Of a DNA stretch of 64,000 bases, positions 1 through 64,000 are shown piece after piece. The stretch comes from Terriglobia bacterium (GTDB lineage Bacteria > Acidobacteriota > UBA6911): the NCBI GenBank assembly GCA_020072565.1, contig JAIQGI010000029.1, positions 1 to 64,000 of the forward strand, read 5' to 3'. Position 1 is the first letter of the stretch; each line of letters begins with the position of its first letter. Under the pieces are notes generated by a model. That model did no database searches. It was not told the origin of the DNA and saw only the letters and a list, made by a program, of their open reading frames with translations. The position numbers and the translations under genes are program-made.

Positions 1-1
1 G

Positions 2-130
2 GTGTCGAGTCGATCGCGGCGTAATCCGCGCGGCATCAAGCGAAAGATGAGTAATTACAAACTCAGGCCACGGAAGCGGTCTGGCACGGAAAGGCTGAGG
101 ATCGAGGATCATATCCAAATCATTAAGTGA
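2..130 (+). CDS. Possible C-terminal tail of an IS4-like transposase, cut by the window start
   Basis: Frame 2 is open from the first bases to a TGA at 128-130 and encodes about 42 very basic residues. The stretch NPRGIKRKMSNYKLRPR resembles the basic C-terminal end that I recall for IS4-family transposases. The rest of the gene would lie left of the window. No inverted repeat or target duplication can be seen because the element boundary is not resolved. A chance open frame is the alternative, as only 42 codons are visible. Confidence 0.4.
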   Translation: MSSRSRRNPRGIKRKMSNYKLRPRKRSGTERLRIEDHIQIIK

Positions 131-185
131 ACAGTATTGAGGCTAAGAGCGATCTCGGCGGTGACATTGGGAGAATCGTGATTTC

Positions 186-213
186 TTGACAGATGTATAC
201 GGTTTGCTAAAAT
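186..213 (+). promoter_or_regulatory. Sigma70-type promoter for the VWFA gene pair
   Basis: A perfect -35 TTGACA at 186-191 is followed after 16 bases by TAAAAT at 208-213. Transcription would start near 220, leaving about 15 untranslated bases before the ATG at 236. It is one of the best matches to the consensus in the window. Confidence 0.7.
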
Positions 214-235
214 CTTAGTCAGAAAGCCCGCGTCC

Positions 236-1198
236 ATGCGTTCCCTGGCGCTGACTTGGGGCGAGGCAATTGTGGTAAACCGCAATGCGGCAGCAATGGC
301 CGCAATAAGTGTTTTGGTGCTGCTTTACAGCGGTACTGCCATACAGGGACAACAAGCCCCGAAAAAATGGCAGGCGCCCACTTTCCGTGTGGGGGTCGAA
401 ACCGTCTTCGTCAAGGTGTCGGTGAGCGATCCGCTGAATCGATTCGTGACCGGCCTCGAGAAGGACAACTTCAAGATCTACGAGGACAAGGTTCAGCAGA
501 CGATCGACTACTTCACACAGGAGCCGGCGCCGGTCAGCGTAGGCATCGTATTCGACGTCAGCGGCAGCATGAAGGATAACAACAACATCCAAAAGGCCAA
601 AAACGCCATCGTCCGCTTCCTCGAAACAGGCAATCCCGAAGACGAATACGCCCTGATCACTTTCAACGAGAGAACCTCCCTGGTTCAGAATTTCACTCAT
701 CAGAGCTCGACGGTGCGGAGTGAAATCGCGCTCAAACAGGCCGGCGGCCGAACCGCCGTCTATGACGCCGTTTATATGGGGCTCGATCAGATCAAAGCCG
801 GGAAAAACGAAAAGAAAGCCCTGATTCTGATCACGGATGGCGAGGACAACAGCAGCCGCTACTCCATTTCCGAGGTGCGCGAGTTTGCCAAAGAATCCGA
901 CGTCCAGATATATGCCGTTGGGGAACAGGGTATGTTGGGCTACGGACGCTCTTTAATTCAAGGGATCGTTTCCTTGACGGGAGGGCGGGCTTTCTTCCCC
1001 AACAACTTCAACGAGCTCGATTACTACATCGACCTCATCCATGCCGAACTCCGCAACCAGTACGTTCTCGGTTACAGCCCCTCAAACAAGGTCCACGACG
1101 GCAAGTGGCGAAAGATTCAGGTCAAGCTCGATCCTCCTCCAGGCCTGCCCAAGCTGAGCGTTCATGCCAAAGAAGGGTATAATGCCCCCAAGAATTGA
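236..1198 (+). CDS. Secreted VWFA-domain protein, acidobacterial VWFA-related family (copy 1)
   Basis: 320 residues. An N-terminal hydrophobic segment (about residues 20-38) looks like a signal peptide or anchor. A conserved pre-domain contains VSVSDPLNRFVTGLEKDNF (about 58-76). A von Willebrand A fold follows with an intact metal-binding MIDAS: DVSGS from residue 107, a central threonine, and TDGED late in the domain. The ending ELRNQYVLGYSPSN is typical of the acidobacterial VWFA-related family, whose function is not established. The ATG at 236 lies just after a strong promoter. The next paralogue overlaps its end, so the two are probably translated together. A role in cell-surface or periplasmic protein binding is inference. 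Confidence 0.9.
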   Translation: MRSLALTWGEAIVVNRNAAAMAAISVLVLLYSGTAIQGQQAPKKWQAPTFRVGVETVFVKVSVSDPLNRFVTGLEKDNFKIYEDKVQQTIDYFTQEPAPVSVGIVFDVSGSMKDNNNIQKAKNAIVRFLETGNPEDEYALITFNERTSLVQNFTHQSSTVRSEIALKQAGGRTAVYDAVYMGLDQIKAGKNEKKALILITDGEDNSSRYSISEVREFAKESDVQIYAVGEQGMLGYGRSLIQGIVSLTGGRAFFPNNFNELDYYIDLIHAELRNQYVLGYSPSNKVHDGKWRKIQVKLDPPPGLPKLSVHAKEGYNAPKN

Positions 1199-2249
1199 CG
1201 CCCGCAGCTGCGTTCTGGCAGCCGCATCGATCGTGCTGCTGCTTGGGGCACTGGCGTTTTCCCCTGCCCACTCTCCCGAATTGCAGGCGCAGAAAAAGAC
1301 CGAGCAGCAGGACGAGCGCAAGAAACCGGTCAAACCTGAGTTGGGGTCCAAATCCCCGCAGGAGAATCCACAGAAGGGGTACAAGATCGGCGTCAATGTC
1401 GAACTTGTTGTGGTACACACTACCATCACGGACAAAAAAGGCCAGTTCGTAAGCGGGCTCAAAAAGGAGAACTTCAAGGTTTTTGAAGACAATGTGAATC
1501 AGAACATCGTGTCGTTTTCTCAGGAAGACGTGCCTCTGAGCCTGGGAATCGTCATCGACACCAGCGGCAGCATGCGGAACAAATTCGACAACGTGATCAA
1601 GGCCGCGCTTGCGTTTATACGCGCCAGCAATCCCAACGACGAGGAGTTTCTGATCGGCTTTAACAACGAGGTCGAACTTCTCGAGGACTACACCAACGAC
1701 ATCGACCTGATCACCGACGATCTGAACAACACCGTCGTGACCGGCGGCACGGCTCTCTGGGACGCAATTTACCTTGCGGTCCAAAAAGCTCAGGGCGGAT
1801 CCAAACCCAAAAAAGCGGTCATCGTCATTACCGACGGGGAGGATCAAGACAGTTACTACAAGCTTGATGAAATGATTGCCAAGGTTCAGGAATCCGATGT
1901 CCAGGTCTATGGCATCGGATTCTTGAACGAGACTCCGGATAAGGGCCTGTTTGGCCATTGGACGAAATCCGCGCCGGAAAAGGCGCATGATGCGCTGCAG
2001 AGGATCTCCGACGAAACCGGCGCCAAGGCCTTTTTCCCCAAGGATGTGAGCGAGATCCACGCCATCGTTTCGGAAATCGCGTTCGAGCTGCGGAACCAGT
2101 ACAGCATCGGTTACACCTCCTCCAATGCCGCCCATGATGGGACCTGGCGGCGCATCAGGGTCACCCTCGACGCCCCTGCCTCGAGCGGGTTGCGCGTGCG
2201 CTATCGCCTGGGCTATTTCTCCCCCAAACCCGCAGCTCCCGGCAAATAG
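1182..2249 (+). CDS. Secreted VWFA-domain protein, acidobacterial VWFA-related family (copy 2)
   Basis: 355 residues from the ATG at 1182, chosen because AGAAGGG lies just before it; an ATG at 1164 is also in frame. It overlaps the end of copy 1 by 17 bases, which implies translational coupling. A signal peptide (about residues 8-28) leads to a charged linker, then the same pre-domain and VWFA fold as copy 1. The MIDAS is intact (DTSGS from about residue 126, TDGED later). It ends with ELRNQYSIGYTSSN and a short strand-rich tail. Same family as copy 1, with clear sequence divergence, so this is an old duplication. A nested inverted repeat follows its stop codon. Confidence 0.9.
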   Translation: MPPRIDARSCVLAAASIVLLLGALAFSPAHSPELQAQKKTEQQDERKKPVKPELGSKSPQENPQKGYKIGVNVELVVVHTTITDKKGQFVSGLKKENFKVFEDNVNQNIVSFSQEDVPLSLGIVIDTSGSMRNKFDNVIKAALAFIRASNPNDEEFLIGFNNEVELLEDYTNDIDLITDDLNNTVVTGGTALWDAIYLAVQKAQGGSKPKKAVIVITDGEDQDSYYKLDEMIAKVQESDVQVYGIGFLNETPDKGLFGHWTKSAPEKAHDALQRISDETGAKAFFPKDVSEIHAIVSEIAFELRNQYSIGYTSSNAAHDGTWRRIRVTLDAPASSGLRVRYRLGYFSPKPAAPGK

Positions 2250-2272
2250 CCGTCGGCCGCATCCAACTCTGC

Positions 2273-2480
2273 AACCACGAAATACACGGCGCGGAGTATC
2301 CGCAACCTGGAGCCTCAACGTAGAGGACGCAGAGGATTCTCGCTTCTGCAGGACCTATCTCTGCGCTCTCTGCGTCCTCTGCGTTGATCTTTTGCTTTTC
2401 TTGCCTAGATGGCAAGGATCTGCAGGTAAGTAGTAGGAAGCGCACGAAAACCGCCTTCGTGTTTCAGGTATTTCGTTGTT
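2273..2480. repeat. Nested composite inverted repeat
   Basis: Two sets of complementary arms are nested. The outer left arm AACCACGAAATACACGG (2273-2289) is matched by a diverged outer right arm at 2456-2480 containing TTCGTGTTTC and TATTTCGTTGTT. The inner left arm CAACGTAGAGGACGCAGAG (2316-2334) matches the inner right arm at 2368-2386 at 18 of 19 positions. Related modules recur at 57308-57483 and 60505-60550. It fills the gap after VWFA copy 2 and could act as a transcription barrier. Confidence 0.75.
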
Positions 2481-2559
2481 CCCTCGAATCTCCTGGCAAT
2501 CGCGCATGGGCCTTCCTATAATGAGCGACGCTTGTCGTCAATCGGGGATGGAGGGCGTC

Positions 2560-5178
2560 ATGTTCTTGGATCTCGCAAACGTTGCTGAGCCCAGTTTTCC
2601 CATCTCTCTGGTTCCGGCACTGATATCCGCCATTGCCGGCCTTGCGGCCTCTTCGTCGTCGCAGCCCAGCCGGGCCACTCAGGACCAATGGGCGGTTTTT
2701 CGCACGATTTCCTCCATCGTGAACCGATCTGCAGATCTGGATAGCACCCTGGCATCCTCTTTGGATGAGATCCTGAGGACCGCGGGCATGGAGGCCGGTG
2801 GCTTTCGCTTGAGTGCCGCCCCCGATGCGGCGGCTTTCGCCGTATATCGAGGGCTTGGCAAAGAAGTCGTGGCGGAGCTTGGAAACGCCCAGGTCGAGTG
2901 CGTCGCGGAACGGCATCTGTTGCAGAACAAGCCTCTGAGGATGGAGGATCTTCCCCGTTGCGGCGCCCAAGCCCTGGCAAGCGCGCTGCAGGCCCAAGGC
3001 CTCGAATATCTGGCCATGTACCCGCTGAGTGCAGGAAACAGGATTTTCGGCACCCTCATACTTGCCGGAGCGAGGTCCGCAACACTGGATGAATCCCGGG
3101 CAGCATTCGTTGAGACGCTCGTCGACATGCTGGGAGTCGCAGTCGCAAGCGTCCGGCAACGGGAACAGGCGGACAAACTCTCCGAAGATCTGGTCGCGCT
3201 GCACGAAGTAAACAAGATCATTTCGCAGAGCCTCGACCTCGAAGGGATCATCCGGCGGATCGTCATAGAGGGACGCCGTCTCGTAAAGACCAGGCAGTGC
3301 CATCTGTTTCTTTTCGACGACCGTGAGCAGCGCCTGGTGGGGTCGGCATCCACGCAGGAAGGCCTGAGGATCCAGGACGTCGAGATCAGGCTGGCCGATG
3401 ACTCCATCGCCGTCCGCGCCCTCCTGCAAAGACGCGTGATGGCAGTCGAGGACATTCCCCGTCTTGAGCCTTTCAACCCGAACGTGATGCAGGCGATGCG
3501 CTGGCGCGCCGCGATTTTCGCCCCCCTGATCGCCAAGGAACAGGCGATCGGCGTACTGATTTACAGCGATGAATCCGCGGAGCGGACCTTCACCCAGGAG
3601 GAGATCTCCCGAGCCGAAACCCTGGCACACCAGGCTGCCATAGCCCTGGAAAATGCCCGTCTGTTCCAGGTCGTTTCACGCAGCCAGAAAGAGTGGGAGA
3701 CCACCTTCGACGCCATGCAGGATTGCGTGTCGCAACACGACACCAGCGGGAAGATCATACGTGCCAACGTGGCGCTGGCCAGGCGGTTGAAAACCTCGCC
3801 GCCCAAGATGATCGGCAAGTGCTGCTCGGAGATTTACAATCCCGCCCAGCTGAGTTTCAGCGCATGCCGGCACATGGACGCGCTGCGGTCGGAGAATCTC
3901 GTGGTCGAGGAACTCGAACTGCCGGCGATGGGCGGCACCTTCCAGATCTCGGTTAGCCCCTGGTATGACAAAAATAACCGATTGGTGGGGTCCATCCACG
4001 TGGCCAAGGATGTGAGCAACGAGAAGCTGCTGCGCCAGCAGCTCATTCAGTCCGAGAAGCTGTCGGCGATCGGCGAACTGATATCGGGCATCGCCCATGA
4101 GCTCAACAATCCGCTCACGGGAGTCATGGGCTACTCTCAACTCCTGCAGCTGCGCAAGGACCTCGACGAGCGGGCCCGCGATAGCCTTCTCAAGATCAAC
4201 AACCTGGCCTTGCGTTGCCAGAAGATCGTGCAGAACCTGCTTTCGTTTGCCCGCAAGCAGAAGCCCGAGCGCAAATTGTCGAACGTAAACGACATGCTGG
4301 AACGAACGGTCGAGCTGCGGAATTACGAGCTTTCGGTAAACAACATCGAAATCTCTCGCGAGCTGGACCGCAACTTGCCCAAGACCATCGCTGACGCCCA
4401 TCAATTGCAGCAGGTCTTTCTCAACGTTATTACCAACGCCGAACAATCCATGCTGCAGGCCCACGGCCGCGGCCGCCTCGTGATTCGATCGCGCGCCGAC
4501 ATGCAGAAAAACCGCATCGTGGTCGAAATCGTCGACGACGGCCCGGGAATTCCCCAGGCGCACCTCTCCAAGATCTTCGACCCCTTTTTCACAACCAAGG
4601 AGGTCGGCAAAGGCACCGGGCTAGGCTTGAGTTTGTCTTACGGCATCATCAAGGAACATGGCGGAAACATTTACGCCAAGAGCCGGCCAGGGGAAGGTGC
4701 GACCTTCGTCATCGAACTGCCCATCATCGTGAGTCTCACGGACGAGGCAAGCATTTTCCCACAGCTGATGCCTCAGGCACTGCAGTTTGACAACCTGGTC
4801 CGCAACAAGCGGATCCTGATCGTGGACGATGAGAAATACATCCTCGACTTCTTCATCGAAATCTTCAAGATGTTCCCGATGCAGGTCGATACTGCCGCCG
4901 ATGGCCGGGCGGCAACGGCAAAGCTGGAAAGCAACGACTACGATCTTGTCATCACCGACTTCAAAATGCCGCAGATGAGCGGCCGCGAGCTGTTCCAGTG
5001 GATTAAGGAAAAGCGGCCACGCCTGGCCAAGCGCATCATTTTTGTAACTGGAGACACCGTCAGCACCGAAACGCGCCTGTTCTTCGAAAACACCTGCAAC
5101 CTCTATCTGGCCAAGCCCTTCAAGATCGAAGAGGTTAAGGAAGTGATACAGCAAACTCTCGAGAACAGCGATAAGTAA
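2560..5178 (+). CDS. Hybrid sensor histidine kinase with fused receiver (GAF-GAF-PAS-HisKA-HATPase-REC)
   Basis: About 872 residues. Start placed at ATG 2560 because GGAGGG lies 4 bases upstream; ATGs at 2521 and 2548 are in frame. Order: two GAF-like sensor domains (about 65-205 and 225-370), a PAS-like segment (385-480), a dimerisation domain with phospho-accepting His513 in GIAHELNNPLTG, and a HATPase with N box (NVITNAEQS), DDGPGIP, FDPFFTTK and GTGLGLS. A C-terminal receiver has phospho-acceptor Asp800 in VITDFKMPQ and a lysine in YLAKPF. No membrane segments are evident, so it is probably a cytoplasmic kinase that senses a soluble ligand or redox state through GAF/PAS. No separate regulator is adjacent; the attached receiver may be a phosphorelay or self-control module. 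Confidence 0.93.
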   Translation: MFLDLANVAEPSFPISLVPALISAIAGLAASSSSQPSRATQDQWAVFRTISSIVNRSADLDSTLASSLDEILRTAGMEAGGFRLSAAPDAAAFAVYRGLGKEVVAELGNAQVECVAERHLLQNKPLRMEDLPRCGAQALASALQAQGLEYLAMYPLSAGNRIFGTLILAGARSATLDESRAAFVETLVDMLGVAVASVRQREQADKLSEDLVALHEVNKIISQSLDLEGIIRRIVIEGRRLVKTRQCHLFLFDDREQRLVGSASTQEGLRIQDVEIRLADDSIAVRALLQRRVMAVEDIPRLEPFNPNVMQAMRWRAAIFAPLIAKEQAIGVLIYSDESAERTFTQEEISRAETLAHQAAIALENARLFQVVSRSQKEWETTFDAMQDCVSQHDTSGKIIRANVALARRLKTSPPKMIGKCCSEIYNPAQLSFSACRHMDALRSENLVVEELELPAMGGTFQISVSPWYDKNNRLVGSIHVAKDVSNEKLLRQQLIQSEKLSAIGELISGIAHELNNPLTGVMGYSQLLQLRKDLDERARDSLLKINNLALRCQKIVQNLLSFARKQKPERKLSNVNDMLERTVELRNYELSVNNIEISRELDRNLPKTIADAHQLQQVFLNVITNAEQSMLQAHGRGRLVIRSRADMQKNRIVVEIVDDGPGIPQAHLSKIFDPFFTTKEVGKGTGLGLSLSYGIIKEHGGNIYAKSRPGEGATFVIELPIIVSLTDEASIFPQLMPQALQFDNLVRNKRILIVDDEKYILDFFIEIFKMFPMQVDTAADGRAATAKLESNDYDLVITDFKMPQMSGRELFQWIKEKRPRLAKRIIFVTGDTVSTETRLFFENTCNLYLAKPFKIEEVKEVIQQTLENSDK

Positions 5179-5226
5179 GTGGATTTAACGCCCGCGTGGC
5201 CTCGACTGCTGCGGAGGGAATGCCCA

Positions 5227-6255
5227 ATGCGAGGAATTCTGGTTACGGGAGGGGCCGGCTATATCGGCAGCCACACGCTGCGCGCCTTAAAGGAGCAGGG
5301 ATACGCGCCGGTGTGTCTCGACAACCTCTCGACGGGCCACCGCGAGTTCATCGGCGGCCTTCCTTTTTATCAGGGTGACCTGGGGCGCCTGCTTGATCTG
5401 GATGAGGCTTTTTCCGGGCATCGGATCGCTGCGGTGATGCATTTTGCCTCTCATGCTTTGGTTGAAGAATCATACCGAAATCCGCATAAATACTATCACG
5501 ACAACATTCTCAACACCCTGAACCTGCTTGAGGCCATGCGCAGGCACAATGTCACAAATTTAGTTTTTTCCTCGAGTTGTGCCACTTACGGCATCCCGAT
5601 CCGCGTCCCGATTGACGAGTCTAATCCTCTGAATCCGATCAATCCTTACGGCGTCACCAAGATGGTGATTGAACGCATGTTGTGCGACTACCAGAACGCC
5701 TATGGGATGCGCTACGTGTCGCTGCGCTATTTCAATGCGGCCGGTGCCGGGCACGACGGCAGCATCGGGGAGTGGCATGTGCCGGAGACTCATCTTATTC
5801 CCCGGCTTTTGGAGATTGCGCAAGGCAATGGGTCTGAAGCCGACATTTACGGGAGCGACTATCCTACGCCGGATGGTACCTGTATTCGGGATTACATTCA
5901 TGTCATTGATCTCGCCCTCGCCCATATAGCGGCTCTCGAGTACCTGTCTTCCGGCCGTCCTTCCGAAGTTTTCAACCTCGGTACAGGCCAGGGTTGTTCC
6001 GTGCTGCAGGTGGTCGATGCGGTCAGGAAAGCCACTGGGAAGGATGTTCCCATCGTCATCAAAGAGCGGAGACCCGGTGATCCGCCGCAACTGGTGGCAA
6101 ATCCGGCGAAAGCCCAAGCAGCCCTGGGCTGGCGCGCGCTTCACTCTTCCCTGGAGGAAATCGCGGCGACGGCATGGAACTGGCGGCGCGGAGCCGTATG
6201 CAACGACCTGGCTGCAAAAACGGAACAGCGGGCGGATAAGGCTCAACACAAATAG
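5227..6255 (+). CDS. galE: UDP-glucose 4-epimerase
   Basis: 342 residues from ATG 5227, preceded by GGAGGGA; the in-frame GTG at 5179 would add a non-homologous leader. The Rossmann NAD-binding motif VTGGAGYIGSH opens the protein. The catalytic serine is in SSSCATYG and the YxxxK pair in NPYGVTK, as in extended short-chain dehydrogenases. The long C-terminal part (RRPGDPPQLVANPAKA) is typical of GalE. It interconverts UDP-glucose and UDP-galactose in the cytoplasm, feeding surface polysaccharide synthesis. It begins 48 bases after the kinase stop and is probably co-transcribed with it, though no functional link is obvious. Confidence 0.95.
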   Translation: MRGILVTGGAGYIGSHTLRALKEQGYAPVCLDNLSTGHREFIGGLPFYQGDLGRLLDLDEAFSGHRIAAVMHFASHALVEESYRNPHKYYHDNILNTLNLLEAMRRHNVTNLVFSSSCATYGIPIRVPIDESNPLNPINPYGVTKMVIERMLCDYQNAYGMRYVSLRYFNAAGAGHDGSIGEWHVPETHLIPRLLEIAQGNGSEADIYGSDYPTPDGTCIRDYIHVIDLALAHIAALEYLSSGRPSEVFNLGTGQGCSVLQVVDAVRKATGKDVPIVIKERRPGDPPQLVANPAKAQAALGWRALHSSLEEIAATAWNWRRGAVCNDLAAKTEQRADKAQHK

Positions 6256-6290
6256 CTCTCTGTCGGCATCGATCTTCAACTTGTATTGCG

Positions 6291-7109
6291 TCAGGTAATC
6301 CGGGTTACGAGAACCTCGTTGAGCGAGCCAGTGCGGTATCCTTCAAGGTCGAGGGTGACGAATTTGTAGCCGAGCCCTTTGAAGATCTCGGTGAGGCGGC
6401 CGGCAACCTCCGGATTCAGAGCCTTCAGCAGTTCTTCCTTACCGAATTCGAGACGGACCAGTTCCTCATGGTGGCGGACCCGGAAAACGCCGAAGCCCAT
6501 GGCGCGCAATGCTTCTTCGCCGCGATCCACCATGCGCAGTTTCTCTTCAGTGATGCGCACCCCATAGGGGAAACGCGAGGCCAGACACGCCGAAGCAGGC
6601 TGATCGGCGGTAGCGAGTCCGGCCTGCCGGGAGAGTTGCCGGATCTCATCTTTGTTCAGACCGGCCTCCATGAGGGGACTGCGGATGCCGTGTTCCTCCG
6701 CGGCTCTGCGTCCGGGGCGATAATCCCCAAGATCGTCGGCGTTCAGTCCGTCAACCACGGTTGCGAAACCTCGCTTTTTCGCAAGTGTGATGAGCAATTC
6801 AAAGAGGGTGTCCTTGCAGAAGTAGCAGCGTTCCGGGGGATTCTCACGATATTCCTCACGCTCGATCTCCTGCGTGTTGACAAACTCGTGGCGGAAGCGG
6901 AATTCCCCAGCCAGCCGCAAGGCCATCTCCCGTTGGCGGCTTGGCACAGAGGGGCTTTCGGCGGTAACGGCAAGTGCGGCATCATCGAGAACGCGATGCG
7001 CCTTATAGGCAAGGTAGGAGCTATCGACGCCGCCGCTGAAAGCCACCATCACGGGAGCCATCTCGCGCAACAGGGCCTCCAGCCGTGCTTCTTTTTCCTG
7101 TAAATTCAT
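6291..7109 (-). CDS. larE: ATP-dependent sacrificial sulfur transferase LarE-like
   Basis: 272 residues from the ATG at 7109; the open frame extends upstream, but MNLQEKEARLEALL is the usual LarE beginning. The PP-loop SGGVDSS (about residue 24) binds and adenylylates. PASACLASRFPYG holds Cys175, matching the sacrificial cysteine of LarE (Cys176 in Lactobacillus), which donates sulfur to the nickel-pincer cofactor precursor. ERCYFCKDTLF is also family-typical. LarB, LarC and lactate racemase are not in the window, so the partner genes would be elsewhere, or this protein serves another sulfur-insertion reaction. Confidence 0.9.
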   Translation of the reverse strand: MNLQEKEARLEALLREMAPVMVAFSGGVDSSYLAYKAHRVLDDAALAVTAESPSVPSRQREMALRLAGEFRFRHEFVNTQEIEREEYRENPPERCYFCKDTLFELLITLAKKRGFATVVDGLNADDLGDYRPGRRAAEEHGIRSPLMEAGLNKDEIRQLSRQAGLATADQPASACLASRFPYGVRITEEKLRMVDRGEEALRAMGFGVFRVRHHEELVRLEFGKEELLKALNPEVAGRLTEIFKGLGYKFVTLDLEGYRTGSLNEVLVTRIT

Positions 7110-7286
7110 GCCCAACAATTTAGCATGAACCGCCGCATGCGCCAAAAATATCGCCGCACAGCCTGCGATCAATGGAAGGAATCCGCACGGAATCTTCCCG
7201 GCCGACTCGCATCCGAAGGACGTCCCGCTGACAGTCCCGGGCCGGATCAATTCAACTTGCGGGCCGGCGTGAAACCGCGCCCTGTC

Positions 7287-7985
7287 TCATTCGAGATACT
7301 GAGCAGCCAGTGCGTCGGCCTTTTCGATGGCCGGAAAAACTTGGGGCAGGGTGAGTGCTTGCAGATCGGCTTCGCCCAGGCCCTCGTGCCGCTGCAGTCC
7401 CCAGCCGCAGCCAATGGTTAGAACGTCAAGATTGTGGGCAGCCCTGAAAAAGTCCGGCCGAGTGCCAAGCGCCAGGGTCTCGCTGGGATTCACCTCGGCC
7501 CGGCGCATGATCTCCTTGATCATTTCCTCGCTGCGGCCAATGCAGAACTCCTCGGTGCAAAAGGCCATCTCGAAGAAGCCGTCCAGGTCGTGACGGTCGC
7601 TGACGGCCAGCAGATAGTCGCGCCGGGCCTCGGCGCCGAGCGCAGCCGACGCGCCGCTGCGGCGCCAGAAGGAAGACAGCTCCGGCAGCCCCGGGCAGAT
7701 CCTCCCTGCCCCCGCCGTTACGAGGCGTTCCTCGTGAATTCGATACGGACTTTGAAGCTCCTCCAGGTGTTCGTCGTCGAGCCCGATCTGGAGGAATTTT
7801 GTCCACCGGAAGCCGTAATCGCGGAATCCCTCTTCGGTGTCGACCGCATCGGGCAAGCGCACGTCATGCGGGATCGCATCGGCCAGGGAAATGAGACTTT
7901 CTCGGAGCGCCCTCACCTTAAGCTGGGCACAATCATAGATGAGGTAATCCAGGTCAAATACCAGCAGTCGGATCTGCCTCAACAC
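7287..7985 (-). CDS. HAD-like protein with degenerate motifs
   Basis: 232 residues, GTG start at 7985 with GGAG about 8 bases upstream and no in-frame ATG nearby. Motif I reads VFDLDYLIYD, so both aspartates are present but the usual T/V is leucine. A motif II serine is in AVSDRHDLDGFF. Motif IV is weak (LGTRPDFFRAA instead of GDxxxD). The pattern of a helical cap between motifs I and II resembles phosphoglycolate-phosphatase-like HAD proteins. Activity is uncertain because the metal-binding acidic residue of motif IV is altered. It lies upstream of larE on the same strand with a 177-base gap. Confidence 0.75.
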   Translation of the reverse strand: MLRQIRLLVFDLDYLIYDCAQLKVRALRESLISLADAIPHDVRLPDAVDTEEGFRDYGFRWTKFLQIGLDDEHLEELQSPYRIHEERLVTAGAGRICPGLPELSSFWRRSGASAALGAEARRDYLLAVSDRHDLDGFFEMAFCTEEFCIGRSEEMIKEIMRRAEVNPSETLALGTRPDFFRAAHNLDVLTIGCGWGLQRHEGLGEADLQALTLPQVFPAIEKADALAAQYLE

Positions 7986-8071
7986 GGTGGCATCTCCGGG
8001 ACATTTTCGAGCACGGATTGCAGCACGACGATTCCAATGGCATCAGAGCCGGCAGGCATAGAAAGCGCGGC

Positions 8072-8326
8072 CTAATTGTATTCGTCGTCTTCTTCGTCAT
8101 AGGACTCTTCGTCTTCGTCGTCCCAGTCTTCTTCGTCTTCCTCTTCGTCGTCGAAGTTGAAGTCCTCTTCATCCTCTTCCTCGTCTTCGGCAGGCGCGAG
8201 ATCGAATTCGACTGGGTCGAGCGATATCACCTCCAGGTCGACGCCACATTCGGGGCAGGTGATGATTTCCCCGACGTCCTCGAATTCCTCATCGATTGGT
8301 GCATCGCATTCCGGACAATAACCCAC
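8072..8326 (-). CDS. LysW-like zinc-knuckle protein with long acidic tail
   Basis: 84 residues from GTG 8326, chosen because GGGAGG lies 7-12 bases upstream; a TTG at 8356 would add a non-homologous leader. Residues 1-45 match the LysW amino-group carrier pattern: CPEC (4-7), TCPECG (23-28) and EVISLDPVEFDLAP. LysW normally ends in EDWGE, whose terminal glutamate carries the substrate in lysine or arginine synthesis. Here EDW occurs at 66-68 but is followed by DDEDEESYDEEDDEYN, ending in Asn84. A classical carrier role is therefore doubtful. No lysX/argX-like ligase is nearby. It has its own strong promoter. Confidence 0.8.
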   Translation of the reverse strand: MGYCPECDAPIDEEFEDVGEIITCPECGVDLEVISLDPVEFDLAPAEDEEEDEEDFNFDDEEEDEEDWDDEDEESYDEEDDEYN

Positions 8327-8374
8327 GATTAACCTCCCACAAAGGTATTCCGGCAAGAGCAGAAGTGGAACAAA

Positions 8375-8403
8375 TTATTAGCATCAGTAAATAGGTACGT
8401 CAA
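8375..8403 (-). promoter_or_regulatory. Sigma70-type promoter for the LysW-like gene
   Basis: On the minus strand TTGACG (8403-8398) is followed after exactly 17 bases by TAATAA (8380-8375). The start point would be near 8368, giving a leader of about 42 bases with a strong ribosome binding site. Confidence 0.7.
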
Positions 8404-8617
8404 TTCATTTGTCCCCCTGTGAAACGAACCCTGAAAAGGCCTCTTGTCCGAGCCCGGCCGGATCTCAGCTGACCCGACGATGGGAGAGAGGTCAGCACTC
8501 CATTTTCGAAGATTATTTTGACCACCGTGAGGCAGAAAAGTAAAGGCTGCCGGATCAAAATCTGCTACGAGCCGTTCCCAACCAACACTCGATCAACCGG
8601 CCTGGCCCGTTCAACCT

Positions 8618-8647
8618 TTGGTGACTGACTGGGTGCTGCTGTATGAT
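8618..8647 (+). promoter_or_regulatory. Candidate promoter for VWFA copy 3
   Basis: TTGGTG (8618-8623) and TATGAT (8642-8647) are separated by 18 bases, 46 bases ahead of the ATG at 8694. The -10 is good, the -35 moderate. Confidence 0.4.
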
Positions 8648-8693
8648 GTAGAGAGGCTTGGCTGACCCATCGCCTCCACCAGGAGCATGCGCC

Positions 8694-9710
8694 ATGAAGA
8701 TTGCGAGTATCGTTCTGATCATCGGCCTCTGCCTTCCGGCCCTGATTTTTTCGGGTTCGCTGCAGAAAGCATCACCGCCCGCAGCCGTAGCCCTTCAGAA
8801 CCCGCCGGCTCAAAAGGTGCCCGATCAGGATAAGCCCCAAGGTCAGAAGGCGATTTCGGTCTCGGTCGACCTGGTGAACTTGCAGGCGCTGGTGACGGAC
8901 AAAAAGGGCAACATCATCACCGGGCTCAGACCCGAGAACTTCACTGTCTATGAAGACAACGTCAAGCAGGAAATCACCCACTTTGCGCCTGTGGAGGCCA
9001 GTATCACGGCAGTCCTGCTTGTGGATTTCAGCAAATGGGTCGAATATTTCATTACAGATGTCTGGAATTCCATTTACACCTTCGCCGATAGTCTCCGCAA
9101 AGGTGACTGGGTTGCCGTTATCGGTTACGACATCCGTCCGACCATCCTCACCGACTTCACTCAGAACCGGAATCAACTGATGGAAGCGCTCAGTCGCTTC
9201 AACACGCCGGCCTTCCGTGAGAGCAACCTCTCGGATGCGGTCATTTTCACACTCGACCGTGTCGAGGAAATCGAGGGCAAGGTGGCGGTAGTCATGGTCA
9301 GCACCGGGCTCGATACCTTCAGCCAGCACACGTGGGACGACGCTCTGAAAAAGTGCAAGGCCGCCAACGCTTCCATTTACGCCATCAGCGTGGGACAGAG
9401 TGTCCGGCTTCGATATAATCTGGATGATATCGGCTGGCTCATGGCGGACAACCGGCTGCGTTCCATCGCCGACCTGACCGGAGGAGACTCCTATTTCCCG
9501 CGCTTTGAAGGCGAATTGCCGTCCATCTTCAAGAACATCTCCAACAGTCTCAGGAACCAGTACAGCCTTGCATACACGACGAGCAATCCGAAGCGGGACG
9601 GGAAGTTTCGCAAGATTCGTGTCGAGGTCAAGGCGGACATCAATCATGACGGCAAACCCGTCGCCCTGAAGGTCCAGACCAGGCAGGGTTACCTGGCCCG
9701 GGAGAAATAG
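8694..9710 (+). CDS. Secreted VWFA-related protein with degenerate MIDAS (copy 3)
   Basis: 338 residues from ATG 8694, with AGGAG 8 bases upstream; the earlier ATG at 8658 adds a proline-rich leader ahead of a clear signal peptide (MKIASIVLIIGLCLPALIF). The pre-domain (LVTDKKGNIITGLRPENF) and the ending SLRNQYSLAYTTSNPKRDGK match the two copies at the left end. The MIDAS is damaged: DFSKW replaces DxSxS at about residue 111 and VSTGLDT replaces the TDGED strand. Metal-dependent ligand binding of the classical kind is unlikely. Same family, unknown function. Confidence 0.88.
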   Translation: MKIASIVLIIGLCLPALIFSGSLQKASPPAAVALQNPPAQKVPDQDKPQGQKAISVSVDLVNLQALVTDKKGNIITGLRPENFTVYEDNVKQEITHFAPVEASITAVLLVDFSKWVEYFITDVWNSIYTFADSLRKGDWVAVIGYDIRPTILTDFTQNRNQLMEALSRFNTPAFRESNLSDAVIFTLDRVEEIEGKVAVVMVSTGLDTFSQHTWDDALKKCKAANASIYAISVGQSVRLRYNLDDIGWLMADNRLRSIADLTGGDSYFPRFEGELPSIFKNISNSLRNQYSLAYTTSNPKRDGKFRKIRVEVKADINHDGKPVALKVQTRQGYLAREK

Positions 9711-9810
9711 TAGAGCTTAGACAAACCACGAAGCCCTCAAAAACCTCCAGGCAATCCCCATATATCTGCCCGGATTCTTTTTTACCCTGGAAGTCTCCCC
9801 GATTTTCGGG

Positions 9811-10278
9811 TCATGGCAAGAACAGCACCATGCGATAGGCATCGCTGCGTGCCTTATAATAGCCGCGCAATAGTTCCCGGCGTTCATAACCCAGGCGCGC
9901 ATAGAACCGTTGCGCCGCTTCATTGCCGGTATCGACCTCGAGGACGACTTGGGCCGCGCGGCGCCTGCGAAACTGTTCATGGAGCGCTTCCATGAGCCGG
10001 GTTCCCACCCTGTGCCGGCGCGCCTCCGGAACCACATCCAGCGTGATGACATGGGCGCGCGCGCCCGATTCGATGTGGCCTATGGCGAAACCCAGGACCT
10101 TGCCGTCGAGCTCGGCCGCTTTGCTGATGGCAGCGGGATGTCCGAGATAGAATAGAAGTTCCGCGCGCGAATAGGCCATGTAATCCGGAAAGCAGGCACT
10201 GTCGATCTCGTGCAGCCGTTGAATCTCTTCCGGCCGGCAGTCACGAATCAGCATCTGATCCGGATATATTTGCGGCAT
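9811..10278 (-). CDS. GNAT-family N-acetyltransferase, RimI-like
   Basis: 155 residues from the ATG at 10278; an ATG at 10254 is also possible. The acetyl-CoA pyrophosphate loop is seen in VVPEARRHRVGTRLMEAL, and the C-terminal GNEAAQRFYARLGYERREL is typical of RimI-like enzymes that acetylate protein N-termini. The N-terminal IRDCRPEEIQRLHEIDSACF begins the fold. The substrate cannot be assigned: S18 N-terminal acetylation is the family's best-known activity, but many paralogues act elsewhere. It stands alone, divergent from metG. Confidence 0.82.
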   Translation of the reverse strand: MPQIYPDQMLIRDCRPEEIQRLHEIDSACFPDYMAYSRAELLFYLGHPAAISKAAELDGKVLGFAIGHIESGARAHVITLDVVPEARRHRVGTRLMEALHEQFRRRRAAQVVLEVDTGNEAAQRFYARLGYERRELLRGYYKARSDAYRMVLFLP

Positions 10279-10487
10279 ATGTTTGATTATACGATTCTTC
10301 GTAAAGCAGCGCCGCAGACATCGCTCAGCTCCAACCAGGACACCAAACAAAAAAGAGGCAAGACACGTGAATGAGCTTTTCGCGTGTTTCATGCATTTCT
10401 TGACTGCTGATTCGGCGGCACCTGCCGGACTGTGCTGCGCCATGAAGTGACATTTTGTGCTATCCAGCCGTCTGCAGAGGCTATGAT

Positions 10488-12197
10488 ATGATTAAGGTTC
10501 TCAGATTGGAGGAAGCTTTGGCTGAGAAGATTCTCGTGACGGCAGCACTGCCCTATGCCAATGGACCGCTCCACGTGGGGCATCTCGCAGGAGCGTACAT
10601 GCCGGCCGACGTCTACGTCCGGTATCAGCGGCTCAAAGGAAGTGACGTCATTTTCATCTGCGGCTCCGACGAACACGGCGTACCCATCACGATTCGCGCC
10701 GACCACGAGCAGGTCGCGCCACAGGCAATTGTGGACCGCTATCACTTCATGATGAAGGAGAGCTTCCGCCGTCTCGGGATCCAGTTCGACAACTACTCTC
10801 GTACCTCCCTTCCCCTGCATTACAGGATTTCGCAGGGTATCTTCCTTAAGCTCAACGAGAAGGGCTACGTCAAGGAGCAGGAGGTTCGCCAGTACTACTG
10901 CGCGACCTGCCAACGCTTTCTGCCCGACCGCTACATCGAGGGTGAGTGTCCGCACTGCCATCACGTCAACGCACGCGGCGACCAGTGCGAGAACTGCGGC
11001 CGCTGGCTGGAGCCGGAGCAACTCATCGCACCCAAATGCAAGGTGTGCGGCTCGCCGCCAGAGATGCGCACAACCAAGCACTGGTATTTCAGGCTCTCCC
11101 TGTTCCAGGAGCGCCTCCAACAATGGCAGGCAGCCAAGCCTCACTGGAAGAGCAACGTGCGCGAGTTCTGCACCGGCTGGTTCAGCGAAGGGCTCACCGA
11201 CCGCCCCATTACCCGCGACATCGACTGGGGCATTCCCGTGCCTCTGCCGGACGCCGAAGGTAAGGTGCTCTATGTCTGGTTTGACGCCCCCATCGGTTAC
11301 ATCTCATCGACGGTGGAGTGGTCGCAAAATCAGGGCAGGCCGGACCGCTGGCGGGACTACTGGTGCGATCCTCAGACGCGCCTGATCCATTTCATCGGCA
11401 AAGACAACATCGTGTTTCATGCGATTGTATGGCCGGCAGTGCTGATGGCCCACGGCGAGTTCATACTCCCGGACAACATCCCGGCCAATGAATTCCTCAA
11501 TATTGAGGGGGAGAAGCTTTCCACCAGCCGGAACTGGGCCGTCTGGGTCGACGATTACCTGGAGCTTTTTCCGCCGGATCCGCTGCGCTACTACCTTGCC
11601 GCCAATGCTCCGGAGAACAAAGACTCGGATTTCGCCTGGAAGGACTTCCAGGCCCGCAATAACGGCGAGTTGGCCGACATCCTCGGCAACCTTGTGAATC
11701 GCAGCCTCACCTTCATCGAGAAACACTTCGAAGCCAAGGTTCCCCATGCCCCGGAGCTTGCGAGTGCCGATCAGGAAGTCCTGGCGGCAATTGGCGCGTC
11801 TGCCGTGAATATCGGCGCTCTGCTTGACGATTTTCAGGTGCGCCGCGCGGTCGGCGAATTGATGAACCTGGCACGCATCGGCAACAAATACTTCAATGAT
11901 TCCGCTCCCTGGACCACTTTGAAGCAGGACCGCGCTCGCTGTGCCGCCACGCTCAACACAACGATCCAACTCGAACTCGCCCTTGCCGTGCTCATGGATC
12001 CGTTCATGCCGTTTTCGGCCGGAAAACTATGGCAGATGCTGAACGCGCCCGGATTGCACCACGACCAGCGCTGGCAAGACCTTCCGACGCTGCGGCTGCC
12101 TTCAGGCCACCCGCTCGGCGTCCGCGAAATCCTCTTCCGCAAGATCGAGGATGAGGTGATCGAAGCCCAGGTCGCCAAGCTCCACCAAAAACAGTGA
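10488..12197 (+). CDS. metG: Methionyl-tRNA synthetase
   Basis: 569 residues. ATG 10488 has AGAGG 7 bases upstream; a TTG at 10518 with GGAGG is an alternative. The signature PYANGPLHVGHLAGAY holds the HIGH-type motif (HVGH). Four CxxC knuckles in about residues 135-200 (CATC, CPHC, CENC, CKVC) predict two zinc sites. EGEKLSTSR is the KMSKS loop. It charges tRNA-Met in the cytoplasm. The C-terminal tRNA-binding/dimerisation domain of longer MetRS enzymes is absent, so this is the short form. A palindromic repeat begins at its stop codon. Confidence 0.96.
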   Translation: MIKVLRLEEALAEKILVTAALPYANGPLHVGHLAGAYMPADVYVRYQRLKGSDVIFICGSDEHGVPITIRADHEQVAPQAIVDRYHFMMKESFRRLGIQFDNYSRTSLPLHYRISQGIFLKLNEKGYVKEQEVRQYYCATCQRFLPDRYIEGECPHCHHVNARGDQCENCGRWLEPEQLIAPKCKVCGSPPEMRTTKHWYFRLSLFQERLQQWQAAKPHWKSNVREFCTGWFSEGLTDRPITRDIDWGIPVPLPDAEGKVLYVWFDAPIGYISSTVEWSQNQGRPDRWRDYWCDPQTRLIHFIGKDNIVFHAIVWPAVLMAHGEFILPDNIPANEFLNIEGEKLSTSRNWAVWVDDYLELFPPDPLRYYLAANAPENKDSDFAWKDFQARNNGELADILGNLVNRSLTFIEKHFEAKVPHAPELASADQEVLAAIGASAVNIGALLDDFQVRRAVGELMNLARIGNKYFNDSAPWTTLKQDRARCAATLNTTIQLELALAVLMDPFMPFSAGKLWQMLNAPGLHHDQRWQDLPTLRLPSGHPLGVREILFRKIEDEVIEAQVAKLHQKQ

Positions 12198-12265
12198 TGA
12201 GTAGCGAGTCATGAGTGATGAGTCGGTAGCATTCTACGTCTCATTCATGACGCATCACTCATCAC
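12194..12265. repeat. Inverted repeat of GATGAGT-type units between convergent genes
   Basis: The left arm starts GTGATGAGT at 12194, overlapping the metG stop, and contains GAGTCATGAGTGA. The right arm ends in CACTCATCAC at 12265, and its reverse complement begins GTGATGAGTGATG. Arms match imperfectly over about 28 bases. The position between metG and ribBA suits a bidirectional termination barrier, although no T-tract is present. Confidence 0.7.
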
Positions 12266-12275
12266 CAGGATGGGC

Positions 12276-13478
12276 TTAGACCGATTTGAGGATGTGGCCC
12301 AGCTTGTTTTTCTTGGTGCGCAGGTAGTCTTCGGAGTGCTTTGTGGGAGCAACTTCCAGGGGGACCTGTTCCACGACTGCGATGCCGTAGCCTTGCAGCC
12401 CGACGATTTTTTTCGGATGGTTCGTCAATAACCGGATCTTGCCGACGCCCAGGGCACGAAGAATCTGGGCTCCAACGCCGTAGACGCGCGGGTCGGCTTT
12501 GAATCCCAGCGTTTCATCCGCCTCCACGGTGTCCGCCCCGTCGTCTTGCAGGGCGTAGGACTTGATCTCGTTGACAAGGCCGATGCCCCTCCCCTCCTGG
12601 CGCAGGTAAAGCAGCACTCCGCTTCCGGCCTGATCGATGATCCGCAGCGCCCTGCGTAGCTGCTCCCCGCTGTCGCTGCGGAGCGAATGAAATACATCTC
12701 CCATGGTCGACTGCGACTGCACCCGGACCAGCACCGGTTCTTCCTCGCAGATGGTTCCCTTGACGAGCGCGATGTGGTTTTCGTTGTCCAGAGTGTTCTC
12801 GAAGGCCACGACCCGGAATTCGCCGAATTCCGTCGGCAAGTAGGCTTCGGACAGCTTGCGCACGAACGTCTCGGTCCTGAGCCGGAAGGCGATGAGGTCG
12901 GCAACCGTGATCATCTTCAGGCGGTGGGTCCGCGCGACTACCGTCAACTCAGGCACACGGGCCATGGTGCCGTCATCCTTCATCACCTCGCAGATGACCC
13001 CCGCGGGATAAAGCCCCGCCAGACGCGCCAGATCCACGGCGGCTTCGGTCTGACCCGCACGTGCCAACACACCGCCCGGGCGAGCGCGCAATGGGAAGAC
13101 ATGTCCAGGCCGGATCAGGTCTGCCGGCATTGTCTTGGGGTTTACGGCGGTGAGAATGGTGGTCGCCCGATCGGCGGCTGAAATCCCAGTGGTTACGCCG
13201 TAGCGTGCCTCAATGGATACGGTAAAGGCAGTCCCGTATTTGGTGGTGTTGTGCCCGACCATCAGCGGAATCTGGAGCTCGTCCAGGCGCTCGCCGGTCA
13301 TCGAGAGGCAGATCAAACCACGGCCATACTTGGCCATGAAGTTGATCGCCTCAGGAGTAACCTTTTCGGCGGCAATCGTGAAATCTCCCTCGTTTTCACG
13401 ATCCTCGTCATCAAGGACGATTACGATGTTACCCTGCCGGATTTCTTCAATCGCTTCCGTAATGCTGTTGAATACCAA
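12276..13478 (-). CDS. ribBA: RibBA: 3,4-DHBP synthase fused to a GTP cyclohydrolase II domain lacking zinc ligands
   Basis: 400 residues, TTG start at 13478 with GGGAG upstream. The N-terminal half (about 1-200) is a 3,4-dihydroxy-2-butanone-4-phosphate synthase: [20 protein letters not shown] and [14 protein letters not shown] are intact. The C-terminal half aligns with GTP cyclohydrolase II, including [11 protein letters not shown] and [16 protein letters not shown]. However, the zinc motif normally written HSxC-x10-CDC reads QSQS and RSDS: Ser257, Ser268 and Ser270 replace all three cysteines. The first half should make the four-carbon unit of riboflavin. The second half is probably inactive or altered, so a separate GTP cyclohydrolase would be needed. 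Confidence 0.93.
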
Positions 13479-13629
13479 GATACACTCCCGATCGATCTGT
13501 CAAAAGACCAGCCGGAAACAAATCCATGTCGAATTCCCGGCCGTGAAGTAGAAGCTTATCCCAACATCAGCCGACCCTGCAACTATTTGGGGCAACTGAC
13601 ACCGCAAATTCCGGTACAATCTATCGCTT

Positions 13630-14346
13630 ATGTTGCGGGCGACTCTGATTTACATCTTCGTGGGTCTATATGTGGCGATGGCAGCTCCCATCGGCCTCGC
13701 CTGGTCATTCCTTTCTGGCAGCACCGACCTGCTCTTCACCCTGGCGCATTTCTGCATCCGTGTGGCGGGCTGGTTGTGCAATGTCAGAGTAGTGGTGCGG
13801 GGTCGAGATCTGGTCCGGCCAAGGCAGGCCTACCTGTTTTTGTCCAATCATCAGGGCAACTTCGACGGGCCGCTCCTGTATTATGCCACGGGCAGGAATC
13901 TCCGCGCCGTCATCAAGAAAGAGATCATGAGGATACCGGTTTTGTCGCAGGTGCTTAGAAAAGTGAGTTTTGTTCCTATCGATCGCACCGACCCGCTCAA
14001 CGCCCACGCCGGTATCGACCGCGCCGCCCAACTTCTCAAGGGAGGGCACTCGTTCTTCGCCTTCCCCGAAGGAACAAGGAGCCGTGACGGCCGCCTGGGC
14101 GTTTTCAAGAAGGGTGTTTTCGTGATGGCAATCAAAGCCGGGGTTCCGGTCATGCCTGTTTCAATTTGCAACAGCCGGGCAATTCAGCCCCCTGGGCACT
14201 ATGCGATCAAGCCCGGCACTGTCGAGTTGGTCTTCCACCCACCCATTGCTACGGAGCACATGCGGCTGCAGGATCGCGATCACCTGCTACAGTTGACCCA
14301 GGCAGCGATCGCCCAGGGTCTCCCAAACGCCGTTGAACGCGAGTGA
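13630..14346 (+). CDS. plsC: 1-acyl-sn-glycerol-3-phosphate acyltransferase
   Basis: 238 residues, ATG 13630. A hydrophobic N-terminus (about 1-45) anchors it in the inner membrane. The HX4D acyltransferase motif is NHQGNFD and the glycerolphosphate-binding motif is FPEGTRSRDG, followed by the proline-containing block IKAGVPVMPV. It would acylate lysophosphatidate to phosphatidate in phospholipid synthesis. It is divergent from ribBA with a 151-base gap in which I recognise no RFN/FMN riboswitch. Confidence 0.93.
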   Translation: MLRATLIYIFVGLYVAMAAPIGLAWSFLSGSTDLLFTLAHFCIRVAGWLCNVRVVVRGRDLVRPRQAYLFLSNHQGNFDGPLLYYATGRNLRAVIKKEIMRIPVLSQVLRKVSFVPIDRTDPLNAHAGIDRAAQLLKGGHSFFAFPEGTRSRDGRLGVFKKGVFVMAIKAGVPVMPVSICNSRAIQPPGHYAIKPGTVELVFHPPIATEHMRLQDRDHLLQLTQAAIAQGLPNAVERE

Positions 14347-14382
14347 TGACGGATTCTTGTCCGTATTGATCAGGGATTGGTT

Positions 14383-15012
14383 TTACTTTTTCTTGCCTTT
14401 GATCCAGCGCAGCGTGTTGGGACGATCCGTCGTGATGCTCGCCAGCTTCTGCTGGTAGTTCCGGACCAGCAGATTCACCAGTAGCGGATTATCCTCCAGG
14501 TCAAGAAACCAGCGCTCTGCGCCCCTCTCATCGCGGGTCTTGATGACTGGAACGGAACGTGGAGAACGGTTTACCTCGATTGCCATCTGATCGCTGCCAA
14601 GGACGGTCACCAGGGTGGGCAAGCCATCGATCATGAGTTTAGGCTTTTGGTTCTCCTTGAGCTTGCGGAACATGCGCCGGCTCAGCCAGAGAGTGGTCGC
14701 ATCCTTTCCTCGCGTGTCGACGCCGGGCTGAAACAGCTGATAATTGACGAGTGCGCGCCCTTCGGCCACGACCTTGGCAGGAATGAAGATCGTTCCTTGT
14801 GCGGTGGCATCCTCCCATTCCATGTATCGGTCCGGTGCAAACTCGGCGATTCGCACCACGAAGACCTCGTTCTCGTTCGAACTTTTGTAGACGAGGACGG
14901 TGTCGCGCCCGAAGGGGGGCAGGGACGAATCTGAGGGCACAGGCCGTGCGTCCCGGGCAAGTGGCGTCAACAGCACGAGTGCACCCAATACCCTGAGGAT
15001 AACCGCCAGCAT
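14383..15012 (-). CDS. Small exported protein of unknown function
   Basis: 209 residues, ATG 15012. A short hydrophobic leader (MLAVILRVLGALVLLTPLA) predicts export. The rest is mixed alpha/beta without cysteine pairs or a motif I recognise. It ends in a lysine-rich tail (IKGKKK). The start lies immediately after the riboflavin synthase stop (1 base apart), so the two are almost certainly one transcript. That does not by itself imply a role in flavin metabolism. Confidence 0.72.
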   Translation of the reverse strand: MLAVILRVLGALVLLTPLARDARPVPSDSSLPPFGRDTVLVYKSSNENEVFVVRIAEFAPDRYMEWEDATAQGTIFIPAKVVAEGRALVNYQLFQPGVDTRGKDATTLWLSRRMFRKLKENQKPKLMIDGLPTLVTVLGSDQMAIEVNRSPRSVPVIKTRDERGAERWFLDLEDNPLLVNLLVRNYQQKLASITTDRPNTLRWIKGKKK

Positions 15013-15013
15013 G

Positions 15014-15667
15014 TCAGTACCCTTGCTCTCTGAGGAAGTCTACAGTCAGCTCCTGCTTCGGGACCTGATCTCGAGTCATGCCAAGTTGAAAGAAGCGCTC
15101 GAAGTACTTTGCCAGGATATCAACTTCGAGATTGACCATGTCGCCCGGCTTCAGGTGCCGTAGATTCGTTACCCGGAACGTATGTGGGATGACCGCGACG
15201 ACAAATGCAGTCTTCTTGAGTGAGGCCACCGTCAAGCTGATGCCGTCGACCGCCACGGAGCCTTTGTTGACCAGGTATCGCTCGAGCTCCGGCGGGAACG
15301 AAAACTCCATTTCCATGCCCTCGCCGCTTGGAACGGAAGTTATGAACCTCCCCACTCCGTCGACATGCCCCTGGACGATATGGCCCCCAAGACGATCACC
15401 GACCGCCAGGGGCCGCTCCAGGTTGACGAGCTGGCCTTCCCGCGCTTGCTCGAGGCTGGAGCGGCGCAGGGTCTCTGCCGACAAATCACAGGAAAAACTT
15501 CCGCCTCGGGTTATGACGACAGTAAGACAGACACCGTTGACGGCCACGGAATCTCCGGATTTAAGCCCGGGGGCAATCCGTTGCGCCTCGATGAGCATCG
15601 TGGCGCCGGCGGATCCCGGGCGCAGAGAGCGAATGATGCCTGCTTCTTCGATGATTCCAGTGAACAA
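15014..15667 (-). CDS. ribE: Riboflavin synthase, alpha chain
   Basis: 217 residues, TTG start at 15667 with GGGAGGG upstream; the nearby ATG is out of frame. The protein begins with the family signature MFTGIIEEAG and contains two lumazine-binding halves, with VNGVCLTV in the first and VDGISLTVA in the second. It dismutates two 6,7-dimethyl-8-ribityllumazine molecules to riboflavin. Like ribBA it uses a TTG start. RibD and RibH are not in the window. Confidence 0.95.
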   Translation of the reverse strand: MFTGIIEEAGIIRSLRPGSAGATMLIEAQRIAPGLKSGDSVAVNGVCLTVVITRGGSFSCDLSAETLRRSSLEQAREGQLVNLERPLAVGDRLGGHIVQGHVDGVGRFITSVPSGEGMEMEFSFPPELERYLVNKGSVAVDGISLTVASLKKTAFVVAVIPHTFRVTNLRHLKPGDMVNLEVDILAKYFERFFQLGMTRDQVPKQELTVDFLREQGY

Positions 15668-15833
15668 TCATCCCTCCCAGCGGTTAGTCAGATCCAATTG
15701 TAACATCAGAAGTGAATGAAATCTTGACTGGCCCCGCGGTGTAGGCAAGCCGGCTCGCACATTTGTCTTTTCCTCCCCGCCATCACCTAATCGCATGGCG
15801 GCAGCAAGCTGCCACACTCCAAGGAGGTGCGAT

Positions 15834-16574
15834 TCACTTGTCACCTTGTTTGCCCTTGCCTAAACGGAGCACACGAGCGACTTCCGTTGGCGTCAGATAA
15901 CGGGATGAACCGACCGGGAGACCCTCCGCGGTAAAGAAGCCAATGCGGGTCCGACGGAGCTTCCCCACCGGATGATGGATGGCCTCAAACATCCTGCGGA
16001 TCTCACGATTCTTACCCTGGGTCAGCGTTATTTCGAGCCAGGCATGCTTGTCTTCGCGCAGTACCCGGACTTTGCACGGAGCCAGCTGCGTGCCGTCCGG
16101 CAGGCGAAATCCGGTACGGAGCCGGCCCAAGGCCGACTCGTCGGGAATTCCACGAACTTTCACTTGATAAACTCTTGGGAAAGCAGGGCCTGCGGCAGCA
16201 ACAATCCTGGCAAACTCCCCGTCGTTGGTCAGGAGGATCAGGCCCTCGGTGTTGAAGTCGAGGCGCCCCACAGGAAAGAGTTTTTCTTTTGCCTTTACGA
16301 GATCCGTTACCTTGGTGCGGCCACGGGGGTCGGCAACAGTCGACATGACCCCCCTCGGCTTGTTCAGGAGCACGTAGTTCTTCCGCGCCGGCGGGCGGAT
16401 CAGCTTACCGTCGACCTTGATATGGTCGCGGTGAACATCCGCCCTGGCACCTGGCGTGGTAATCGTCTGCCCGTTCACGGAAACCCGTCCCGCCTCGATG
16501 AGCAGTTCCGCCTTCCGGCGCGAGGTGATTCCGGCCGCAGCAATGATCTTTTGCAGTCGTTCCTCTGATTGCAT
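15834..16574 (-). CDS. rluB: Large-subunit rRNA pseudouridine synthase, RluB/RsuA family
   Basis: 246 residues. An N-terminal S4 RNA-binding domain (RLQKIIAAAGITSRRKAELL) precedes the catalytic domain with GRLDFNTEGLILLTNDGEF, where the aspartate is the nucleophile. TQGKNREIRRMFEAI is the other family block. It isomerises a uridine in 23S rRNA. It lies 9 bases downstream of scpB, an arrangement conserved in many bacteria. Confidence 0.93.
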   Translation of the reverse strand: MQSEERLQKIIAAAGITSRRKAELLIEAGRVSVNGQTITTPGARADVHRDHIKVDGKLIRPPARKNYVLLNKPRGVMSTVADPRGRTKVTDLVKAKEKLFPVGRLDFNTEGLILLTNDGEFARIVAAAGPAFPRVYQVKVRGIPDESALGRLRTGFRLPDGTQLAPCKVRVLREDKHAWLEITLTQGKNREIRRMFEAIHHPVGKLRRTRIGFFTAEGLPVGSSRYLTPTEVARVLRLGKGKQGDK

Positions 16575-16583
16575 GGCGGGCTG

Positions 16584-17120
16584 TCAGAGTTCCCCAGCCA
16601 TCTGGGTGAACTCCTCCAACGTGGGAAGCTCCGAGAGGTCCCGGAGGCCAAAATGAACGAGGAAGTCCTTGGAGGTGCCATACAAAATAGGGCGACCGAC
16701 CACCGCCTTCCGCCCCATGATGACGACGAGCTTTTTTTCGAGCAGCGTATGGAGCGCGGTCGTCGATTTCTTCCCCCTGATGGCCAGGATCTCAGCAAGG
16801 GTTACAGGCTGCTTGTACGCGATGACGGCCAGGGTTTCCAGCGCCGCCATGGACAGTTTTGCTCCCGGCTTGGTCTTCAGATAAGCACGCACATGTTCGT
16901 GATGCTCTGGCCGGGTTGTCATGCGAAAGCCGCCCGCGATTTCGCGAATCCACATGCCGCCCCGGCGGGCATTAAACTCCTCCGCCAGTCTCTGGAGCGC
17001 CGTTTCGATCTTGTCGTAGCTCTCATCCGGGAATATCTCCTTCAACTGCTCAGGGCGTACCGGATCATCGGCAGCATAAATAATAGCTTCAAGTATGGGT
17101 TGGAGTTCTTCGATTTCCAT
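16584..17120 (-). CDS. scpB: Segregation and condensation protein B
   Basis: 178 residues, ATG 17120. Two winged-helix domains, with ILEAIIYAADDPVRPEQL at the start and TLAVIAYKQPVTLAEILAIRG in the second. ScpB dimers bind ScpA and together regulate the SMC condensin ATPase on the chromosome. The gene begins 5 bases after the scpA stop, so they are co-translated. Confidence 0.94.
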   Translation of the reverse strand: MEIEELQPILEAIIYAADDPVRPEQLKEIFPDESYDKIETALQRLAEEFNARRGGMWIREIAGGFRMTTRPEHHEHVRAYLKTKPGAKLSMAALETLAVIAYKQPVTLAEILAIRGKKSTTALHTLLEKKLVVIMGRKAVVGRPILYGTSKDFLVHFGLRDLSELPTLEEFTQMAGEL

Positions 17121-17125
17121 AGGCC

Positions 17126-17902
17126 TTACGCTGTCTCTCCGGCAGATCTGCTCCTGGTAATATGGATCTCCTCGAACGCCTTTTCCTGATAAAGCCAGAT
17201 CTCCCGCAGGCGCACAAGTTCAAGCAGCGCCAGGAAGGTTACAATCATGTGGCTCTTCGACACAGCCCGAGTGAAAAAAGACGAAAAGACCAGCGAGTCG
17301 TGGACCATCAGCAGCCGGCGCATCTCGGCCAGCTTCTGCTCGATCGTGACTTCCTCCTGGTCTAACTCCATGCCGGCTTGGGCTTCGAAGCGCTTGACCA
17401 CGTCGGCAAAAGCCTTCAAAAGGTCAAACAGCGTGACGGCGACCACCTCTTTGCCGTCTTCGAGCACATCTCTGGGCGGGCTGTTCCAAACCGCGTTCTC
17501 CACCTCTTCACGCGTGTAAAGCATCTGTGCGGCATTCCTGAACTTCTGGTGTTCCAACAGCTGGTACACCAGCTCCTTCCTCGGATCGTCCTGCGCCTCC
17601 CCCTCTGCAGCCTCCTGGACTGGATCGGGAGGGAGGAGCATGCGTGACTTTATGTAGATCAAGGTCGCGGCCATGAGGAGCCACTCTCCCGCGACGTTGA
17701 TGTTCAGGTCCTGCATGAGCTGGAGGTAGCCCAGGTACTGCTCGGTAATGTGCGCGATCGGGATGTTCCAGATATCGAGTTCCTCGCGCTTGATCAGGTG
17801 CAGGAGAAGGTCGAGAGGACCCTCAAAACCCTCCAGGCGGATCGTCAGACCGGGCTCTTCCCGAGAAGTGCCATTGGTTTCCGGATTCTCAGTTCCATCC
17901 AT
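17126..17902 (-). CDS. scpA: Segregation and condensation protein A (kleisin)
   Basis: 258 residues from ATG 17902; a TTG at 17953 would extend it by 17 residues but has GAGGAG directly abutting it. The N-terminal EGFEGPLDLLLHLIKREELD is the classic ScpA start that contacts the SMC neck. The C-terminal part is a winged helix that binds the SMC head. It bridges the SMC dimer in chromosome condensation. First gene of the tight scpA-scpB-rluB block. Confidence 0.94.
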   Translation of the reverse strand: MDGTENPETNGTSREEPGLTIRLEGFEGPLDLLLHLIKREELDIWNIPIAHITEQYLGYLQLMQDLNINVAGEWLLMAATLIYIKSRMLLPPDPVQEAAEGEAQDDPRKELVYQLLEHQKFRNAAQMLYTREEVENAVWNSPPRDVLEDGKEVVAVTLFDLLKAFADVVKRFEAQAGMELDQEEVTIEQKLAEMRRLLMVHDSLVFSSFFTRAVSKSHMIVTFLALLELVRLREIWLYQEKAFEEIHITRSRSAGETA

Positions 17903-18060
17903 AGCCGTCTTTAACTTGCGATGTAACAGTTCTTGTTCCTGTCCCGAAAACAACTCCTCACCTACCGAAAGCAGCCTCCCTTTTCATGCGCCTGGATACG
18001 GCACAGGCGCATGAGATACGGCTGTGCGCCATAGTGTCCGATCCCGTTGTTTGCCCCCCG

Positions 18061-18756
18061 TCACAAACTCAGCAGCAAGCCGCACAGTTGACTGATAGGC
18101 CAGAAAATAAACCTGAACGCGCCAAGAAACATGAGCAAATAGAGTATCACAAAACCGTAGGAGCTCACGCGCGCCAGTGCTTTGCCTGCATTGTAGGGAA
18201 GCAACTCGTAAAGAATCCAGTGTCCATCAAGGGGGGGAATCGGGATCACATTGAAAAGCGCCAGCGCCAGGTTGATGACAAACGTGAAAAAAAGCACGCC
18301 CAGCAGCGGCACCAGCGCGGAGTGCTGCCGCGGAATGCGGTCGCTCACGATCATGTTGATGATGACACCGTTTGCCGCAGGCGAGGCGATCTTGAGGACT
18401 GCCAGCAGCGCGAAGGAGGCTCCGGCTGCTACCAGGTTGGCGCCGGGTCCGGCCAGCGACACCAAAATCTGATCGCGGTGCGGATTCCGGAGGTGTACAG
18501 AGTTAACGGGGACGGGTTTTGCCCAACCGATCAGAGGTACGCCCATGATCATCTGGAGCAGCGGAAACAGAAACGTCCCGAGCGGATCCATGTGCGCAAT
18601 CGGGTTCAGCGTAACCCGGCCCAGGTACCGGGCCGTATAGTCACCGCATCGGTCGGCCATCCAGGCGTGGGAAGCCTCGTGGATGCTCAATGAAAAAAGC
18701 AGGACCGCAAACTGGATAATGACACTGGCAATATCGATGTTCTGAATTGAACCCAA
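18061..18756 (-). CDS. Site-2 protease family membrane metallopeptidase (M50)
   Basis: 231 residues from TTG 18756, which has GGAG 8 bases upstream and gives a normal-length protein; the frame continues upstream without family sequence. HEASH in LSIHEASHAWMAD provides two zinc ligands and the catalytic glutamate. NVIPIPPLDG carries the third ligand (Asp). There are about five to six hydrophobic segments. It belongs to the short M50 group lacking a PDZ domain. It lies upstream of scpA on the same strand with a 158-base gap; in many genomes trpS sits between, but here it is missing. Confidence 0.88.
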   Translation of the reverse strand: MGSIQNIDIASVIIQFAVLLFSLSIHEASHAWMADRCGDYTARYLGRVTLNPIAHMDPLGTFLFPLLQMIMGVPLIGWAKPVPVNSVHLRNPHRDQILVSLAGPGANLVAAGASFALLAVLKIASPAANGVIINMIVSDRIPRQHSALVPLLGVLFFTFVINLALALFNVIPIPPLDGHWILYELLPYNAGKALARVSSYGFVILYLLMFLGAFRFIFWPISQLCGLLLSL

Positions 18757-18806
18757 CTTTATGACTCCAAATGACGTACCGCCGAGAGGCAGAACTATAC
18801 CACAAT

Positions 18807-18830
18807 AGTGGGCAACGGGCAGTGGGCAGT
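18807..18830. repeat. Short tandem GTGGGCA-type repeat
   Basis: Heptamer-like units GTGGGCA, ACGGGCA, GTGGGCA in direct tandem. This resembles one arm of the other unit-based repeats in this window; no complementary arm is visible nearby. Confidence 0.5.
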
Positions 18831-18961
18831 CCACAGCCACAGCAATGAGTCCGCTGTTCCTGAATCCCGGGCGGATCCAGCTATCGACGGCCGCCGGGAA
18901 CTGTTTGGGCTGGCACCCGATCGGTTCAAGTGATAGACTTTTAAGACCTTGGGGCATTTTT

Positions 18962-19762
18962 ATGGGATGGACGCTACCCTTGACGATGGTCCTGTACACT
19001 CTGGGCCTGATGCATTCGATCTTCGGCTTTTACCGGAAAAGGCAGGTCTTCGTAACCGTAGCCCTCGTGATGGTGGGCTGTGGATTTGCGAGCCACACCG
19101 TCTATCTGCTTCTGCTCGGCTTCCAGGTTCGCCATCTGCCGATCACAAACCTCTCAGAATCGCTGTCCTTTTTTGCCTGGTGTATCACGCTGACTTTCAT
19201 TGCGGCGCATCTGCGCTATCGGACCAACGTCCTCGGAGCATTCGTGCTCCCGCTGGTTTCGTTGCTCATGATTCTGTCCGAATTGATCTGGGAGGGAAAC
19301 CACACCATTCCGCCGCTCTTGAAAAGCCGATGGATTTATTTTCATGCCGTCGTTGCTTTTCTCGCCTACGCCGCCTTTTTCCTGACCTTTGTCTCATCGA
19401 TCCTCTATTTGATTCAGGAAAAGGAGCTGAAAGCCAAAAATTTCCGCTTCCTTTATTTCCGGCTCCCTTCACTGCAAATGTGCGACGAACTGCTGCGGCG
19501 CTCCCTGTATGCCGGCTTTTTCTTAATGAGCATCACGATAATGACAGGCGCTCTTTGGGCGCAGCAGGCATGGGGCCACTTCTGGAGTTGGGACCCAAAG
19601 GAGACAGCTTCCCTGGTAACCTGGGCCATCTACCTGGTGCTGGTCAATTACCGGCTGTCCGCCGGCTGGCGTGGCCGCTGGGCCTCCTATATCAGCATCG
19701 CCGGGTTCGTGTCGATGCTGTTCACGTTCGGAATCAACAAGGGGTTGCATACTTACTTGTAG
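18962..19762 (+). CDS. CcsA/HemX-type cytochrome c assembly membrane protein
   Basis: 266 residues from ATG 18962; the upstream frame adds a polar, non-homologous leader. About eight membrane helices. The tryptophan-rich haem-handling motif WGHFWSWDPKE (about residue 205) is diagnostic of CcsA/CcmC/HemX proteins, with histidines in adjacent loops. Lying directly ahead of hemA, it corresponds to the HemX position seen in many bacteria. It either delivers haem for cytochrome c assembly or controls the level of HemA; the sequence does not decide between these. Confidence 0.88.
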   Translation: MGWTLPLTMVLYTLGLMHSIFGFYRKRQVFVTVALVMVGCGFASHTVYLLLLGFQVRHLPITNLSESLSFFAWCITLTFIAAHLRYRTNVLGAFVLPLVSLLMILSELIWEGNHTIPPLLKSRWIYFHAVVAFLAYAAFFLTFVSSILYLIQEKELKAKNFRFLYFRLPSLQMCDELLRRSLYAGFFLMSITIMTGALWAQQAWGHFWSWDPKETASLVTWAIYLVLVNYRLSAGWRGRWASYISIAGFVSMLFTFGINKGLHTYL

Positions 19763-19898
19763 TCTTTTTCTCAATTCCTGCAGAGCACTCGGGTGTGTGG
19801 CCGGCGTGCCTGGGCTCTGAAGCACCGCTATGGTCTCCCCGCCCTCACGGCGCTTCTGGCCATCTCCGATGCTGCGGTAACGCGGGTGTGGTGACGTA

Positions 19899-21164
19899 AT
19901 GTTGAATCTGGTAATCGTCGGGCTGAATCATCGCACGGCGGAATTGGATGTACGCCAGCGGGCGGCATTTCCAGTCCCCCAGCTGCCGGACGTGTTGAAG
20001 CGCATGACGCAGCAAGCCGGAATTGAGGAAGGCATGATTATCTCCACCTGCAACCGGGTGGAGTTGTTGTCGCGCGTGGAGAAGCCAGAGAAAGGGATCG
20101 ACGCGCTCGAGGCTTTCTTCTCGGAAACCTGCGACGTACCGACCGAAAAGCTCAAGGACCACCTTTATCGACACGTGGGATATCAGGCTGTCCGTCATGT
20201 GTTTCGGGTGACCAGCGCGCTCGATTCGATGATTCTGGGTGAGGCGCAGATCCTGGGGCAGGTGAAGTCCTTTTACGGCATTGCGGTGGGAGCATCCACG
20301 GTCGGATATTATCTGAACAGCTTGATGCAGGCGGCCTTCCACACGGCGAAGCGCGTGCGTACCGAGACCAGCATCGGCGAGTTCTCCGTCTCGGTCAGTT
20401 CGGCGGCAGTCGAGCTGGCTCGAAAGATCTTCGGCGAGCTCCGGGACAAGAGGATCTTGATCGTCGGCTCCGGTGAAATGGGGGAAGTGGCGGCGCGCCA
20501 TATGGCCGCCAACGGAGCCAATCGGATTCGTGTCACCAACCGCAATCCCGAGACGGCTCAGGCGCTGGCCGCCAAATTCCAGGGCGAGTCAGTTCCATTC
20601 GACAGCCTGGCGCGATGGTTGGCCCGATCGGACATCGTGATTACCACGACAGGAAGCCCGGACATCCTGGTCGATCGCGCAATGGCACAGTTAGCGGCCT
20701 CGGAAAGAAGACATGCGCCGCTCGTCTTCATCGACATTTCCGTTCCCCGAAACGTGGATCCCGCCGTGGGCGCAATCGACAATGTCTTCTGTTACGATGT
20801 TGACGATCTCGGGGCAGTTGTTGAAGCCAACATCGCCGAGCGCCGCCAGGCTGCAGCGCTCGCCGAGAAAATTGTGGATGAAGAGGTGGACGCGTTCTGC
20901 ACCCGGCTTAAGTCGCGCGACCTTGGTCCGGTCGTAGTCCAACTACAGGACAGGATCGAAGAGATTTGCAGGACGGAGCTGCAGCGGTTCATGAAGCGCG
21001 GCGGGCCGCACAACGAGCACGAGACTCAGGAACTCGAATGGATGGTGTCGCGCATCGCCGGCAAGATCGCCCATCCGCTCGTCATGCAGCTGCGCAGCAC
21101 GCACCACAATCCAACACATCGCGAGGATTATCTGGACATCATCAAACGCATATTTAAACTTTGA
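19899..21164 (+). CDS. hemA: Glutamyl-tRNA reductase
   Basis: 421 residues, ATG 19899. GLNHRTAELDVRQRAAF opens the catalytic domain; ISTCNRVEL contains the nucleophilic cysteine that attacks glutamyl-tRNA. LIVGSGEMGEVAARHM is the NADPH-binding loop, and a C-terminal helical dimerisation domain follows. It makes glutamate-1-semialdehyde, the committed step of C5-pathway tetrapyrrole synthesis. 136 bases separate it from the ccsA/hemX gene; hemC follows 67 bases later. Confidence 0.96.
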   Translation: MLNLVIVGLNHRTAELDVRQRAAFPVPQLPDVLKRMTQQAGIEEGMIISTCNRVELLSRVEKPEKGIDALEAFFSETCDVPTEKLKDHLYRHVGYQAVRHVFRVTSALDSMILGEAQILGQVKSFYGIAVGASTVGYYLNSLMQAAFHTAKRVRTETSIGEFSVSVSSAAVELARKIFGELRDKRILIVGSGEMGEVAARHMAANGANRIRVTNRNPETAQALAAKFQGESVPFDSLARWLARSDIVITTTGSPDILVDRAMAQLAASERRHAPLVFIDISVPRNVDPAVGAIDNVFCYDVDDLGAVVEANIAERRQAAALAEKIVDEEVDAFCTRLKSRDLGPVVVQLQDRIEEICRTELQRFMKRGGPHNEHETQELEWMVSRIAGKIAHPLVMQLRSTHHNPTHREDYLDIIKRIFKL

Positions 21165-21231
21165 GAACTCCAGGATCAGCCACGGAGATGTCATGTCTTT
21201 GCGGCGCGATTCATCAAGGCAGAAGGATTCC

Positions 21232-22152
21232 ATGAGTGACTTGACCATCGGCACCAGGGGCAGCACCCTGGCCCGCGTGCAAACTGAATGGGTCGAGGGG
21301 ATGATTCTTGCGCGCTTCCCGCAGATCCGCATCACGGTGAAGATCATAAGGACATCCGCCGACAGAGACACGAAAACCTCTATCCGTTCAGGCTCGGCGA
21401 CGGGCGTGTTTGTGCGTGAGATCGAGGAGGCGCTGCTCGGCGGGAAAATCGATCTGGCCGTGCACAGCATGAAGGACCTGCCCACCAGGATTCCCGATGC
21501 CCTCGAGATCGGGGCCATCCCTGCGCGCGAGGACGCCCGGGACGCTTTGATTGCAGGCGACGGCTGCAAAAAGCTGGATGACCTCCCGCGCGGCGCAGTG
21601 ATCGGCACCGGCAGCGTCAGGCGGCAGGCGCAGGTGCTGGCTCGGCGCCCTGATCTGGCTGCCCGCGACATCCGCGGCAATGTGGAAACGCGCCTGCAGA
21701 AGCTGGCGGCGGGAAGCTACGATGCCATCATTTTGGCCTGCGCCGGGCTTAACCGGCTCGGGCTTCAAGGCAGGATCAGCGCCCCGCTGGAATTCAGCGA
21801 GATGCTTCCTGCACCAGGCCAGGGAGCTCTGGCACTCGAGATGCGCAGGGGTGATGAGCGGGTCGCGGCCGTGATTGCCGGTCTCAACGAGCCTGCCACC
21901 GCAGCCGCCGTGCTCGCGGAACGCGCTTTCCTGCGCCGCATGGGAGGCGGGTGCAACAGTCCCATCGCCGTGCATGCGCGCCCCGACAACGCGGTCTGCA
22001 CCATTGAAGGGCTGGTGGCGACTCCCGACGGCGGTACCATTATCCGGGATGCGGTCGAGAGCCCGATCGACAAGGCCGCGGAAGCAGCCGACGCGTTGGC
22101 GGAAGAGCTTCTGGCCATGGGAGGGGCGGAAATTCTCAAGCCGCTGCGCTGA
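21232..22152 (+). CDS. hemC: Hydroxymethylbilane synthase (porphobilinogen deaminase)
   Basis: 306 residues from ATG 21232 with AAGGA upstream; ATG 21193 (with GGAG) would add 13 residues. IGTRGSTLARVQTEWV is the N-terminal signature. GGGCNSPIAVHA holds the cysteine to which the dipyrromethane cofactor is attached. SMKDLPT and APGQGALALE are further family blocks. It polymerises four porphobilinogens to hydroxymethylbilane. hemD starts 4 bases after its stop. Confidence 0.96.
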   Translation: MSDLTIGTRGSTLARVQTEWVEGMILARFPQIRITVKIIRTSADRDTKTSIRSGSATGVFVREIEEALLGGKIDLAVHSMKDLPTRIPDALEIGAIPAREDARDALIAGDGCKKLDDLPRGAVIGTGSVRRQAQVLARRPDLAARDIRGNVETRLQKLAAGSYDAIILACAGLNRLGLQGRISAPLEFSEMLPAPGQGALALEMRRGDERVAAVIAGLNEPATAAAVLAERAFLRRMGGGCNSPIAVHARPDNAVCTIEGLVATPDGGTIIRDAVESPIDKAAEAADALAEELLAMGGAEILKPLR

Positions 22153-22156
22153 CCAC

Positions 22157-22999
22157 ATGTGCCAGGATCCACGTTCTCTCGCGCACAAGACCGCCGTGCT
22201 CGCATGCAGCGAGATGAAAGCCGGGGCTCTCGTTGCCGGGCTCGAAGCGCTCGGGGCTGAGGTCCTCGTCTTCCCGGTCATCCGGATCCGGGCGGTCACT
22301 GATCACAGCATAATGGATGCGGCCCTCGACGAGCTGGCCGAGTACTCGTGGATCATTTTCACCAGCGCATACGGAGTCCGGTTTTTCCTGAACCGGATGC
22401 AGGAACGGGGCATTGCTAAGGACCGGTGCCGCAGGCTGCGGATCTGCGCTGTGGGACCGGCGACGGCCGATGCTCTCGAGAGATCAGGAATCCGCGTTTC
22501 CCTGGTGCCTGGCGAGTTCGCGGCGGAAGGAATCCTTGCCGCTTTGGCTGAAAAGCACGGCGGCATGAACGGACTGGCAGGTTTGCGCATCCTCCTGCCC
22601 CGGGCCCGGGAAGCCCGCGACCTGCTGCCGCGCGCGCTGCAGGCTGCAGGTGCTCGCGTGGATGTTGTGCCCTGCTATGAAAATACGCTTCCCGAGCTTG
22701 ACCGGGACTGCGTGCAGTCTGTGCTCCGTCATCCGCCGCACCTCCTGGTTTTCACAAGTTCATCGACAGTGAATAACTTCGTCACCCTGCTCGGTAATAT
22801 CCACGGAGTAAAGATGCTGGCGGACGCCACTGTGGCCGTGCTCGGCCCGGTCACGGCCCGCACCGTGGCTGCATTCGGGAAACAGGCCGAGATCGTTCCC
22901 TGCGAGAATACGATCCCTTCCCTGCTGGAGTCGATTCGCCTCTATTACCAGGCCCCTGAGAGGAAGGAGTCAGGAGTCAGGAGCCGGGAGTCGGAATAA
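22157..22999 (+). CDS. hemD: Uroporphyrinogen-III synthase
   Basis: 280 residues, ATG 22157. Two alternating alpha/beta domains with the poorly conserved HemD pattern: WIIFTSAYGVRFF in the first half, VFTSSSTVNNF in the second, and AVLGPVTARTVAAFG near the end. It closes and inverts ring D to give uroporphyrinogen III. The last 11 or so codons (ESGVRSRESE) are made of an AGTCAGG-type repeat whose other arm lies at 23091-23106, so the natural C-terminus was probably extended by repeat invasion. hemB is not in the window. Confidence 0.92.
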   Translation: MCQDPRSLAHKTAVLACSEMKAGALVAGLEALGAEVLVFPVIRIRAVTDHSIMDAALDELAEYSWIIFTSAYGVRFFLNRMQERGIAKDRCRRLRICAVGPATADALERSGIRVSLVPGEFAAEGILAALAEKHGGMNGLAGLRILLPRAREARDLLPRALQAAGARVDVVPCYENTLPELDRDCVQSVLRHPPHLLVFTSSSTVNNFVTLLGNIHGVKMLADATVAVLGPVTARTVAAFGKQAEIVPCENTIPSLLESIRLYYQAPERKESGVRSRESE

Positions 23000-23106
23000 A
23001 GCAGGCGCAAGGTATGGGCAGCGCACAAAATCAGTCACCCTGCGATCAGGGTTTATCTGCCGATGCCGTGATCAGCCGGAGTCGGTTTTTCTCCCGACTC
23101 CTGACT
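22966..23106. repeat. Inverted repeat of AGTCAGG-type units spanning the hemD stop
   Basis: Left arm: tandem GGAGTCA units from 22966, including AGTCAGGAGCCGGGAG (22975-22990). Right arm: CTCCCGACTCCTGACT (23091-23106), complementary at 15 of 16 positions. The left arm forms the last codons of hemD; the right arm overlaps the stop of the convergent TonB-C gene. Confidence 0.75.
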
Positions 23107-24025
23107 ATTTCTTGGGGGGGGAGAAGGTCACATCGAATTGGACTTTGGACTCGACCACTTCGCCGTTTCTGGTGGCGGGCAGGAAGACCCAGCTGGTCTT
23201 GACCGCTTCCATGGCGCGCTCATCCAGGCCATGCCCGAGACCCTTGACCACAGCCAGATCCTGAAGGGTTCCGTCCCTGGTGATCGTCGCTGAGAGCTTC
23301 ACCTTGCCGTAGGTAGCGGTGCGGCGTGCATCCTCAGTCGGCGACACTTCGGGGGTTTCGAGATAGCGCGGCGGGTTCACGCCATCGGGCTGGAGCTGGC
23401 TCTGCCAATCCCGATCCCACTCCGAGGTCCCGTCCGTCGTTCGGACCCGGCCGAGTTCAGTCAAACCGGCGTTTCGCAAGGCCGCCTCGCCATTGGTGTT
23501 TCTCAGATCCAGATCTTCGATCTTGGATTGCGCCTGGTCGAACTGGGCTTTATCGAGCCCCTGGAGGTAGAAGCGTTTTGAGCCGATGCGAACGCTCAAT
23601 TCCTCGATGTGGTCCTGCTCGTGGAAGGCACCTATCACATTGAGTCCCTTGAAGGATGCGTTATTCAGCAGAATGGATGCGCTATAGCGGTAGACATCTC
23701 CACGGGTTCCTTTGGTCTGCTGGTCGAATACCTGTCCGATATAAAACTGCCCCGAGCCGCCCTTGTAAATGAACTCGCTCGCCTGCACGACGATCACGTA
23801 TTCAGACAGATTGACGAAGTTGAGTATGAATTGGTGCGTGCCGGAGACTTCTGCCGTAATAATGTACTGCGTCCCGACATAGGCAAAGCGCCTGGGAGAT
23901 TCCTGCGCACGCCCTGCAGCGCCTGCTGCGATCAAGAGCATGGCCAGCGCTATCACCAGCGGCCGGCTGCTGCGCGTCGGCGAAAAGATGGAGTTGAACC
24001 GAGGACATGTCACTTCGATCTTCAT
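23105..24025 (-). CDS. Exported protein with a TonB C-terminal domain
   Basis: 306 residues, ATG 24025. A hydrophobic stretch (about 23-40) ending in a cleavage-like GRAQ suggests export. The middle (45-200) has no motif I recognise. The C-terminal 75 residues (KLSATITRDGTLQDLAVVKG to a final VQFDVTF strand) match the TonB-type domain that contacts outer-membrane receptors. The usual proline-rich spacer is missing, so it is not a classical TonB. Its ATG overlaps the M20 peptidase stop by 4 bases, implying translational coupling. Confidence 0.78.
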   Translation of the reverse strand: MKIEVTCPRFNSIFSPTRSSRPLVIALAMLLIAAGAAGRAQESPRRFAYVGTQYIITAEVSGTHQFILNFVNLSEYVIVVQASEFIYKGGSGQFYIGQVFDQQTKGTRGDVYRYSASILLNNASFKGLNVIGAFHEQDHIEELSVRIGSKRFYLQGLDKAQFDQAQSKIEDLDLRNTNGEAALRNAGLTELGRVRTTDGTSEWDRDWQSQLQPDGVNPPRYLETPEVSPTEDARRTATYGKVKLSATITRDGTLQDLAVVKGLGHGLDERAMEAVKTSWVFLPATRNGEVVESKVQFDVTFSPPKK

Positions 24026-25170
24026 TTCAGTAACTCCTTAGCCAGAATGCTGAGGAGAGATGCGCGTCGCGGCACATCAGAGATCAGGATATGCTCGTGG
24101 GCGGCATGTGCACCTCCGCCTTCGACTCCCAGACCGTCGAGTGTGGGAATTCCAAGCGCAGCAGTAAACGAACCGTCGCTCCCGCCCCCAGTTCCTCCCT
24201 CACCCAATTGCATGCCTATGGTTGCAGCGAGCGCTTTTGCCTCCTGATATAGCCCGGCTACCGCCGGAGTGCGTTCGAAAGGAGGCCGGTTGATCCCTCC
24301 TTCTATTTCGAAGCTGCATCTTGCGTCCCGGGGTCGCAGCCTGCGGATGCGCCTTTCCAGGCGCCGGCCGTCCGCGAGAGTCGAAAACCGGAAATCCACT
24401 TCCGCCTCCGCGCGGCTCGGCACGACATTCACTGCCGAGCCGCCTCGGATCGTTCCGACGCTCAATGTGATACCGCGCTCATAGTCAGTCATCCTCTGAA
24501 TCTTGAGCACCTGACGACTAAGTTCGAGAATGGCGCTGGCGCCCGTCTGCGGGTCCAATCCGGCGTGCGCTGCGATACCGGCCACGCGCAAGCGAAAAGT
24601 TCCCACACCTTTGCGAAACGTCTTGGCTCTTCCTCCCGGGAGCGAGGGTTCCAGGACCAGGACCGCGCGGGAAGCCCTGGCAATCGGTTCGAAGAGCGGC
24701 AAGCCCGCGGCCGAGCCGATCTCCTCATCCGGCGTGAAGAAGAAAATCACGTCGCGTTCCGGGCGCAGCCGCTGTTCGTAGAATGCGCGGCATACGAGGA
24801 GGCACAGCAGCAGGCTGCACTTCATGTCATAAATGCCGGGGCCATAAGCCTTGCCGTCTTTCATGGCAAACGGCCGTTCAAAGACGGTGCCGGGGGGCCA
24901 CACTGTGTCCAGATGACCCAGAAACAGCAACGGCCGGCCCGAGCCTTCACCCCGCCAGACGGCTTTGAGGGCGTTGCCGCTGGCAGCCTGAGGGATAACC
25001 TCCGCCTCTGCCCCGCGGTTCTCAAACTCCCGCGCAAGAAACTGCGCCAACCGATCGACGCCGCCTTTGTCCAGAGAATAGGACTCCATTTCGACCAGGC
25101 ACTTGAGCAGACTGAGAGCCTCATCGAGATTCGCGTCGAAATAACTCACCAAGTTCATGGGCGCACTCAT
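24022..25170 (-). CDS. M20-family metallopeptidase (carboxypeptidase G2-like)
   Basis: 382 residues from ATG 25170; ATG 25158 is an alternative. LLFLGHLDTVWPPGT has the first zinc histidine and the catalytic aspartate; GPGIYDMKC supplies the bridging aspartate and DEEIGS the catalytic glutamate pair. GGTGGGSDGSF is near the C-terminal ligands. A dimerisation domain occupies about 190-290. The layout fits CPG2-type aminoacyl hydrolases; the substrate is unknown. It begins 5 bases after dapF and overlaps the TonB-C gene. Confidence 0.9.
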   Translation of the reverse strand: MSAPMNLVSYFDANLDEALSLLKCLVEMESYSLDKGGVDRLAQFLAREFENRGAEAEVIPQAASGNALKAVWRGEGSGRPLLFLGHLDTVWPPGTVFERPFAMKDGKAYGPGIYDMKCSLLLCLLVCRAFYEQRLRPERDVIFFFTPDEEIGSAAGLPLFEPIARASRAVLVLEPSLPGGRAKTFRKGVGTFRLRVAGIAAHAGLDPQTGASAILELSRQVLKIQRMTDYERGITLSVGTIRGGSAVNVVPSRAEAEVDFRFSTLADGRRLERRIRRLRPRDARCSFEIEGGINRPPFERTPAVAGLYQEAKALAATIGMQLGEGGTGGGSDGSFTAALGIPTLDGLGVEGGGAHAAHEHILISDVPRRASLLSILAKELLK

Positions 25171-25175
25171 GGATG

Positions 25176-26030
25176 TTATGATTCCGGAAAATCCACGCTG
25201 CACAGGTATTCGGCCGGTCCGGTGAGGAAAAGGTCACCAGGTGGCTGCCAATGAACCTCCAAACTCCCCAATTCGACCTCGACGATAACCGGGCTTTCCG
25301 CCAAACAGTTGAGAATGGCGGCAACCACGGCTGCCGAGCTTCCGGTCCCTGAGGCCAGCGTCGGTCCGACACCGCGCTCCCAGAAGCGCACGCGAATGCG
25401 ATGACGATCCAGTACCTGAACGAATTCGACGTTGGTGCGGTTCGGAAAGCAGCTGTGCCGCTCGAGCACAGGCCCCAGTATCTCCATCGGGGCCCGGCTC
25501 ACGTCCGGCCAGAAGGTCGAACAGTGCGGGTTCCCCATGGAACTGATCGTAACCCTCACAACCTCGGATCCCACGGCAAGAGGAAAGTCGATCAGTGCCT
25601 CCGAGCCGGACCCGAGACAGACAGGAATTCGGGCGGGCTCGGTTACAGGCCGCCCCAGTGAGCTTTTGAAGGTGTAGATCCGGTCTTTCCGATTCTCGAG
25701 CGTGAAAGTCTTTACTCCCGCAACCGTGCGGATCCCCAGGGTCCGGGCATGAGTCTCTCCCGAGTGAATCAGATACGCGGCCAGGCAGCGTGTGCCATTG
25801 CCGGACATTTCGGCGCGACTGCCATCGGCGTTGTAGATCAACACCGAAACGTCCGCCTCTGCATCCCCCACAGTTGGCTGATAGAAGAGCACCCCGTCGG
25901 CGCCAACGCCGGTATGGCGCCGGCACACCCTGCGGGCGAACTCGCCGAAATATGGGCCGGCTGTTCCGACTTCGCCCCCGCGGGCAACCAGAAAATCGTT
26001 TCCAAGCCCGTGCAGCTTCGCCAACTTCAT
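25176..26030 (-). CDS. dapF: Diaminopimelate epimerase homologue with both catalytic cysteines replaced by serine
   Basis: 284 residues from ATG 26030 (KLAKLHGLGNDFLV is the normal DapF start). Both halves of the DapF fold are present: NADGSRAEMSGNGTRC in the first and ERGVGPTLASGTGSSAAV in the second. In known DapF these read EMCGNG and LACGTG, with the two cysteines acting as the acid/base pair that racemises LL- to meso-DAP. Here they are Ser76 (TCC) and Ser227 (TCA). The protein is otherwise full length and well kept, so it is not decaying. It may be an unusual epimerase or a different isomerase. It sits in an operon with PGI/PMI and M20. Confidence 0.88.
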   Translation of the reverse strand: MKLAKLHGLGNDFLVARGGEVGTAGPYFGEFARRVCRRHTGVGADGVLFYQPTVGDAEADVSVLIYNADGSRAEMSGNGTRCLAAYLIHSGETHARTLGIRTVAGVKTFTLENRKDRIYTFKSSLGRPVTEPARIPVCLGSGSEALIDFPLAVGSEVVRVTISSMGNPHCSTFWPDVSRAPMEILGPVLERHSCFPNRTNVEFVQVLDRHRIRVRFWERGVGPTLASGTGSSAAVVAAILNCLAESPVIVEVELGSLEVHWQPPGDLFLTGPAEYLCSVDFPES

Positions 26031-26174
26031 GATCGTGCTCTTGACCGGACAGCAGAGGCAAGCAGATAGAGGCCGTTCATCATCTGCGCGCCTCTCCGTT
26101 GGTCCGCGGTTGCCTGTCCCTGGCTCTTCGTTCCGCCGCACCGTGCCGTGCTGAGGCAAGCCCGCCCGGGCACC

Positions 26175-27233
26175 TTATGCACCCAGCTTCTGCTTGAGCG
26201 TTTCGATGACCGGCACCGGCGTGGGATCCACGGCGTTAAGGAAAGCCAGATAAAGGCTGACAAAATCTCCAAGGCAGATCGCAGAAAATATCCTGGCGAG
26301 GAGAGACTCACCCTCGCTCCATACTTCGTGCACAATGGCGGTTTTGCGCGCCAGGATCTCTCTGGTGAGATCAAACCGGCGCTGCACCTGGGGATGGTCG
26401 CCTCGATCCCTGAGGAGAACTACTGCAATCTGTTGCAGGAGTTGTGCGGGAAATTCCCATCCCACAAGTTCGTTGTGGTTCATCTCGGGCATGAGATGGT
26501 GGAACGCCAGATTCTTGGCGTTCTCCTCGATCTGGCCGCGCCAGCGCACGGCCACCGGATTCAGAACTGCACTGGAAGCGTAGACCGCAATGAGCCTGCC
26601 ATGCAGTGAACGTGCCATCCTCTTGGCTTGATTCCTGGTCTCATCCGTTTCCGGACCGTATCGTGCCACCAACTGGTTCAACAGCTCCACGGTCTCACGT
26701 AAGGGTTCCGTCATGTCCGGTATCAGCCCCAGCATCGACAGAGCTCCAAGCAGCATGACTGCCGAATATCCGAGGGCGGCCCGCGGCGGCAAGCCTGCCG
26801 GCAGCTGGATTACCGGATGCCCGTGGCGGCGCGCCTCGGAGGCCAGCTTTCCACCTGAAGTCAGGCAAATGATGAATGCGCCCGCGGTTCGCGCCTGCTC
26901 GTAGGCACTGAGGGTCTCCTCTGTGTTCCCGGAATAGCTGCTTGCAAACACAAGCGTGGAAGCATCAATGAATCCGGGCAAACGGTAGTCGCGGCAAACG
27001 AACAGAGGAATGCTCAGGAAGGCGGAGGTCACCGCCCCGATCACGTCACCGCCGATGGCTGAGCCGCCCATGCCGCCGATCACCACGCACGTGATGCGCG
27101 GCGGCGGCGGCAGGGAAAGGGTCCGCGCCATCTGTGCGGCACCTTCCACCTGGGCGGGGAAAGACTGCAGCAGGTGCCTCATCGACTTTGGATCGATGGC
27201 AGCCATACGATCCATCTGATCAAGGACGGGCAA
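26175..27233 (-). CDS. Bifunctional phosphoglucose/phosphomannose isomerase
   Basis: 352 residues. Start TTG 27233 has GAGGTAGGAT upstream; ATG 27215 is the alternative. Two SIS domains: VVIGGMGGSAIGGDVIGA begins the first, and ASSYSGNTEETLSAYEQA is the phosphosugar-binding loop. PEMNHNELVGWEF is the signature near the active-site histidine and glutamate of the archaeal-type PGI/PMI family. It interconverts fructose-6-phosphate with glucose- and mannose-6-phosphate. It follows the regulator gene by only 4 bases. Confidence 0.9.
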   Translation of the reverse strand: MPVLDQMDRMAAIDPKSMRHLLQSFPAQVEGAAQMARTLSLPPPPRITCVVIGGMGGSAIGGDVIGAVTSAFLSIPLFVCRDYRLPGFIDASTLVFASSYSGNTEETLSAYEQARTAGAFIICLTSGGKLASEARRHGHPVIQLPAGLPPRAALGYSAVMLLGALSMLGLIPDMTEPLRETVELLNQLVARYGPETDETRNQAKRMARSLHGRLIAVYASSAVLNPVAVRWRGQIEENAKNLAFHHLMPEMNHNELVGWEFPAQLLQQIAVVLLRDRGDHPQVQRRFDLTREILARKTAIVHEVWSEGESLLARIFSAICLGDFVSLYLAFLNAVDPTPVPVIETLKQKLGA

Positions 27234-27237
27234 GATC

Positions 27238-27822
27238 CTACCTCGCTTTCGAAGAGCTCATCAGATCGAAACACTCGGATCGGAACTGCATCATGTCGAA
27301 TGGCTTGACGAAGAAAAGGTCCGCACCTGCAGCCAGAACACGCTCGCGAACCGCGCGGTCGTGATCGCCGGTGACTGCCACTATTTTGAGGCTTCTGGTC
27401 GCCGCGCCGGCCTTCAACTTCTCGCAGACCTCGATGCCGTTCATTCCGGGCATCATGATATCCAGAACGAGAAGATCCGGCTTCCGTTCGCCAATGAGCA
27501 AGAGGGCTTCGACGCCACTCAGGGCGCCTGCGACTTCTATTTCCTCATCCCCGGCCTGCATCACGGATGTCAGAAGCTCGAGCATCTCCTTCTCATCATC
27601 CACGATCAGGATGAACGGGGGTGGCTCCTGCAGCGCCGCGGGAATCGGCATGCCGAATTCCTTCATGAATCGGATCAGATCTTCCCGGCGAATCCTCCGG
27701 TGACCGCCTGGCGTCAGGTAGGCTTTCAATTTCCTTTCCTTGACCCAGTTTTGGACCGTAGTGGGATTCACTTCGCAGATCTGGCTGATTTCGAATGTGG
27801 TTAAAAAAGATCTTCGAGGCAT
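27238..27822 (-). CDS. Response regulator with N-terminal MerR/excisionase-type HTH and C-terminal receiver
   Basis: 194 residues, ATG 27822. Residues 8-55 form a MerR/BldC-like helix-turn-helix (FEISQICEVNPTTVQNWV, then LTPGGHRRIRREDLIRF). A receiver follows with acidic pair Asp75-Asp76, phospho-acceptor Asp121 (LLVLDIMMPG) and Lys173 (FFVKPF). Usual response regulators carry the receiver first, so the order is reversed. It heads an operon with PGI/PMI, dapF, M20 and TonB-C and has a strong promoter. The kinase partner is not adjacent. It probably binds DNA as a dimer; targets are unknown. Confidence 0.9.
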   Translation of the reverse strand: MPRRSFLTTFEISQICEVNPTTVQNWVKERKLKAYLTPGGHRRIRREDLIRFMKEFGMPIPAALQEPPPFILIVDDEKEMLELLTSVMQAGDEEIEVAGALSGVEALLLIGERKPDLLVLDIMMPGMNGIEVCEKLKAGAATRSLKIVAVTGDHDRAVRERVLAAGADLFFVKPFDMMQFRSECFDLMSSSKAR

Positions 27823-27857
27823 AATTCCGCTATCTCATTAAGAAATCCGGACTTCAG

Positions 27858-27885
27858 ATTATCCCGCCTTCCTCACATCCGTCAA
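27858..27885 (-). promoter_or_regulatory. Sigma70-type promoter for the regulator-PGI-dapF-M20-TonB operon
   Basis: On the minus strand TTGACG (27885-27880) and GATAAT (27863-27858) are 16 bases apart; transcription would start about 28 bases ahead of the ATG at 27822. Confidence 0.65.
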
Positions 27886-27989
27886 GCACCCGCGGAGAAT
27901 ACCGTCGTGGAGGCCGAGGAGTGAAAGACTAAAAAAAGGAACAGTCGACAGAAAGCCACCTCCGCCAGGCAGCCTCCGGGTATTGTTTT

Positions 27990-30146
27990 TCACCGGAAGC
28001 GAGCCACGATCAGCGTCATGTCGTCGTCGCGCTCTTCTTCAAAAGCCCAGCCAAGAACTTCATTGACGATGGCTTTCTGCAGTCTGCCGGCAGAAAGGTC
28101 GCTCTTCCCGCGCACCAGATCGATCAACCGCTGTTCCCCAAACTCCTCGCCGTATTCGTTGACGGACTCAATGATGCCGTCGGTATAAGCCAGGAGTATG
28201 TCCCCGCTCTGGAGTTGAATGGTCTCTTGTTCAAACTCCGCGTCGGGGAAGATGCCGACCACGGTACCGCCCGTAGTCAGGCGCCGGAAGCCATTCTCGC
28301 TGAAGTACAGCGGTGGATTATGCCCGGCATTGGTGTAGGTCAAGGTAGAGCGAAAATCGTCGTACACCGCATAGAAAAAGGATGCGAACTTGTTCGCCGA
28401 CGTAAAACTGTAAATCTGCTGATTCAGGACCTTCACCACGCCCGCAACGTTGCCGTTGCCTCCGACTCTGTCAGACAGCGAAAAGGCGCCGCGCGCCAGG
28501 ACGTTGCTGCGCAAGGTGGCCTGAAGATTGGCCATGAGGAGAGCCGCGGAAATGCCTTTGCCGCAGATGTCTCCCACCGCCAGCCCCATGTTCTGATCAT
28601 CGAACTGGAGAAAATCGTAATAATCACCGCTGACGATGCGAGCCGGGAGGCACAGCCCTGTAAGCTCCATATTTTTCATTTTTGGAGCCTGCTTAGGGAA
28701 TAATTGTTCCTGTACTTCCTTAGCAATCTCCAATTCGCGCTCCAGCCGCTCCTTTTGGACTCTTTCCTTTACCAGGGTTTGTACGTACTCAGTCATCTGA
28801 TTGAAGGATTTGGCGAGCGCACCCAATTGATCGTCGGACTTGACCACGATGCGATGGCTGAAATCGCCTCGCCGGATGAATTCTGTACCGCGGTCAAGGT
28901 TATGCACCGCACTCGTGATCGACTTCGTCAGCAGGATCCCGCCAATCAGGGAGAGCAGCTCGACTGCCAGAAAGAATCCGACCACGACCTCAAGGGCCCC
29001 CAGGAACGTTCTGCTCACATTGCTCTCAGGGTTGAAAACGTTCTGGAATAGCTTTGAGGGCGACAGTTCCACGAACAACATGGTGTCCGCAGGGATCTTG
29101 CTTTCCTCGCCTGTGCTCCAGATAAATGGGTAGAGCGGCATTGACCACAGCCCTCCCACGGATTGCTGGGAGCTCGTGAAATCGAACGTGGCGTAGAGTA
29201 TGTTCTTGCTGAGGATGCCGGTGTCCTGCAGCATCACGTTCAAGCTGGTATTGGGTACATTGTCTGCCAGGAGCAGATCCTGCCCCAGCGCGCTCCTGAG
29301 GCGATCCAGCATATCGCCGTCCAGCGGCACGGACACTTCAAGGCTGTAAGGGATTCCGCCGTTGAGATCTCCGAACACCAGACTTCTCAGAAACAGGTGC
29401 CCTTGTCGCGTCCCCACATTGCTGTTGGATCCCTCATAGATTGCCGGCTGAACGTCTTCGTAGACCAAGCCGCTGAATCCGTTTTCGGTAATCCATCGGG
29501 GCACCTGATAGTCGGGTAAATCGTGCCTTATGTGCCCCACAGCATAAACGACATTCTTGCCGCTCGCCGGATCCTTGACACGCACCACGATGGATGCCGT
29601 GCGGTACATCCCCAACAGATACTTGGCGTCGCGATCGACGACCGTCCTCAGCAGCATCGGATCCGCCTGGGAACCCGATATCACCTGCTGCAGGCCGGCG
29701 CTCAGGGACTGGTTGAAAGCCGAGATCTGGGCTGTGTGTATTCCGATCTGTTTTTCGATCAGGTAGTAGCTGAGCTGATAGTAAAAAAGAAGGCCGGAGA
29801 CATAGAGAATCACAACCACAAGCGCCAGAGGGATGGCCGCAATCAGGATGTGCGCGACGATCAGACGCCGGCGTATCTTCCAGAGCAACTTACCACGGAC
29901 AACCGCAAGGATCTTCCAGGCATAATATATTGCCGGAACAGCAAGGAGGACCGTAACCAGAGCCAGGCTTGACTGGATAGCCTGGGGCAGCGCCAGCTGG
30001 AGCGCCGAGGGCAGCAGCAGACGCAGCAGCCACAATGTCAGCAGGAGGAGGGTAAACCTCCCCATTCTCGTTCTAGGAAATCGCAGCCGCACGTCTTCCC
30101 CACTGGCAACGTCCACAGCGTTGCCGGCACGAATACCTCGCTCCAC
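27990..30146 (-). CDS. Membrane-bound SpoIIE/RsbU-type PP2C serine phosphatase with HAMP
   Basis: 718 residues, GTG 30146; an internal ATG at 30065 is also plausible. Three hydrophobic segments in residues 30-125, an extracytoplasmic sensor region (about 140-380), another membrane helix near 390-410, then HAMP (LDRGTEFIRRGDFSHRIVV), a short coiled coil and a phosphatase domain. SGDYYDFLQF and AVGDICGKGISAALLMA supply the metal-binding aspartates. Such proteins dephosphorylate anti-sigma-factor antagonists in partner-switching. No anti-sigma or STAS gene is nearby. It begins 8 bases after the M16-like gene. Confidence 0.93.
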   Translation of the reverse strand: MERGIRAGNAVDVASGEDVRLRFPRTRMGRFTLLLLTLWLLRLLLPSALQLALPQAIQSSLALVTVLLAVPAIYYAWKILAVVRGKLLWKIRRRLIVAHILIAAIPLALVVVILYVSGLLFYYQLSYYLIEKQIGIHTAQISAFNQSLSAGLQQVISGSQADPMLLRTVVDRDAKYLLGMYRTASIVVRVKDPASGKNVVYAVGHIRHDLPDYQVPRWITENGFSGLVYEDVQPAIYEGSNSNVGTRQGHLFLRSLVFGDLNGGIPYSLEVSVPLDGDMLDRLRSALGQDLLLADNVPNTSLNVMLQDTGILSKNILYATFDFTSSQQSVGGLWSMPLYPFIWSTGEESKIPADTMLFVELSPSKLFQNVFNPESNVSRTFLGALEVVVGFFLAVELLSLIGGILLTKSITSAVHNLDRGTEFIRRGDFSHRIVVKSDDQLGALAKSFNQMTEYVQTLVKERVQKERLERELEIAKEVQEQLFPKQAPKMKNMELTGLCLPARIVSGDYYDFLQFDDQNMGLAVGDICGKGISAALLMANLQATLRSNVLARGAFSLSDRVGGNGNVAGVVKVLNQQIYSFTSANKFASFFYAVYDDFRSTLTYTNAGHNPPLYFSENGFRRLTTGGTVVGIFPDAEFEQETIQLQSGDILLAYTDGIIESVNEYGEEFGEQRLIDLVRGKSDLSAGRLQKAIVNEVLGWAFEEERDDDMTLIVARFR

Positions 30147-30154
30147 GCCACAGA

Positions 30155-32923
30155 CTACGGTTCGGATTTTCCATGCATGCGCAGAGTCACCGACTTTTCA
30201 ATCTTGAATACGCGCTGAGCAACTTCCTGCAAATCCGTCTGTTTTACATCTTGCAGGCGATTGATATAATCCTGGAATCCTTCGATCTCCTTCCCTGCCA
30301 AAACGCTCTTGATTACTTCCGCGATCTGGCGGTAACGGGTTTGCTGCCGGATCTGGAATGCTCCAATGACGGAATTCACGGCCGCGCGATAGTCCCGGTA
30401 CAAAACCGGAGCCGTTGTAAGCCGAGCCAGTTCCTCGGTAAGCACCTTCAGCGCCTGTTCCTCGTCGGCGGGTGCCGCCAAAATGCATATCATGATGGTG
30501 CCGCCGCGCAACTCGGGCTCATATTCCAGGGAGACGCGGCGGGCGCCGGGCAGGCGATCCTGGATCGCCCCGGTCAGACGTCCGGCCGAGCCCGAAGCAT
30601 AGCTCTGAAGAACCATCAAGGGAAAGGAATCCTCATCCTCTTCGGGCGGTGCCTGAAAACCCATCATGACCGAGCTGGCATTCCCGGCCCAGGAAGCCTC
30701 TATCACATCTTTCTTTTCGAGGGCCTTGGGGAATCCCTCCGGAAGCTTGACATCCTGATAGCGTGAACCGCTGAAGTTATGCACGAAGTACCCTGCCAGG
30801 CTGGTTCCCTCTGTGTCGCCGATGATGACCGCCATGGGCTTTTTGTCCATGACAAGCAATTTGTGCCACGCCTGAACGGCATCTGGAGTGATGTTTGCGA
30901 TGCTTTCCTCAGAACCATCGGGATCAAGCGCATAAGAATAATCGCGGAAAAGCGCGCCCCTCAAGCGCAGGCGCGCGAGATCCATGTCGCTCCGGTGGCG
31001 GAGCGCGGCCGTCTGAAGGACTTTCTGGCGCGCAACCTCCTGTGGATCGAGCTTGGGCGACTTGATGATCTCGCTGATAATGTCGAGTCCCTGCTCGACG
31101 TTTGCGGACAGAATCGATAGACAAAAGCCGAAATAGTCGTCTTCCACCACCGGTATCAGCGCAGCTCCGTATACTTCGAGCTGTCTGTAGGTTTGATCTG
31201 CGCTCCTGGTCCTGCTGTCCCTGAGCATCGTGCGCAGCATGAGAGACGTGATGCCGGCGTTGGTCTTGGCCTCTGTCAGCTTGCCGCCGGCGAAAAAAAT
31301 CCCGAGATGAATTAAGGGCATCGTGTGATCTTCCCTGATGAAAAGGTCGGGGCCGCGCAAGATTGAGGCCGTCTGGAAGGGGTAACGAACCTCGGAGGGA
31401 ACAAATGAGCCGGCCTCCTCGGAAATATCGAGAGCGGGCACCGTTATCTTTTCCCGTTCCGCCATTTCCTGCTCGGTGGAGGCTGTCAGCAGTTGCTTTA
31501 TGGTACTTTGAATGATTTCTCCGCTCGCGTTGCGGGCGTCTGCCTGCACGGGAAGAGACTCCAGCACGGCGCAGTTTTCGAGGTTCAGATAGCGCGCGGC
31601 AACGCGCTTCACATCAGCCCACTTGATCTGTCGCAAACGGGCCAGGTAGGTGTTGATGCCTTTCCAGGAGCCCAAAGACTCCAGGCGGGCAAGCCGTTCC
31701 GCGCGTCCGGACACGGTCTGCGAGGTCTCCCAGAACTCCCGTTTCAGCTGGGCCCGGGCCCGTTCGAGCTCGCCGGTGTCTGCATCCTGCCTCTTCAGTA
31801 TCTCGAGTTCGGTAAACGCGGCAATCTCGCACCGGTCGATATCTTTGGGATCCAGTTCCATGCGCAAGCCGAGGTAGCCGGTATCGCCATAGGCAACCAG
31901 GTCTGCCGCCGCACCGTAGATGATCCCCTTCTGGTTTTTGAGCCGGCGGTTGAATATGCTCCCTTCGCCGGTCCCCAGCATGGCCCGCAACACTTCGAGC
32001 GCCGTATAGTCGGCTGAAGTGACAGCGACGGTGCGAAATCCCAGTTCGACGCGCGCAAGCCGGACGTCGGGGCGCACCTGGGCATAATGAAAACCGGGCG
32101 TCCAGTCTCCGGCCGCAGTGGGGCTCTCGGCGGCGGCGCCGCCCTTGGCATTACCATAGAGGTTCACGACCGCGTTGAGCACCTCTGCAGCAGTGACGTC
32201 ACCGCAAACGACCAACACGATCCGGGCCGGGCTGTAAGCCGATCTGTAAAAAGCGACCAGCTTTTCGCGCGTGATGTTGTTCAGAACGTCCGCGGCTGCC
32301 CATCGGGCGCGGCGCAGGCGCCCGCCGGCAAATCCGGTTGCAAGAAGTTTCGCGTCAGCAAGTGCCTCTGGATCAGCGAGCGCGCGTCCAGACTCGTCTC
32401 TGATCACCTCGATCTGCCGTTTCAACTCCTGCGGGTCCAGCGAAGAATTCAAGAGCGCGTCGGTCTGAATCTCCAGAGCTCTTTTCCATTGAGGCGCAGG
32501 AGCTACGGTCCGCAGTATCGTGTGGTCGTATTCTGTGGAGCTGCTCACCTCACCTCCCAACGCCTTCAGGTCAGCGGCCATGACCGCAGCGGTCCTCGTT
32601 GCGGTTCCTCTCGAGAGCATGTGCTCCATTACGCGCGAGATCCCGGGCAGATCGGCAGGGTCGTCCCCGTAGCCGGTTTTTATCCAGGCCAGGGACTCGA
32701 TCAGCGGGGTTGCATGTGCCTCCCCTACGAGCACGGTAAGGTCGTTTTTAAGCACCACTTTTGTGACGGAGCCATCTTGATCGAATGACTTCAGCTGTTG
32801 CATGAACGGAGGAGGAGTTGCCGGCTGGGAGGAAGGACGAGGCCGCACCTGGGAATAGCAGATACCGGGGAAAAACAGAAACATCAGGATTCCGAGGGAT
32901 CTAAGCTTCATGGCATTTCCCAT
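30155..32923 (-). CDS. Exported tandem M16-type (insulinase-fold) protein without an intact HxxEH
   Basis: 922 residues, ATG 32923 or 32911, with a signal peptide (MKLRSLGILMFLFFPGICYS). Two M16 halves: residues about 40-450 and 500-910. The zinc motif of the first half reads R97-VM-E100-H101 (in GISRVMEHMLSRGT), so the first histidine ligand is arginine. The second half has GITSLMLRTM at the same place and no HxxEH. Family blocks such as DPQELKRQIEVIRDE and YRSAYSPARIVLVVCGDV remain. It is likely a non-catalytic or altered periplasmic chaperone-like M16 protein. A perfect TATAAT at 32934-32929 lies just upstream. Confidence 0.9.
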   Translation of the reverse strand: MGNAMKLRSLGILMFLFFPGICYSQVRPRPSSQPATPPPFMQQLKSFDQDGSVTKVVLKNDLTVLVGEAHATPLIESLAWIKTGYGDDPADLPGISRVMEHMLSRGTATRTAAVMAADLKALGGEVSSSTEYDHTILRTVAPAPQWKRALEIQTDALLNSSLDPQELKRQIEVIRDESGRALADPEALADAKLLATGFAGGRLRRARWAAADVLNNITREKLVAFYRSAYSPARIVLVVCGDVTAAEVLNAVVNLYGNAKGGAAAESPTAAGDWTPGFHYAQVRPDVRLARVELGFRTVAVTSADYTALEVLRAMLGTGEGSIFNRRLKNQKGIIYGAAADLVAYGDTGYLGLRMELDPKDIDRCEIAAFTELEILKRQDADTGELERARAQLKREFWETSQTVSGRAERLARLESLGSWKGINTYLARLRQIKWADVKRVAARYLNLENCAVLESLPVQADARNASGEIIQSTIKQLLTASTEQEMAEREKITVPALDISEEAGSFVPSEVRYPFQTASILRGPDLFIREDHTMPLIHLGIFFAGGKLTEAKTNAGITSLMLRTMLRDSRTRSADQTYRQLEVYGAALIPVVEDDYFGFCLSILSANVEQGLDIISEIIKSPKLDPQEVARQKVLQTAALRHRSDMDLARLRLRGALFRDYSYALDPDGSEESIANITPDAVQAWHKLLVMDKKPMAVIIGDTEGTSLAGYFVHNFSGSRYQDVKLPEGFPKALEKKDVIEASWAGNASSVMMGFQAPPEEDEDSFPLMVLQSYASGSAGRLTGAIQDRLPGARRVSLEYEPELRGGTIMICILAAPADEEQALKVLTEELARLTTAPVLYRDYRAAVNSVIGAFQIRQQTRYRQIAEVIKSVLAGKEIEGFQDYINRLQDVKQTDLQEVAQRVFKIEKSVTLRMHGKSEP

Positions 32924-32948
32924 TCGTGATTATACTCTATCAGATCCC

Positions 32949-33064
32949 AGACCTCCGACCTCCGACCTCCGATTCGAACCAGAGGCGCAAGAAGAAGTGC
33001 TACTTGTTCCTGTCGAACGGCGCCGGTACCGGGTCGGATACAGGAGGTCGGATGCCGGAGGTCT
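32949..33064. repeat. Inverted repeat of GACCTCC-type units spanning the BNR gene stop
   Basis: Left arm (32949-32972): AGACCTCCGACCTCCGACCT and following bases, three tandem CGACCTC units. Right arm (33042-33064): AGGAGGTCGG then GCCGGAGGTCT. The right arm lies inside the last codons of the BNR-repeat gene, the left arm between it and the M16-like gene. Confidence 0.75.
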
Positions 33065-34982
33065 GAAGAGTGAGGCGATATACGCCTTCACTTGCGGTGC
33101 CGAGATAGATGATGGCAGGGTGCGATGGATCCTGGGCCAGCGAACGAACTGGGGATCCGAATTCAGGATCCCCGATTTTCTCCCAGCGCATACCCCCGTT
33201 CTCGCTCAGGAAGACACCCCCGGAGGTATTGTCTGCCGCTAAGATGATTGTGCCGCCGGCGTCGAGAAAAATGACCGAAGAGATGTCCACGCCCAGGCGA
33301 CCATCGGCAACTCGCTGCCAGGTGTTGCCGCCATTCCTCGACTCATAGAGACCCGCACTGGTACCGGCGAAGAGGTGTTCTGCATCCGCCGGCGAGAACA
33401 CCAGGCACTGGACAATGGTGTGATCGGGTATGCCATTGGAGGCGAACTTCCAGGTGTCGCCGGAATCGCTCGAGCAAAGCACGCCCATGTGCGTCCCGGC
33501 AAAAATCCGGTCGGGGCCACTGTGCGGGATCATCAGGGAAAAAGCCCTCGGGATGATGCTGTAGTTGGGAGGCTTCTGAAAATTCAGATCATCCAACCGA
33601 GCCCGATAGATCCCGTCATTGGTCCCGGCGAAAACCCACGATTTGTCCCTGTAGACGGCCAGATCGTAGACGGCAAGCTTGCTGATCGGGCCGGGCAGGC
33701 CGCTCCATTCGCTTGACCCGGGACGCTGAAGGAACGCTCCTCGCGCCGTGCCGGCGATTCGCCCGCCATCCCCGGGAAGCATCAGCAACGCCAGCAGTCC
33801 CTCCCCCGGCATCTCCTTTTCGTCCAGACGCGCCCAGGCGTTGAGCGGATTGTCATAAATGAAATAGCCGCCGAGCTTGCCCTCGGAAACCTCGCCGACG
33901 AGAAACCGTCCCGGCGCGGTTGGATCCTGCACAATCCGCGTAATGGAACGAGTGACAAATCCCGTGTTGGATTCTTTCCAACTGCGACCGCCGTCTTCGC
34001 TGCGCAGCACTCCATGCGACTCGGTGCCAAGCAGGATCACGCTGCCGTTGCGGGGGTCGACCTGAACAGCGTGGATGGTAAGGTCAGAAGCGGTGACCCG
34101 GCTCCAGGTTCTTCCCGAGTCAGGACTCAGGAACAGCCCCTCCGTCGTCCCTCCGTAGACACACTCGGAGCGTGTGGGATCGATGTAAACAATCTGTGCG
34201 CGCACCAGGTAGCTTTTTGGAAAGACTTTCAGCCTTGTCCATGTTGCCCCGTGATCGACGGAGCGATAGAGCCCGGTGCAGGCGCTGGCAAAAACATTCT
34301 TCGGATTGCGGTCGTCGATCGAGATGGAAAACACATCGGAATCGAGGATCATTCCCCGGTCATTCTGCACCCACGTCTTGCCAAAATCGGTTGAACGATA
34401 GCCGAGGTGCCAGGTGCCGACAAAAACAATGCGGGGATCGACAGGATCGATGGCCACCGACTCGGCCTGCAGGAACGCGTCCATGCGTGCTCCTCTCTGC
34501 TGCCAGGTCTTGCCGCCATCGGCAGTTACGAACACACCGCCCCCCGTTCCGGCAATCATGTGTGATGGATTTCCTTTGCTTACGGCAAAGCCTCTCACCG
34601 CCACGTTGGCCTTCGGCAGCTTCACCTGATTCCACGACGTGCCGGCGTCACGGGTCTCGAATAGACCGCCTCCGTTGGAACGCAAGTCCCATCCCCCCGC
34701 GTACAGGTGATCCACATTGGCCGGATCCTCGACGATGGTGTCGATCACAAGCTGGCGCCGTCCTATGCCCGGGTAGAGCTGGTGCCAGGACACCCCGCCG
34801 TCGGCGGACTGGAAGAGTTGCCCGTCACTCGTGCCCATGTAAACGACCCTGCTGTCTTTCGTGCTGATCAGGAGCGATCGCACGGTTCCTCCGTAAGGAC
34901 CCAGCCGCTCAAAGCGCGCCTCAGCCGCCCATGACGGTCCCGGACAGATCGACCTGATCAGTGCCATCCAGACGATCAGCAT
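33000..34982 (-). CDS. Exported BNR-repeat (sortilin/Ycf48-like) beta-propeller protein
   Basis: 660 residues from ATG 34982, giving a signal peptide (MLIVWMALIRSICPGPSWAA); a TTG at 35051 would add 23 residues. At least eight repeats with the S.DGG.TW pattern occur, for example SADGGVSWHQL, TADGGKTWQQRG and SEDGGRSWKES. This predicts a multi-bladed beta-propeller like Ycf48 or VPS10 domains. No catalytic motif is seen; a surface binding role is likely. The last residues (IRPPVSDPVPAPFDRNK) come from a GACCTCC-type repeat, so the terminus is probably repeat-derived. Confidence 0.85.
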   Translation of the reverse strand: MLIVWMALIRSICPGPSWAAEARFERLGPYGGTVRSLLISTKDSRVVYMGTSDGQLFQSADGGVSWHQLYPGIGRRQLVIDTIVEDPANVDHLYAGGWDLRSNGGGLFETRDAGTSWNQVKLPKANVAVRGFAVSKGNPSHMIAGTGGGVFVTADGGKTWQQRGARMDAFLQAESVAIDPVDPRIVFVGTWHLGYRSTDFGKTWVQNDRGMILDSDVFSISIDDRNPKNVFASACTGLYRSVDHGATWTRLKVFPKSYLVRAQIVYIDPTRSECVYGGTTEGLFLSPDSGRTWSRVTASDLTIHAVQVDPRNGSVILLGTESHGVLRSEDGGRSWKESNTGFVTRSITRIVQDPTAPGRFLVGEVSEGKLGGYFIYDNPLNAWARLDEKEMPGEGLLALLMLPGDGGRIAGTARGAFLQRPGSSEWSGLPGPISKLAVYDLAVYRDKSWVFAGTNDGIYRARLDDLNFQKPPNYSIIPRAFSLMIPHSGPDRIFAGTHMGVLCSSDSGDTWKFASNGIPDHTIVQCLVFSPADAEHLFAGTSAGLYESRNGGNTWQRVADGRLGVDISSVIFLDAGGTIILAADNTSGGVFLSENGGMRWEKIGDPEFGSPVRSLAQDPSHPAIIYLGTASEGVYRLTLQTSGIRPPVSDPVPAPFDRNK

Positions 34983-35192
34983 AGGCCCATGGCGATGGGG
35001 GATGGCGCGGCGATATGTAGTGGGTTCTTTCAGGATGGTCAATTTAGACAATCAGGCCGATGTTGCAGATTCTCAGGCGGCCTCGGGACCGCTCACCGGT
35101 GGTCCCGAGCCGATTAAAGTAAACCCAGGCACGTTACGGGAGCGCGCGGAGGTTACGCCGGCTCTTGCGCTCCCGTTGCTGTGCCCAGACGT

Positions 35193-37319
35193 TCAACGAA
35201 CGCTCAGCTGGATTTCCGCGTGGCGGTTCTCCGCACGGCCCTCGGTGGTCTTGTTGTTACCGACCGTGCTGACGCCGCCGCTGAGCGCAGTGAAGCGCGA
35301 GGCGTCGATCCCCTTGCTGACCAGGTATTCAACCACAGCCTGAGCCCTCTTCAACCCCAGGTCCTTGACCCTCGTTTCGCGTCTTGAATCATCCGTATAG
35401 CCGACAACGTTGGCACGCAGGCGTGAATCGTTTTTCATCTGAACGGCAACGTTATCAAGGATCGCCTTCGCCACGTTGTTGACTCTCCACTTGGTCTCAG
35501 CGAATCCCGGAACGTTGATCTTCTGACTGACGTTCACGGTCATGGTGCAGGAAGCTCTGCCGCCGCGGCCATTGTCCACAGTGGCTGTGACGGTATAAGT
35601 CCCTGCGCTCAATCCCGCTCCGTCAAAAGTTGCGGTCTGACCTGCGCCGGACACCGTGCCGCCCGTGGCACTCCAGGTGACGGTGGGAGTCGCACGCTCT
35701 GCCGTCGCCTGCACCCTGAGTTGCGTCGTGCCACCCGAATCGATGTCCACTGTCGGTGTCAGGCACTGGATCGTGGGCGGCGGTATCGGTATTTCACGCA
35801 CCGTCACGCTGCTCGAGCATGAAGCCGTGAATTTGCCGGTATTCACCGTCACTGCGATCGTGTAGTTGCCCGGCTGCCTGCCTGTGGAGCCGAAAGTGAA
35901 GCTCGACCCGCTCGCGGCCTGCGCCTGGCCGTTGACCGTCCATGAATAAGTCAGTGGCGACCCGTCGGGGCTGGTGGCGGTGGCTCGTACAGTCGCGCTC
36001 TCCCCTACCTGAATGGAATTCGGCGACACCGCGCACGTAACCGTCGGCGGCAAATACTTCTTGTTCACCGTGATCTCGGCCGTACAGGGAACACTGTGCC
36101 CGTAGTCATCCGCGACCGTGGCGGTGACCGTGTACTTCCCTGGAGCTACACCGGTGGCGTCAAAAGTCACGGTATCGCCCGAGCCGCTCAGTTTGCCGCC
36201 GCTCGAGGCCCAGGAGTAGGTGATCGTCGCGCCCTCCGGAATGACGACATTGGCGCGGACGGTTGCTTTTTCGTCCTGAATGATCTGCTGCGGGGAAACC
36301 GCGCAGGTTACCTTGGGCGGATCGTGCCTGCGCTTCTCAAATGTCACCTGCGCTACAAACCCGTTCACGCCCGACCTCAGTATGCCTCGCGACAGATCGG
36401 TATCGAGCCGGTTGAAGTGCCCCTGGTAGCCACCCCCAATCGAGATCCACTCCTTGGGATAGACCTTGAAGCCGAAAATCGCGTCCACGGGGCTGGCAGG
36501 ATTCAAGCCAGAGGTGTTCCCACCGAAGTACCTGGCGATGTTGGTCTCGGCAATAAATTGAATCTTTCCAAAATTCGGAAAGGCCAGGCCGCCGCGTAAA
36601 ATGAAAGAATTCTGCAGATCGGCCAGCGTCACTCCTCTGTTTTCCGCCGTGCCGGCGAAGTTGAAACCCAGGTTTAAATGAAGCGCGGCTATTCTGCCGG
36701 CCCGCTTCGAAAGCAGCATTGCGAACCCGCCTTCATTGGTACCGTTTGTCAGGCCGCGATTCATGCCGGTAATGCCCTTGTTGCTGGGAATCTTCATGAA
36801 ACCCGCAAAACTCATTGCCAGAGGATTGCCACGGCGTTCGCTCAAGGCGTTGAGAATACCACCAAAACGAATGTCCCCCGGAGCGCTCGCATGCGGAACG
36901 TCCACGAACGGCGCATCATTGTTGAAAAACGGTGTGCCGGTGAGCGTGGTTGCCGGTTGCGGCAACTGTCCGGGTAACACTCCGTATGGAATGATGCCCG
37001 GGGCATTGATGCTCTTCTGCGCCTCCCAGGACCCAAACAGTTCGAGGCGATTCAACATTCCGACGCCGACGGCGATGGGGAATTTCCTGATGATCAGTCT
37101 TCCCGGATCGCGGTTGGTGTAATCAACGCCCAAACTGATGTTGAATTCTCCTTGCCGGAGAGTTTCCGCGTCCCAAGTCCGGAATAGCCCTGTGGCGCCG
37201 TCAAGACTGGCGGATGTAAACTTCTTTTTGTTAGCTTGAGCCTGCTGGGCGACGCCGGGGATGGAAAGCAGTAAGATTGCAATAGAAGCCGTAACAACTC
37301 GTGCATATCGGTCTCTCAT
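35193..37319 (-). CDS. Outer-membrane protein with three PKD/Ig-like domains and an OmpA C-terminus
   Basis: 708 residues, ATG 37319, signal peptide 1-25. Residues about 30-335 are strand-rich and could form a beta-barrel (GEFNISLGVDYTNRDPGRL, RLELFGSWEAQ). Three PKD/Ig-like repeats follow (about 340-600), two of them opening with VTCAVSP and carrying TYSW or similar. The C-terminal 100 residues are OmpA-like: VVGYTDDSRRETRVKDLGLKRAQAVVEYL, where the aspartate and arginine bind peptidoglycan. It probably links the outer membrane to the cell wall. It has its own promoter and a 145-base leader. Confidence 0.88.
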   Translation of the reverse strand: MRDRYARVVTASIAILLLSIPGVAQQAQANKKKFTSASLDGATGLFRTWDAETLRQGEFNISLGVDYTNRDPGRLIIRKFPIAVGVGMLNRLELFGSWEAQKSINAPGIIPYGVLPGQLPQPATTLTGTPFFNNDAPFVDVPHASAPGDIRFGGILNALSERRGNPLAMSFAGFMKIPSNKGITGMNRGLTNGTNEGGFAMLLSKRAGRIAALHLNLGFNFAGTAENRGVTLADLQNSFILRGGLAFPNFGKIQFIAETNIARYFGGNTSGLNPASPVDAIFGFKVYPKEWISIGGGYQGHFNRLDTDLSRGILRSGVNGFVAQVTFEKRRHDPPKVTCAVSPQQIIQDEKATVRANVVIPEGATITYSWASSGGKLSGSGDTVTFDATGVAPGKYTVTATVADDYGHSVPCTAEITVNKKYLPPTVTCAVSPNSIQVGESATVRATATSPDGSPLTYSWTVNGQAQAASGSSFTFGSTGRQPGNYTIAVTVNTGKFTASCSSSVTVREIPIPPPTIQCLTPTVDIDSGGTTQLRVQATAERATPTVTWSATGGTVSGAGQTATFDGAGLSAGTYTVTATVDNGRGGRASCTMTVNVSQKINVPGFAETKWRVNNVAKAILDNVAVQMKNDSRLRANVVGYTDDSRRETRVKDLGLKRAQAVVEYLVSKGIDASRFTALSGGVSTVGNNKTTEGRAENRHAEIQLSVR

Positions 37320-37470
37320 GGTCCGTCATCTCCGAAATGTCAGCCATCCTGACTGCATCCAGGCTGGATTTAGGTAAAAACTGCTCTTCTCCCAGCCCAC
37401 CTGGTTGGAAAGATCACGACTCGCTTCTTTAAGAGTACAAGGGGACACACTATCATCCCCAAGCATTTCG

Positions 37471-37499
37471 AGTATAACACCCGTGGATTTCCTGGTCAA
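37471..37499 (-). promoter_or_regulatory. Sigma70-type promoter for the OmpA/PKD gene
   Basis: On the minus strand TTGACC (37499-37494) and TATACT (37476-37471) are separated by exactly 17 bases. The transcript would carry about 145 untranslated bases. Confidence 0.7.
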
Positions 37500-37525
37500 A
37501 CAACACATGCAAATGTTGAAAAACA

Positions 37526-37640
37526 ATGCCAGGATCCGAAAGGGGACCCTGGCTTCGCCCTAAACCCTCGGCAATTACCGGCAATACCGACGGTGCTGCC
37601 GGGTCTTTTCAGTAGTGACCCTTGTTGGCGGCCCTGGCAT
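37526..37640. other. 115-bp multi-hairpin element with 8-bp inverted ends
   Basis: ATGCCAGG (37526-37533) is complementary to CCTGGCAT (37633-37640). Inside: GCCAGG/CCTGGC (37528-37533 with 37548-37553) with a GAAA-containing loop; CCGGCA/TGCCGG (37578-37583 with 37597-37602) with an inner 3-bp stem; and GGGTC/GACCC (37601-37605 with 37617-37621), which competes with the previous stem. The left end can pair either locally or with the far end. It could be a structured RNA or a small miniature element; it matches no riboswitch class I can confirm. Confidence 0.5.
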
Positions 37641-37809
37641 CTGATGTTGTTTTGCGACAGCGTCATGAAACTTGATGAAACTATTTTTCATAATAACCAG
37701 TTTGTGCCTTGAAATCGGTGGGGGCTGCTTATAGACTCAGTGGACCGTTTTGGAACGCATGATCCAAAAGCTTGACCTTAAACTCGGTAGAGGCGATTTT
37801 TGATTCCCT

Positions 37810-40800
37810 ATGCGACAGACATCGAAAGCAGTTGTAGCATTTCTTTTTCTTACCTTGGCAGTGCATCCGGAAGCAGGAGCAGCAAAAACCAATACCGCGC
37901 CACGACCGAACAACCTGTTCATCTGTGGAACGAGTGTCCAACGGCAGCGGGACGTCCTGGTTCGCAGCCGGTACCGCGACAGCCTGTTGCGCCGTCATCC
38001 CGAGCGCGGGCGCCTTTTGCTTCAGGCCCAGTCACCAACGCTGCAGCCGGACTCGGGAAACGTCGCTTTGATCGAGGATGACGGCACGCTGACGACACAG
38101 ATCAACTTCTTCGACCTGGCAGGCAAGTCGATTCTTTTCGTGCCCGTGGCCGCCTCCCCGTCCAGCTATCAGGTAAGCGTGCAGAGCAAGGCCTTTGCTC
38201 CCGGCACGGGAACCCAGATCATCCTCGGTGACGACGATTCGACACCAGTCACTCTAAGTGCCGGTTTTAGCTTCTTTGGAAAGAGCTATTCTTCGGTAAA
38301 CTTGAACTCGGACGGGAATCTGACTTTTGACCAGGCCGACGTGGCATCCACAGCCCGCGATCTTGGGAGATTCGCCTGGGGTCCTCCGCGGATCGGGCCG
38401 CTTTTTACCGACCTCGATCCCAGCGACAGGTCGGCACTGGTTTCATACCGCACCGAAACGGACGGAACCATTTTCGTCTGGCAAAACGTGCCCAATTGGA
38501 ACACCCGCTCATACAACAACTTCAGTGTGAAGCTGTTCAACAATGGAAACATCGAATTCATCTTTGGCACCAGGGTGGATTCCGCTGAGGCCATCGTCGG
38601 CATCTCCCCCGGGGCCAGCTTGGAAGGAGTCACGGCGGTCGATTTCTCCACAACCACGCCAACCGAAAATCTCGTCGGAACCGTCGCTGAGGTCTTCACA
38701 ACGTCCGTGCAGCTCATGGAAACTGCAATGGCGCGCAAGTTTTTCCTGAACCACCCGGACGAGTTCGATCAACTGGTCATGTTTCTGACATTTCCCTTCG
38801 ACTTGCAGGGTGCCTTCTCTTACGAACTGAACGTCAACAACGATGTGCAAGGCATCGGACTGGATCCGGTAAACGACAGCTCCGATTACGGCAGTGGCGG
38901 TCGGCTGAAGAGTTTTGTCATGATGGGAGACTTGGGCGAATTCCCCGCGGATCCCAACCTCGAGTTCATGCGCACTTATAATAGTATGCAGGTCGTGGCA
39001 CACGAGGTGGCCCACCGCTGGCTCTCCTTTCCTGCACTGTGGGAAGGGCCATCCGCTCCCTACACCACGTCACTGCTCCGTCCATACCCTGACTTGGCTC
39101 ACTGGAGCTTTTTCTTCAACGCGGACTCTTCTCTGATGGAGGGAAATCGGATTATCGATCAAGGCGCAGCGCTGGGCTCGCAGCGTTTCATCACATCAGA
39201 GGTAACGAACAAGTTCAGTGATCTGGATCTATACCTTATGGGTTTTGAGGATTCACAAGATGTGTCCCCCATGTTTTACGTGAAGAATCCCATCCCCGCC
39301 ACCAACTCTCTGCCGTCGCACAGCCCCACTGTTTTCGGGGGAACAAGGTTTGACTTCACGATCGACAACATCGTTGCCGCCAATGGAGTGCGCACGCCGT
39401 CGGTCTTTCAGGCTCAGAAGGTCCATCGCATCGCCTTCGTTCTGGTGTCGAATTCGACCCACCCGGCCACGCCGGAACAGATCGCCAAGGTGCAGAATAT
39501 CCACGACGCCTTTGTTTCATATTTCAACCAGTTGACTCATGGCCAGGCTTGGGCCGTGACCAATCTGCAGAGTTCCCCGGGCACAACTCCGTCCGATATC
39601 TACTTTCCCTATTTTCAGGGGGATGGCACGCGCTACACCGGCTTTGCCCTGGCAAACTGGGGGCCGGCTCCGGCCGACATACTCTTTAACTCATTCGACA
39701 ACACTGGCGCGAACACTTCGGCTCCCATCAACCCGAGAATGGTCACAATTCCGCCCGGCGGGCAGATTGCTATGCTCGGAGAGCAGATCCACGGCCTCTC
39801 TCTCTCCGGCACGCCGCGCAATGGCTGGATCCAGGCCGGGTCGAGCAGCAGCCAGATAACGGGATTCTTCCTTGAAGGCGATATCGCAGAAACCTTTCTC
39901 GACGGCGCGGTCGCCGGAAACACTACTTCCACGTCACTATTCTTCACCCGGGCTCACGGAACCACCGGTTCCCTCAGAAATCTGATCGATGTGGTCAATC
40001 CAAATGAAGCTCCGGCAAATTTCTCCCTTAAGCTCATCGATCAGAACGGGCAGCAGCAGGGCACGGCGGTTCAACGGGTGTTGAACAGTCACGGCCGTCT
40101 GGCGGATGATCTGTCGAGCCTTTTCCCCGGAACTGATCCAGCCTTCGCCGGATATGTCACAGTCTCCAGTGACGTGGGGGTCATCGGCTACGAGGCGTTT
40201 GAGGGGAGTTCCAGTGTTTTTTCCCTCCCTGCGCAGCCTGCTTCTTCCGCCACAACTCTCTACTCGGCGCAATTCGCCTCCGGACCGGCCGGCACGATCC
40301 GCTATTTCACGGACCTCAACGTGATCAACACGTCCAGCGCAGTCAGGCAGGTGCAGGTCTCTCTGATCGGCAACGACGGCAGGCTGGTGTCGAACATCAC
40401 CAATCCGGTCCTCTACACGCTCCAGCCGGGCTCACAACGGCTGATGCGAGGCGAGGATGTCTTCCATCTTCAGGACGCTTCCGCGGCAGCGAGCATCACT
40501 GAAGGAACGCTGGTCGTGACCGCGGACGGAGCAGGGGTCATCGGCGATGTGACCTTCGGCGATCCTCTGGCGGGAAGGTTCATGGCAGCGCTTCCGCTTG
40601 ACGGCACGCCCCGAGCGAATATGATCCTTTCGCAGGTCGCCCAGGGAAGCCAGGCCACAGGGACGGGCTATTTCACCGGCGTTGCGATGTACAACCCGAA
40701 TCCGAAGGACGTCAGCGTGACCGTGGACATCTACTCCGAGCAAGGCCAGCCGACGGGTCAGGTGACCATCCCTATGAAACCGGGCGAGCGCCTGGCCAGG

Positions 40801-40953
40801 ACTCTTCCTCAACTCGTTCCCGGCTTCACTCAGATGCGAGGCTACATCCGCATGGCTGCCTCCGGCGGACCTATTGTCGCCTTCGGGCTGTTTGGAGAAG
40901 CTTCATCGGTACAATTCCTGGCAGCGATTCCGCCCCAGGCAATCATCCAATGA
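37810..40953 (+). CDS. Large exported HEVAH metalloprotease-like protein with a nidogen-like N-terminal region
   Basis: 1047 residues, ATG 37810, signal peptide about 1-25. Residues about 145-270 (GFSFFGKSYSSVNLNSDGNL, ALVSYRTETDGTIFVWQNVP, FNNGNIEFIFG) resemble a nidogen-type NIDO domain. HEVAHRW at 398-404 is a zincin motif, and Glu444 in SLMEGNRI is a possible third ligand. The C-terminal 430 residues hold three related strand-rich modules (starting near YFQGDGTRYTGFALANWGP, YSAQFASGPAGTIRYFTDLN and VAQGSQATGTGYFTGVAMYN). No propeptide cysteine switch is seen. Probably a secreted or surface peptidase; the PLP decarboxylase follows by 9 bases. Confidence 0.8.
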   Translation: MRQTSKAVVAFLFLTLAVHPEAGAAKTNTAPRPNNLFICGTSVQRQRDVLVRSRYRDSLLRRHPERGRLLLQAQSPTLQPDSGNVALIEDDGTLTTQINFFDLAGKSILFVPVAASPSSYQVSVQSKAFAPGTGTQIILGDDDSTPVTLSAGFSFFGKSYSSVNLNSDGNLTFDQADVASTARDLGRFAWGPPRIGPLFTDLDPSDRSALVSYRTETDGTIFVWQNVPNWNTRSYNNFSVKLFNNGNIEFIFGTRVDSAEAIVGISPGASLEGVTAVDFSTTTPTENLVGTVAEVFTTSVQLMETAMARKFFLNHPDEFDQLVMFLTFPFDLQGAFSYELNVNNDVQGIGLDPVNDSSDYGSGGRLKSFVMMGDLGEFPADPNLEFMRTYNSMQVVAHEVAHRWLSFPALWEGPSAPYTTSLLRPYPDLAHWSFFFNADSSLMEGNRIIDQGAALGSQRFITSEVTNKFSDLDLYLMGFEDSQDVSPMFYVKNPIPATNSLPSHSPTVFGGTRFDFTIDNIVAANGVRTPSVFQAQKVHRIAFVLVSNSTHPATPEQIAKVQNIHDAFVSYFNQLTHGQAWAVTNLQSSPGTTPSDIYFPYFQGDGTRYTGFALANWGPAPADILFNSFDNTGANTSAPINPRMVTIPPGGQIAMLGEQIHGLSLSGTPRNGWIQAGSSSSQITGFFLEGDIAETFLDGAVAGNTTSTSLFFTRAHGTTGSLRNLIDVVNPNEAPANFSLKLIDQNGQQQGTAVQRVLNSHGRLADDLSSLFPGTDPAFAGYVTVSSDVGVIGYEAFEGSSSVFSLPAQPASSATTLYSAQFASGPAGTIRYFTDLNVINTSSAVRQVQVSLIGNDGRLVSNITNPVLYTLQPGSQRLMRGEDVFHLQDASAAASITEGTLVVTADGAGVIGDVTFGDPLAGRFMAALPLDGTPRANMILSQVAQGSQATGTGYFTGVAMYNPNPKDVSVTVDIYSEQGQPTGQVTIPMKPGERLARTLPQLVPGFTQMRGYIRMAASGGPIVAFGLFGEASSVQFLAAIPPQAIIQ

Positions 40954-40962
40954 GGCAATTGC

Positions 40963-42399
40963 ATGGCGAGGTTGAACTCTGCGGCACAGGACATCAGGGA
41001 GTTGGAACTTAGTGCGGAAACCATGCGGGACCTGGTCGATCAGGCGATGGATCGAATCGTCAAACACATCGGCTCGCTGCCGAGTCAGCCGGTTTCGGAC
41101 GTTTCCGGAGCGGAAGATCTGGCTCGATCTGTCGTAGAGGCCATGCCCGAGCGCGGCACCTCGTTTCCGGATATTCTCGATCTGCTGTTCGACCGCCTGG
41201 TCCAGAAGACCTTCAACACTGCATCGCCCGGTTATCTCGCCTATATCCCCGGCGGAGGACTGTTTCATGCTGCGGTTGCGGATTTGATCGCCGACTCCAT
41301 CAATCGCTATATCGGTGTCTGGATGGCAGCCCCGGCGCTCGCACAGTTGGAGGCGAATGTTCTCCGGTGGTTTGCAGATATGATCGGGTATCCGCGCGAG
41401 GCGCGGGGAATCCTGACCACCGGCGGCTCGATGGCCAATTTCACTGCTCTGGCGACCGCCCGGCGCACCCTGCTTGCCGACCACTTCCAGTCGGCGACCT
41501 TGTATGCCTCCGATCAGGTGCACCACTCGGTAGTCAAGGCCGCATTGCTGGCCGGCTTTGCTGAGAACAGCGTGCGCGAAATCCCGGTCGACGCGGACTT
41601 CCGCATCCGCCCTGACGTGTTATGCGAGCGCATCGCCTCGGACCGCATTAACGGCCGCACACCTTTCCTTATCGTCGCGAGCGCGGGCACCACAAATACG
41701 GGCGCGGTGGATGATCTTGAGGTGCTGGCCGACGTGGCGCACGAGGAGAAGCTCTGGCTGCATGTCGATGCCGCCTACGGCGGGTTTTTTATGCTGACGG
41801 AGCGGGGCAGAAATGCCATGCGCGGCATTGATCGAGCCGATTCCGTCACCCTCGATCCCCATAAGGCGCTCTTTCTTCCCTATGGGACCGGATCATTGCT
41901 GGTCCGCGACGGCGAAGCTCTGCGGCGCGCGCACACCGTTCATGCCGACTACATGCCACCGATGCAGGAAGATCCCGATCTGGTGGATTTCTGCCTCTAT
42001 TCACCGGAGCTGTCCCGGGACTTTCGCGGCTTGAGAGTCTGGCTGCCCTTCAAACTGCATGGTGCCGGGCCATTCCGGCGCAACCTTGACGAGAAGCTGG
42101 ACCTGGCCGAATGGGCGACCCAAGAGCTGCGAAAGATCCCCGGAATGCAGATTGTCGCGGAGCCCCAGCTGTCACTGGTTGCATTCCGACTCGTGCGCGC
42201 CGGCCTGAGCCTCGAGCAACTGAACGACTTGAACCGCCGCTTGATCGCCGGAGTCAACGCCAGGCAGCGCGTATTTCTGACTGCAACCTCGTTGGGGGGA
42301 ATGTTCATCCTCAGAATCTGCGTCCTCTCTTTCCGCACCCATCTCGACCGGATGCAGGCGGCCATTGAGGATATCCGCGCCGCCGTGCAGGAGCTCTAG
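40963..42399 (+). CDS. PLP-dependent group II (aromatic-amino-acid type) decarboxylase
   Basis: 478 residues, ATG 40963. TTGGSMANFTALATAR binds the PLP phosphate, HVDAAYGGFF contains the aspartate that pairs with the pyridine nitrogen, and Lys301 in LDPHKALFLPYGTG forms the Schiff base. The N-terminal SPGYLAYIPGGGLFHAA is typical of the DDC/TDC family. It would decarboxylate an L-amino acid such as tryptophan, tyrosine, phenylalanine or glutamate to the amine; the exact substrate is not readable. Closely spaced behind the secreted protease-like gene and before a small exported protein. Confidence 0.92.
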   Translation: MARLNSAAQDIRELELSAETMRDLVDQAMDRIVKHIGSLPSQPVSDVSGAEDLARSVVEAMPERGTSFPDILDLLFDRLVQKTFNTASPGYLAYIPGGGLFHAAVADLIADSINRYIGVWMAAPALAQLEANVLRWFADMIGYPREARGILTTGGSMANFTALATARRTLLADHFQSATLYASDQVHHSVVKAALLAGFAENSVREIPVDADFRIRPDVLCERIASDRINGRTPFLIVASAGTTNTGAVDDLEVLADVAHEEKLWLHVDAAYGGFFMLTERGRNAMRGIDRADSVTLDPHKALFLPYGTGSLLVRDGEALRRAHTVHADYMPPMQEDPDLVDFCLYSPELSRDFRGLRVWLPFKLHGAGPFRRNLDEKLDLAEWATQELRKIPGMQIVAEPQLSLVAFRLVRAGLSLEQLNDLNRRLIAGVNARQRVFLTATSLGGMFILRICVLSFRTHLDRMQAAIEDIRAAVQEL

Positions 42400-42406
42400 A
42401 GGCCCT

Positions 42407-43150
42407 ATGAATGCTGTTCGCAAAAAAATCAAACCCGAAGATCTCCCGGATCACAGAAGATCGGAAGGAACTTTTTTGAGGCCTGTGCGGCTTTTGCGGA
42501 TTGCATTTCGACTCCAGTTTCCCGTTTTTTGCACTGCCTGCCTCATGGCGGGCTCCTTTACGTGGCCTGCTTCGGCCGAGGCACAGGTACTCGCACAATC
42601 TGCGGATGGGTCGGATCAGGCCGATACACGGACAGCCGGCAGCGCACAGCTATCCCCTCCGCCGACCGGGAGAGAGAAATTCCACCACTACCTGAGGGCC
42701 CTGTACAGTCCGCTGAATATTCTGGGCACCGCTTCCGGAGCTGCCATCGGACAGGCCCGCGATGACGTGCCTGAGTGGAGGCAAGGGATGTCCGGCTATG
42801 GGCGCCGGCTCGCTTCGAGCTATGGGAAGCACGTGGTGAAAGAGTCCCTCCGCTTCGGCATCGGCGGGTTGCTTGGATATGATCCGCGGTATTTTCCTTC
42901 GCCGCACACGCGAAAATGGCCCCGGACATTGGATGCGATTGCGCAGGCCGCAAGGACCCGGGACGATCAGGGCCGCTGGCGAGTCGCCTATCCCCACCTG
43001 GTGAGCGTCTTCGGTGCGGGGCTCATTTCCAGGGCATGGTATCCCAAGCCCCATCAAACAGCAGCCAATGGCTTGAAAAGCGGAGCCATCACCTTCGGCC
43101 TGGACGCAGCGGCCAACATCCTCAGGGAGTTCTTCAGTAGACACCGTTAG
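42407..43150 (+). CDS. Exported protein of unknown function
   Basis: 247 residues from ATG 42407 with GAGG 4 bases upstream; this starts 7 bases after the decarboxylase stop. A basic N-terminus followed by a hydrophobic stretch (about 35-58, ending ASAEAQ) looks like a long signal peptide. The mature part has glycine-rich, possibly membrane-associated segments (NILGTASGAAIGQARDD, RFGIGGLLGYDPRYFPS). I do not recognise the family; the last residues NILREFFSRHR are amphipathic. Confidence 0.75.
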   Translation: MNAVRKKIKPEDLPDHRRSEGTFLRPVRLLRIAFRLQFPVFCTACLMAGSFTWPASAEAQVLAQSADGSDQADTRTAGSAQLSPPPTGREKFHHYLRALYSPLNILGTASGAAIGQARDDVPEWRQGMSGYGRRLASSYGKHVVKESLRFGIGGLLGYDPRYFPSPHTRKWPRTLDAIAQAARTRDDQGRWRVAYPHLVSVFGAGLISRAWYPKPHQTAANGLKSGAITFGLDAAANILREFFSRHR

Positions 43151-43169
43151 TGTAAGTAAGACTTCTCAT

Positions 43170-43184
43170 GGCGGCGTCGCCGCC
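43170..43184. terminator. GC-rich hairpin between convergent genes
   Basis: GGCGGC-GTC-GCCGCC forms a perfect 6-bp stem with a 3-base loop in the 107-base gap between two converging genes. There is no T-run, so it is at best a weak bidirectional terminator. Confidence 0.3.
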
Positions 43185-43257
43185 GACGTCGACACTGTTA
43201 CCGGAGAGGTCTTGCCAGCCGTAGACAGGCTGTCCGTACCCGTCTGGGGCGTGAAGA

Positions 43258-43785
43258 TCATTCCACTTCTTCTTCTTCGAGCGACTCGTCAAAATCCCCG
43301 ATATCATCGGCGTCCAGACCGAAAACGCGGCCTCCGGCCCGCTCTCGCCGCGGCCCTTTCTTGCTGGGCCCTTCGACGCGCGCACCGCGAATCCCCGGCT
43401 TCGCATGACGCCGCGAGTCATCACGACCTCGTCGTTCCCTCCGGCCCGTTGATTCACCCAGACCGGGTGCAGAGTCATATGCATCGGGCAGGCGAGGAAC
43501 CCGGGCCCTGACCGGCGCGCCAAAGGCCGGCCTTGCATCTCTGGCACGAGCTTCACTTAAGGCAAGCGGCCTACCCTTGAACTGCTGATCGTTGAAGCGG
43601 TGCAGGGCTTCAGCAGCTTTGGCCTCATCGCCGAATTCTATGAAGGCGAAGCCTCGTCTTTTACCGCTCTCCCGATCCACCGGGAGAAAAACGTATGACA
43701 GGGGCCCTACCGGCGAGAAGAGGTCCCTCAGTTCAGCTTCGGTTACATCAAAAGGAAGGTTTCCAACAAACAGACGAGCGGACAT
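43258..43785 (-). CDS. RRM-type RNA-binding protein
   Basis: 175 residues, ATG 43785. A single RNA-recognition motif occupies 1-80, with RNP2 LFVGNLPF and RNP1 KRRGFAFIEF intact. A basic arginine-rich linker (about 85-155) and an acidic tail (DFDESLEEEEVE) follow. Bacterial RRM proteins of this kind bind single-stranded RNA and are often linked to cold adaptation, which is inference here. It is longer than the usual 80-110-residue forms. It stands alone. Confidence 0.9.
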   Translation of the reverse strand: MSARLFVGNLPFDVTEAELRDLFSPVGPLSYVFLPVDRESGKRRGFAFIEFGDEAKAAEALHRFNDQQFKGRPLALSEARARDARPAFGAPVRARVPRLPDAYDSAPGLGESTGRRERRGRDDSRRHAKPGIRGARVEGPSKKGPRRERAGGRVFGLDADDIGDFDESLEEEEVE

Positions 43786-44025
43786 TTATTCCTCAGTATC
43801 TCCTCAATGTATTGACGTTATCCAATGACCGGCGGGCACGCTGCAGTCTGCCGCCCGGCCGGATTCCACCGCCAGCTCCCGCCCGGCAAGGGCAGGGCTT
43901 TGGCTCGATCCATCGTGAAGCAGGGGAGGTTGTAAGTCAAGCATAGGATTGATTCGCGTCCGGACGGCATCTCGATGTCTGCCTTGGAAGTGCAGACAAT
44001 TTGATATAGGATCGATTGGGCAATC

Positions 44026-44679
44026 ATGAAAAATACCAGGTACCTGCCTCTGAATTTCAAATTGGATCGGTTGCCCTGCCTGGTGATCGGCGGCGGCAAA
44101 GTGGCGGCACACAAGGTCGAAATGCTTCTTGCGGCCGGTTGTGCGCTGACTGTAGTTGCGCCTGAGATCGACGGACGCATTCGGAATGAGGTGGATCGGG
44201 GCCTGATCCGTTGGCTGGCGCGTGCATATGCACAGGGTGACTGCGAGGGATTCCACCTGGTCGTCGCCGCCACCCCCGACGAGGAGGTCAACCGTGCCGT
44301 ATCGGCCGAGTCCAGGCAGAAGGGCATTCCCGTGAATGTGGTCGATGTTCCCGAACTGTGCACCGTCACTTTCGGGGCCGTCTGGCGCGAAGGCCCGCTG
44401 ACCGTCTCTGTAAGCACCGGCGGCGCGGCCCCATTTATGGCCGCCGCCGTCCGCAACCGCATTTCGGCGCTCACCCGCGGCATGGGTGAATGGGTCGAGG
44501 CTGCCGGCAGGTTTCGGACTGCGGTCCGCAGCGAGGTCAAGGATCCAACCGAGAGGAACCGGCTCTACGGGCTTTTCGCCGACCGCGCACGCATCAGCCC
44601 TCCCGCCGGCCTTCCCCAGAGCATCAACCTCGGAGACTGGCTCGCCTGGCTGAACCACACTTTGGATGGATACAACTGA
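44026..44679 (+). CDS. Precorrin-2 dehydrogenase / sirohydrochlorin ferrochelatase, SirC/Met8-type
   Basis: 217 residues, ATG 44026. The Rossmann start CLVIGGGKVAAHKVEMLLAAG binds NAD. VVAATPDEEVNRAVS and VSTGGAAPFMAAAVRNRIS are the family blocks, the aspartate-containing central segment being needed for both oxidation and chelation. It oxidises precorrin-2 to sirohydrochlorin and may insert iron to give siroheme. It is 21 kb from the hem cluster; the uroporphyrinogen methyltransferase domain of full CysG is missing and must be elsewhere. Confidence 0.92.
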   Translation: MKNTRYLPLNFKLDRLPCLVIGGGKVAAHKVEMLLAAGCALTVVAPEIDGRIRNEVDRGLIRWLARAYAQGDCEGFHLVVAATPDEEVNRAVSAESRQKGIPVNVVDVPELCTVTFGAVWREGPLTVSVSTGGAAPFMAAAVRNRISALTRGMGEWVEAAGRFRTAVRSEVKDPTERNRLYGLFADRARISPPAGLPQSINLGDWLAWLNHTLDGYN

Positions 44680-44735
44680 AACCCGGTGATCCGTTGCCGA
44701 CCTTTCACATCCCAGATCGCAAATTCCCCGATGCC

Positions 44736-45128
44736 TCAGACGCGGGGCACTTCGCTCATCAGCGCAAGCATATTGTCATCGACATCGCGCAGGAATGCCA
44801 TCCACAGCTCGTGATCGTCCCGGCGAGCCACCAGATGTGGTTTGGCTTCAAATGCAACGCCGCGGGCGGTGAGGATATCGAACGCGCTCAGGATGTCCCC
44901 GACCCGATAATAAATGATGGAACTCGGGTGGTCGAACTCAGGCTTCGAGGCTACTCCGATCATCAGCCGGATGCCGCCGCAATCGAAAAACGCCATATTC
45001 GATGCCTCGAACAGCAGCTTCATGCCAAGCTTGTCTCGATAAAAAGCAGTTGCCCTGGCCACGTCGTGCACGGTGACTGCAATCTGCCCGATACGGCTCA
45101 GGCCAAAATGCTGCGTGTCGTTCATCAT
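44736..45128 (-). CDS. VOC-superfamily (glyoxalase/bleomycin-resistance-like) protein
   Basis: 130 residues from ATG 45128, preceded by GAGGAGGCAGGA; the open frame continues upstream without homology. One betaalphabetabetabeta pair: IGQIAVTVHDVARATAFYRDKLGM opens the first module and VDDNMLALMSEV closes the second. His/Glu positions are compatible with a metal site. Substrate unknown. It is divergent from the permease gene. Confidence 0.88.
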   Translation of the reverse strand: MMNDTQHFGLSRIGQIAVTVHDVARATAFYRDKLGMKLLFEASNMAFFDCGGIRLMIGVASKPEFDHPSSIIYYRVGDILSAFDILTARGVAFEAKPHLVARRDDHELWMAFLRDVDDNMLALMSEVPRV

Positions 45129-45241
45129 TCCTGCCTCCTCCTCTCGTAAGGATTGCATGGCGGATAGGCTTCGGCAAGCCGGCTGAACGCGCCGCCAAGT
45201 TCCCGAAGCGGGCCCTCGGGATCTGTCCACCGCCTTTCCTG

Positions 45242-45268
45242 TTGACAGAGTCGGTCGCCCCATAATCC
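45242..45268 (+). promoter_or_regulatory. Possible promoter for the APC permease gene
   Basis: A perfect TTGACA (45242-45247) is followed after 15 bases by TAATCC (45263-45268), 13 bases before the ATG. The spacer is short and the -10 weak, so this is tentative. Confidence 0.3.
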
Positions 45269-45280
45269 AATACGCGCATC

Positions 45281-46630
45281 ATGTCAACCTCATCCGGCGG
45301 CGCACCGCAACTCCGGCGCACTCTGACCCTGTGGGACCTGATTCTGTACGGAATGATCGTCATTCAGCCGACAGCTCCCATGTCCGTGTTTGGCGTGCTC
45401 AGCGAACGGGGCCGCGGTCATGTCGTGACCACCATTCTCGTTGCCATGGCGGCCATGCTGCTGACGGCCGTCAGCTACGGGCGCATGGCACGAGCCTACC
45501 CGAGCGCCGGTTCCGCGTTCACCTATGTGAGCCAGGAGATCAATCCCGCACTCGGCTACGTCACCGGCTGGAGCATGGCAATGGATTACATGCTCAACCC
45601 GCTCATCTGCATCATCTGGTGCAGCAAGGCCGCCATGAATTTCGCGCCCGGCGTGCCCTATTGGGTCTGGGCCTTCTTTTTTTTCCTTGTCTTTACCGGA
45701 CTCAACCTGCGAGGCATCAAGACCTCGGCCCGCATCAACGCCGGTCTGGCGGCCGGCATGGGCGTCGTGATTACGATCTTCTTTGTCGCTGCCGCGCGCT
45801 ACATCATCGGACACCCCCACGATGCCGCCGGCTTTTTTACGCACCCTTTCTATGATCCCGAAACCTTCCAGGTCCGCGCCGTTCTCGGGGGCACCTCGAT
45901 TGCCGTGTTGACTTACATCGGCTTCGACGGCATCTCGACCTTGTCGGAGGAAGCGGAGAACCCGCGACGCAACATCCTGCTGGCCACCGTGTTCACCTGC
46001 CTCGCAATCGGCATACTATCGGCAATGGAGGTATATGCTGCCCAACTGGTCTGGCCGGCCACGCAGCCGTTTCCGGACATCGATACCGCCTATGTCCATG
46101 TCGCCGGCAGGGCCGCAGGACAGTGGTTCTTCCTGGTTGTCAATCTCACGCTCATGGTGGCAAACTTCGGATCCGGCATGGGTGCCCAACTGGGAGCTGC
46201 CAGGCTGCTCTACGGCATGGGACGCAGCAATGCGCTGCCCAAATCATTCTTCGGCGCAGTCGATCCCAAGCGGCGCATCCCGCGAAATAATGTGATTTTT
46301 GTGGGGGTGGTCGCACTGCTCGGCGCGTTTGTGCTGACCTACGGGCTCGGTGCTGAAATGCTGAACTTCGGGGCATTGATCGCCTTCATGGGCGTTAATG
46401 CCTCCGCATTCACCCACTATTTCCTGCGGGTGAACGAAAAGAGACTCACCAACCTCATTCCGCCCCTGGCCGGATTCCTTATCTGTCTGCTCCTGTGGCT
46501 GAACCTGAGCCGGCCTGCCAAGATCGCCGGTGCAGTCTGGCTCGCGGTCGGTATCGGCTTCGGCGCCTGGAAAACCCATGGCTTCAGCCGAGATCTGGTG
46601 AACTTTGAACCTCCGCCCGAAGAAGCTTGA
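45281..46630 (+). CDS. APC-superfamily amino-acid permease
   Basis: 449 residues, ATG 45281. Twelve hydrophobic segments are apparent. SYGRMARAYPSAGSAFTYVS is the conserved TM2-3 region and GFDGISTLSEEAENPRRNI the TM6-7 consensus of the amino acid-polyamine-organocation family. It would import an amino acid or related amine by proton or cation symport or exchange; the substrate cannot be read. Convergent with the GH2 gene (57-base gap). Confidence 0.92.
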   Translation: MSTSSGGAPQLRRTLTLWDLILYGMIVIQPTAPMSVFGVLSERGRGHVVTTILVAMAAMLLTAVSYGRMARAYPSAGSAFTYVSQEINPALGYVTGWSMAMDYMLNPLICIIWCSKAAMNFAPGVPYWVWAFFFFLVFTGLNLRGIKTSARINAGLAAGMGVVITIFFVAAARYIIGHPHDAAGFFTHPFYDPETFQVRAVLGGTSIAVLTYIGFDGISTLSEEAENPRRNILLATVFTCLAIGILSAMEVYAAQLVWPATQPFPDIDTAYVHVAGRAAGQWFFLVVNLTLMVANFGSGMGAQLGAARLLYGMGRSNALPKSFFGAVDPKRRIPRNNVIFVGVVALLGAFVLTYGLGAEMLNFGALIAFMGVNASAFTHYFLRVNEKRLTNLIPPLAGFLICLLLWLNLSRPAKIAGAVWLAVGIGFGAWKTHGFSRDLVNFEPPPEEA

Positions 46631-46687
46631 ACGGTGCGATCGTGCAGAACTGCCGGGCATTTCCGGAGCCGTCGCGGCGCGGTTTTT

Positions 46688-49333
46688 CTACTGCATGACG
46701 TTCCAGCCGCTTACTTCCACTGCCGCCGAGGCTGTTCCCAGGTCCTGAGCGCGAAAGGTGGCGGTAACTTCCCGCTTTTCGCCCGGCAGCAGCGAAAAAT
46801 AGTTATCCTGCCAGAGCACAGGCAGAATCTCGTAACCGTCAGCCCCTCTGTTGACTTTTAGACGGATGAAAAACGCCAGGTTTGTGCCCGTGTTCTCGAG
46901 CGTCACGTGCGTTAGCACATCCTGCCCTTTCTGCTCTGTCCGGCTGGCAACCCTGAGCGTGACTTTGGGCAATTGCTGGAGCGCCGTGAAGTCGGCATAA
47001 GATGCGGTGGGAGTTACGTACCACGTGGACTTATCCCATGCCAGCGTCTCGGGCTTCGTGGAGAGCCAATAGAAATTGGAGCCCACAATCACGCCCGCTG
47101 AATCTTCGAGCCGCAGTGCCAGAAAGTATGCCGGGCTCAGATCCGGGATTTCGGGCAAATCGAGGACCTTCTGGGTGCTGTCTGCCACGGCATCGACTGA
47201 GGCCTGCCGCGAAAATTTCTCCCTCATGTCGAGGTTAAAAATCCTGGCTGTGAGCTTGAGGCCCCTGGCATCCTGATACTGGCTGCTCACAACCCACACC
47301 GTGCGATCATCGTAGGAATATAAGGGGTGCAAAGCTTCCAGTGCCTTTTTGGCGCCGAAGTATCCGCCGGCCGGGCGCAGATAGTAATCATAGAGATGCC
47401 AGATCAGGGACGGCCAGGCGTTGTTCAGCATCCACTGGATCACACCCGTCGAGGTGTACTTGTTGCGGCTGTAAGCCTCGAACATGGCGCGGATGCCCTC
47501 GTAGGTCATGAGTTGGGACTTGAGCGCGAAATCCTGCAGTCCGGTGGCTGTGCCGTAGCGTGCGTTCAGGGCCTCCGTGAAAACTCGGATATCCTTGAAC
47601 GAGCCGCCTCCGGCGTGGAAATTCCACCACTCGTCGACCGGCCAGAGGTGTTCCTTGGGCAACATCGCACGCAAGCTTTCGACCGGCGGCACGGCGGGCC
47701 CTGGGCTGGTCTCGGTGTTGAAGCCATACGCGCCGCCGCTCCTAGTGTCCTGGAGCCAATATCCGGGGGCGACATACTCGTACGGGCCCGTCATTTTCAC
47801 CCCGCTCTCACCGGTTACACTACTCCGCCTGGCGGTAGCTGATGACACGATCGGGTTGGGCCAGCGGCACTGTTGTTCCACAGACAGATACATCTTCTCC
47901 ACTTCTGCGGGCGGAGGGTTGTCGCTGCCGTTCAGCCACATCACCAGACTGGGGTGACTGCGCAGGCGGTACATCTGGCTGCGGAGCGATTCCTCCGCGA
48001 TCTTGTGGTCTTGGGGCGTCCACTTTTGCCACCGTTCCCAGTGATCGCAGCAACACCAACCCGCCATGATCAGGATTCCATAGCGGTCGGCAAGGTCAAA
48101 AAATCTATCGGTCTCCAACTTCCCTTCCAGGCGGATCGTGTTCAGGCCCATGTCCCGGACGTAAAGAAGTTCATCTTCCAGCCGCCGGGCATTCTCCCGC
48201 AACATCATGTCCGGTGCCCAACCTCCGCCCCGGATCAGGATTTTTTTGCCGTTGATTGAAAACACCCGCTTCCTGTCTGCATTCAACTCCGAGGTGACCT
48301 CGCGGATGCCAAAGCTGGTCTCGGCCCGGTCGGAAACCGCGCCGTTTACGTCAAACTCGATGCTCAGATGGTACGTGCCGGGCGTCCCCATCTGCGCAGG
48401 CCACCACAGGCGCGGCTTGGAAACAACGAGTTGACGAAACTGGTCGGGCTCGAAAGCGACGTCCTTGGACTCTCCTGCGGCCAGTTCCACCTCCTGTGCA
48501 AACTCGATCTTCTCGATCCGGCCTTTCAGCGTGCCTCTTACAGGAAGCCGGCTAGCGTTCTCGAGCAGGGCCGCCACGGTAAGGCGGGCGCTGTCGTTCG
48601 CCGGGGGATTGAGTTTGGAAATCACAGTCGGATAGCGCAGGGACACCGGTCCACTGGTCGTTATCTCCACGCTGCGCCACAGCCCCATATTCTTATCGGG
48701 TGGCTGCGGGTTCCAATCGACAAAGGTGATGGCCAGGTCGTTTTCCGTCGGTGGATATACCCGCACCGCCAGCACGTTGGTCCTGCCGGGCAGCGCCATG
48801 TCCGTGATGTTGAACCTGTAGGCACGCCAGGCACCCGCGACTTTCTCTGATCCTGCGATTTGCTTTCCGTTTACCCAGATATCGGCGCGGTAATTGATCC
48901 CGCCGAAGTTCAACCAGATACTTCTCCCCTTGTAGGTCGCCGGCAGGACGAACTCCTTGCGGTACCACCACGGAACTGCAAACGGGCTGTCCGCCGGCAT
49001 CGCTACATTGGAAAAGTTCACGCCGATGCGATAGCTGGTCCCGGGGATCGAGCGCAGGTTCATCCCAAAAGTCGGATCGGGGTACACCTGGTTTTTCACC
49101 AACGCCGCGACGACTGTGGTAGGAACGGCTGCGGGGTACCAGTTCCGGGGCTGGAACTGCATCGTAGAGAGGACCTCACCCTTTTGTTCCACCACGGCCG
49201 AGGACTGCAGCATCCAACCGTCTTCTATGGCGATTGTCTGAGGTGCAACACCGGGGCTGTTGCGCGCTATCTGCGCAATCAGGCTGCATGGCGACAGCAC
49301 AAACGACAGGAACAGCAAGCGGCCCATTGTCAT
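46688..49333 (-). CDS. Exported glycoside hydrolase family 2, exo-beta-D-glucosaminidase-like
   Basis: 881 residues from ATG 49333, preceded by GGAGGG; signal peptide about 1-20. N-terminal jelly-roll (WYRKEFVLPATYKGRSIWLN), Ig-like domain, then a TIM barrel. MWLNGSDNPPPAEVE holds Asp471 and YGFNTETSPGPAVPP holds Glu541, matching the acid/base Asp and nucleophile Glu of CsxA-type exo-chitosanases. FGIREVTSELNADRKRVFSINGK is the usual GH2 barrel entry. It would remove glucosamine from the non-reducing end of chito-oligosaccharides; beta-mannosidase is a less likely alternative. No other sugar genes are adjacent. Confidence 0.9.
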   Translation of the reverse strand: MTMGRLLFLSFVLSPCSLIAQIARNSPGVAPQTIAIEDGWMLQSSAVVEQKGEVLSTMQFQPRNWYPAAVPTTVVAALVKNQVYPDPTFGMNLRSIPGTSYRIGVNFSNVAMPADSPFAVPWWYRKEFVLPATYKGRSIWLNFGGINYRADIWVNGKQIAGSEKVAGAWRAYRFNITDMALPGRTNVLAVRVYPPTENDLAITFVDWNPQPPDKNMGLWRSVEITTSGPVSLRYPTVISKLNPPANDSARLTVAALLENASRLPVRGTLKGRIEKIEFAQEVELAAGESKDVAFEPDQFRQLVVSKPRLWWPAQMGTPGTYHLSIEFDVNGAVSDRAETSFGIREVTSELNADRKRVFSINGKKILIRGGGWAPDMMLRENARRLEDELLYVRDMGLNTIRLEGKLETDRFFDLADRYGILIMAGWCCCDHWERWQKWTPQDHKIAEESLRSQMYRLRSHPSLVMWLNGSDNPPPAEVEKMYLSVEQQCRWPNPIVSSATARRSSVTGESGVKMTGPYEYVAPGYWLQDTRSGGAYGFNTETSPGPAVPPVESLRAMLPKEHLWPVDEWWNFHAGGGSFKDIRVFTEALNARYGTATGLQDFALKSQLMTYEGIRAMFEAYSRNKYTSTGVIQWMLNNAWPSLIWHLYDYYLRPAGGYFGAKKALEALHPLYSYDDRTVWVVSSQYQDARGLKLTARIFNLDMREKFSRQASVDAVADSTQKVLDLPEIPDLSPAYFLALRLEDSAGVIVGSNFYWLSTKPETLAWDKSTWYVTPTASYADFTALQQLPKVTLRVASRTEQKGQDVLTHVTLENTGTNLAFFIRLKVNRGADGYEILPVLWQDNYFSLLPGEKREVTATFRAQDLGTASAAVEVSGWNVMQ

Positions 49334-49844
49334 CGCGGTTTCCCTCCGGCAAAAGAGCGGCAATGCAGGGTTTCAAAGCTCCTTATTATGACGCATCCGG
49401 CCCCGCGCACAACAAGTCAAAAAAAACCAAATGCACCAATCCCACGTATCATCGCAATTTCAGTCAGCGCCCAAGCGCCTCTCGGAAAGTTCGCGGCACG
49501 GGCATGCAATCACGCGTGCTTCCCAATGCCAAACTTCGCATAAGTCGCGACGGTGAACTTCTTGTAATCGGAATCTCGGCGGGTAGAGCTGGTTCTCAGA
49601 CCATTTGGCAACAGCGGGCGGGCACTGCTGATGGAGGAGGCTGTTAAATGCAGCAACAAACGAAACCAATTTCACGAATGGCGGCATTCGTGAAATTGGT
49701 TTCATTCGGTGCTGCCCTCAGTTCTTGGGGAACCGTTTTCAGAGCAACTCCCCGGTCCCTTGATGGCCAGTTTAACCGCAGGTGAAGTCTCCGGTATGCG
49801 CTGGCCACGGTCTTGACTGACCACCCACAAGACCGCGAGACCGA
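49334..49844. other. 511-base intergenic region
   Basis: Between the pilin operon's end and the GH2 start, both on the minus strand. It contains the GH2 ribosome binding site and a long perfect hairpin at 49662-49703. I see no coding region with family features elsewhere in it. Confidence 0.6.
49662..49703. repeat. Perfect 19-bp inverted repeat with a 4-base loop
   Basis: GAAACCAATTTCACGAATG at 49662-49680 is exactly complementary to CATTCGTGAAATTGGTTTC at 49685-49703, with loop GCGG. It lies 142 bases beyond the stop of the PilX-like gene and 330 bases ahead of GH2. There is no T-run after it on either strand. Candidate terminator, operator or miniature element. Confidence 0.85.
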
Positions 49845-52256
49845 TCATTTGTTAGGCGCAATCAACCGGGTGAAACCGGTGATGTTGACATCGCGGAACA
49901 TCGGGGTGCGCGGTGGCAACAAGCTTGGATCCAGGAACTCCACGTCGAAGTTGTAGCCACGGCTGGGGGGATTGTAGACGTTGGTGCAACACTTGTATGT
50001 GCCTACTGCCTGCTGGCTGAAATACAGGCTGATGAGAGATCCGCGGTAATTCAACCAACGTCCCGACCAATTCTCCAAGAGGCGAACAAAGTTGTGAACG
50101 CCGCCGTCTGTCCCGTAATCCTGAGGTGTTCCTGCCGGCTGCGGGAATGGTTTGGCTTTCCCGGAGATGAGAGCCGTCCGATACCAACTGGTGCTTGCGT
50201 TCCGCGCGCCGGGGGAATAGGGAAAGGCGAATGAATTTATATCGTTCCAGGAGTTTGAGAGGAGGGTTACGGTATCGGCAATCATGGAGCAGGCTACGTG
50301 TGCGCCGGCGAAGGTTCCGGGCGCGTTGTAGTTTCCCTGAACATAGATGGGATTTTCAGAGGCGACTGCCAGACCGAGGGGTATACCGTTGCTGGTGCCA
50401 AGGTCAATGGTCTGGCCATTGACCAGCTTCAAGGCACGCCGGAAAAAGATCGGGTGGTTCACCCTCGCAACATTGCCCGCGACAGGAGTCCAGGGACGGG
50501 CGGTGGCATCCAGGGGAGCCGTCCCCGGAAGAATGGGATTTTGACCATAAGTATCCAGAACGCCGTTGTTGTTGACATCCTCGGCAGCATCCAGGAGTCC
50601 GTTGGGAGTGCCGCTAACGCTCCCCGGGTTCACGAAGTCTTCGAAGCCATACTCGCCCGTCTCCAGGTTCGCCGCATTGCGATTCGTGCGCCGGTCCGAG
50701 AAATAGACCACGTATCCAGTCACGTTTATGGCATTGTTGCCGCTTGCCCCAATCACGCCGCGGAACCAACGGCTGAGGTTGTTGACATCGAGCTCGAGGT
50801 AGTGCATGACGCCGCCGAGATATACGGTAGTCTGAGCCGTCGGGATATTGTCGCGCAGAGCTCCTTCGCGCGTGTCAAACAACACGTTGGGCCAGTATTG
50901 AGTAGAGGCACCCCCGACGCAAGCCGCGGGTGTGTCCTTCAAACGCTGAACGCGAATGATCGAATTAGGGGGATCGACACAAGTTAGCGTCAGGTCCCGG
51001 CCCGCAACGCCAAGTTGCAGGATCTCCTGGGTGACGTCTTGCCAGTTCCCGGCCGCGGTCTGCATTTCGATCTTGATGAAGCCGTCGATCAGGTTTGTGC
51101 CGATTGGGCTTCGATAACCTTGAGTGTATGCCACAGACGGATTCACATTCCCTGCGGAAGTGGCAATAGGCGTGCCGTCAGGCGCAATCCCGGCCAGCGC
51201 GAGTGGAGCTGTCGCGGTTACGGTCGGCAACGAGGTAAGGTCCGCGGCATTATCGGAAAGCAGGATCCGCAGGCTCGCCATGGTAAAGTAGCGTTGGGCA
51301 AACACATCCGGATTAGCGACATCCTCGTTGGCCGGAGGCCGTCGGATCAGGTCCACGGGGGTGGCCCCCATCCCTACGAGAGGAAGATCCATGCGGCGCG
51401 CCCCGGTGCGCCCATTTCGGATATTGCCGTTGTACGTGCCGATGGAAAGATTCGTCCATGTCGGTTCGTTTTGTGCTGATGGGAATGTCCCTACAAGACT
51501 CCCTTCACCGGCAGCAAGGGCTCTAAAGGCCCCTGGAGCCGTGGCCACGTCCACACGGCCCTGGTAGTTCGTGGCACTAGGCCAGCCATTGATCAGGTTT
51601 GTGCGAATCACCTCTCCGACAGCGGTAACCCGGTTCGACATCGTCAGAACGCTCCCCGTGCCTTCCGCCAGATAGAGGTTGCCGTTCGTGTGTACCCGGC
51701 CGCCGAAATTGAAATCCGGGCCCGCGTGGTAGCTCAGATCAGTCTCGGAGAAGATCCCAAACTGGAAAACGGGCACCGCCACCGTCTGCAAGGTCCGGCG
51801 CATCCTCACCTCTGCGTCGGTGGGCGTGTGAGCTGTAGATGTCATAGTATACGAAGTAATCAGGCCCACAAGGCCTTCGTATGGGCCCGAAGGGATGGTG
51901 CGCGTAACGGCCTGCGGTTTCCCCGCGGCATCCAACGCGAACTGAATTTCATAACCGGATCCGCCGCCTGGAGCTATATAAGAGATGTAGGGGATGTTCG
52001 GCACGTTCGCCGTGAGAGCGTTGATTTGGGCAACGCTTGGCGCGTAATTGGTGTTGAAGAGCGTGCCGAGATCGGCTGTGAGCTGTTCCAAGCCCGCAAG
52101 CGATCCGTAGAAAGCCCGGTTCTGGTCCCTGTCGACGCCGATCAGTCTTTGATCCGAAGTTACTGAAATTACAAAGCCCACAAGCAGGCCGGAAAGCAGC
52201 ACCAGGATCAACAGGGCGCCGATCAATGCGACGCCTGATTCACTTCTTGTTTTCAT
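49845..52256 (-). CDS. PilX-like type IV pilus assembly protein
   Basis: 803 residues from ATG 52256, with AGGAG close upstream. The N-terminus SGVALIGALLILVLLSGLLVGFVIS lacks the GF/E prepilin signature but matches the PilX N-terminal domain, a single membrane helix. The long remainder (about 50-800) is strand-rich with repeated GNLYLAEG and NPIYVQGNYN segments and is far larger than PilX of Neisseria or Pseudomonas. It probably sits at the pilus tip complex or aids adhesion. Last gene of the operon, 13 bases after pilW. Confidence 0.82.
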   Translation of the reverse strand: MKTRSESGVALIGALLILVLLSGLLVGFVISVTSDQRLIGVDRDQNRAFYGSLAGLEQLTADLGTLFNTNYAPSVAQINALTANVPNIPYISYIAPGGGSGYEIQFALDAAGKPQAVTRTIPSGPYEGLVGLITSYTMTSTAHTPTDAEVRMRRTLQTVAVPVFQFGIFSETDLSYHAGPDFNFGGRVHTNGNLYLAEGTGSVLTMSNRVTAVGEVIRTNLINGWPSATNYQGRVDVATAPGAFRALAAGEGSLVGTFPSAQNEPTWTNLSIGTYNGNIRNGRTGARRMDLPLVGMGATPVDLIRRPPANEDVANPDVFAQRYFTMASLRILLSDNAADLTSLPTVTATAPLALAGIAPDGTPIATSAGNVNPSVAYTQGYRSPIGTNLIDGFIKIEMQTAAGNWQDVTQEILQLGVAGRDLTLTCVDPPNSIIRVQRLKDTPAACVGGASTQYWPNVLFDTREGALRDNIPTAQTTVYLGGVMHYLELDVNNLSRWFRGVIGASGNNAINVTGYVVYFSDRRTNRNAANLETGEYGFEDFVNPGSVSGTPNGLLDAAEDVNNNGVLDTYGQNPILPGTAPLDATARPWTPVAGNVARVNHPIFFRRALKLVNGQTIDLGTSNGIPLGLAVASENPIYVQGNYNAPGTFAGAHVACSMIADTVTLLSNSWNDINSFAFPYSPGARNASTSWYRTALISGKAKPFPQPAGTPQDYGTDGGVHNFVRLLENWSGRWLNYRGSLISLYFSQQAVGTYKCCTNVYNPPSRGYNFDVEFLDPSLLPPRTPMFRDVNITGFTRLIAPNK

Positions 52257-52269
52257 ACTCCTTGTCCCA

Positions 52270-53277
52270 TCATATATAACGATCAATAAAAGACAGGCTG
52301 CGAAGGCTGACCTGAGTCGTCAGGCTCCTCCGCAGATAGTCCTGGCTATTACGAATCACCATACTCGAACGCCCGGAAAGGGAGATGTTGACCTTGCGGA
52401 TCTGATTGGGTGAATTGGGCGCTATGGGAATCTTTACGTTCGTGGGATTGCCTACGCCGTCCACCAGATCATAGCTTAATTGCAGGTCTTCCAGGACAAG
52501 AGCAACGACTTCTCCGGCCCTGTCGTTGATCCGGCGGATAAGTCGAGGTGTAGCAGGGTCAGTTGTGGTGTCCAGGTAATAGGTGACCAGCCAGACCCGC
52601 GTTGCCGTCGTCGGCGGGAAAACGCCGGCGTTCTGGAGCTGCATGATCGATCCCTGCGGCGCTCCAGGTTGATTGAGATTAAAAGGATCGCCTGCGTCAA
52701 AATAGACTACCTGGCCCGCAACCCGACTGACATACTGTAATGTGTTCCCCAGGGCATTGCTGAAGGCAATCAGATCGCCAGGTCGGATCTCGTTGATGAC
52801 ACCGGTGATTGGCGTGCCGGCGTTCACAGTCATGCTGGCGCCATTGGCGCCGATCGCATCGAGCGGCATTTGGTTCAGCGGTAATAGGTTGTCGGCATAG
52901 AGGATGTTGACCATGTCCGTTGCCCGGCCGTTGCCCACTGGACCCAGGGCGGGCCCGGGATTGACTGCAGCCATCGTAATGGCAGGGGCAAAGGTGTAGT
53001 TGGTTCCCGGAGGTCCTGGCCGCTGCACCGCAAGCGCGCCGGCTCCGGATGGGATTGGAATGCCTCCAATCGGGATTCCCCAGCCGGCATTGACGAAGTC
53101 GCGAACCAGAAGGTTGATTCCGGCTCGCAAGTTTTGCTCCAGGTCCGCCATGAGGGTGGCTTTGTCGTTCATACCCAAGGCACTATCGAGGGAGCTCATC
53201 GCCGCGGCCAGCAAAACAAGGGACAGGGCCGTCGCTATCAGCACTTCTGTCAGGCTGAACCCTTGTTCTTTTTTCAT
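52270..53277 (-). CDS. PilW-like minor pilin
   Basis: 335 residues from ATG 53277 with AGGAGG upstream. The class III prepilin signal KKEQG-FSLTEVLIATALSL has the cleavage glycine and the glutamate at mature position 5. A long globular domain follows, ending LRSLSFIDRYI. It would be cleaved by PilD and join the minor-pilin priming complex. The PilV-like gene lies 61 bases upstream. Confidence 0.86.
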   Translation of the reverse strand: MKKEQGFSLTEVLIATALSLVLLAAAMSSLDSALGMNDKATLMADLEQNLRAGINLLVRDFVNAGWGIPIGGIPIPSGAGALAVQRPGPPGTNYTFAPAITMAAVNPGPALGPVGNGRATDMVNILYADNLLPLNQMPLDAIGANGASMTVNAGTPITGVINEIRPGDLIAFSNALGNTLQYVSRVAGQVVYFDAGDPFNLNQPGAPQGSIMQLQNAGVFPPTTATRVWLVTYYLDTTTDPATPRLIRRINDRAGEVVALVLEDLQLSYDLVDGVGNPTNVKIPIAPNSPNQIRKVNISLSGRSSMVIRNSQDYLRRSLTTQVSLRSLSFIDRYI

Positions 53278-53338
53278 GCAGGGCCTCCTATCACGACACA
53301 TTCATCGTTGTTGCATCTGCTCTCTACGATCCGCGACG

Positions 53339-53887
53339 TCATGCGAATGAAGAAATGTAGGCGATCAGTTGGTACTGGCGACTCAAATGGCCTATCTGGT
53401 AACGGACGATGACGCGAATCTGGCGCAAATTCGGGGCAAGATCCGTGATCACCATCTCACGCGTAAAGCTGTTCAACAAAAATACGATATCGTCCCCGGT
53501 CCCTAATACACCGTCGGGGCCCGGCAGAATCTCGGTCTGCGCGGGGCCGTCATCGGTCGTGTTGGCTAAGCCGTCCGGGCCGGGCGTAAGCAACGGTTGC
53601 GGCCCATCCAAGAATATCCCCCCATTGTTGACATTCCGAATGCGGGCCCAGATGATCGTCCTGGTATCTCGAGAAGTAAAGACGCTCTCGATAGCCTCGG
53701 AGGCTTTTTCTTTGGCAATCTGGTGGTAATGGGATGTTGACATCGAGACCATGCCCTGTGCGAACGCAGTCGCGAGAGCCAATAATCCGCCGCCCAAGAT
53801 AATGGTGGCAATCATCGTCTCGACAAGGCTGAAGCCAGCCTGATGGTTGTGCGCTTCTCTTACGACTGTCATACCTGTCCTCGTCAT
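53339..53887 (-). CDS. PilV-like minor pilin
   Basis: 182 residues from ATG 53887, whose ATGA overlaps the GspH-like stop by 4 bases; ATG 53872 with GAGG upstream is equally possible. The prepilin signal NHQAG-FSLVETMIATIILGG is complete. Residues about 105-145 carry two copies of a PGPDGxxxTxDD loop (PGPDGLANTTDDG and PGPDGVLGTGDD), which look like calcium-binding loops. Member of the four-gene minor-pilin operon. Confidence 0.85.
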   Translation of the reverse strand: MTRTGMTVVREAHNHQAGFSLVETMIATIILGGGLLALATAFAQGMVSMSTSHYHQIAKEKASEAIESVFTSRDTRTIIWARIRNVNNGGIFLDGPQPLLTPGPDGLANTTDDGPAQTEILPGPDGVLGTGDDIVFLLNSFTREMVITDLAPNLRQIRVIVRYQIGHLSRQYQLIAYISSFA

Positions 53888-54456
53888 TGAATCCATGAGG
53901 TTCCAGTCCACCGGTAGCCCCGGACACGCCCGGTGCCACCCAGAATAGTAACCGCGCGTGCGGTCTCGGGATGGCCAGGCAGGCCAAGAAAAACCGTACC
54001 CGCCAAGGGACTGCCCTGAGCATCGACTAAAGTGCCGTCGCTTAGGAATGTCAATGTAGCCGAACCTCCGAAGTCCACCGCGGCACCGTTTCCAAACGAA
54101 TCTGGAGTGTCTGGTACACCCCCGAACAGTTGAAACTCGACGCCGTTGTCCAGGGTGACCGTATCTAAGACCGTGGTCCCGGCCGGCACATTTATGCGGG
54201 TGAGCTCGATCTGGTTGTTTCCCAAGAAGCTGATCATAATGTTGCGGCGCTGTGCCATCGCCAATTCCCTGCCCCTGCGCAGCTGCGCCACCGTCTCGCG
54301 CAGAGCCGTATTTGCCCTCACCCCTGGCAGGATTCCGGCTATGTTCAACAGGGCGAATCCCGCAACGAGGGATATAACTAACATGACTGCGGTGGCCTCA
54401 ACCAGGCTGAAGCCAGCGTGTTGATGCGGTTGATCTACGGGAGTGTTCCTTTTCAA
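53884..54456 (-). CDS. GspH/FimT-type pseudopilin
   Basis: 190 residues, ATG 54456. Prepilin signal QHAG-FSLVEATAVMLVISL with cleavage glycine and Glu5. LRRGRELAMAQRRNIMISF and GSATLTFLSDGTLVDAQG are the FimT/GspH pattern. First gene of the operon GspH-PilV-PilW-PilX. The major pilin, assembly ATPases and PilY1 are not in the window. Confidence 0.87.
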   Translation of the reverse strand: MKRNTPVDQPHQHAGFSLVEATAVMLVISLVAGFALLNIAGILPGVRANTALRETVAQLRRGRELAMAQRRNIMISFLGNNQIELTRINVPAGTTVLDTVTLDNGVEFQLFGGVPDTPDSFGNGAAVDFGGSATLTFLSDGTLVDAQGSPLAGTVFLGLPGHPETARAVTILGGTGRVRGYRWTGTSWIQ

Positions 54457-54910
54457 GGCTTTCTCCTAACTCTAACTGGGGGGACAGATTGCAGTATCAA
54501 CCCATGGCCTCTCTCCACAGCTGGAGGCCGGCATCGGCAGACTGAAATCAACAAGAATTTGCCTTTTCTCATGTAACCTATCGGCATCTCCCGTGAAAGC
54601 TTCAGTTCTTTTTTTGGTATTGGCACCCCAAACCCCCAACCCCTGCGGCCGGAAGCGTTCGGGGAAGTTCATCGGAGGCCGGAGCACTCGCCGCCCGGCA
54701 TCCAGCAAATCCGGCTGCGGGCTCTGGTGAGAAAAACCGATCCCGCGGCATCATATTCAGGGAGCCACACGCTGGATTCCAACAGCGCTGCCCGCAATGA
54801 TCCCCGTTTTTTGTGCTTGCTCTGCCGGCGACAGGTTCCTTATGCTTTCAATTATCGTGATGTCGAGGCGCCGGGCCGGCCGGCATCAGATTATTCAAGG
54901 AGCGACAACT
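54457..54910. other. 454-base divergent intergenic region
   Basis: Between the minor-pilin operon (minus) and the SPFH gene (plus). I looked for a c-di-GMP riboswitch ahead of the pilins and found no convincing conserved core. A weak plus-strand promoter candidate (TTGCTC, 18 bases, TATGCT) is at 54817-54846. No coding region with family features. Confidence 0.55.
54817..54846 (+). promoter_or_regulatory. Candidate promoter for the SPFH gene
   Basis: TTGCTC (54817-54822) and TATGCT (54841-54846) are 18 bases apart, about 65 bases before ATG 54911. Moderate match only. Confidence 0.3.
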
Positions 54911-56014
54911 ATGAGCCTCTGGGACAAGGTTCGCGGCGAATTTATCGACATTGTTCAATGGATAGACAGCACGAACGACACCATGGTGTATCGGTTTGAG
55001 CGTTACAATAACCAGATCAAATATGGCGCGCAGCTCACGGTGCGCGAGGGCCAGGCCGCCGTGTTCGTGAGCGAAGGAAAGCTCGCGGATGTGTTCCAGC
55101 CCGGCATGTACGTGTTGGAAACCAAAAATCTTCCGATCCTCTCCACATTGCAGGGCTGGAAGTATGGCTTCAACAGCCCATTCATGGCCGAGGTGTATTT
55201 TTGTTCCACGCGCCAGTTTACCGACCTCAAGTGGGGGACCTTGAATCCCATAATGATGCGCGACCCCGAGTTCGGACCCATCCGGCTGCGCTCCTTCGGC
55301 ACTTATGTCGTGCGCGTCAAGGACCCTGCGGTGTTGATCCGCCAGATCGTCGGCACCGATGGACTCTTCAAGGTTGAGGAGATCGTCAATCAATTGCGCG
55401 ATTTGATCGTGTCGCGCTTCGCCGACATCCTCGGCCACAGTAAAATCCCCGTGCTGGACCTCGCCGCCAACTACACCGAGCTCGGCGATTTCCTAACCCA
55501 GCGCATCGGGCCCGAGTTCCAGAGCTACGGGATCGAACTGACGAAGCTGCTCGTCGAAAACATCTCGCTCCCGCCCGCGGTGGAAGAGGCGCTGGACAAG
55601 CGCACCAGCATGGGGATCGTGGGCAATCTGGCAGCCTATACGCAGTTCAATATCGCCAACTCGATCCCGGATGCGGCAAAAAATCCCGGGGGCTTGGCCG
55701 CCGCAGGCGCGGGGCTTGGCATGGGGGTCGCCATGGCCGGGCCGATTGCCCAGGCGATGTCGGGGCAGCAGGCCCAGACACCCCTGGCACCGCCACCCGT
55801 TCCGGGCGCGGCCGTCTATTTCGTGGCTGTCGGCGGGCAGCGCACTGGCCCCTTCGATATTCAGGCGCTTGCATCGCAGGCGCTGTCGGGATCGCTGACA
55901 CCGCAGACCCTGGTATGGACGCAGGGGATGCCGCAGTGGACGCCGGCGGGGCAGGTTCCGGCCCTGGCGCAGATTCTCGCCAGTACGCCTCCGCCGCTGC
56001 CGCCGAGTCCCTGA
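54911..56014 (+). CDS. SPFH-domain protein with C-terminal GYF-2 domain (YdjI-like)
   Basis: 367 residues from ATG 54911, with AAGGAG upstream; the frame extends 38 codons further without homology. Residues about 20-250 match the SPFH-like 'virion core' family: QLTVREGQAAVFVSEGKLAD and FGTYVVRVKDPAVLIRQIVG. A glycine/alanine-rich linker (about 270-310) leads to a GYF-2 module (VAVGGQRTGPFDIQALASQ, TLVWTQGMPQWTPAGQV). No membrane helix is obvious. The following gene encodes a zinc-ribbon membrane protein, a pairing seen in other bacteria; the two may form a membrane-associated scaffold. Confidence 0.85.
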   Translation: MSLWDKVRGEFIDIVQWIDSTNDTMVYRFERYNNQIKYGAQLTVREGQAAVFVSEGKLADVFQPGMYVLETKNLPILSTLQGWKYGFNSPFMAEVYFCSTRQFTDLKWGTLNPIMMRDPEFGPIRLRSFGTYVVRVKDPAVLIRQIVGTDGLFKVEEIVNQLRDLIVSRFADILGHSKIPVLDLAANYTELGDFLTQRIGPEFQSYGIELTKLLVENISLPPAVEEALDKRTSMGIVGNLAAYTQFNIANSIPDAAKNPGGLAAAGAGLGMGVAMAGPIAQAMSGQQAQTPLAPPPVPGAAVYFVAVGGQRTGPFDIQALASQALSGSLTPQTLVWTQGMPQWTPAGQVPALAQILASTPPPLPPSP

Positions 56015-56173
56015 ATGTCCTCCGGACCGCAGCGGCCCATGGGATGCAGCGCAGCCCATGACGCTACCAAGGGAAATTGAATCCGGCGCGTCGCCGGGTC
56101 GCCGCTGTCTGTTTTGGACCGTGATTTCAGGAGCCTGTCCTTCACAACCTCTGCGCCAGTGCGCTCAGATCCT

Positions 56174-57289
56174 ATGGCAGATGACGCTTTACCCGCTCCC
56201 GTAACCGGTAACAAGCAATTCCCCTGCAAGCAGTGCGGCGCGAAGCTCGACTATGCCCCGGGCACCGTTGTCTTGAAGTGCCCATACTGCGGCTCGGAAA
56301 CCCAGATCCCGCACTCCGAGGAGCAGATCGAGGAACTCGATTTCCGGGAGTATCTCAAGAAACTCGCAGATGAGCACGAAACGCAGGAAGCGCATCGGGT
56401 AAAGTGCGGAAAGTGCGGCGCCGAAACAACGATGCCGCCGGAGGTGGCCGCAGGCACGTGTCCATTCTGCGGTACCGATCTCATTATCACGACGCACACC
56501 TCACGCGTTCTCAAACCCAAGGCCTTGCTCCCATTCAAGATCTCGCAGACGCAGGGATTCGAAGATTTCCGCCGCTGGATCAAGGGGCTCTGGTTTGCAC
56601 CCAATGATCTGAAACAGTATGCACAGACCGAGAACAAGCTGGCCGGGATCTATGTGCCGTATTGGACCTACGATTCCGACACGACCAGCTTTTACCGCGG
56701 CGCGCGTGGTGATGATTACTGGGAGACAGAGACCTACACGGCCTATGAAAACGGCAGGGCCGTGACCAGAACGCGACAGGTCAGAAGAACGCGATGGTGC
56801 CCGGCGAGCGGCACGGTTTGGAACCGCTTCGACGATATCCTCGTGGTGGCGAGCAATTCCCTGCCCCGCAAGTATGCCGATCGCCTGCAGCCCTGGGACT
56901 TGTCCAATCTGGTCCCTTATGCCGACGAATACCTGAGCGGCTTCAGGGCGGAGAGCTATCAGGTGGATCTGCCAGCCGGCTTTGACATCGCGCGGGAGAT
57001 CATGGATGGAGGGATTCGCGAGAGCATCCGCCACGACATCGGGGGAGATCACCAGCGGATTGATTCGGTTAAGACCAGCTACGACAAGATTACCTTCAAG
57101 CACATCCTGCTGCCCGTCTGGCTCAGTGCATATCGCTACCGGGACAGGGTGTATCGCATTCTGATCAACGCGCGGACCGGTGAGTTGCAGGGGGAGCGCC
57201 CTTACAGCTCCTGGAAGATTGCAGCCGCCGTGGCCGGCGTAATAATTATCATCGCCGTCATCGCGATCCTCGCCTCACTCAATCGGTGA
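56174..57289 (+). CDS. Zinc-ribbon protein with a C-terminal membrane helix
   Basis: 371 residues from ATG 56174. Two rubredoxin/TFIIB-like zinc ribbons: PCKQCGAKLDY with CPYCGSETQ (about 17-45) and VKCGKCGAETT with CPFCGTDLI (about 76-107). A charged domain of unknown fold (about 120-335, including YVPYWTYDSDTTSFYRGARG) follows, then a single helix (KIAAAVAGVIIIIAVIAIL). Such proteins are often mis-annotated as PriA-like helicases; no helicase motif is present. Probably functions with the SPFH protein encoded 159 bases upstream. Confidence 0.82.
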   Translation: MADDALPAPVTGNKQFPCKQCGAKLDYAPGTVVLKCPYCGSETQIPHSEEQIEELDFREYLKKLADEHETQEAHRVKCGKCGAETTMPPEVAAGTCPFCGTDLIITTHTSRVLKPKALLPFKISQTQGFEDFRRWIKGLWFAPNDLKQYAQTENKLAGIYVPYWTYDSDTTSFYRGARGDDYWETETYTAYENGRAVTRTRQVRRTRWCPASGTVWNRFDDILVVASNSLPRKYADRLQPWDLSNLVPYADEYLSGFRAESYQVDLPAGFDIAREIMDGGIRESIRHDIGGDHQRIDSVKTSYDKITFKHILLPVWLSAYRYRDRVYRILINARTGELQGERPYSSWKIAAAVAGVIIIIAVIAILASLNR

Positions 57290-57307
57290 CGGCAACGAAG
57301 ACCCGGT

Positions 57308-57483
57308 CGCGAAGAACGCAAAGCGCCCGGGCCGCAGCCGAATCAGCACCCACGAAATGCCAGAAGCAAAGGAAAGAGGTTTTCGCGTGTTCCATGCTGC
57401 TGACTATCAGATTCCCCGCCCGGCGGTTGAGAATCTCAAATGTTCTGCGGTTCCTGCGATTTCAGCAAACTCTGCGTTGAGAT
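57308..57483. repeat. Nested composite inverted repeat between convergent genes
   Basis: Outer modules: CGCGAAGAACGCAAAGCG (57308-57325) and the 35-base block at 57449-57483 ending CTCTGCGTTGAGAT. Inner modules: CCACGAAATGC (57350-57360) and GTTTTCGCGTGTTCCATGC (57379-57397). The 35-base block is 29/35 identical to 60516-60550, and both are preceded by GAATCTCAA. Module types are the same as in 2273-2480 but nested in the opposite order. Confidence 0.65.
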
Positions 57484-57525
57484 TTTTTGCGTGCGCCTGA
57501 GCCGCACCCTGTCCATGGCGGCTGT

Positions 57526-59562
57526 CTATTTTTTCAGATACTTGTTGAACCAATCCAGGTATCGCTGCAGCCGGTCGCGCATGTAGCTCGGCACCGTGAT
57601 GCCGTGAAACTGGCCGGGGTAGATGATGAGCTGGGTGTCCACGCCGAGGCTCTTGAGTGCCTGGTACATCTGCTCGACACCAATGGTAGGCACATTGAAG
57701 TCACGGTCGCCGGACAGGAACAGGGTTGGCGTCTTGATCCGGTCCACCTGGAAAAATGGGTAGGAAAGCTTCAACCACAGGTCCTTCGTTTTCCACGGCA
57801 CCCCCAGCTCGTTCTCGTATTGCAGGATGTACTGATCGGAGCCGTACATCGACAGTTGCAGTGCACTGCTGGCACCGCTCACCGCCGCCTTAAAGCGCGG
57901 GTCCGTAACAATGGTGTAGTCGGTCAGGATACCGCCGTAGCTCCAACCGCCGATGCCCAGCCGCTCGGGATCCGCAATCCCACTCGCCACGGCATAATCC
58001 ACGGCGCCGAGGAGGTCGACAACCTCCTTGTTGCCCCAGTCGGCGTAGATTGCCCTCTGATAGGCGGTTCCGCGGCCCGAGCTGCCGCGGTAATTCACCG
58101 AGATCACCGCATAACCGTTGGCAGCAAAAAACTGCCGGTCGAAACTGAACGAGTGCTCGTCCTGCCCGTTCGGACCACCGTGAATCAGAAGCAGCGCGGG
58201 ATACTTTCGATCCGGCGTGTAGGAATAGGGCTTCACTATCAGGCCGTGAACTTCGGTGCCGTCTTTGCTCCTGGACGTGAAATCCTCGGTCGTGCCCAGC
58301 TGAAGTTCACTGAACAGAGCGTCGTTCTGATGCGAAAGGCGACGCAGGGTGCCATTCTCAAGGGCGTGCACCTCGGAAACTTCGCTCGCGGTGGCGGTCA
58401 GAAGCGCAAGGGTCCCATCATCCCGCCTTGAGATACCGGATACAACGCGGCGCCCCGCAGTGATTTTGTCGACCGCACCACCCGCGACCGGCATACGCGC
58501 CAGGTAGCTGGCACGGTCATCCGCGACCACAAACAGGAGCTCCTTGCCATCTGAAGTCCAGATGAACGGGCCCGAAACTCCACGGTCCAGCGCAATCGTG
58601 AGCACACGGGATTGCCCGCCTGCGACCGGCACAACGGCCAGTTTATTCAGGTTGTACGCCGTGTAGCGCACCTCGTCGCCTTGAACGTAGGCGATGAACC
58701 GGCCATCGGGGCTCCACGACGGGCGGCCGCCGTCAGGTCCGGCATAGGTTGTCAACTGCCGAGGCTCCGAACCGGGTTTTGCCTCAATCACGAAAACGTT
58801 CGTATCCTCGTTGCGGTCCGGATCCGAAGTGCGGTTGCTGACGAACGCAACATACCGTCCATCGGGCGACCACGCCGGGAACTGCTCATCGAACCGCCCC
58901 GAGGTCAGGACCTCCGCCTTGCGCGTCTCCACCTCGAACAGCGACAAGTGGGTGTGGAGCAGTCCGAGATATCCTTCACGGTCCTCCTTGAAGTGATACC
59001 GGTCTATAACGATCGGCGGCCTCGTCTTGCGCTTCCAGCCTTCCAGCTTCTCCGGTTCCGCAGCGGGATCCGGATCGTGGACGACCAGGATCAGTCGCTT
59101 GCTGTCGGGTGCCCAGGCATATTCTGAGACGCCGCCTTTGATGTCGGTGAGCTTCTGGGCCTCGCCGCCGGCGCGGTTGAGCAGCCAAACCTGCGCACCC
59201 TTCTTTTTTTCCTCTTCGTCCCCGCGGGAGGTAAGGAATGCGAGGTAGCGGTTGTCGGGGCTCCAGCGCGGAGCGCTCTCGCTTGTGTCGCTGGTAGCGG
59301 TCAGGCGGATTTGCTGGCTGCCGTCCCAGCTGACCATCCATAGGTCGGTGTCGCGGCGGTCTTTCTCCACGTCGACTGCGCCAACCGTATAGGCTACCCA
59401 CTTGCCGTCAGGCGAAACCTGGGGATCGCCGACACTGCGTATCCTGGCCAGATCGTCGAGGGTGAGCGGGCGCTTCGATGACTGGGCCGAGGCCGGACCC
59501 ACGGCTGCCGACAAGCCGAGGATAAACACCACAACCGGCACAAAGCGCGCGAACCTACGCAT
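57526..59562 (-). CDS. Exported S9-family prolyl oligopeptidase / acylaminoacyl peptidase
   Basis: 678 residues from ATG 59562, with AGGAGG upstream and a signal peptide (FVPVVVFILGLSAAVGPASA). Residues about 30-400 form a WD-like propeller with VSPDGKWVAYTV and WSPDGRYVAFVSN repeats. The C-terminal alpha/beta hydrolase carries Ser541 in GGWSYGG, an aspartate in GDRDFNVP and a histidine in GQFHGI. IHGGPNGQD supplies the oxyanion hole region. It cleaves short peptides in the periplasm. Convergent with the zinc-ribbon gene across a repeat. Confidence 0.93.
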   Translation of the reverse strand: MRRFARFVPVVVFILGLSAAVGPASAQSSKRPLTLDDLARIRSVGDPQVSPDGKWVAYTVGAVDVEKDRRDTDLWMVSWDGSQQIRLTATSDTSESAPRWSPDNRYLAFLTSRGDEEEKKKGAQVWLLNRAGGEAQKLTDIKGGVSEYAWAPDSKRLILVVHDPDPAAEPEKLEGWKRKTRPPIVIDRYHFKEDREGYLGLLHTHLSLFEVETRKAEVLTSGRFDEQFPAWSPDGRYVAFVSNRTSDPDRNEDTNVFVIEAKPGSEPRQLTTYAGPDGGRPSWSPDGRFIAYVQGDEVRYTAYNLNKLAVVPVAGGQSRVLTIALDRGVSGPFIWTSDGKELLFVVADDRASYLARMPVAGGAVDKITAGRRVVSGISRRDDGTLALLTATASEVSEVHALENGTLRRLSHQNDALFSELQLGTTEDFTSRSKDGTEVHGLIVKPYSYTPDRKYPALLLIHGGPNGQDEHSFSFDRQFFAANGYAVISVNYRGSSGRGTAYQRAIYADWGNKEVVDLLGAVDYAVASGIADPERLGIGGWSYGGILTDYTIVTDPRFKAAVSGASSALQLSMYGSDQYILQYENELGVPWKTKDLWLKLSYPFFQVDRIKTPTLFLSGDRDFNVPTIGVEQMYQALKSLGVDTQLIIYPGQFHGITVPSYMRDRLQRYLDWFNKYLKK

Positions 59563-59786
59563 AAATGAGCCTCCTTCACAAATTGACGCCTGCCTTTCAG
59601 GCGTGGTGGTATAGCGGACGGCAAACCGCGGGACTGTTCCCATTAACAGTGCAACTGCCTGATAATCGGCTGATTGTACCAAAAGAACTCTGACCACTCT
59701 ATGAATCAGACGGATCACAAGAGCCTTGATATGCGCACCTTCTTCCCGGATGATGAGAGCCACAGGTATCGATGCTGGAGTTTCTC

Positions 59787-60416
59787 ATGACATGCGTTAC
59801 ACCACCACGCTGGCTCGAGTGGGCACGCGAGATCCAGGCTCTGGCCCAAAGTGGAAACAGCTACGCGCTGAATGAATATCAGGTTGAGCGTTACCGGCGG
59901 CTGATGGAAATCGCCGCTGAAATCATCACCGAGCACGCTGGGGTCGGATACGTCCCGCTGGTGAATGCCTTCCGCGCGCAAATAGGCTATGCCACTCCCC
60001 GCATCGATGTAAGAGGCGCCGTCTTTCGGAATGGCAGGCTTTTGCTGGTCAAAGAGCGCGCAGACGGCGGTTGGACCATGCCCGGCGGGTGGGCTGATGT
60101 GGGGGATGCGCCCTCCGGGAGCGCAGAACGGGAAGTCTTGGAGGAAGCCGGATTCCGAGTCAGGGCGCGCAGGGTGATAGGCGTCTATGACGCGAATCGG
60201 ACCGGCCCCCTTGAGCTGTTTCACGCTTTTAAGATCGTCTTCCTTTGCGATTTGATCGATGGCGAAGCGCGAGCGAGTGTCGAAACATCGGAAGTAGCAT
60301 TCTTCGCTCCCGCCGAAATCCCCGCGCAGCTTTCCGGAGAGCGCACCTTGCCACGTCATATCAAGGACGCCTTTGCGGCACTTGCCGATCCCGACCGCCC
60401 AACACAGTTTGATTGA
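59787..60416 (+). CDS. NUDIX hydrolase with N-terminal helical domain
   Basis: 209 residues from ATG 59787 (GGAG 6 bases upstream). An N-terminal helical segment (about 1-55, WLEWAREIQALAQSG) precedes the NUDIX fold. The NUDIX box GGWADVGDAPSGSAEREVLE continues with EAGF; the metal-binding REVLEE is intact, while the outer glutamate is aspartate as in related ADP-ribose-pyrophosphatase-like enzymes. It likely hydrolyses a nucleoside diphosphate derivative. No operon partner is visible. Confidence 0.9.
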   Translation: MTCVTPPRWLEWAREIQALAQSGNSYALNEYQVERYRRLMEIAAEIITEHAGVGYVPLVNAFRAQIGYATPRIDVRGAVFRNGRLLLVKERADGGWTMPGGWADVGDAPSGSAEREVLEEAGFRVRARRVIGVYDANRTGPLELFHAFKIVFLCDLIDGEARASVETSEVAFFAPAEIPAQLSGERTLPRHIKDAFAALADPDRPTQFD

Positions 60417-60743
60417 GGTGGAGATCCCGCAACTTATAGGGGTCATTTTGCAGCTGAAGGTACTCCGCAGGCTGCCGTCTGTCAGATCCTCGCCCAGCCG
60501 GCAAGAATCTCAAGCGGTCCCTGCGTTCTCAGCGCACTCCGCGTTGAGATCTCCCGGATGCTGCTATGCCGCGCCATGTTGTCCGCGGCCGGCTCTTGGT
60601 CACAGTCTGATTCGCAGACCCTAACGAAAAACCGTTAGGCGGTCACGTGCCGGTCGTAATATAAATGATAAATAGGTGCCCAAAGTGCCTTTGCAGCTGA
60701 ACGTGCCGTGCATCGCCATCCGGCATATTCGATTTAGGAGTCT
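60417..60743. other. 327-base intergenic region with a repeat arm and a hairpin
   Basis: Contains the CTCTGCG-type block 60505-60550, a small hairpin CCTAACG/CGTTAGG (60620-60626 with 60633-60639) and an AT-rich stretch near 60656-60675 that could hold the promoter of the next gene. No coding region recognised. Confidence 0.55.
60505..60550. repeat. Single-arm copy of the CTCTGCG-type dispersed repeat
   Basis: GAATCTCAA then a 35-base block (60516-60550) ending CTCCGCGTTGAGAT; 29 of 35 bases match 57449-57483. No complementary arm is visible nearby, so this copy is a half element. Confidence 0.65.
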
Positions 60744-63224
60744 GTGTCCCTTATGACCAATAAGAATCCCGGCCAACCGGCCGAACCGGCCGCATCGGCA
60801 TGGCCCCGGTTCCTCCCCCTGTTGCTCTTGTTGTTTGTCGGCAGCGGCTGCTCTGCATTGATTTACGAAATCGTCTGGTTCCAGTTGCTGCAGCTCGTGA
60901 TCGGCTCGTCCGCAGTATCACTCGGCGTGCTCCTCGGAACCTTCATGGGAGGCATGTGTCTGGGCAGTTTTGCCCTGCCGCGCATCGTTTCGGCGCGTGA
61001 ACATCCCCTGCGTGTTTACGCCCTGATGGAACTGGGAATCGGGCTCATCGGGATCTTGGTGCTGTTCGGGATGCCCTTGGTCGGCGGCCTTTACGCCGCA
61101 GGAGTCGGTTATGGGTTCCCGGGGATCCTGCTCCGCGGCGTGGTCTGCGCATTGTGTTTGCTCCCCCCCACGCTGCTGATGGGCGCCACGCTGCCTGCCA
61201 TCGCGCGCTGGGTTGAGACCACGCCGAAGGGGGTCTCCTGGCTGGGTTTCTTCTACGGCGGAAACATCGCCGGGGCCGTATTTGGTTGTCTGCTGGCGGG
61301 ATTCTACCTCTTGCGCGTCTATAACATGGCAACGGCAACCTGCGTGGCCGCATCCCTTAACGCGGCAGTGGCAATCATCGCATTTGCGGCGGCGCGACGG
61401 ACGCCGTACCAGGCACAGACCGGCGACCGGAAACAGCGTCCCGCGCCGCCGGCGCCGGATAGCCGGCCGGTGTACGTTGCGATTGCGCTGTCGGGGTTGG
61501 GCGCGCTGGGTGCCGAGGTTGTCTGGACGCGCCTGTTGTCGCTGATGCTGGGCGCAACGGTCTATACCTTCTCGATCATTCTTGCCGTTTTTCTGGCCGG
61601 CCTGGGGATCGGCAGCAGTATCGGATCATTCCTGTCTCGCAAAGTCGCGCAGTCGCGAATTGCGCTGGGCCAGTGCCAGATGATACTGGCCGCCGCCATC
61701 GCATGGGCCGCCTTCATGCTCACCCGTTCCCTTCCCTATTGGCCGGTCAACCCCTCGCTCACCATCAGCCCCGCAGTCACGTTTCAGATTGATCTCGCGC
61801 GGTGCTTGTGGGCGATCCTGCCGGCAGCATGCCTGTGGGGAGCGAGTTTTCCGCTGGCGCTGGCAGCGGCCGCATCCCGCGGTCAGGATCCTGGACGGCT
61901 GGTTGGAGGAATCTATGCCGCCAACACAGTCGGTGCCATCATAGGCGCGCTGGGATTCAGCATGGTGGTAATCCCGAACATGGGCACCCAGCAAGCCCAG
62001 CGACTCCTGATTGCGCTGGCCGCCACAGCGGCGCTCCTGATGCTGGCCTGGCCCTCGGGGCAACTGGATTCATCACGCGGCGAGCCGCCGCGCCCGGCGC
62101 CCGGGAGTGCCAGCACAGTAACAGTTGCTGTGTTTACCGCCATTGCCGCGCTGCTGATCTGGAGTGTCGCAACCATGCCTCCAGGTGTGATCGCCTATGG
62201 ACGTTTTTTCCCGACTTACACAAGCATGCCGAGCTTTCTCTATGTGGGCGAGGGGATGAATGCTTCGATTGCCGTTTCAGAGCTGTCCAACGGAGTGCGC
62301 AACTTCCACGTCAGCGGCAAGGTGGAAGCTTCGACGGAAGCACAGGACATGCGGCTGCAGGTAATGCTCGGCAACATACCGGCGATGCTCCACCGCAAGC
62401 CCAGCTCCGTGCTCGTCGTCGGCTTTGGAGCAGGCGTCACCGCCGGCTCGTTCGTCCCATACCCCGAAGTCAAGAGAATCGTCATTTGCGAGATCGAACC
62501 GTTAATACCCCGGGTCGTGTCCCGCTACTTCCTCGAGCAGAATCACGATGTGCTGAGCGATCCCCGCGTCGAGGTGATCTACGACGATGCCCGGCACTAT
62601 ATTCTCACAACGCACGAGAAATTCGACATCATCACATCCGATCCGGTGCACCCTTGGGTCAAGGGTGCCGCCACGCTCTATACCAAGGAGTACTTCGATC
62701 TGGTCAATCAGCACTTGAATCCAGGCGGCCTGGTAACCCAATGGGTGCCCCTGTACGAAAGCGATGCGGCCGTAGTGAAGAGCGAGATCGCCACATTCTT
62801 CGACGCCTTCCCCGATGCAACAATCTGGGGTAATACCAATAACGGCCAGGGCTACGACACCGTACTGCTGGGACAGGCTGGTAGCGCCCGGATCGACTTG
62901 AACTATGTACAACAGCGCTTGAGCCGCCCGGAGTATGCCGGCGTGGAGATGGCTCTCAATCAAGCAGGCTTCAAGTCACCGCTGGATTTGCTGGCAACCT
63001 ATGCCGGACGAGAACGCGATCTGAAGGCCTGGCTGCAGGGCGCCGAGATCAATCACGACCGGGACCTGCGCCTGCAGTATCTTGCCGGCCTGGAGCTGAA
63101 CCTCTATGAGGGCGATCGCATCTACAGGGACCTGCTGCAATATCGAAGGTTTCCCGAAGAGCTGTTCGCCGCCTCGCCCGAGTCGAAACGAACGCTCCGC
63201 GAAGCCATGGGACTGCCCCGCTAA
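60744..63224 (+). CDS. Fused multi-spanning membrane domain and spermidine-synthase-like domain
   Basis: 826 residues from GTG 60744 (AGGAG 4 bases upstream); ATG 60753 is the alternative. Residues about 20-500 hold 13 or so hydrophobic segments arranged like an MFS or spermidine-synthase-associated permease (ALIYEIVWFQLLQLVIGSSA). Residues about 540-700 match spermidine synthase: VLVVGFGAGVTAGSFVPYPE, ICEIEPLIPRVVSRYF, VIYDDARHYI and IITSDPVHPW. A helical tail follows. The nucleotide-binding glutamate and catalytic-region aspartate are present. Aminopropyl transfer is plausible but unproven in this fused family. Confidence 0.88.
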   Translation: MSLMTNKNPGQPAEPAASAWPRFLPLLLLLFVGSGCSALIYEIVWFQLLQLVIGSSAVSLGVLLGTFMGGMCLGSFALPRIVSAREHPLRVYALMELGIGLIGILVLFGMPLVGGLYAAGVGYGFPGILLRGVVCALCLLPPTLLMGATLPAIARWVETTPKGVSWLGFFYGGNIAGAVFGCLLAGFYLLRVYNMATATCVAASLNAAVAIIAFAAARRTPYQAQTGDRKQRPAPPAPDSRPVYVAIALSGLGALGAEVVWTRLLSLMLGATVYTFSIILAVFLAGLGIGSSIGSFLSRKVAQSRIALGQCQMILAAAIAWAAFMLTRSLPYWPVNPSLTISPAVTFQIDLARCLWAILPAACLWGASFPLALAAAASRGQDPGRLVGGIYAANTVGAIIGALGFSMVVIPNMGTQQAQRLLIALAATAALLMLAWPSGQLDSSRGEPPRPAPGSASTVTVAVFTAIAALLIWSVATMPPGVIAYGRFFPTYTSMPSFLYVGEGMNASIAVSELSNGVRNFHVSGKVEASTEAQDMRLQVMLGNIPAMLHRKPSSVLVVGFGAGVTAGSFVPYPEVKRIVICEIEPLIPRVVSRYFLEQNHDVLSDPRVEVIYDDARHYILTTHEKFDIITSDPVHPWVKGAATLYTKEYFDLVNQHLNPGGLVTQWVPLYESDAAVVKSEIATFFDAFPDATIWGNTNNGQGYDTVLLGQAGSARIDLNYVQQRLSRPEYAGVEMALNQAGFKSPLDLLATYAGRERDLKAWLQGAEINHDRDLRLQYLAGLELNLYEGDRIYRDLLQYRRFPEELFAASPESKRTLREAMGLPR

Positions 63225-63384
63225 GACAACGCCGGGAAAGGGCGTCGGGTCTGGAAAAAGGCGTGGTCGAAGAGGACGATCGCAGCCGCTCTCCAGAACG
63301 AGATGATGGAAAGCATGAACATAGTCGCGACGACCGCCTTTGTAATCGTCTCACGATCAGTCGCCGATACTGCTGGCTTCCCTC

Positions 63385-64000
63385 TCATGCGGATTTCAGA
63401 GCCTCTTCAAGGTCGCCGATCAGGTCGGCGACCTCTTCGATGCCGACGGAAATCCGGATGAGGCCGTCGGCCAGGCCTTGCTGCAGACGCAGTTCGCGAG
63501 GAATGGATGAATGCGTCATAAGCGCCGGGGCCTCGATCAGCGACTCGACCCCGCCCAGCGATTCAGCGAGCGCGAAAATGCGGGTGGAACTGACAACCCG
63601 GCGGGCCGCCTCCAGCCCTCCCTGTACTTCGAAACTCACCATACCCCCAAAGCCTTTCATTTGCCGGGCCGCCAGGGCGTGCTGCGGATGATCCCGACGA
63701 CCCGGATAATTGACCCGGGTCACGCTTGGGTGCGAGGCCAGGAAGTCTGCCACTGCGGCGGCATTCGCGCAGTGCCTCTCCATGCGCAAAATGAGGGTCT
63801 TGATTCCGCGCAGCACCAGCCACGAGTCGGTCGGGCCGGGCACTGCCCCAACCGCGTTCTGCAGGAAAGCCAGTCGCGCACCGAGTTCCGGATCGTTCAC
63901 CACGATGGCGCCCCCCACGATGTCGGAGTGGCCGTTTAAATATTTGGTCGTCGAGTGAACCACCGCGGTAGCCCCCATTTCCAGCGGCCGCTGCAACACC
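63385..64000 (-). CDS. Cys/Met-metabolism PLP enzyme (cystathionine gamma-synthase/lyase type), truncated by the window end
   Basis: The C-terminal 204 residues are visible, with the start beyond 64000. VVHSTTKYLNGHSDIVGG contains the Schiff-base lysine. FLQNAVGAVPGPTDSWLVLRGIKTL and ESLIEAPALMTHSS are typical of the trans-sulfuration family, and the protein ends DLIGDLEEALKSA. It could be MetB, MetC, MetY-like or a gamma-lyase; these cannot be separated from the fragment. In the visible part nothing is truncated or frameshifted. Confidence 0.93.
   Translation of the reverse strand, partial: VLQRPLEMGATAVVHSTTKYLNGHSDIVGGAIVVNDPELGARLAFLQNAVGAVPGPTDSWLVLRGIKTLILRMERHCANAAAVADFLASHPSVTRVNYPGRRDHPQHALAARQMKGFGGMVSFEVQGGLEAARRVVSSTRIFALAESLGGVESLIEAPALMTHSSIPRELRLQQGLADGLIRISVGIEEVADLIGDLEEALKSA

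Follow-up and report, generated by a model that had tools for sequence, protein, structure and literature searches.

The open reading frame at positions 25176–26030 on the minus strand of the window (the whole stretch of 64,000 nucleotides analysed here, from a Terriglobia bacterium) encodes a homologue of diaminopimelate (DAP) epimerase, DapF, in which both catalytic cysteines are replaced by serine. The product of 284 amino acids is probably the working DAP epimerase of the cell and represents a lineage-wide variant of DapF, in which Ser76 and Ser227 would take over the role of the cysteine pair. It is a catalytic variant on the scale of the phylum, Acidobacteriota, and is unreported in the open literature that we searched.

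Identification of the dapF gene

The frame runs from an ATG at position 26030 to a stop at position 25176. Its product matched the DapF profile TIGR00652 over residues 1–278, that is, over its full length, with 227.2 bits (cut-off 114.65), and the Pfam profile PF01678 with 161 bits; both curated profiles place it in the DapF family. The TIGR00652 score and the end-to-end alignment with solved DapF structures confirmed an earlier note, made from the sequence alone, which had named the gene a DapF homologue. For PhzF, no profile matched, and the structural match was at only 13–14% identity. Membership among the proline racemases and hydroxyproline epimerases was likewise not found, as only PF01678 and the DapF profiles matched, and the structural match of the model to proline racemase-type proteins was remote (13–19% identity). 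On the basis of homology and context, the frame is classified as a DapF orthologue and not as a two-cysteine epimerase.

Catalytic positions and predicted structure

In the alignment with solved DapF chains, Ser76 (codon TCC, positions 25803–25805, minus strand, motif EMSGNGTRC) and Ser227 (codon TCA, positions 25350–25352, minus strand, motif LASGTGSSA) fall exactly on the first and second catalytic cysteines, C73 and C217 of H. influenzae, and the window protein lacks the catalytic cysteine pair of DapF. The two replacements had been read in the same way in the earlier note, with which codons and alignment agree, and the TCA codon is indeed two changes away from either cysteine codon. A misalignment of the serine positions was ruled out by the sequence alignments and the predicted structure: no cysteine lies one or two residues from Ser76 or Ser227. 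The cysteines C82 and C170 of the window protein are also conserved at the same sites in ordinary DapFs.

The AlphaFold model, built on 42 aligned sequences from the window and the loci, has the two-domain DapF fold with a pLDDT of 94.5. Its best match in the PDB was 9mro, the closed, inhibitor-bound DapF of Anabaena (TM 0.92, rmsd 1.9), with 3ejx at TM 0.90, and the model thus agrees with the claim that the remaining fold is conserved. The H. influenzae mutants C73S and C217S (PDB 2q9h and 2q9j) were also among the top structural matches. In the model, Ser76 stands directly before helix 77–89 and Ser227 directly before helix 228–240, which corresponds to the helix N-terminal site where the cysteines of DapF are placed (PMC12039745).

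Conservation of the serine pair

The conservation analysis compared 82 aligned rows of the main Ser/Ser group with 68 Cys/Cys rows taken from the matches listed in a scan of named genomes. Serine was present in 82 of the 82 main-group rows at position 76 and equally at position 227, while position 76 was Cys in all Cys/Cys rows; among the matches listed, these two positions were the only ones that discriminated completely between the groups. Neither Ala, Thr nor Gly occurred at position 76 or 227 in the 82 rows of the main group. The DAP-binding residues N11, N67, N167, N200, E218 and R219, all present in the window protein, were 100% conserved in the 82 Ser/Ser and 68 Cys/Cys rows (matches listed).

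When a gained residue was defined as one present in at least 70% of the Ser/Ser group and in less than 50% of the Cys/Cys group, the two serines were the only ionisable or polar residues that the Ser/Ser group had gained, and a gained substitute base was ruled out by this comparison. H169, invariant in the Cys/Cys sets, is relaxed to His, Gln or Asn in the Ser/Ser group (65% His, 25% Gln), and C36 is conserved in 99% of the Ser/Ser rows versus 59% of the Cys/Cys rows. Compared with ordinary DapF, the differences of the Ser/Ser group concentrate at positions 85 (K/R to A), 216 (V/T to F/I), 252 (L to T/A) and 169 (H to H/Q/N).

The main Ser/Ser group is diverse, its members sharing about 40–62% identity with the window protein. 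At the first site the serine codons TCC, TCG, TCT, TCA and AGC all occur, and the set at the second site is identical. As the codons are mixed (all four TCN and AGC), it is the residue and not the codon that is under selection, and the invariance of the pair in so diverse a group indicates purifying selection on it. The same invariance throughout a phylum-wide group, with TCN and AGC codons at both sites, excludes chance, sequencing error, a pseudogene and fresh decay, and it supports the judgement of the earlier note that error or fresh decay was unlikely.

Distribution of the catalytic pairs

A DapF homologue was found in 278 of 297 genomes of the phylum, and a DapF match, weak matches included, in 248 of the 257 genomes that were at least 90% complete. 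The acidobacterial DapFs were aligned, as had been proposed, and both sites were read in the main alignment for 120 sampled genomes, a sample that is not random because weak homologues were included deliberately: 72 were Ser/Ser, 44 Cys/Cys and 4 Cys/Ser, while the Ser/Cys order occurred in 0 of the 120. The natural Cys76/Ser227 proteins (L120, L138, L190 and L195) come from four acidobacterial families other than that of the window, and they are intermediates between the Cys/Cys and Ser/Ser types. Within the window's own family (f1), the genomes read from genus g2 were Cys/Cys and those from g1, g3 and g4 were Ser/Ser. Two more divergent sequences of family f35, L254 (635–1567) and L255 (795–1682), are also Ser/Ser by alignment, with the motifs SGNGMAG and SSTGS and without R81/C82.

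The scan of named genomes gave 80 loci among the matches listed. Among these matches, the Ser/Ser loci whose title names a taxon belonged only to Acidobacteria, Blastocatellia, Aminicenantes, Vicinamibacteria or Terriglobia; two further Ser/Ser loci, with no taxon in the title, were the bins HR08 and HR10. The remaining loci among these matches, from Bacillota, Cyanobacteriota, Myxococcota, Planctomycetota, archaea and further groups, were all Cys/Cys, and no Ser/Ser pair was present in the non-acidobacterial relatives read from the matches listed. The literature search covered open-access sources, subscription journals being outside its scope, and found nothing on a natural Ser/Ser DapF or on acidobacterial wall chemistry. 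Many Ser/Ser homologues already described, with normal activity, would have spoken against the earlier note; many do exist, but none was found described in the open-access literature.

Copy number and the DAP pathway

The window is part of contig C29 of a 7.46-Mb genome that is 98% complete and has a single DapF. A second, Cys-type DapF was searched for in this genome, as the earlier note had advised, and was ruled out, none being found. Exactly one DapF was present in 72 of 79 matched genomes, and the other seven belong to one genus with an extra divergent homologue. These seven (f31/g41: G065, G205, G252, G076, G106, G220 and G260) are the only two-homologue genomes in the 79-genome panel, and each holds one DapF above the cut-off, Ser/Ser in the two that were read, and one divergent homologue below it.

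In the window's genome, dapB, dapA and dapD are clustered at C8:172466–174829; dapB (135.6 bits) and dapA (334.8 bits) both score over the cut-off, and DapD is 64% identical to a protein above the NF008808 cut-off. LysA reaches 493 bits (cut-off 298), murE carries the motif TSDNPRSEDP and is of the DNPR type, and ddh, encoding meso-DAP dehydrogenase, is absent. A DapL route had no match over cut-off, the route present being that of dapD. The succinylase route with DapD leads to LL-DAP, LysA decarboxylates meso-DAP, and MurE of the DNPR type normally adds meso-DAP, although this type of MurE alone leaves LL-DAP walls possible. The genome thus makes LL-DAP, uses meso-DAP and has no bypass, and an epimerase from LL- to meso-DAP is needed because dapB-dapA-dapD, lysA and a DNPR-type murE are present and ddh is absent. 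A bypass through meso-DAP dehydrogenase was also rejected more widely, as ddh was over cut-off in only 1 of 80 genomes, a Cys/Cys one. Altogether 28 residue-verified Ser/Ser genomes, the window's included, have dapD, a lysA that passes its cut-off and a single DapF, with no ddh reaching its cut-off.

About a third of the tested Ser/Ser genomes are without recognisable dapB/dapD/lysA. Most Cys/Cys and Cys/Ser genomes of the panel likewise lack recognisable dapD, dapB or lysA, so the missing genes do not set the Ser/Ser genomes apart. Genomes of high completeness with no convincing dapB, dapD or lysA include G005, G021, G060, G296, G219 and G043, among others; their DapF is of the Ser/Ser group, that of G043 by group placement only, and murE, read in G005, G021, G060 and G219, is of the DNPR type in all four. 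The genome G245 (100% complete) has lysA (441 bits) but neither a detectable DapF nor ddh. Its assembly may lack the gene, or a different epimerase may be present; with lysA but no detectable DapF in this genome, the phylum may have a further route to meso-DAP.

Gene neighbourhood

The gene lies between a phosphoglucose/phosphomannose isomerase (PGI/PMI) gene and an M20 peptidase gene, as the earlier note had stated, and profiles confirmed both neighbours. Upstream is the bifunctional isomerase (26175–27233, minus strand; NF006426, 414 bits versus 295). The M20-family metallopeptidase frame directly downstream (24022–25203, minus strand, 393 amino acids; PF01546/PF07687) has, as listed, a putative GTG start and a 28-base overlap with the 3' end of dapF. 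Its best NCBIfam scores were glutamate-carboxypeptidase-like, all under cut-off. The possibility that it is DapE was rejected, as it fell short of every DapE cut-off and was outscored by other M20 genes of the genome.

An M20 gene also adjoins dapF in 10 further genera of the class to which the window belongs, on the same strand in all but one, and adjacency or overlap of the two, as at 24022–26030 in the window, was seen across most families of the class. The PGI/PMI gene is often near this pair, and in several families of the class it is linked to dapF. The statement that the gene is not with other dap genes also held, and dapF is apart from them in most of the Ser/Ser genomes examined; among the Ser/Ser loci inspected, no dap gene was found repeatedly next to dapF. 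The neighbour of dapF is lysA in the Cys/Cys genome G196. Apparent DapF fusions of 625–790 amino acids were read as frame extensions, their upstream parts being without a Pfam match.

Phylogeny and origins of the Ser/Ser type

A quick tree (LG+G4) placed 75 Ser/Ser rows in one group, beside the Cys/Cys DapFs from other phyla (support 86), and the Ser/Ser sequences L184 and L189, together with the Cys/Ser pairs L120/L138 and L190/L195, fell within a separate acidobacterial Cys/Cys group. When a mixture model was used and both catalytic columns were masked, 72 of the 75 Ser/Ser rows stayed together (support 96); L162, L167 and L170 left the main group, their placement being unstable between models, and the pair L184/L189 was still apart from it. 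L184 and L189 share V167 and R85 with the acidobacterial Cys/Cys group, while the main Ser/Ser group has N167 and A85. A second origin of the Ser/Ser type in L184 and L189 is therefore likely, favoured but not proven, as constraining all Ser/Ser rows to one clade costs 55 log-likelihood units but gives an AU p of 0.08. In the acidobacterial Cys/Cys group (L113–L142, L183–L202), the DAP-binding Asn of GNPH at position 167 is mostly Val (GVPH) and the cysteines are kept, and judging from this residue the substrate specificity of these proteins may differ.

Discussion

Beyond the observed sequence, conservation, single copy, pathway context and predicted fold, we infer that the Ser/Ser DapF epimerises DAP and, more tentatively, that the acid–base work is done by the serines themselves. 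We lean towards a cofactor-free epimerisation at the alpha-carbon by a natural Ser/Ser dyad, which would be the only DAP epimerase across much of the phylum and would have arisen at least twice from Cys/Cys enzymes, with Cys/Ser forms surviving. Ser76 and Ser227, at the N-termini of two opposed helices, would flank both faces of the alpha-carbon of DAP. Once the site is closed and desolvated, one serine, deprotonated to an alkoxide-like state with the help of the helix dipole and backbone amides, would take the alpha-proton, and the other would give a proton from the opposite face, converting LL-DAP to meso-DAP for LysA and MurE. Read most simply, the protein would be a conventional two-base epimerase that uses a serine hydroxyl and alkoxide where DapF otherwise has thiol and thiolate; if it is an epimerase, a low intrinsic turnover could suffice given high expression.

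As a base, an alkoxide comes at a far higher cost than a thiolate, and no compensating ionisable residue was gained. The strongest objection to catalysis by the serines comes from engineered mutants, as single Cys-to-Ser mutants of PddB are nearly dead, with less than 0.1% of the activity left, and the same is reported for those of Mt-DapF (PMC8225329); the active site must therefore have been retuned in this lineage. Candidates for such retuning are positions 85, 216 and 252, which carry the largest group differences after 76 and 227.

The earlier note had proposed an epimerase with altered chemistry or a different isomerase. Altered chemistry agrees with the replacement of both thiols and the lack of a gained base; a different isomerase fits poorly with the invariant DAP residues, the sole DapF and the need of the pathway. 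It is less likely than DAP epimerisation by the serine pair because the LL-to-meso step is needed and the protein is the sole homologue, in the window's genome and in 27 further Ser/Ser genomes alike. It is also unlikely that the protein binds DAP or a close analogue and carries out other chemistry, for example a one-base elimination or dehydration, with meso-DAP supplied by an unrelated enzyme such as a PLP racemase. In proline racemase-family enzymes, dehydration accompanies the loss of a catalytic Cys to another residue (PMC4113996; PMC8142540), and the Ser/Ser genomes without recognisable dapB/dapD/lysA, the lysA of G245 without DapF and the second homologue that coexists with the main DapF in the seven f31/g41 genomes would all be in keeping with other chemistry. 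Against this, the substrate residues match DAP epimerase exactly, the gene is almost always single-copy and spread like an essential one (the 248 of 257 genomes given above, weak matches included), and missing dap genes are equally common beside Cys/Cys DapF.

That the protein epimerises DAP with structural serines, while the base is ordered water, substrate groups or some other residue, appears improbable. Serine is an unlikely base for an alpha-carbon, and the near-inactivity of isolated Cys-to-Ser mutants (PMC8225329) would suit such a role; the occurrence of serine only, and never Ala, Thr or Gly, at both sites of the main group argues against it, as do the lack of a new conserved ionisable residue and the relaxation of H169. 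It is very improbable that the protein is catalytically inactive and is retained as a scaffold with a non-enzymatic function, since the substrate pocket is fully conserved and genomes that need a DapF have no other, although both catalytic residues are altered and a non-enzymatic interaction of DapF with RppH is known from E. coli (PMC4227774).

The window protein resembles the DapFs of TIGR00652 with solved structures (H. influenzae, E. coli, Anabaena and Arabidopsis) in length, two-domain fold, substrate residues, helix N-terminal catalytic positions and pathway context, and differs in the change of both Cys to Ser. In the H. influenzae mutants C73S and C217S, Ser stands at one matching position each and the fold is unchanged, but these are single engineered mutants, and Ser substitution in DapF serves to hinder catalysis for crystallisation (PMC12039745). 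Precedents in the proline racemase family are a natural Ser/Cys 4-hydroxyproline 2-epimerase (4HypE) and a Ser/Thr trans-3-hydroxyproline dehydratase with a catalytic Ser (PMC4113996); these are active enzymes of related fold with a natural Ser for the first catalytic Cys, but they belong to another family with another substrate, and Ser/Ser epimerisation is not among the activities given there. A further precedent is the Thr/Cys pair of an Asp/Glu racemase (PMC8142540). O-ureidoserine racemase, PddB (a Dab racemase) and HisR/CntK are DapF-fold racemases with changed substrates; PddB and HisR are reported to use Cys/Cys (PMC8225329, PMC11602996), whereas the window protein has kept the substrate residues and changed the catalysts.

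DapF is an enzyme of both cell wall and lysine synthesis, and many members of the soil-dominated Acidobacteriota carry the Ser/Ser version as their only copy. It is a model for the removal of a very weakly acidic alpha-proton by a weak thiolate base, and an antibiotic target attacked with cysteine-directed inhibitors. If a natural Ser/Ser protein is the sole epimerase, the thiol pair would not be essential, and a textbook reaction would run with different chemistry. Natural Ser/Ser, Cys/Ser and Cys/Cys enzymes would then allow a direct test of what determines base strength, and a dominant soil phylum would be predicted to be insensitive to thiol-directed DapF inhibitors.
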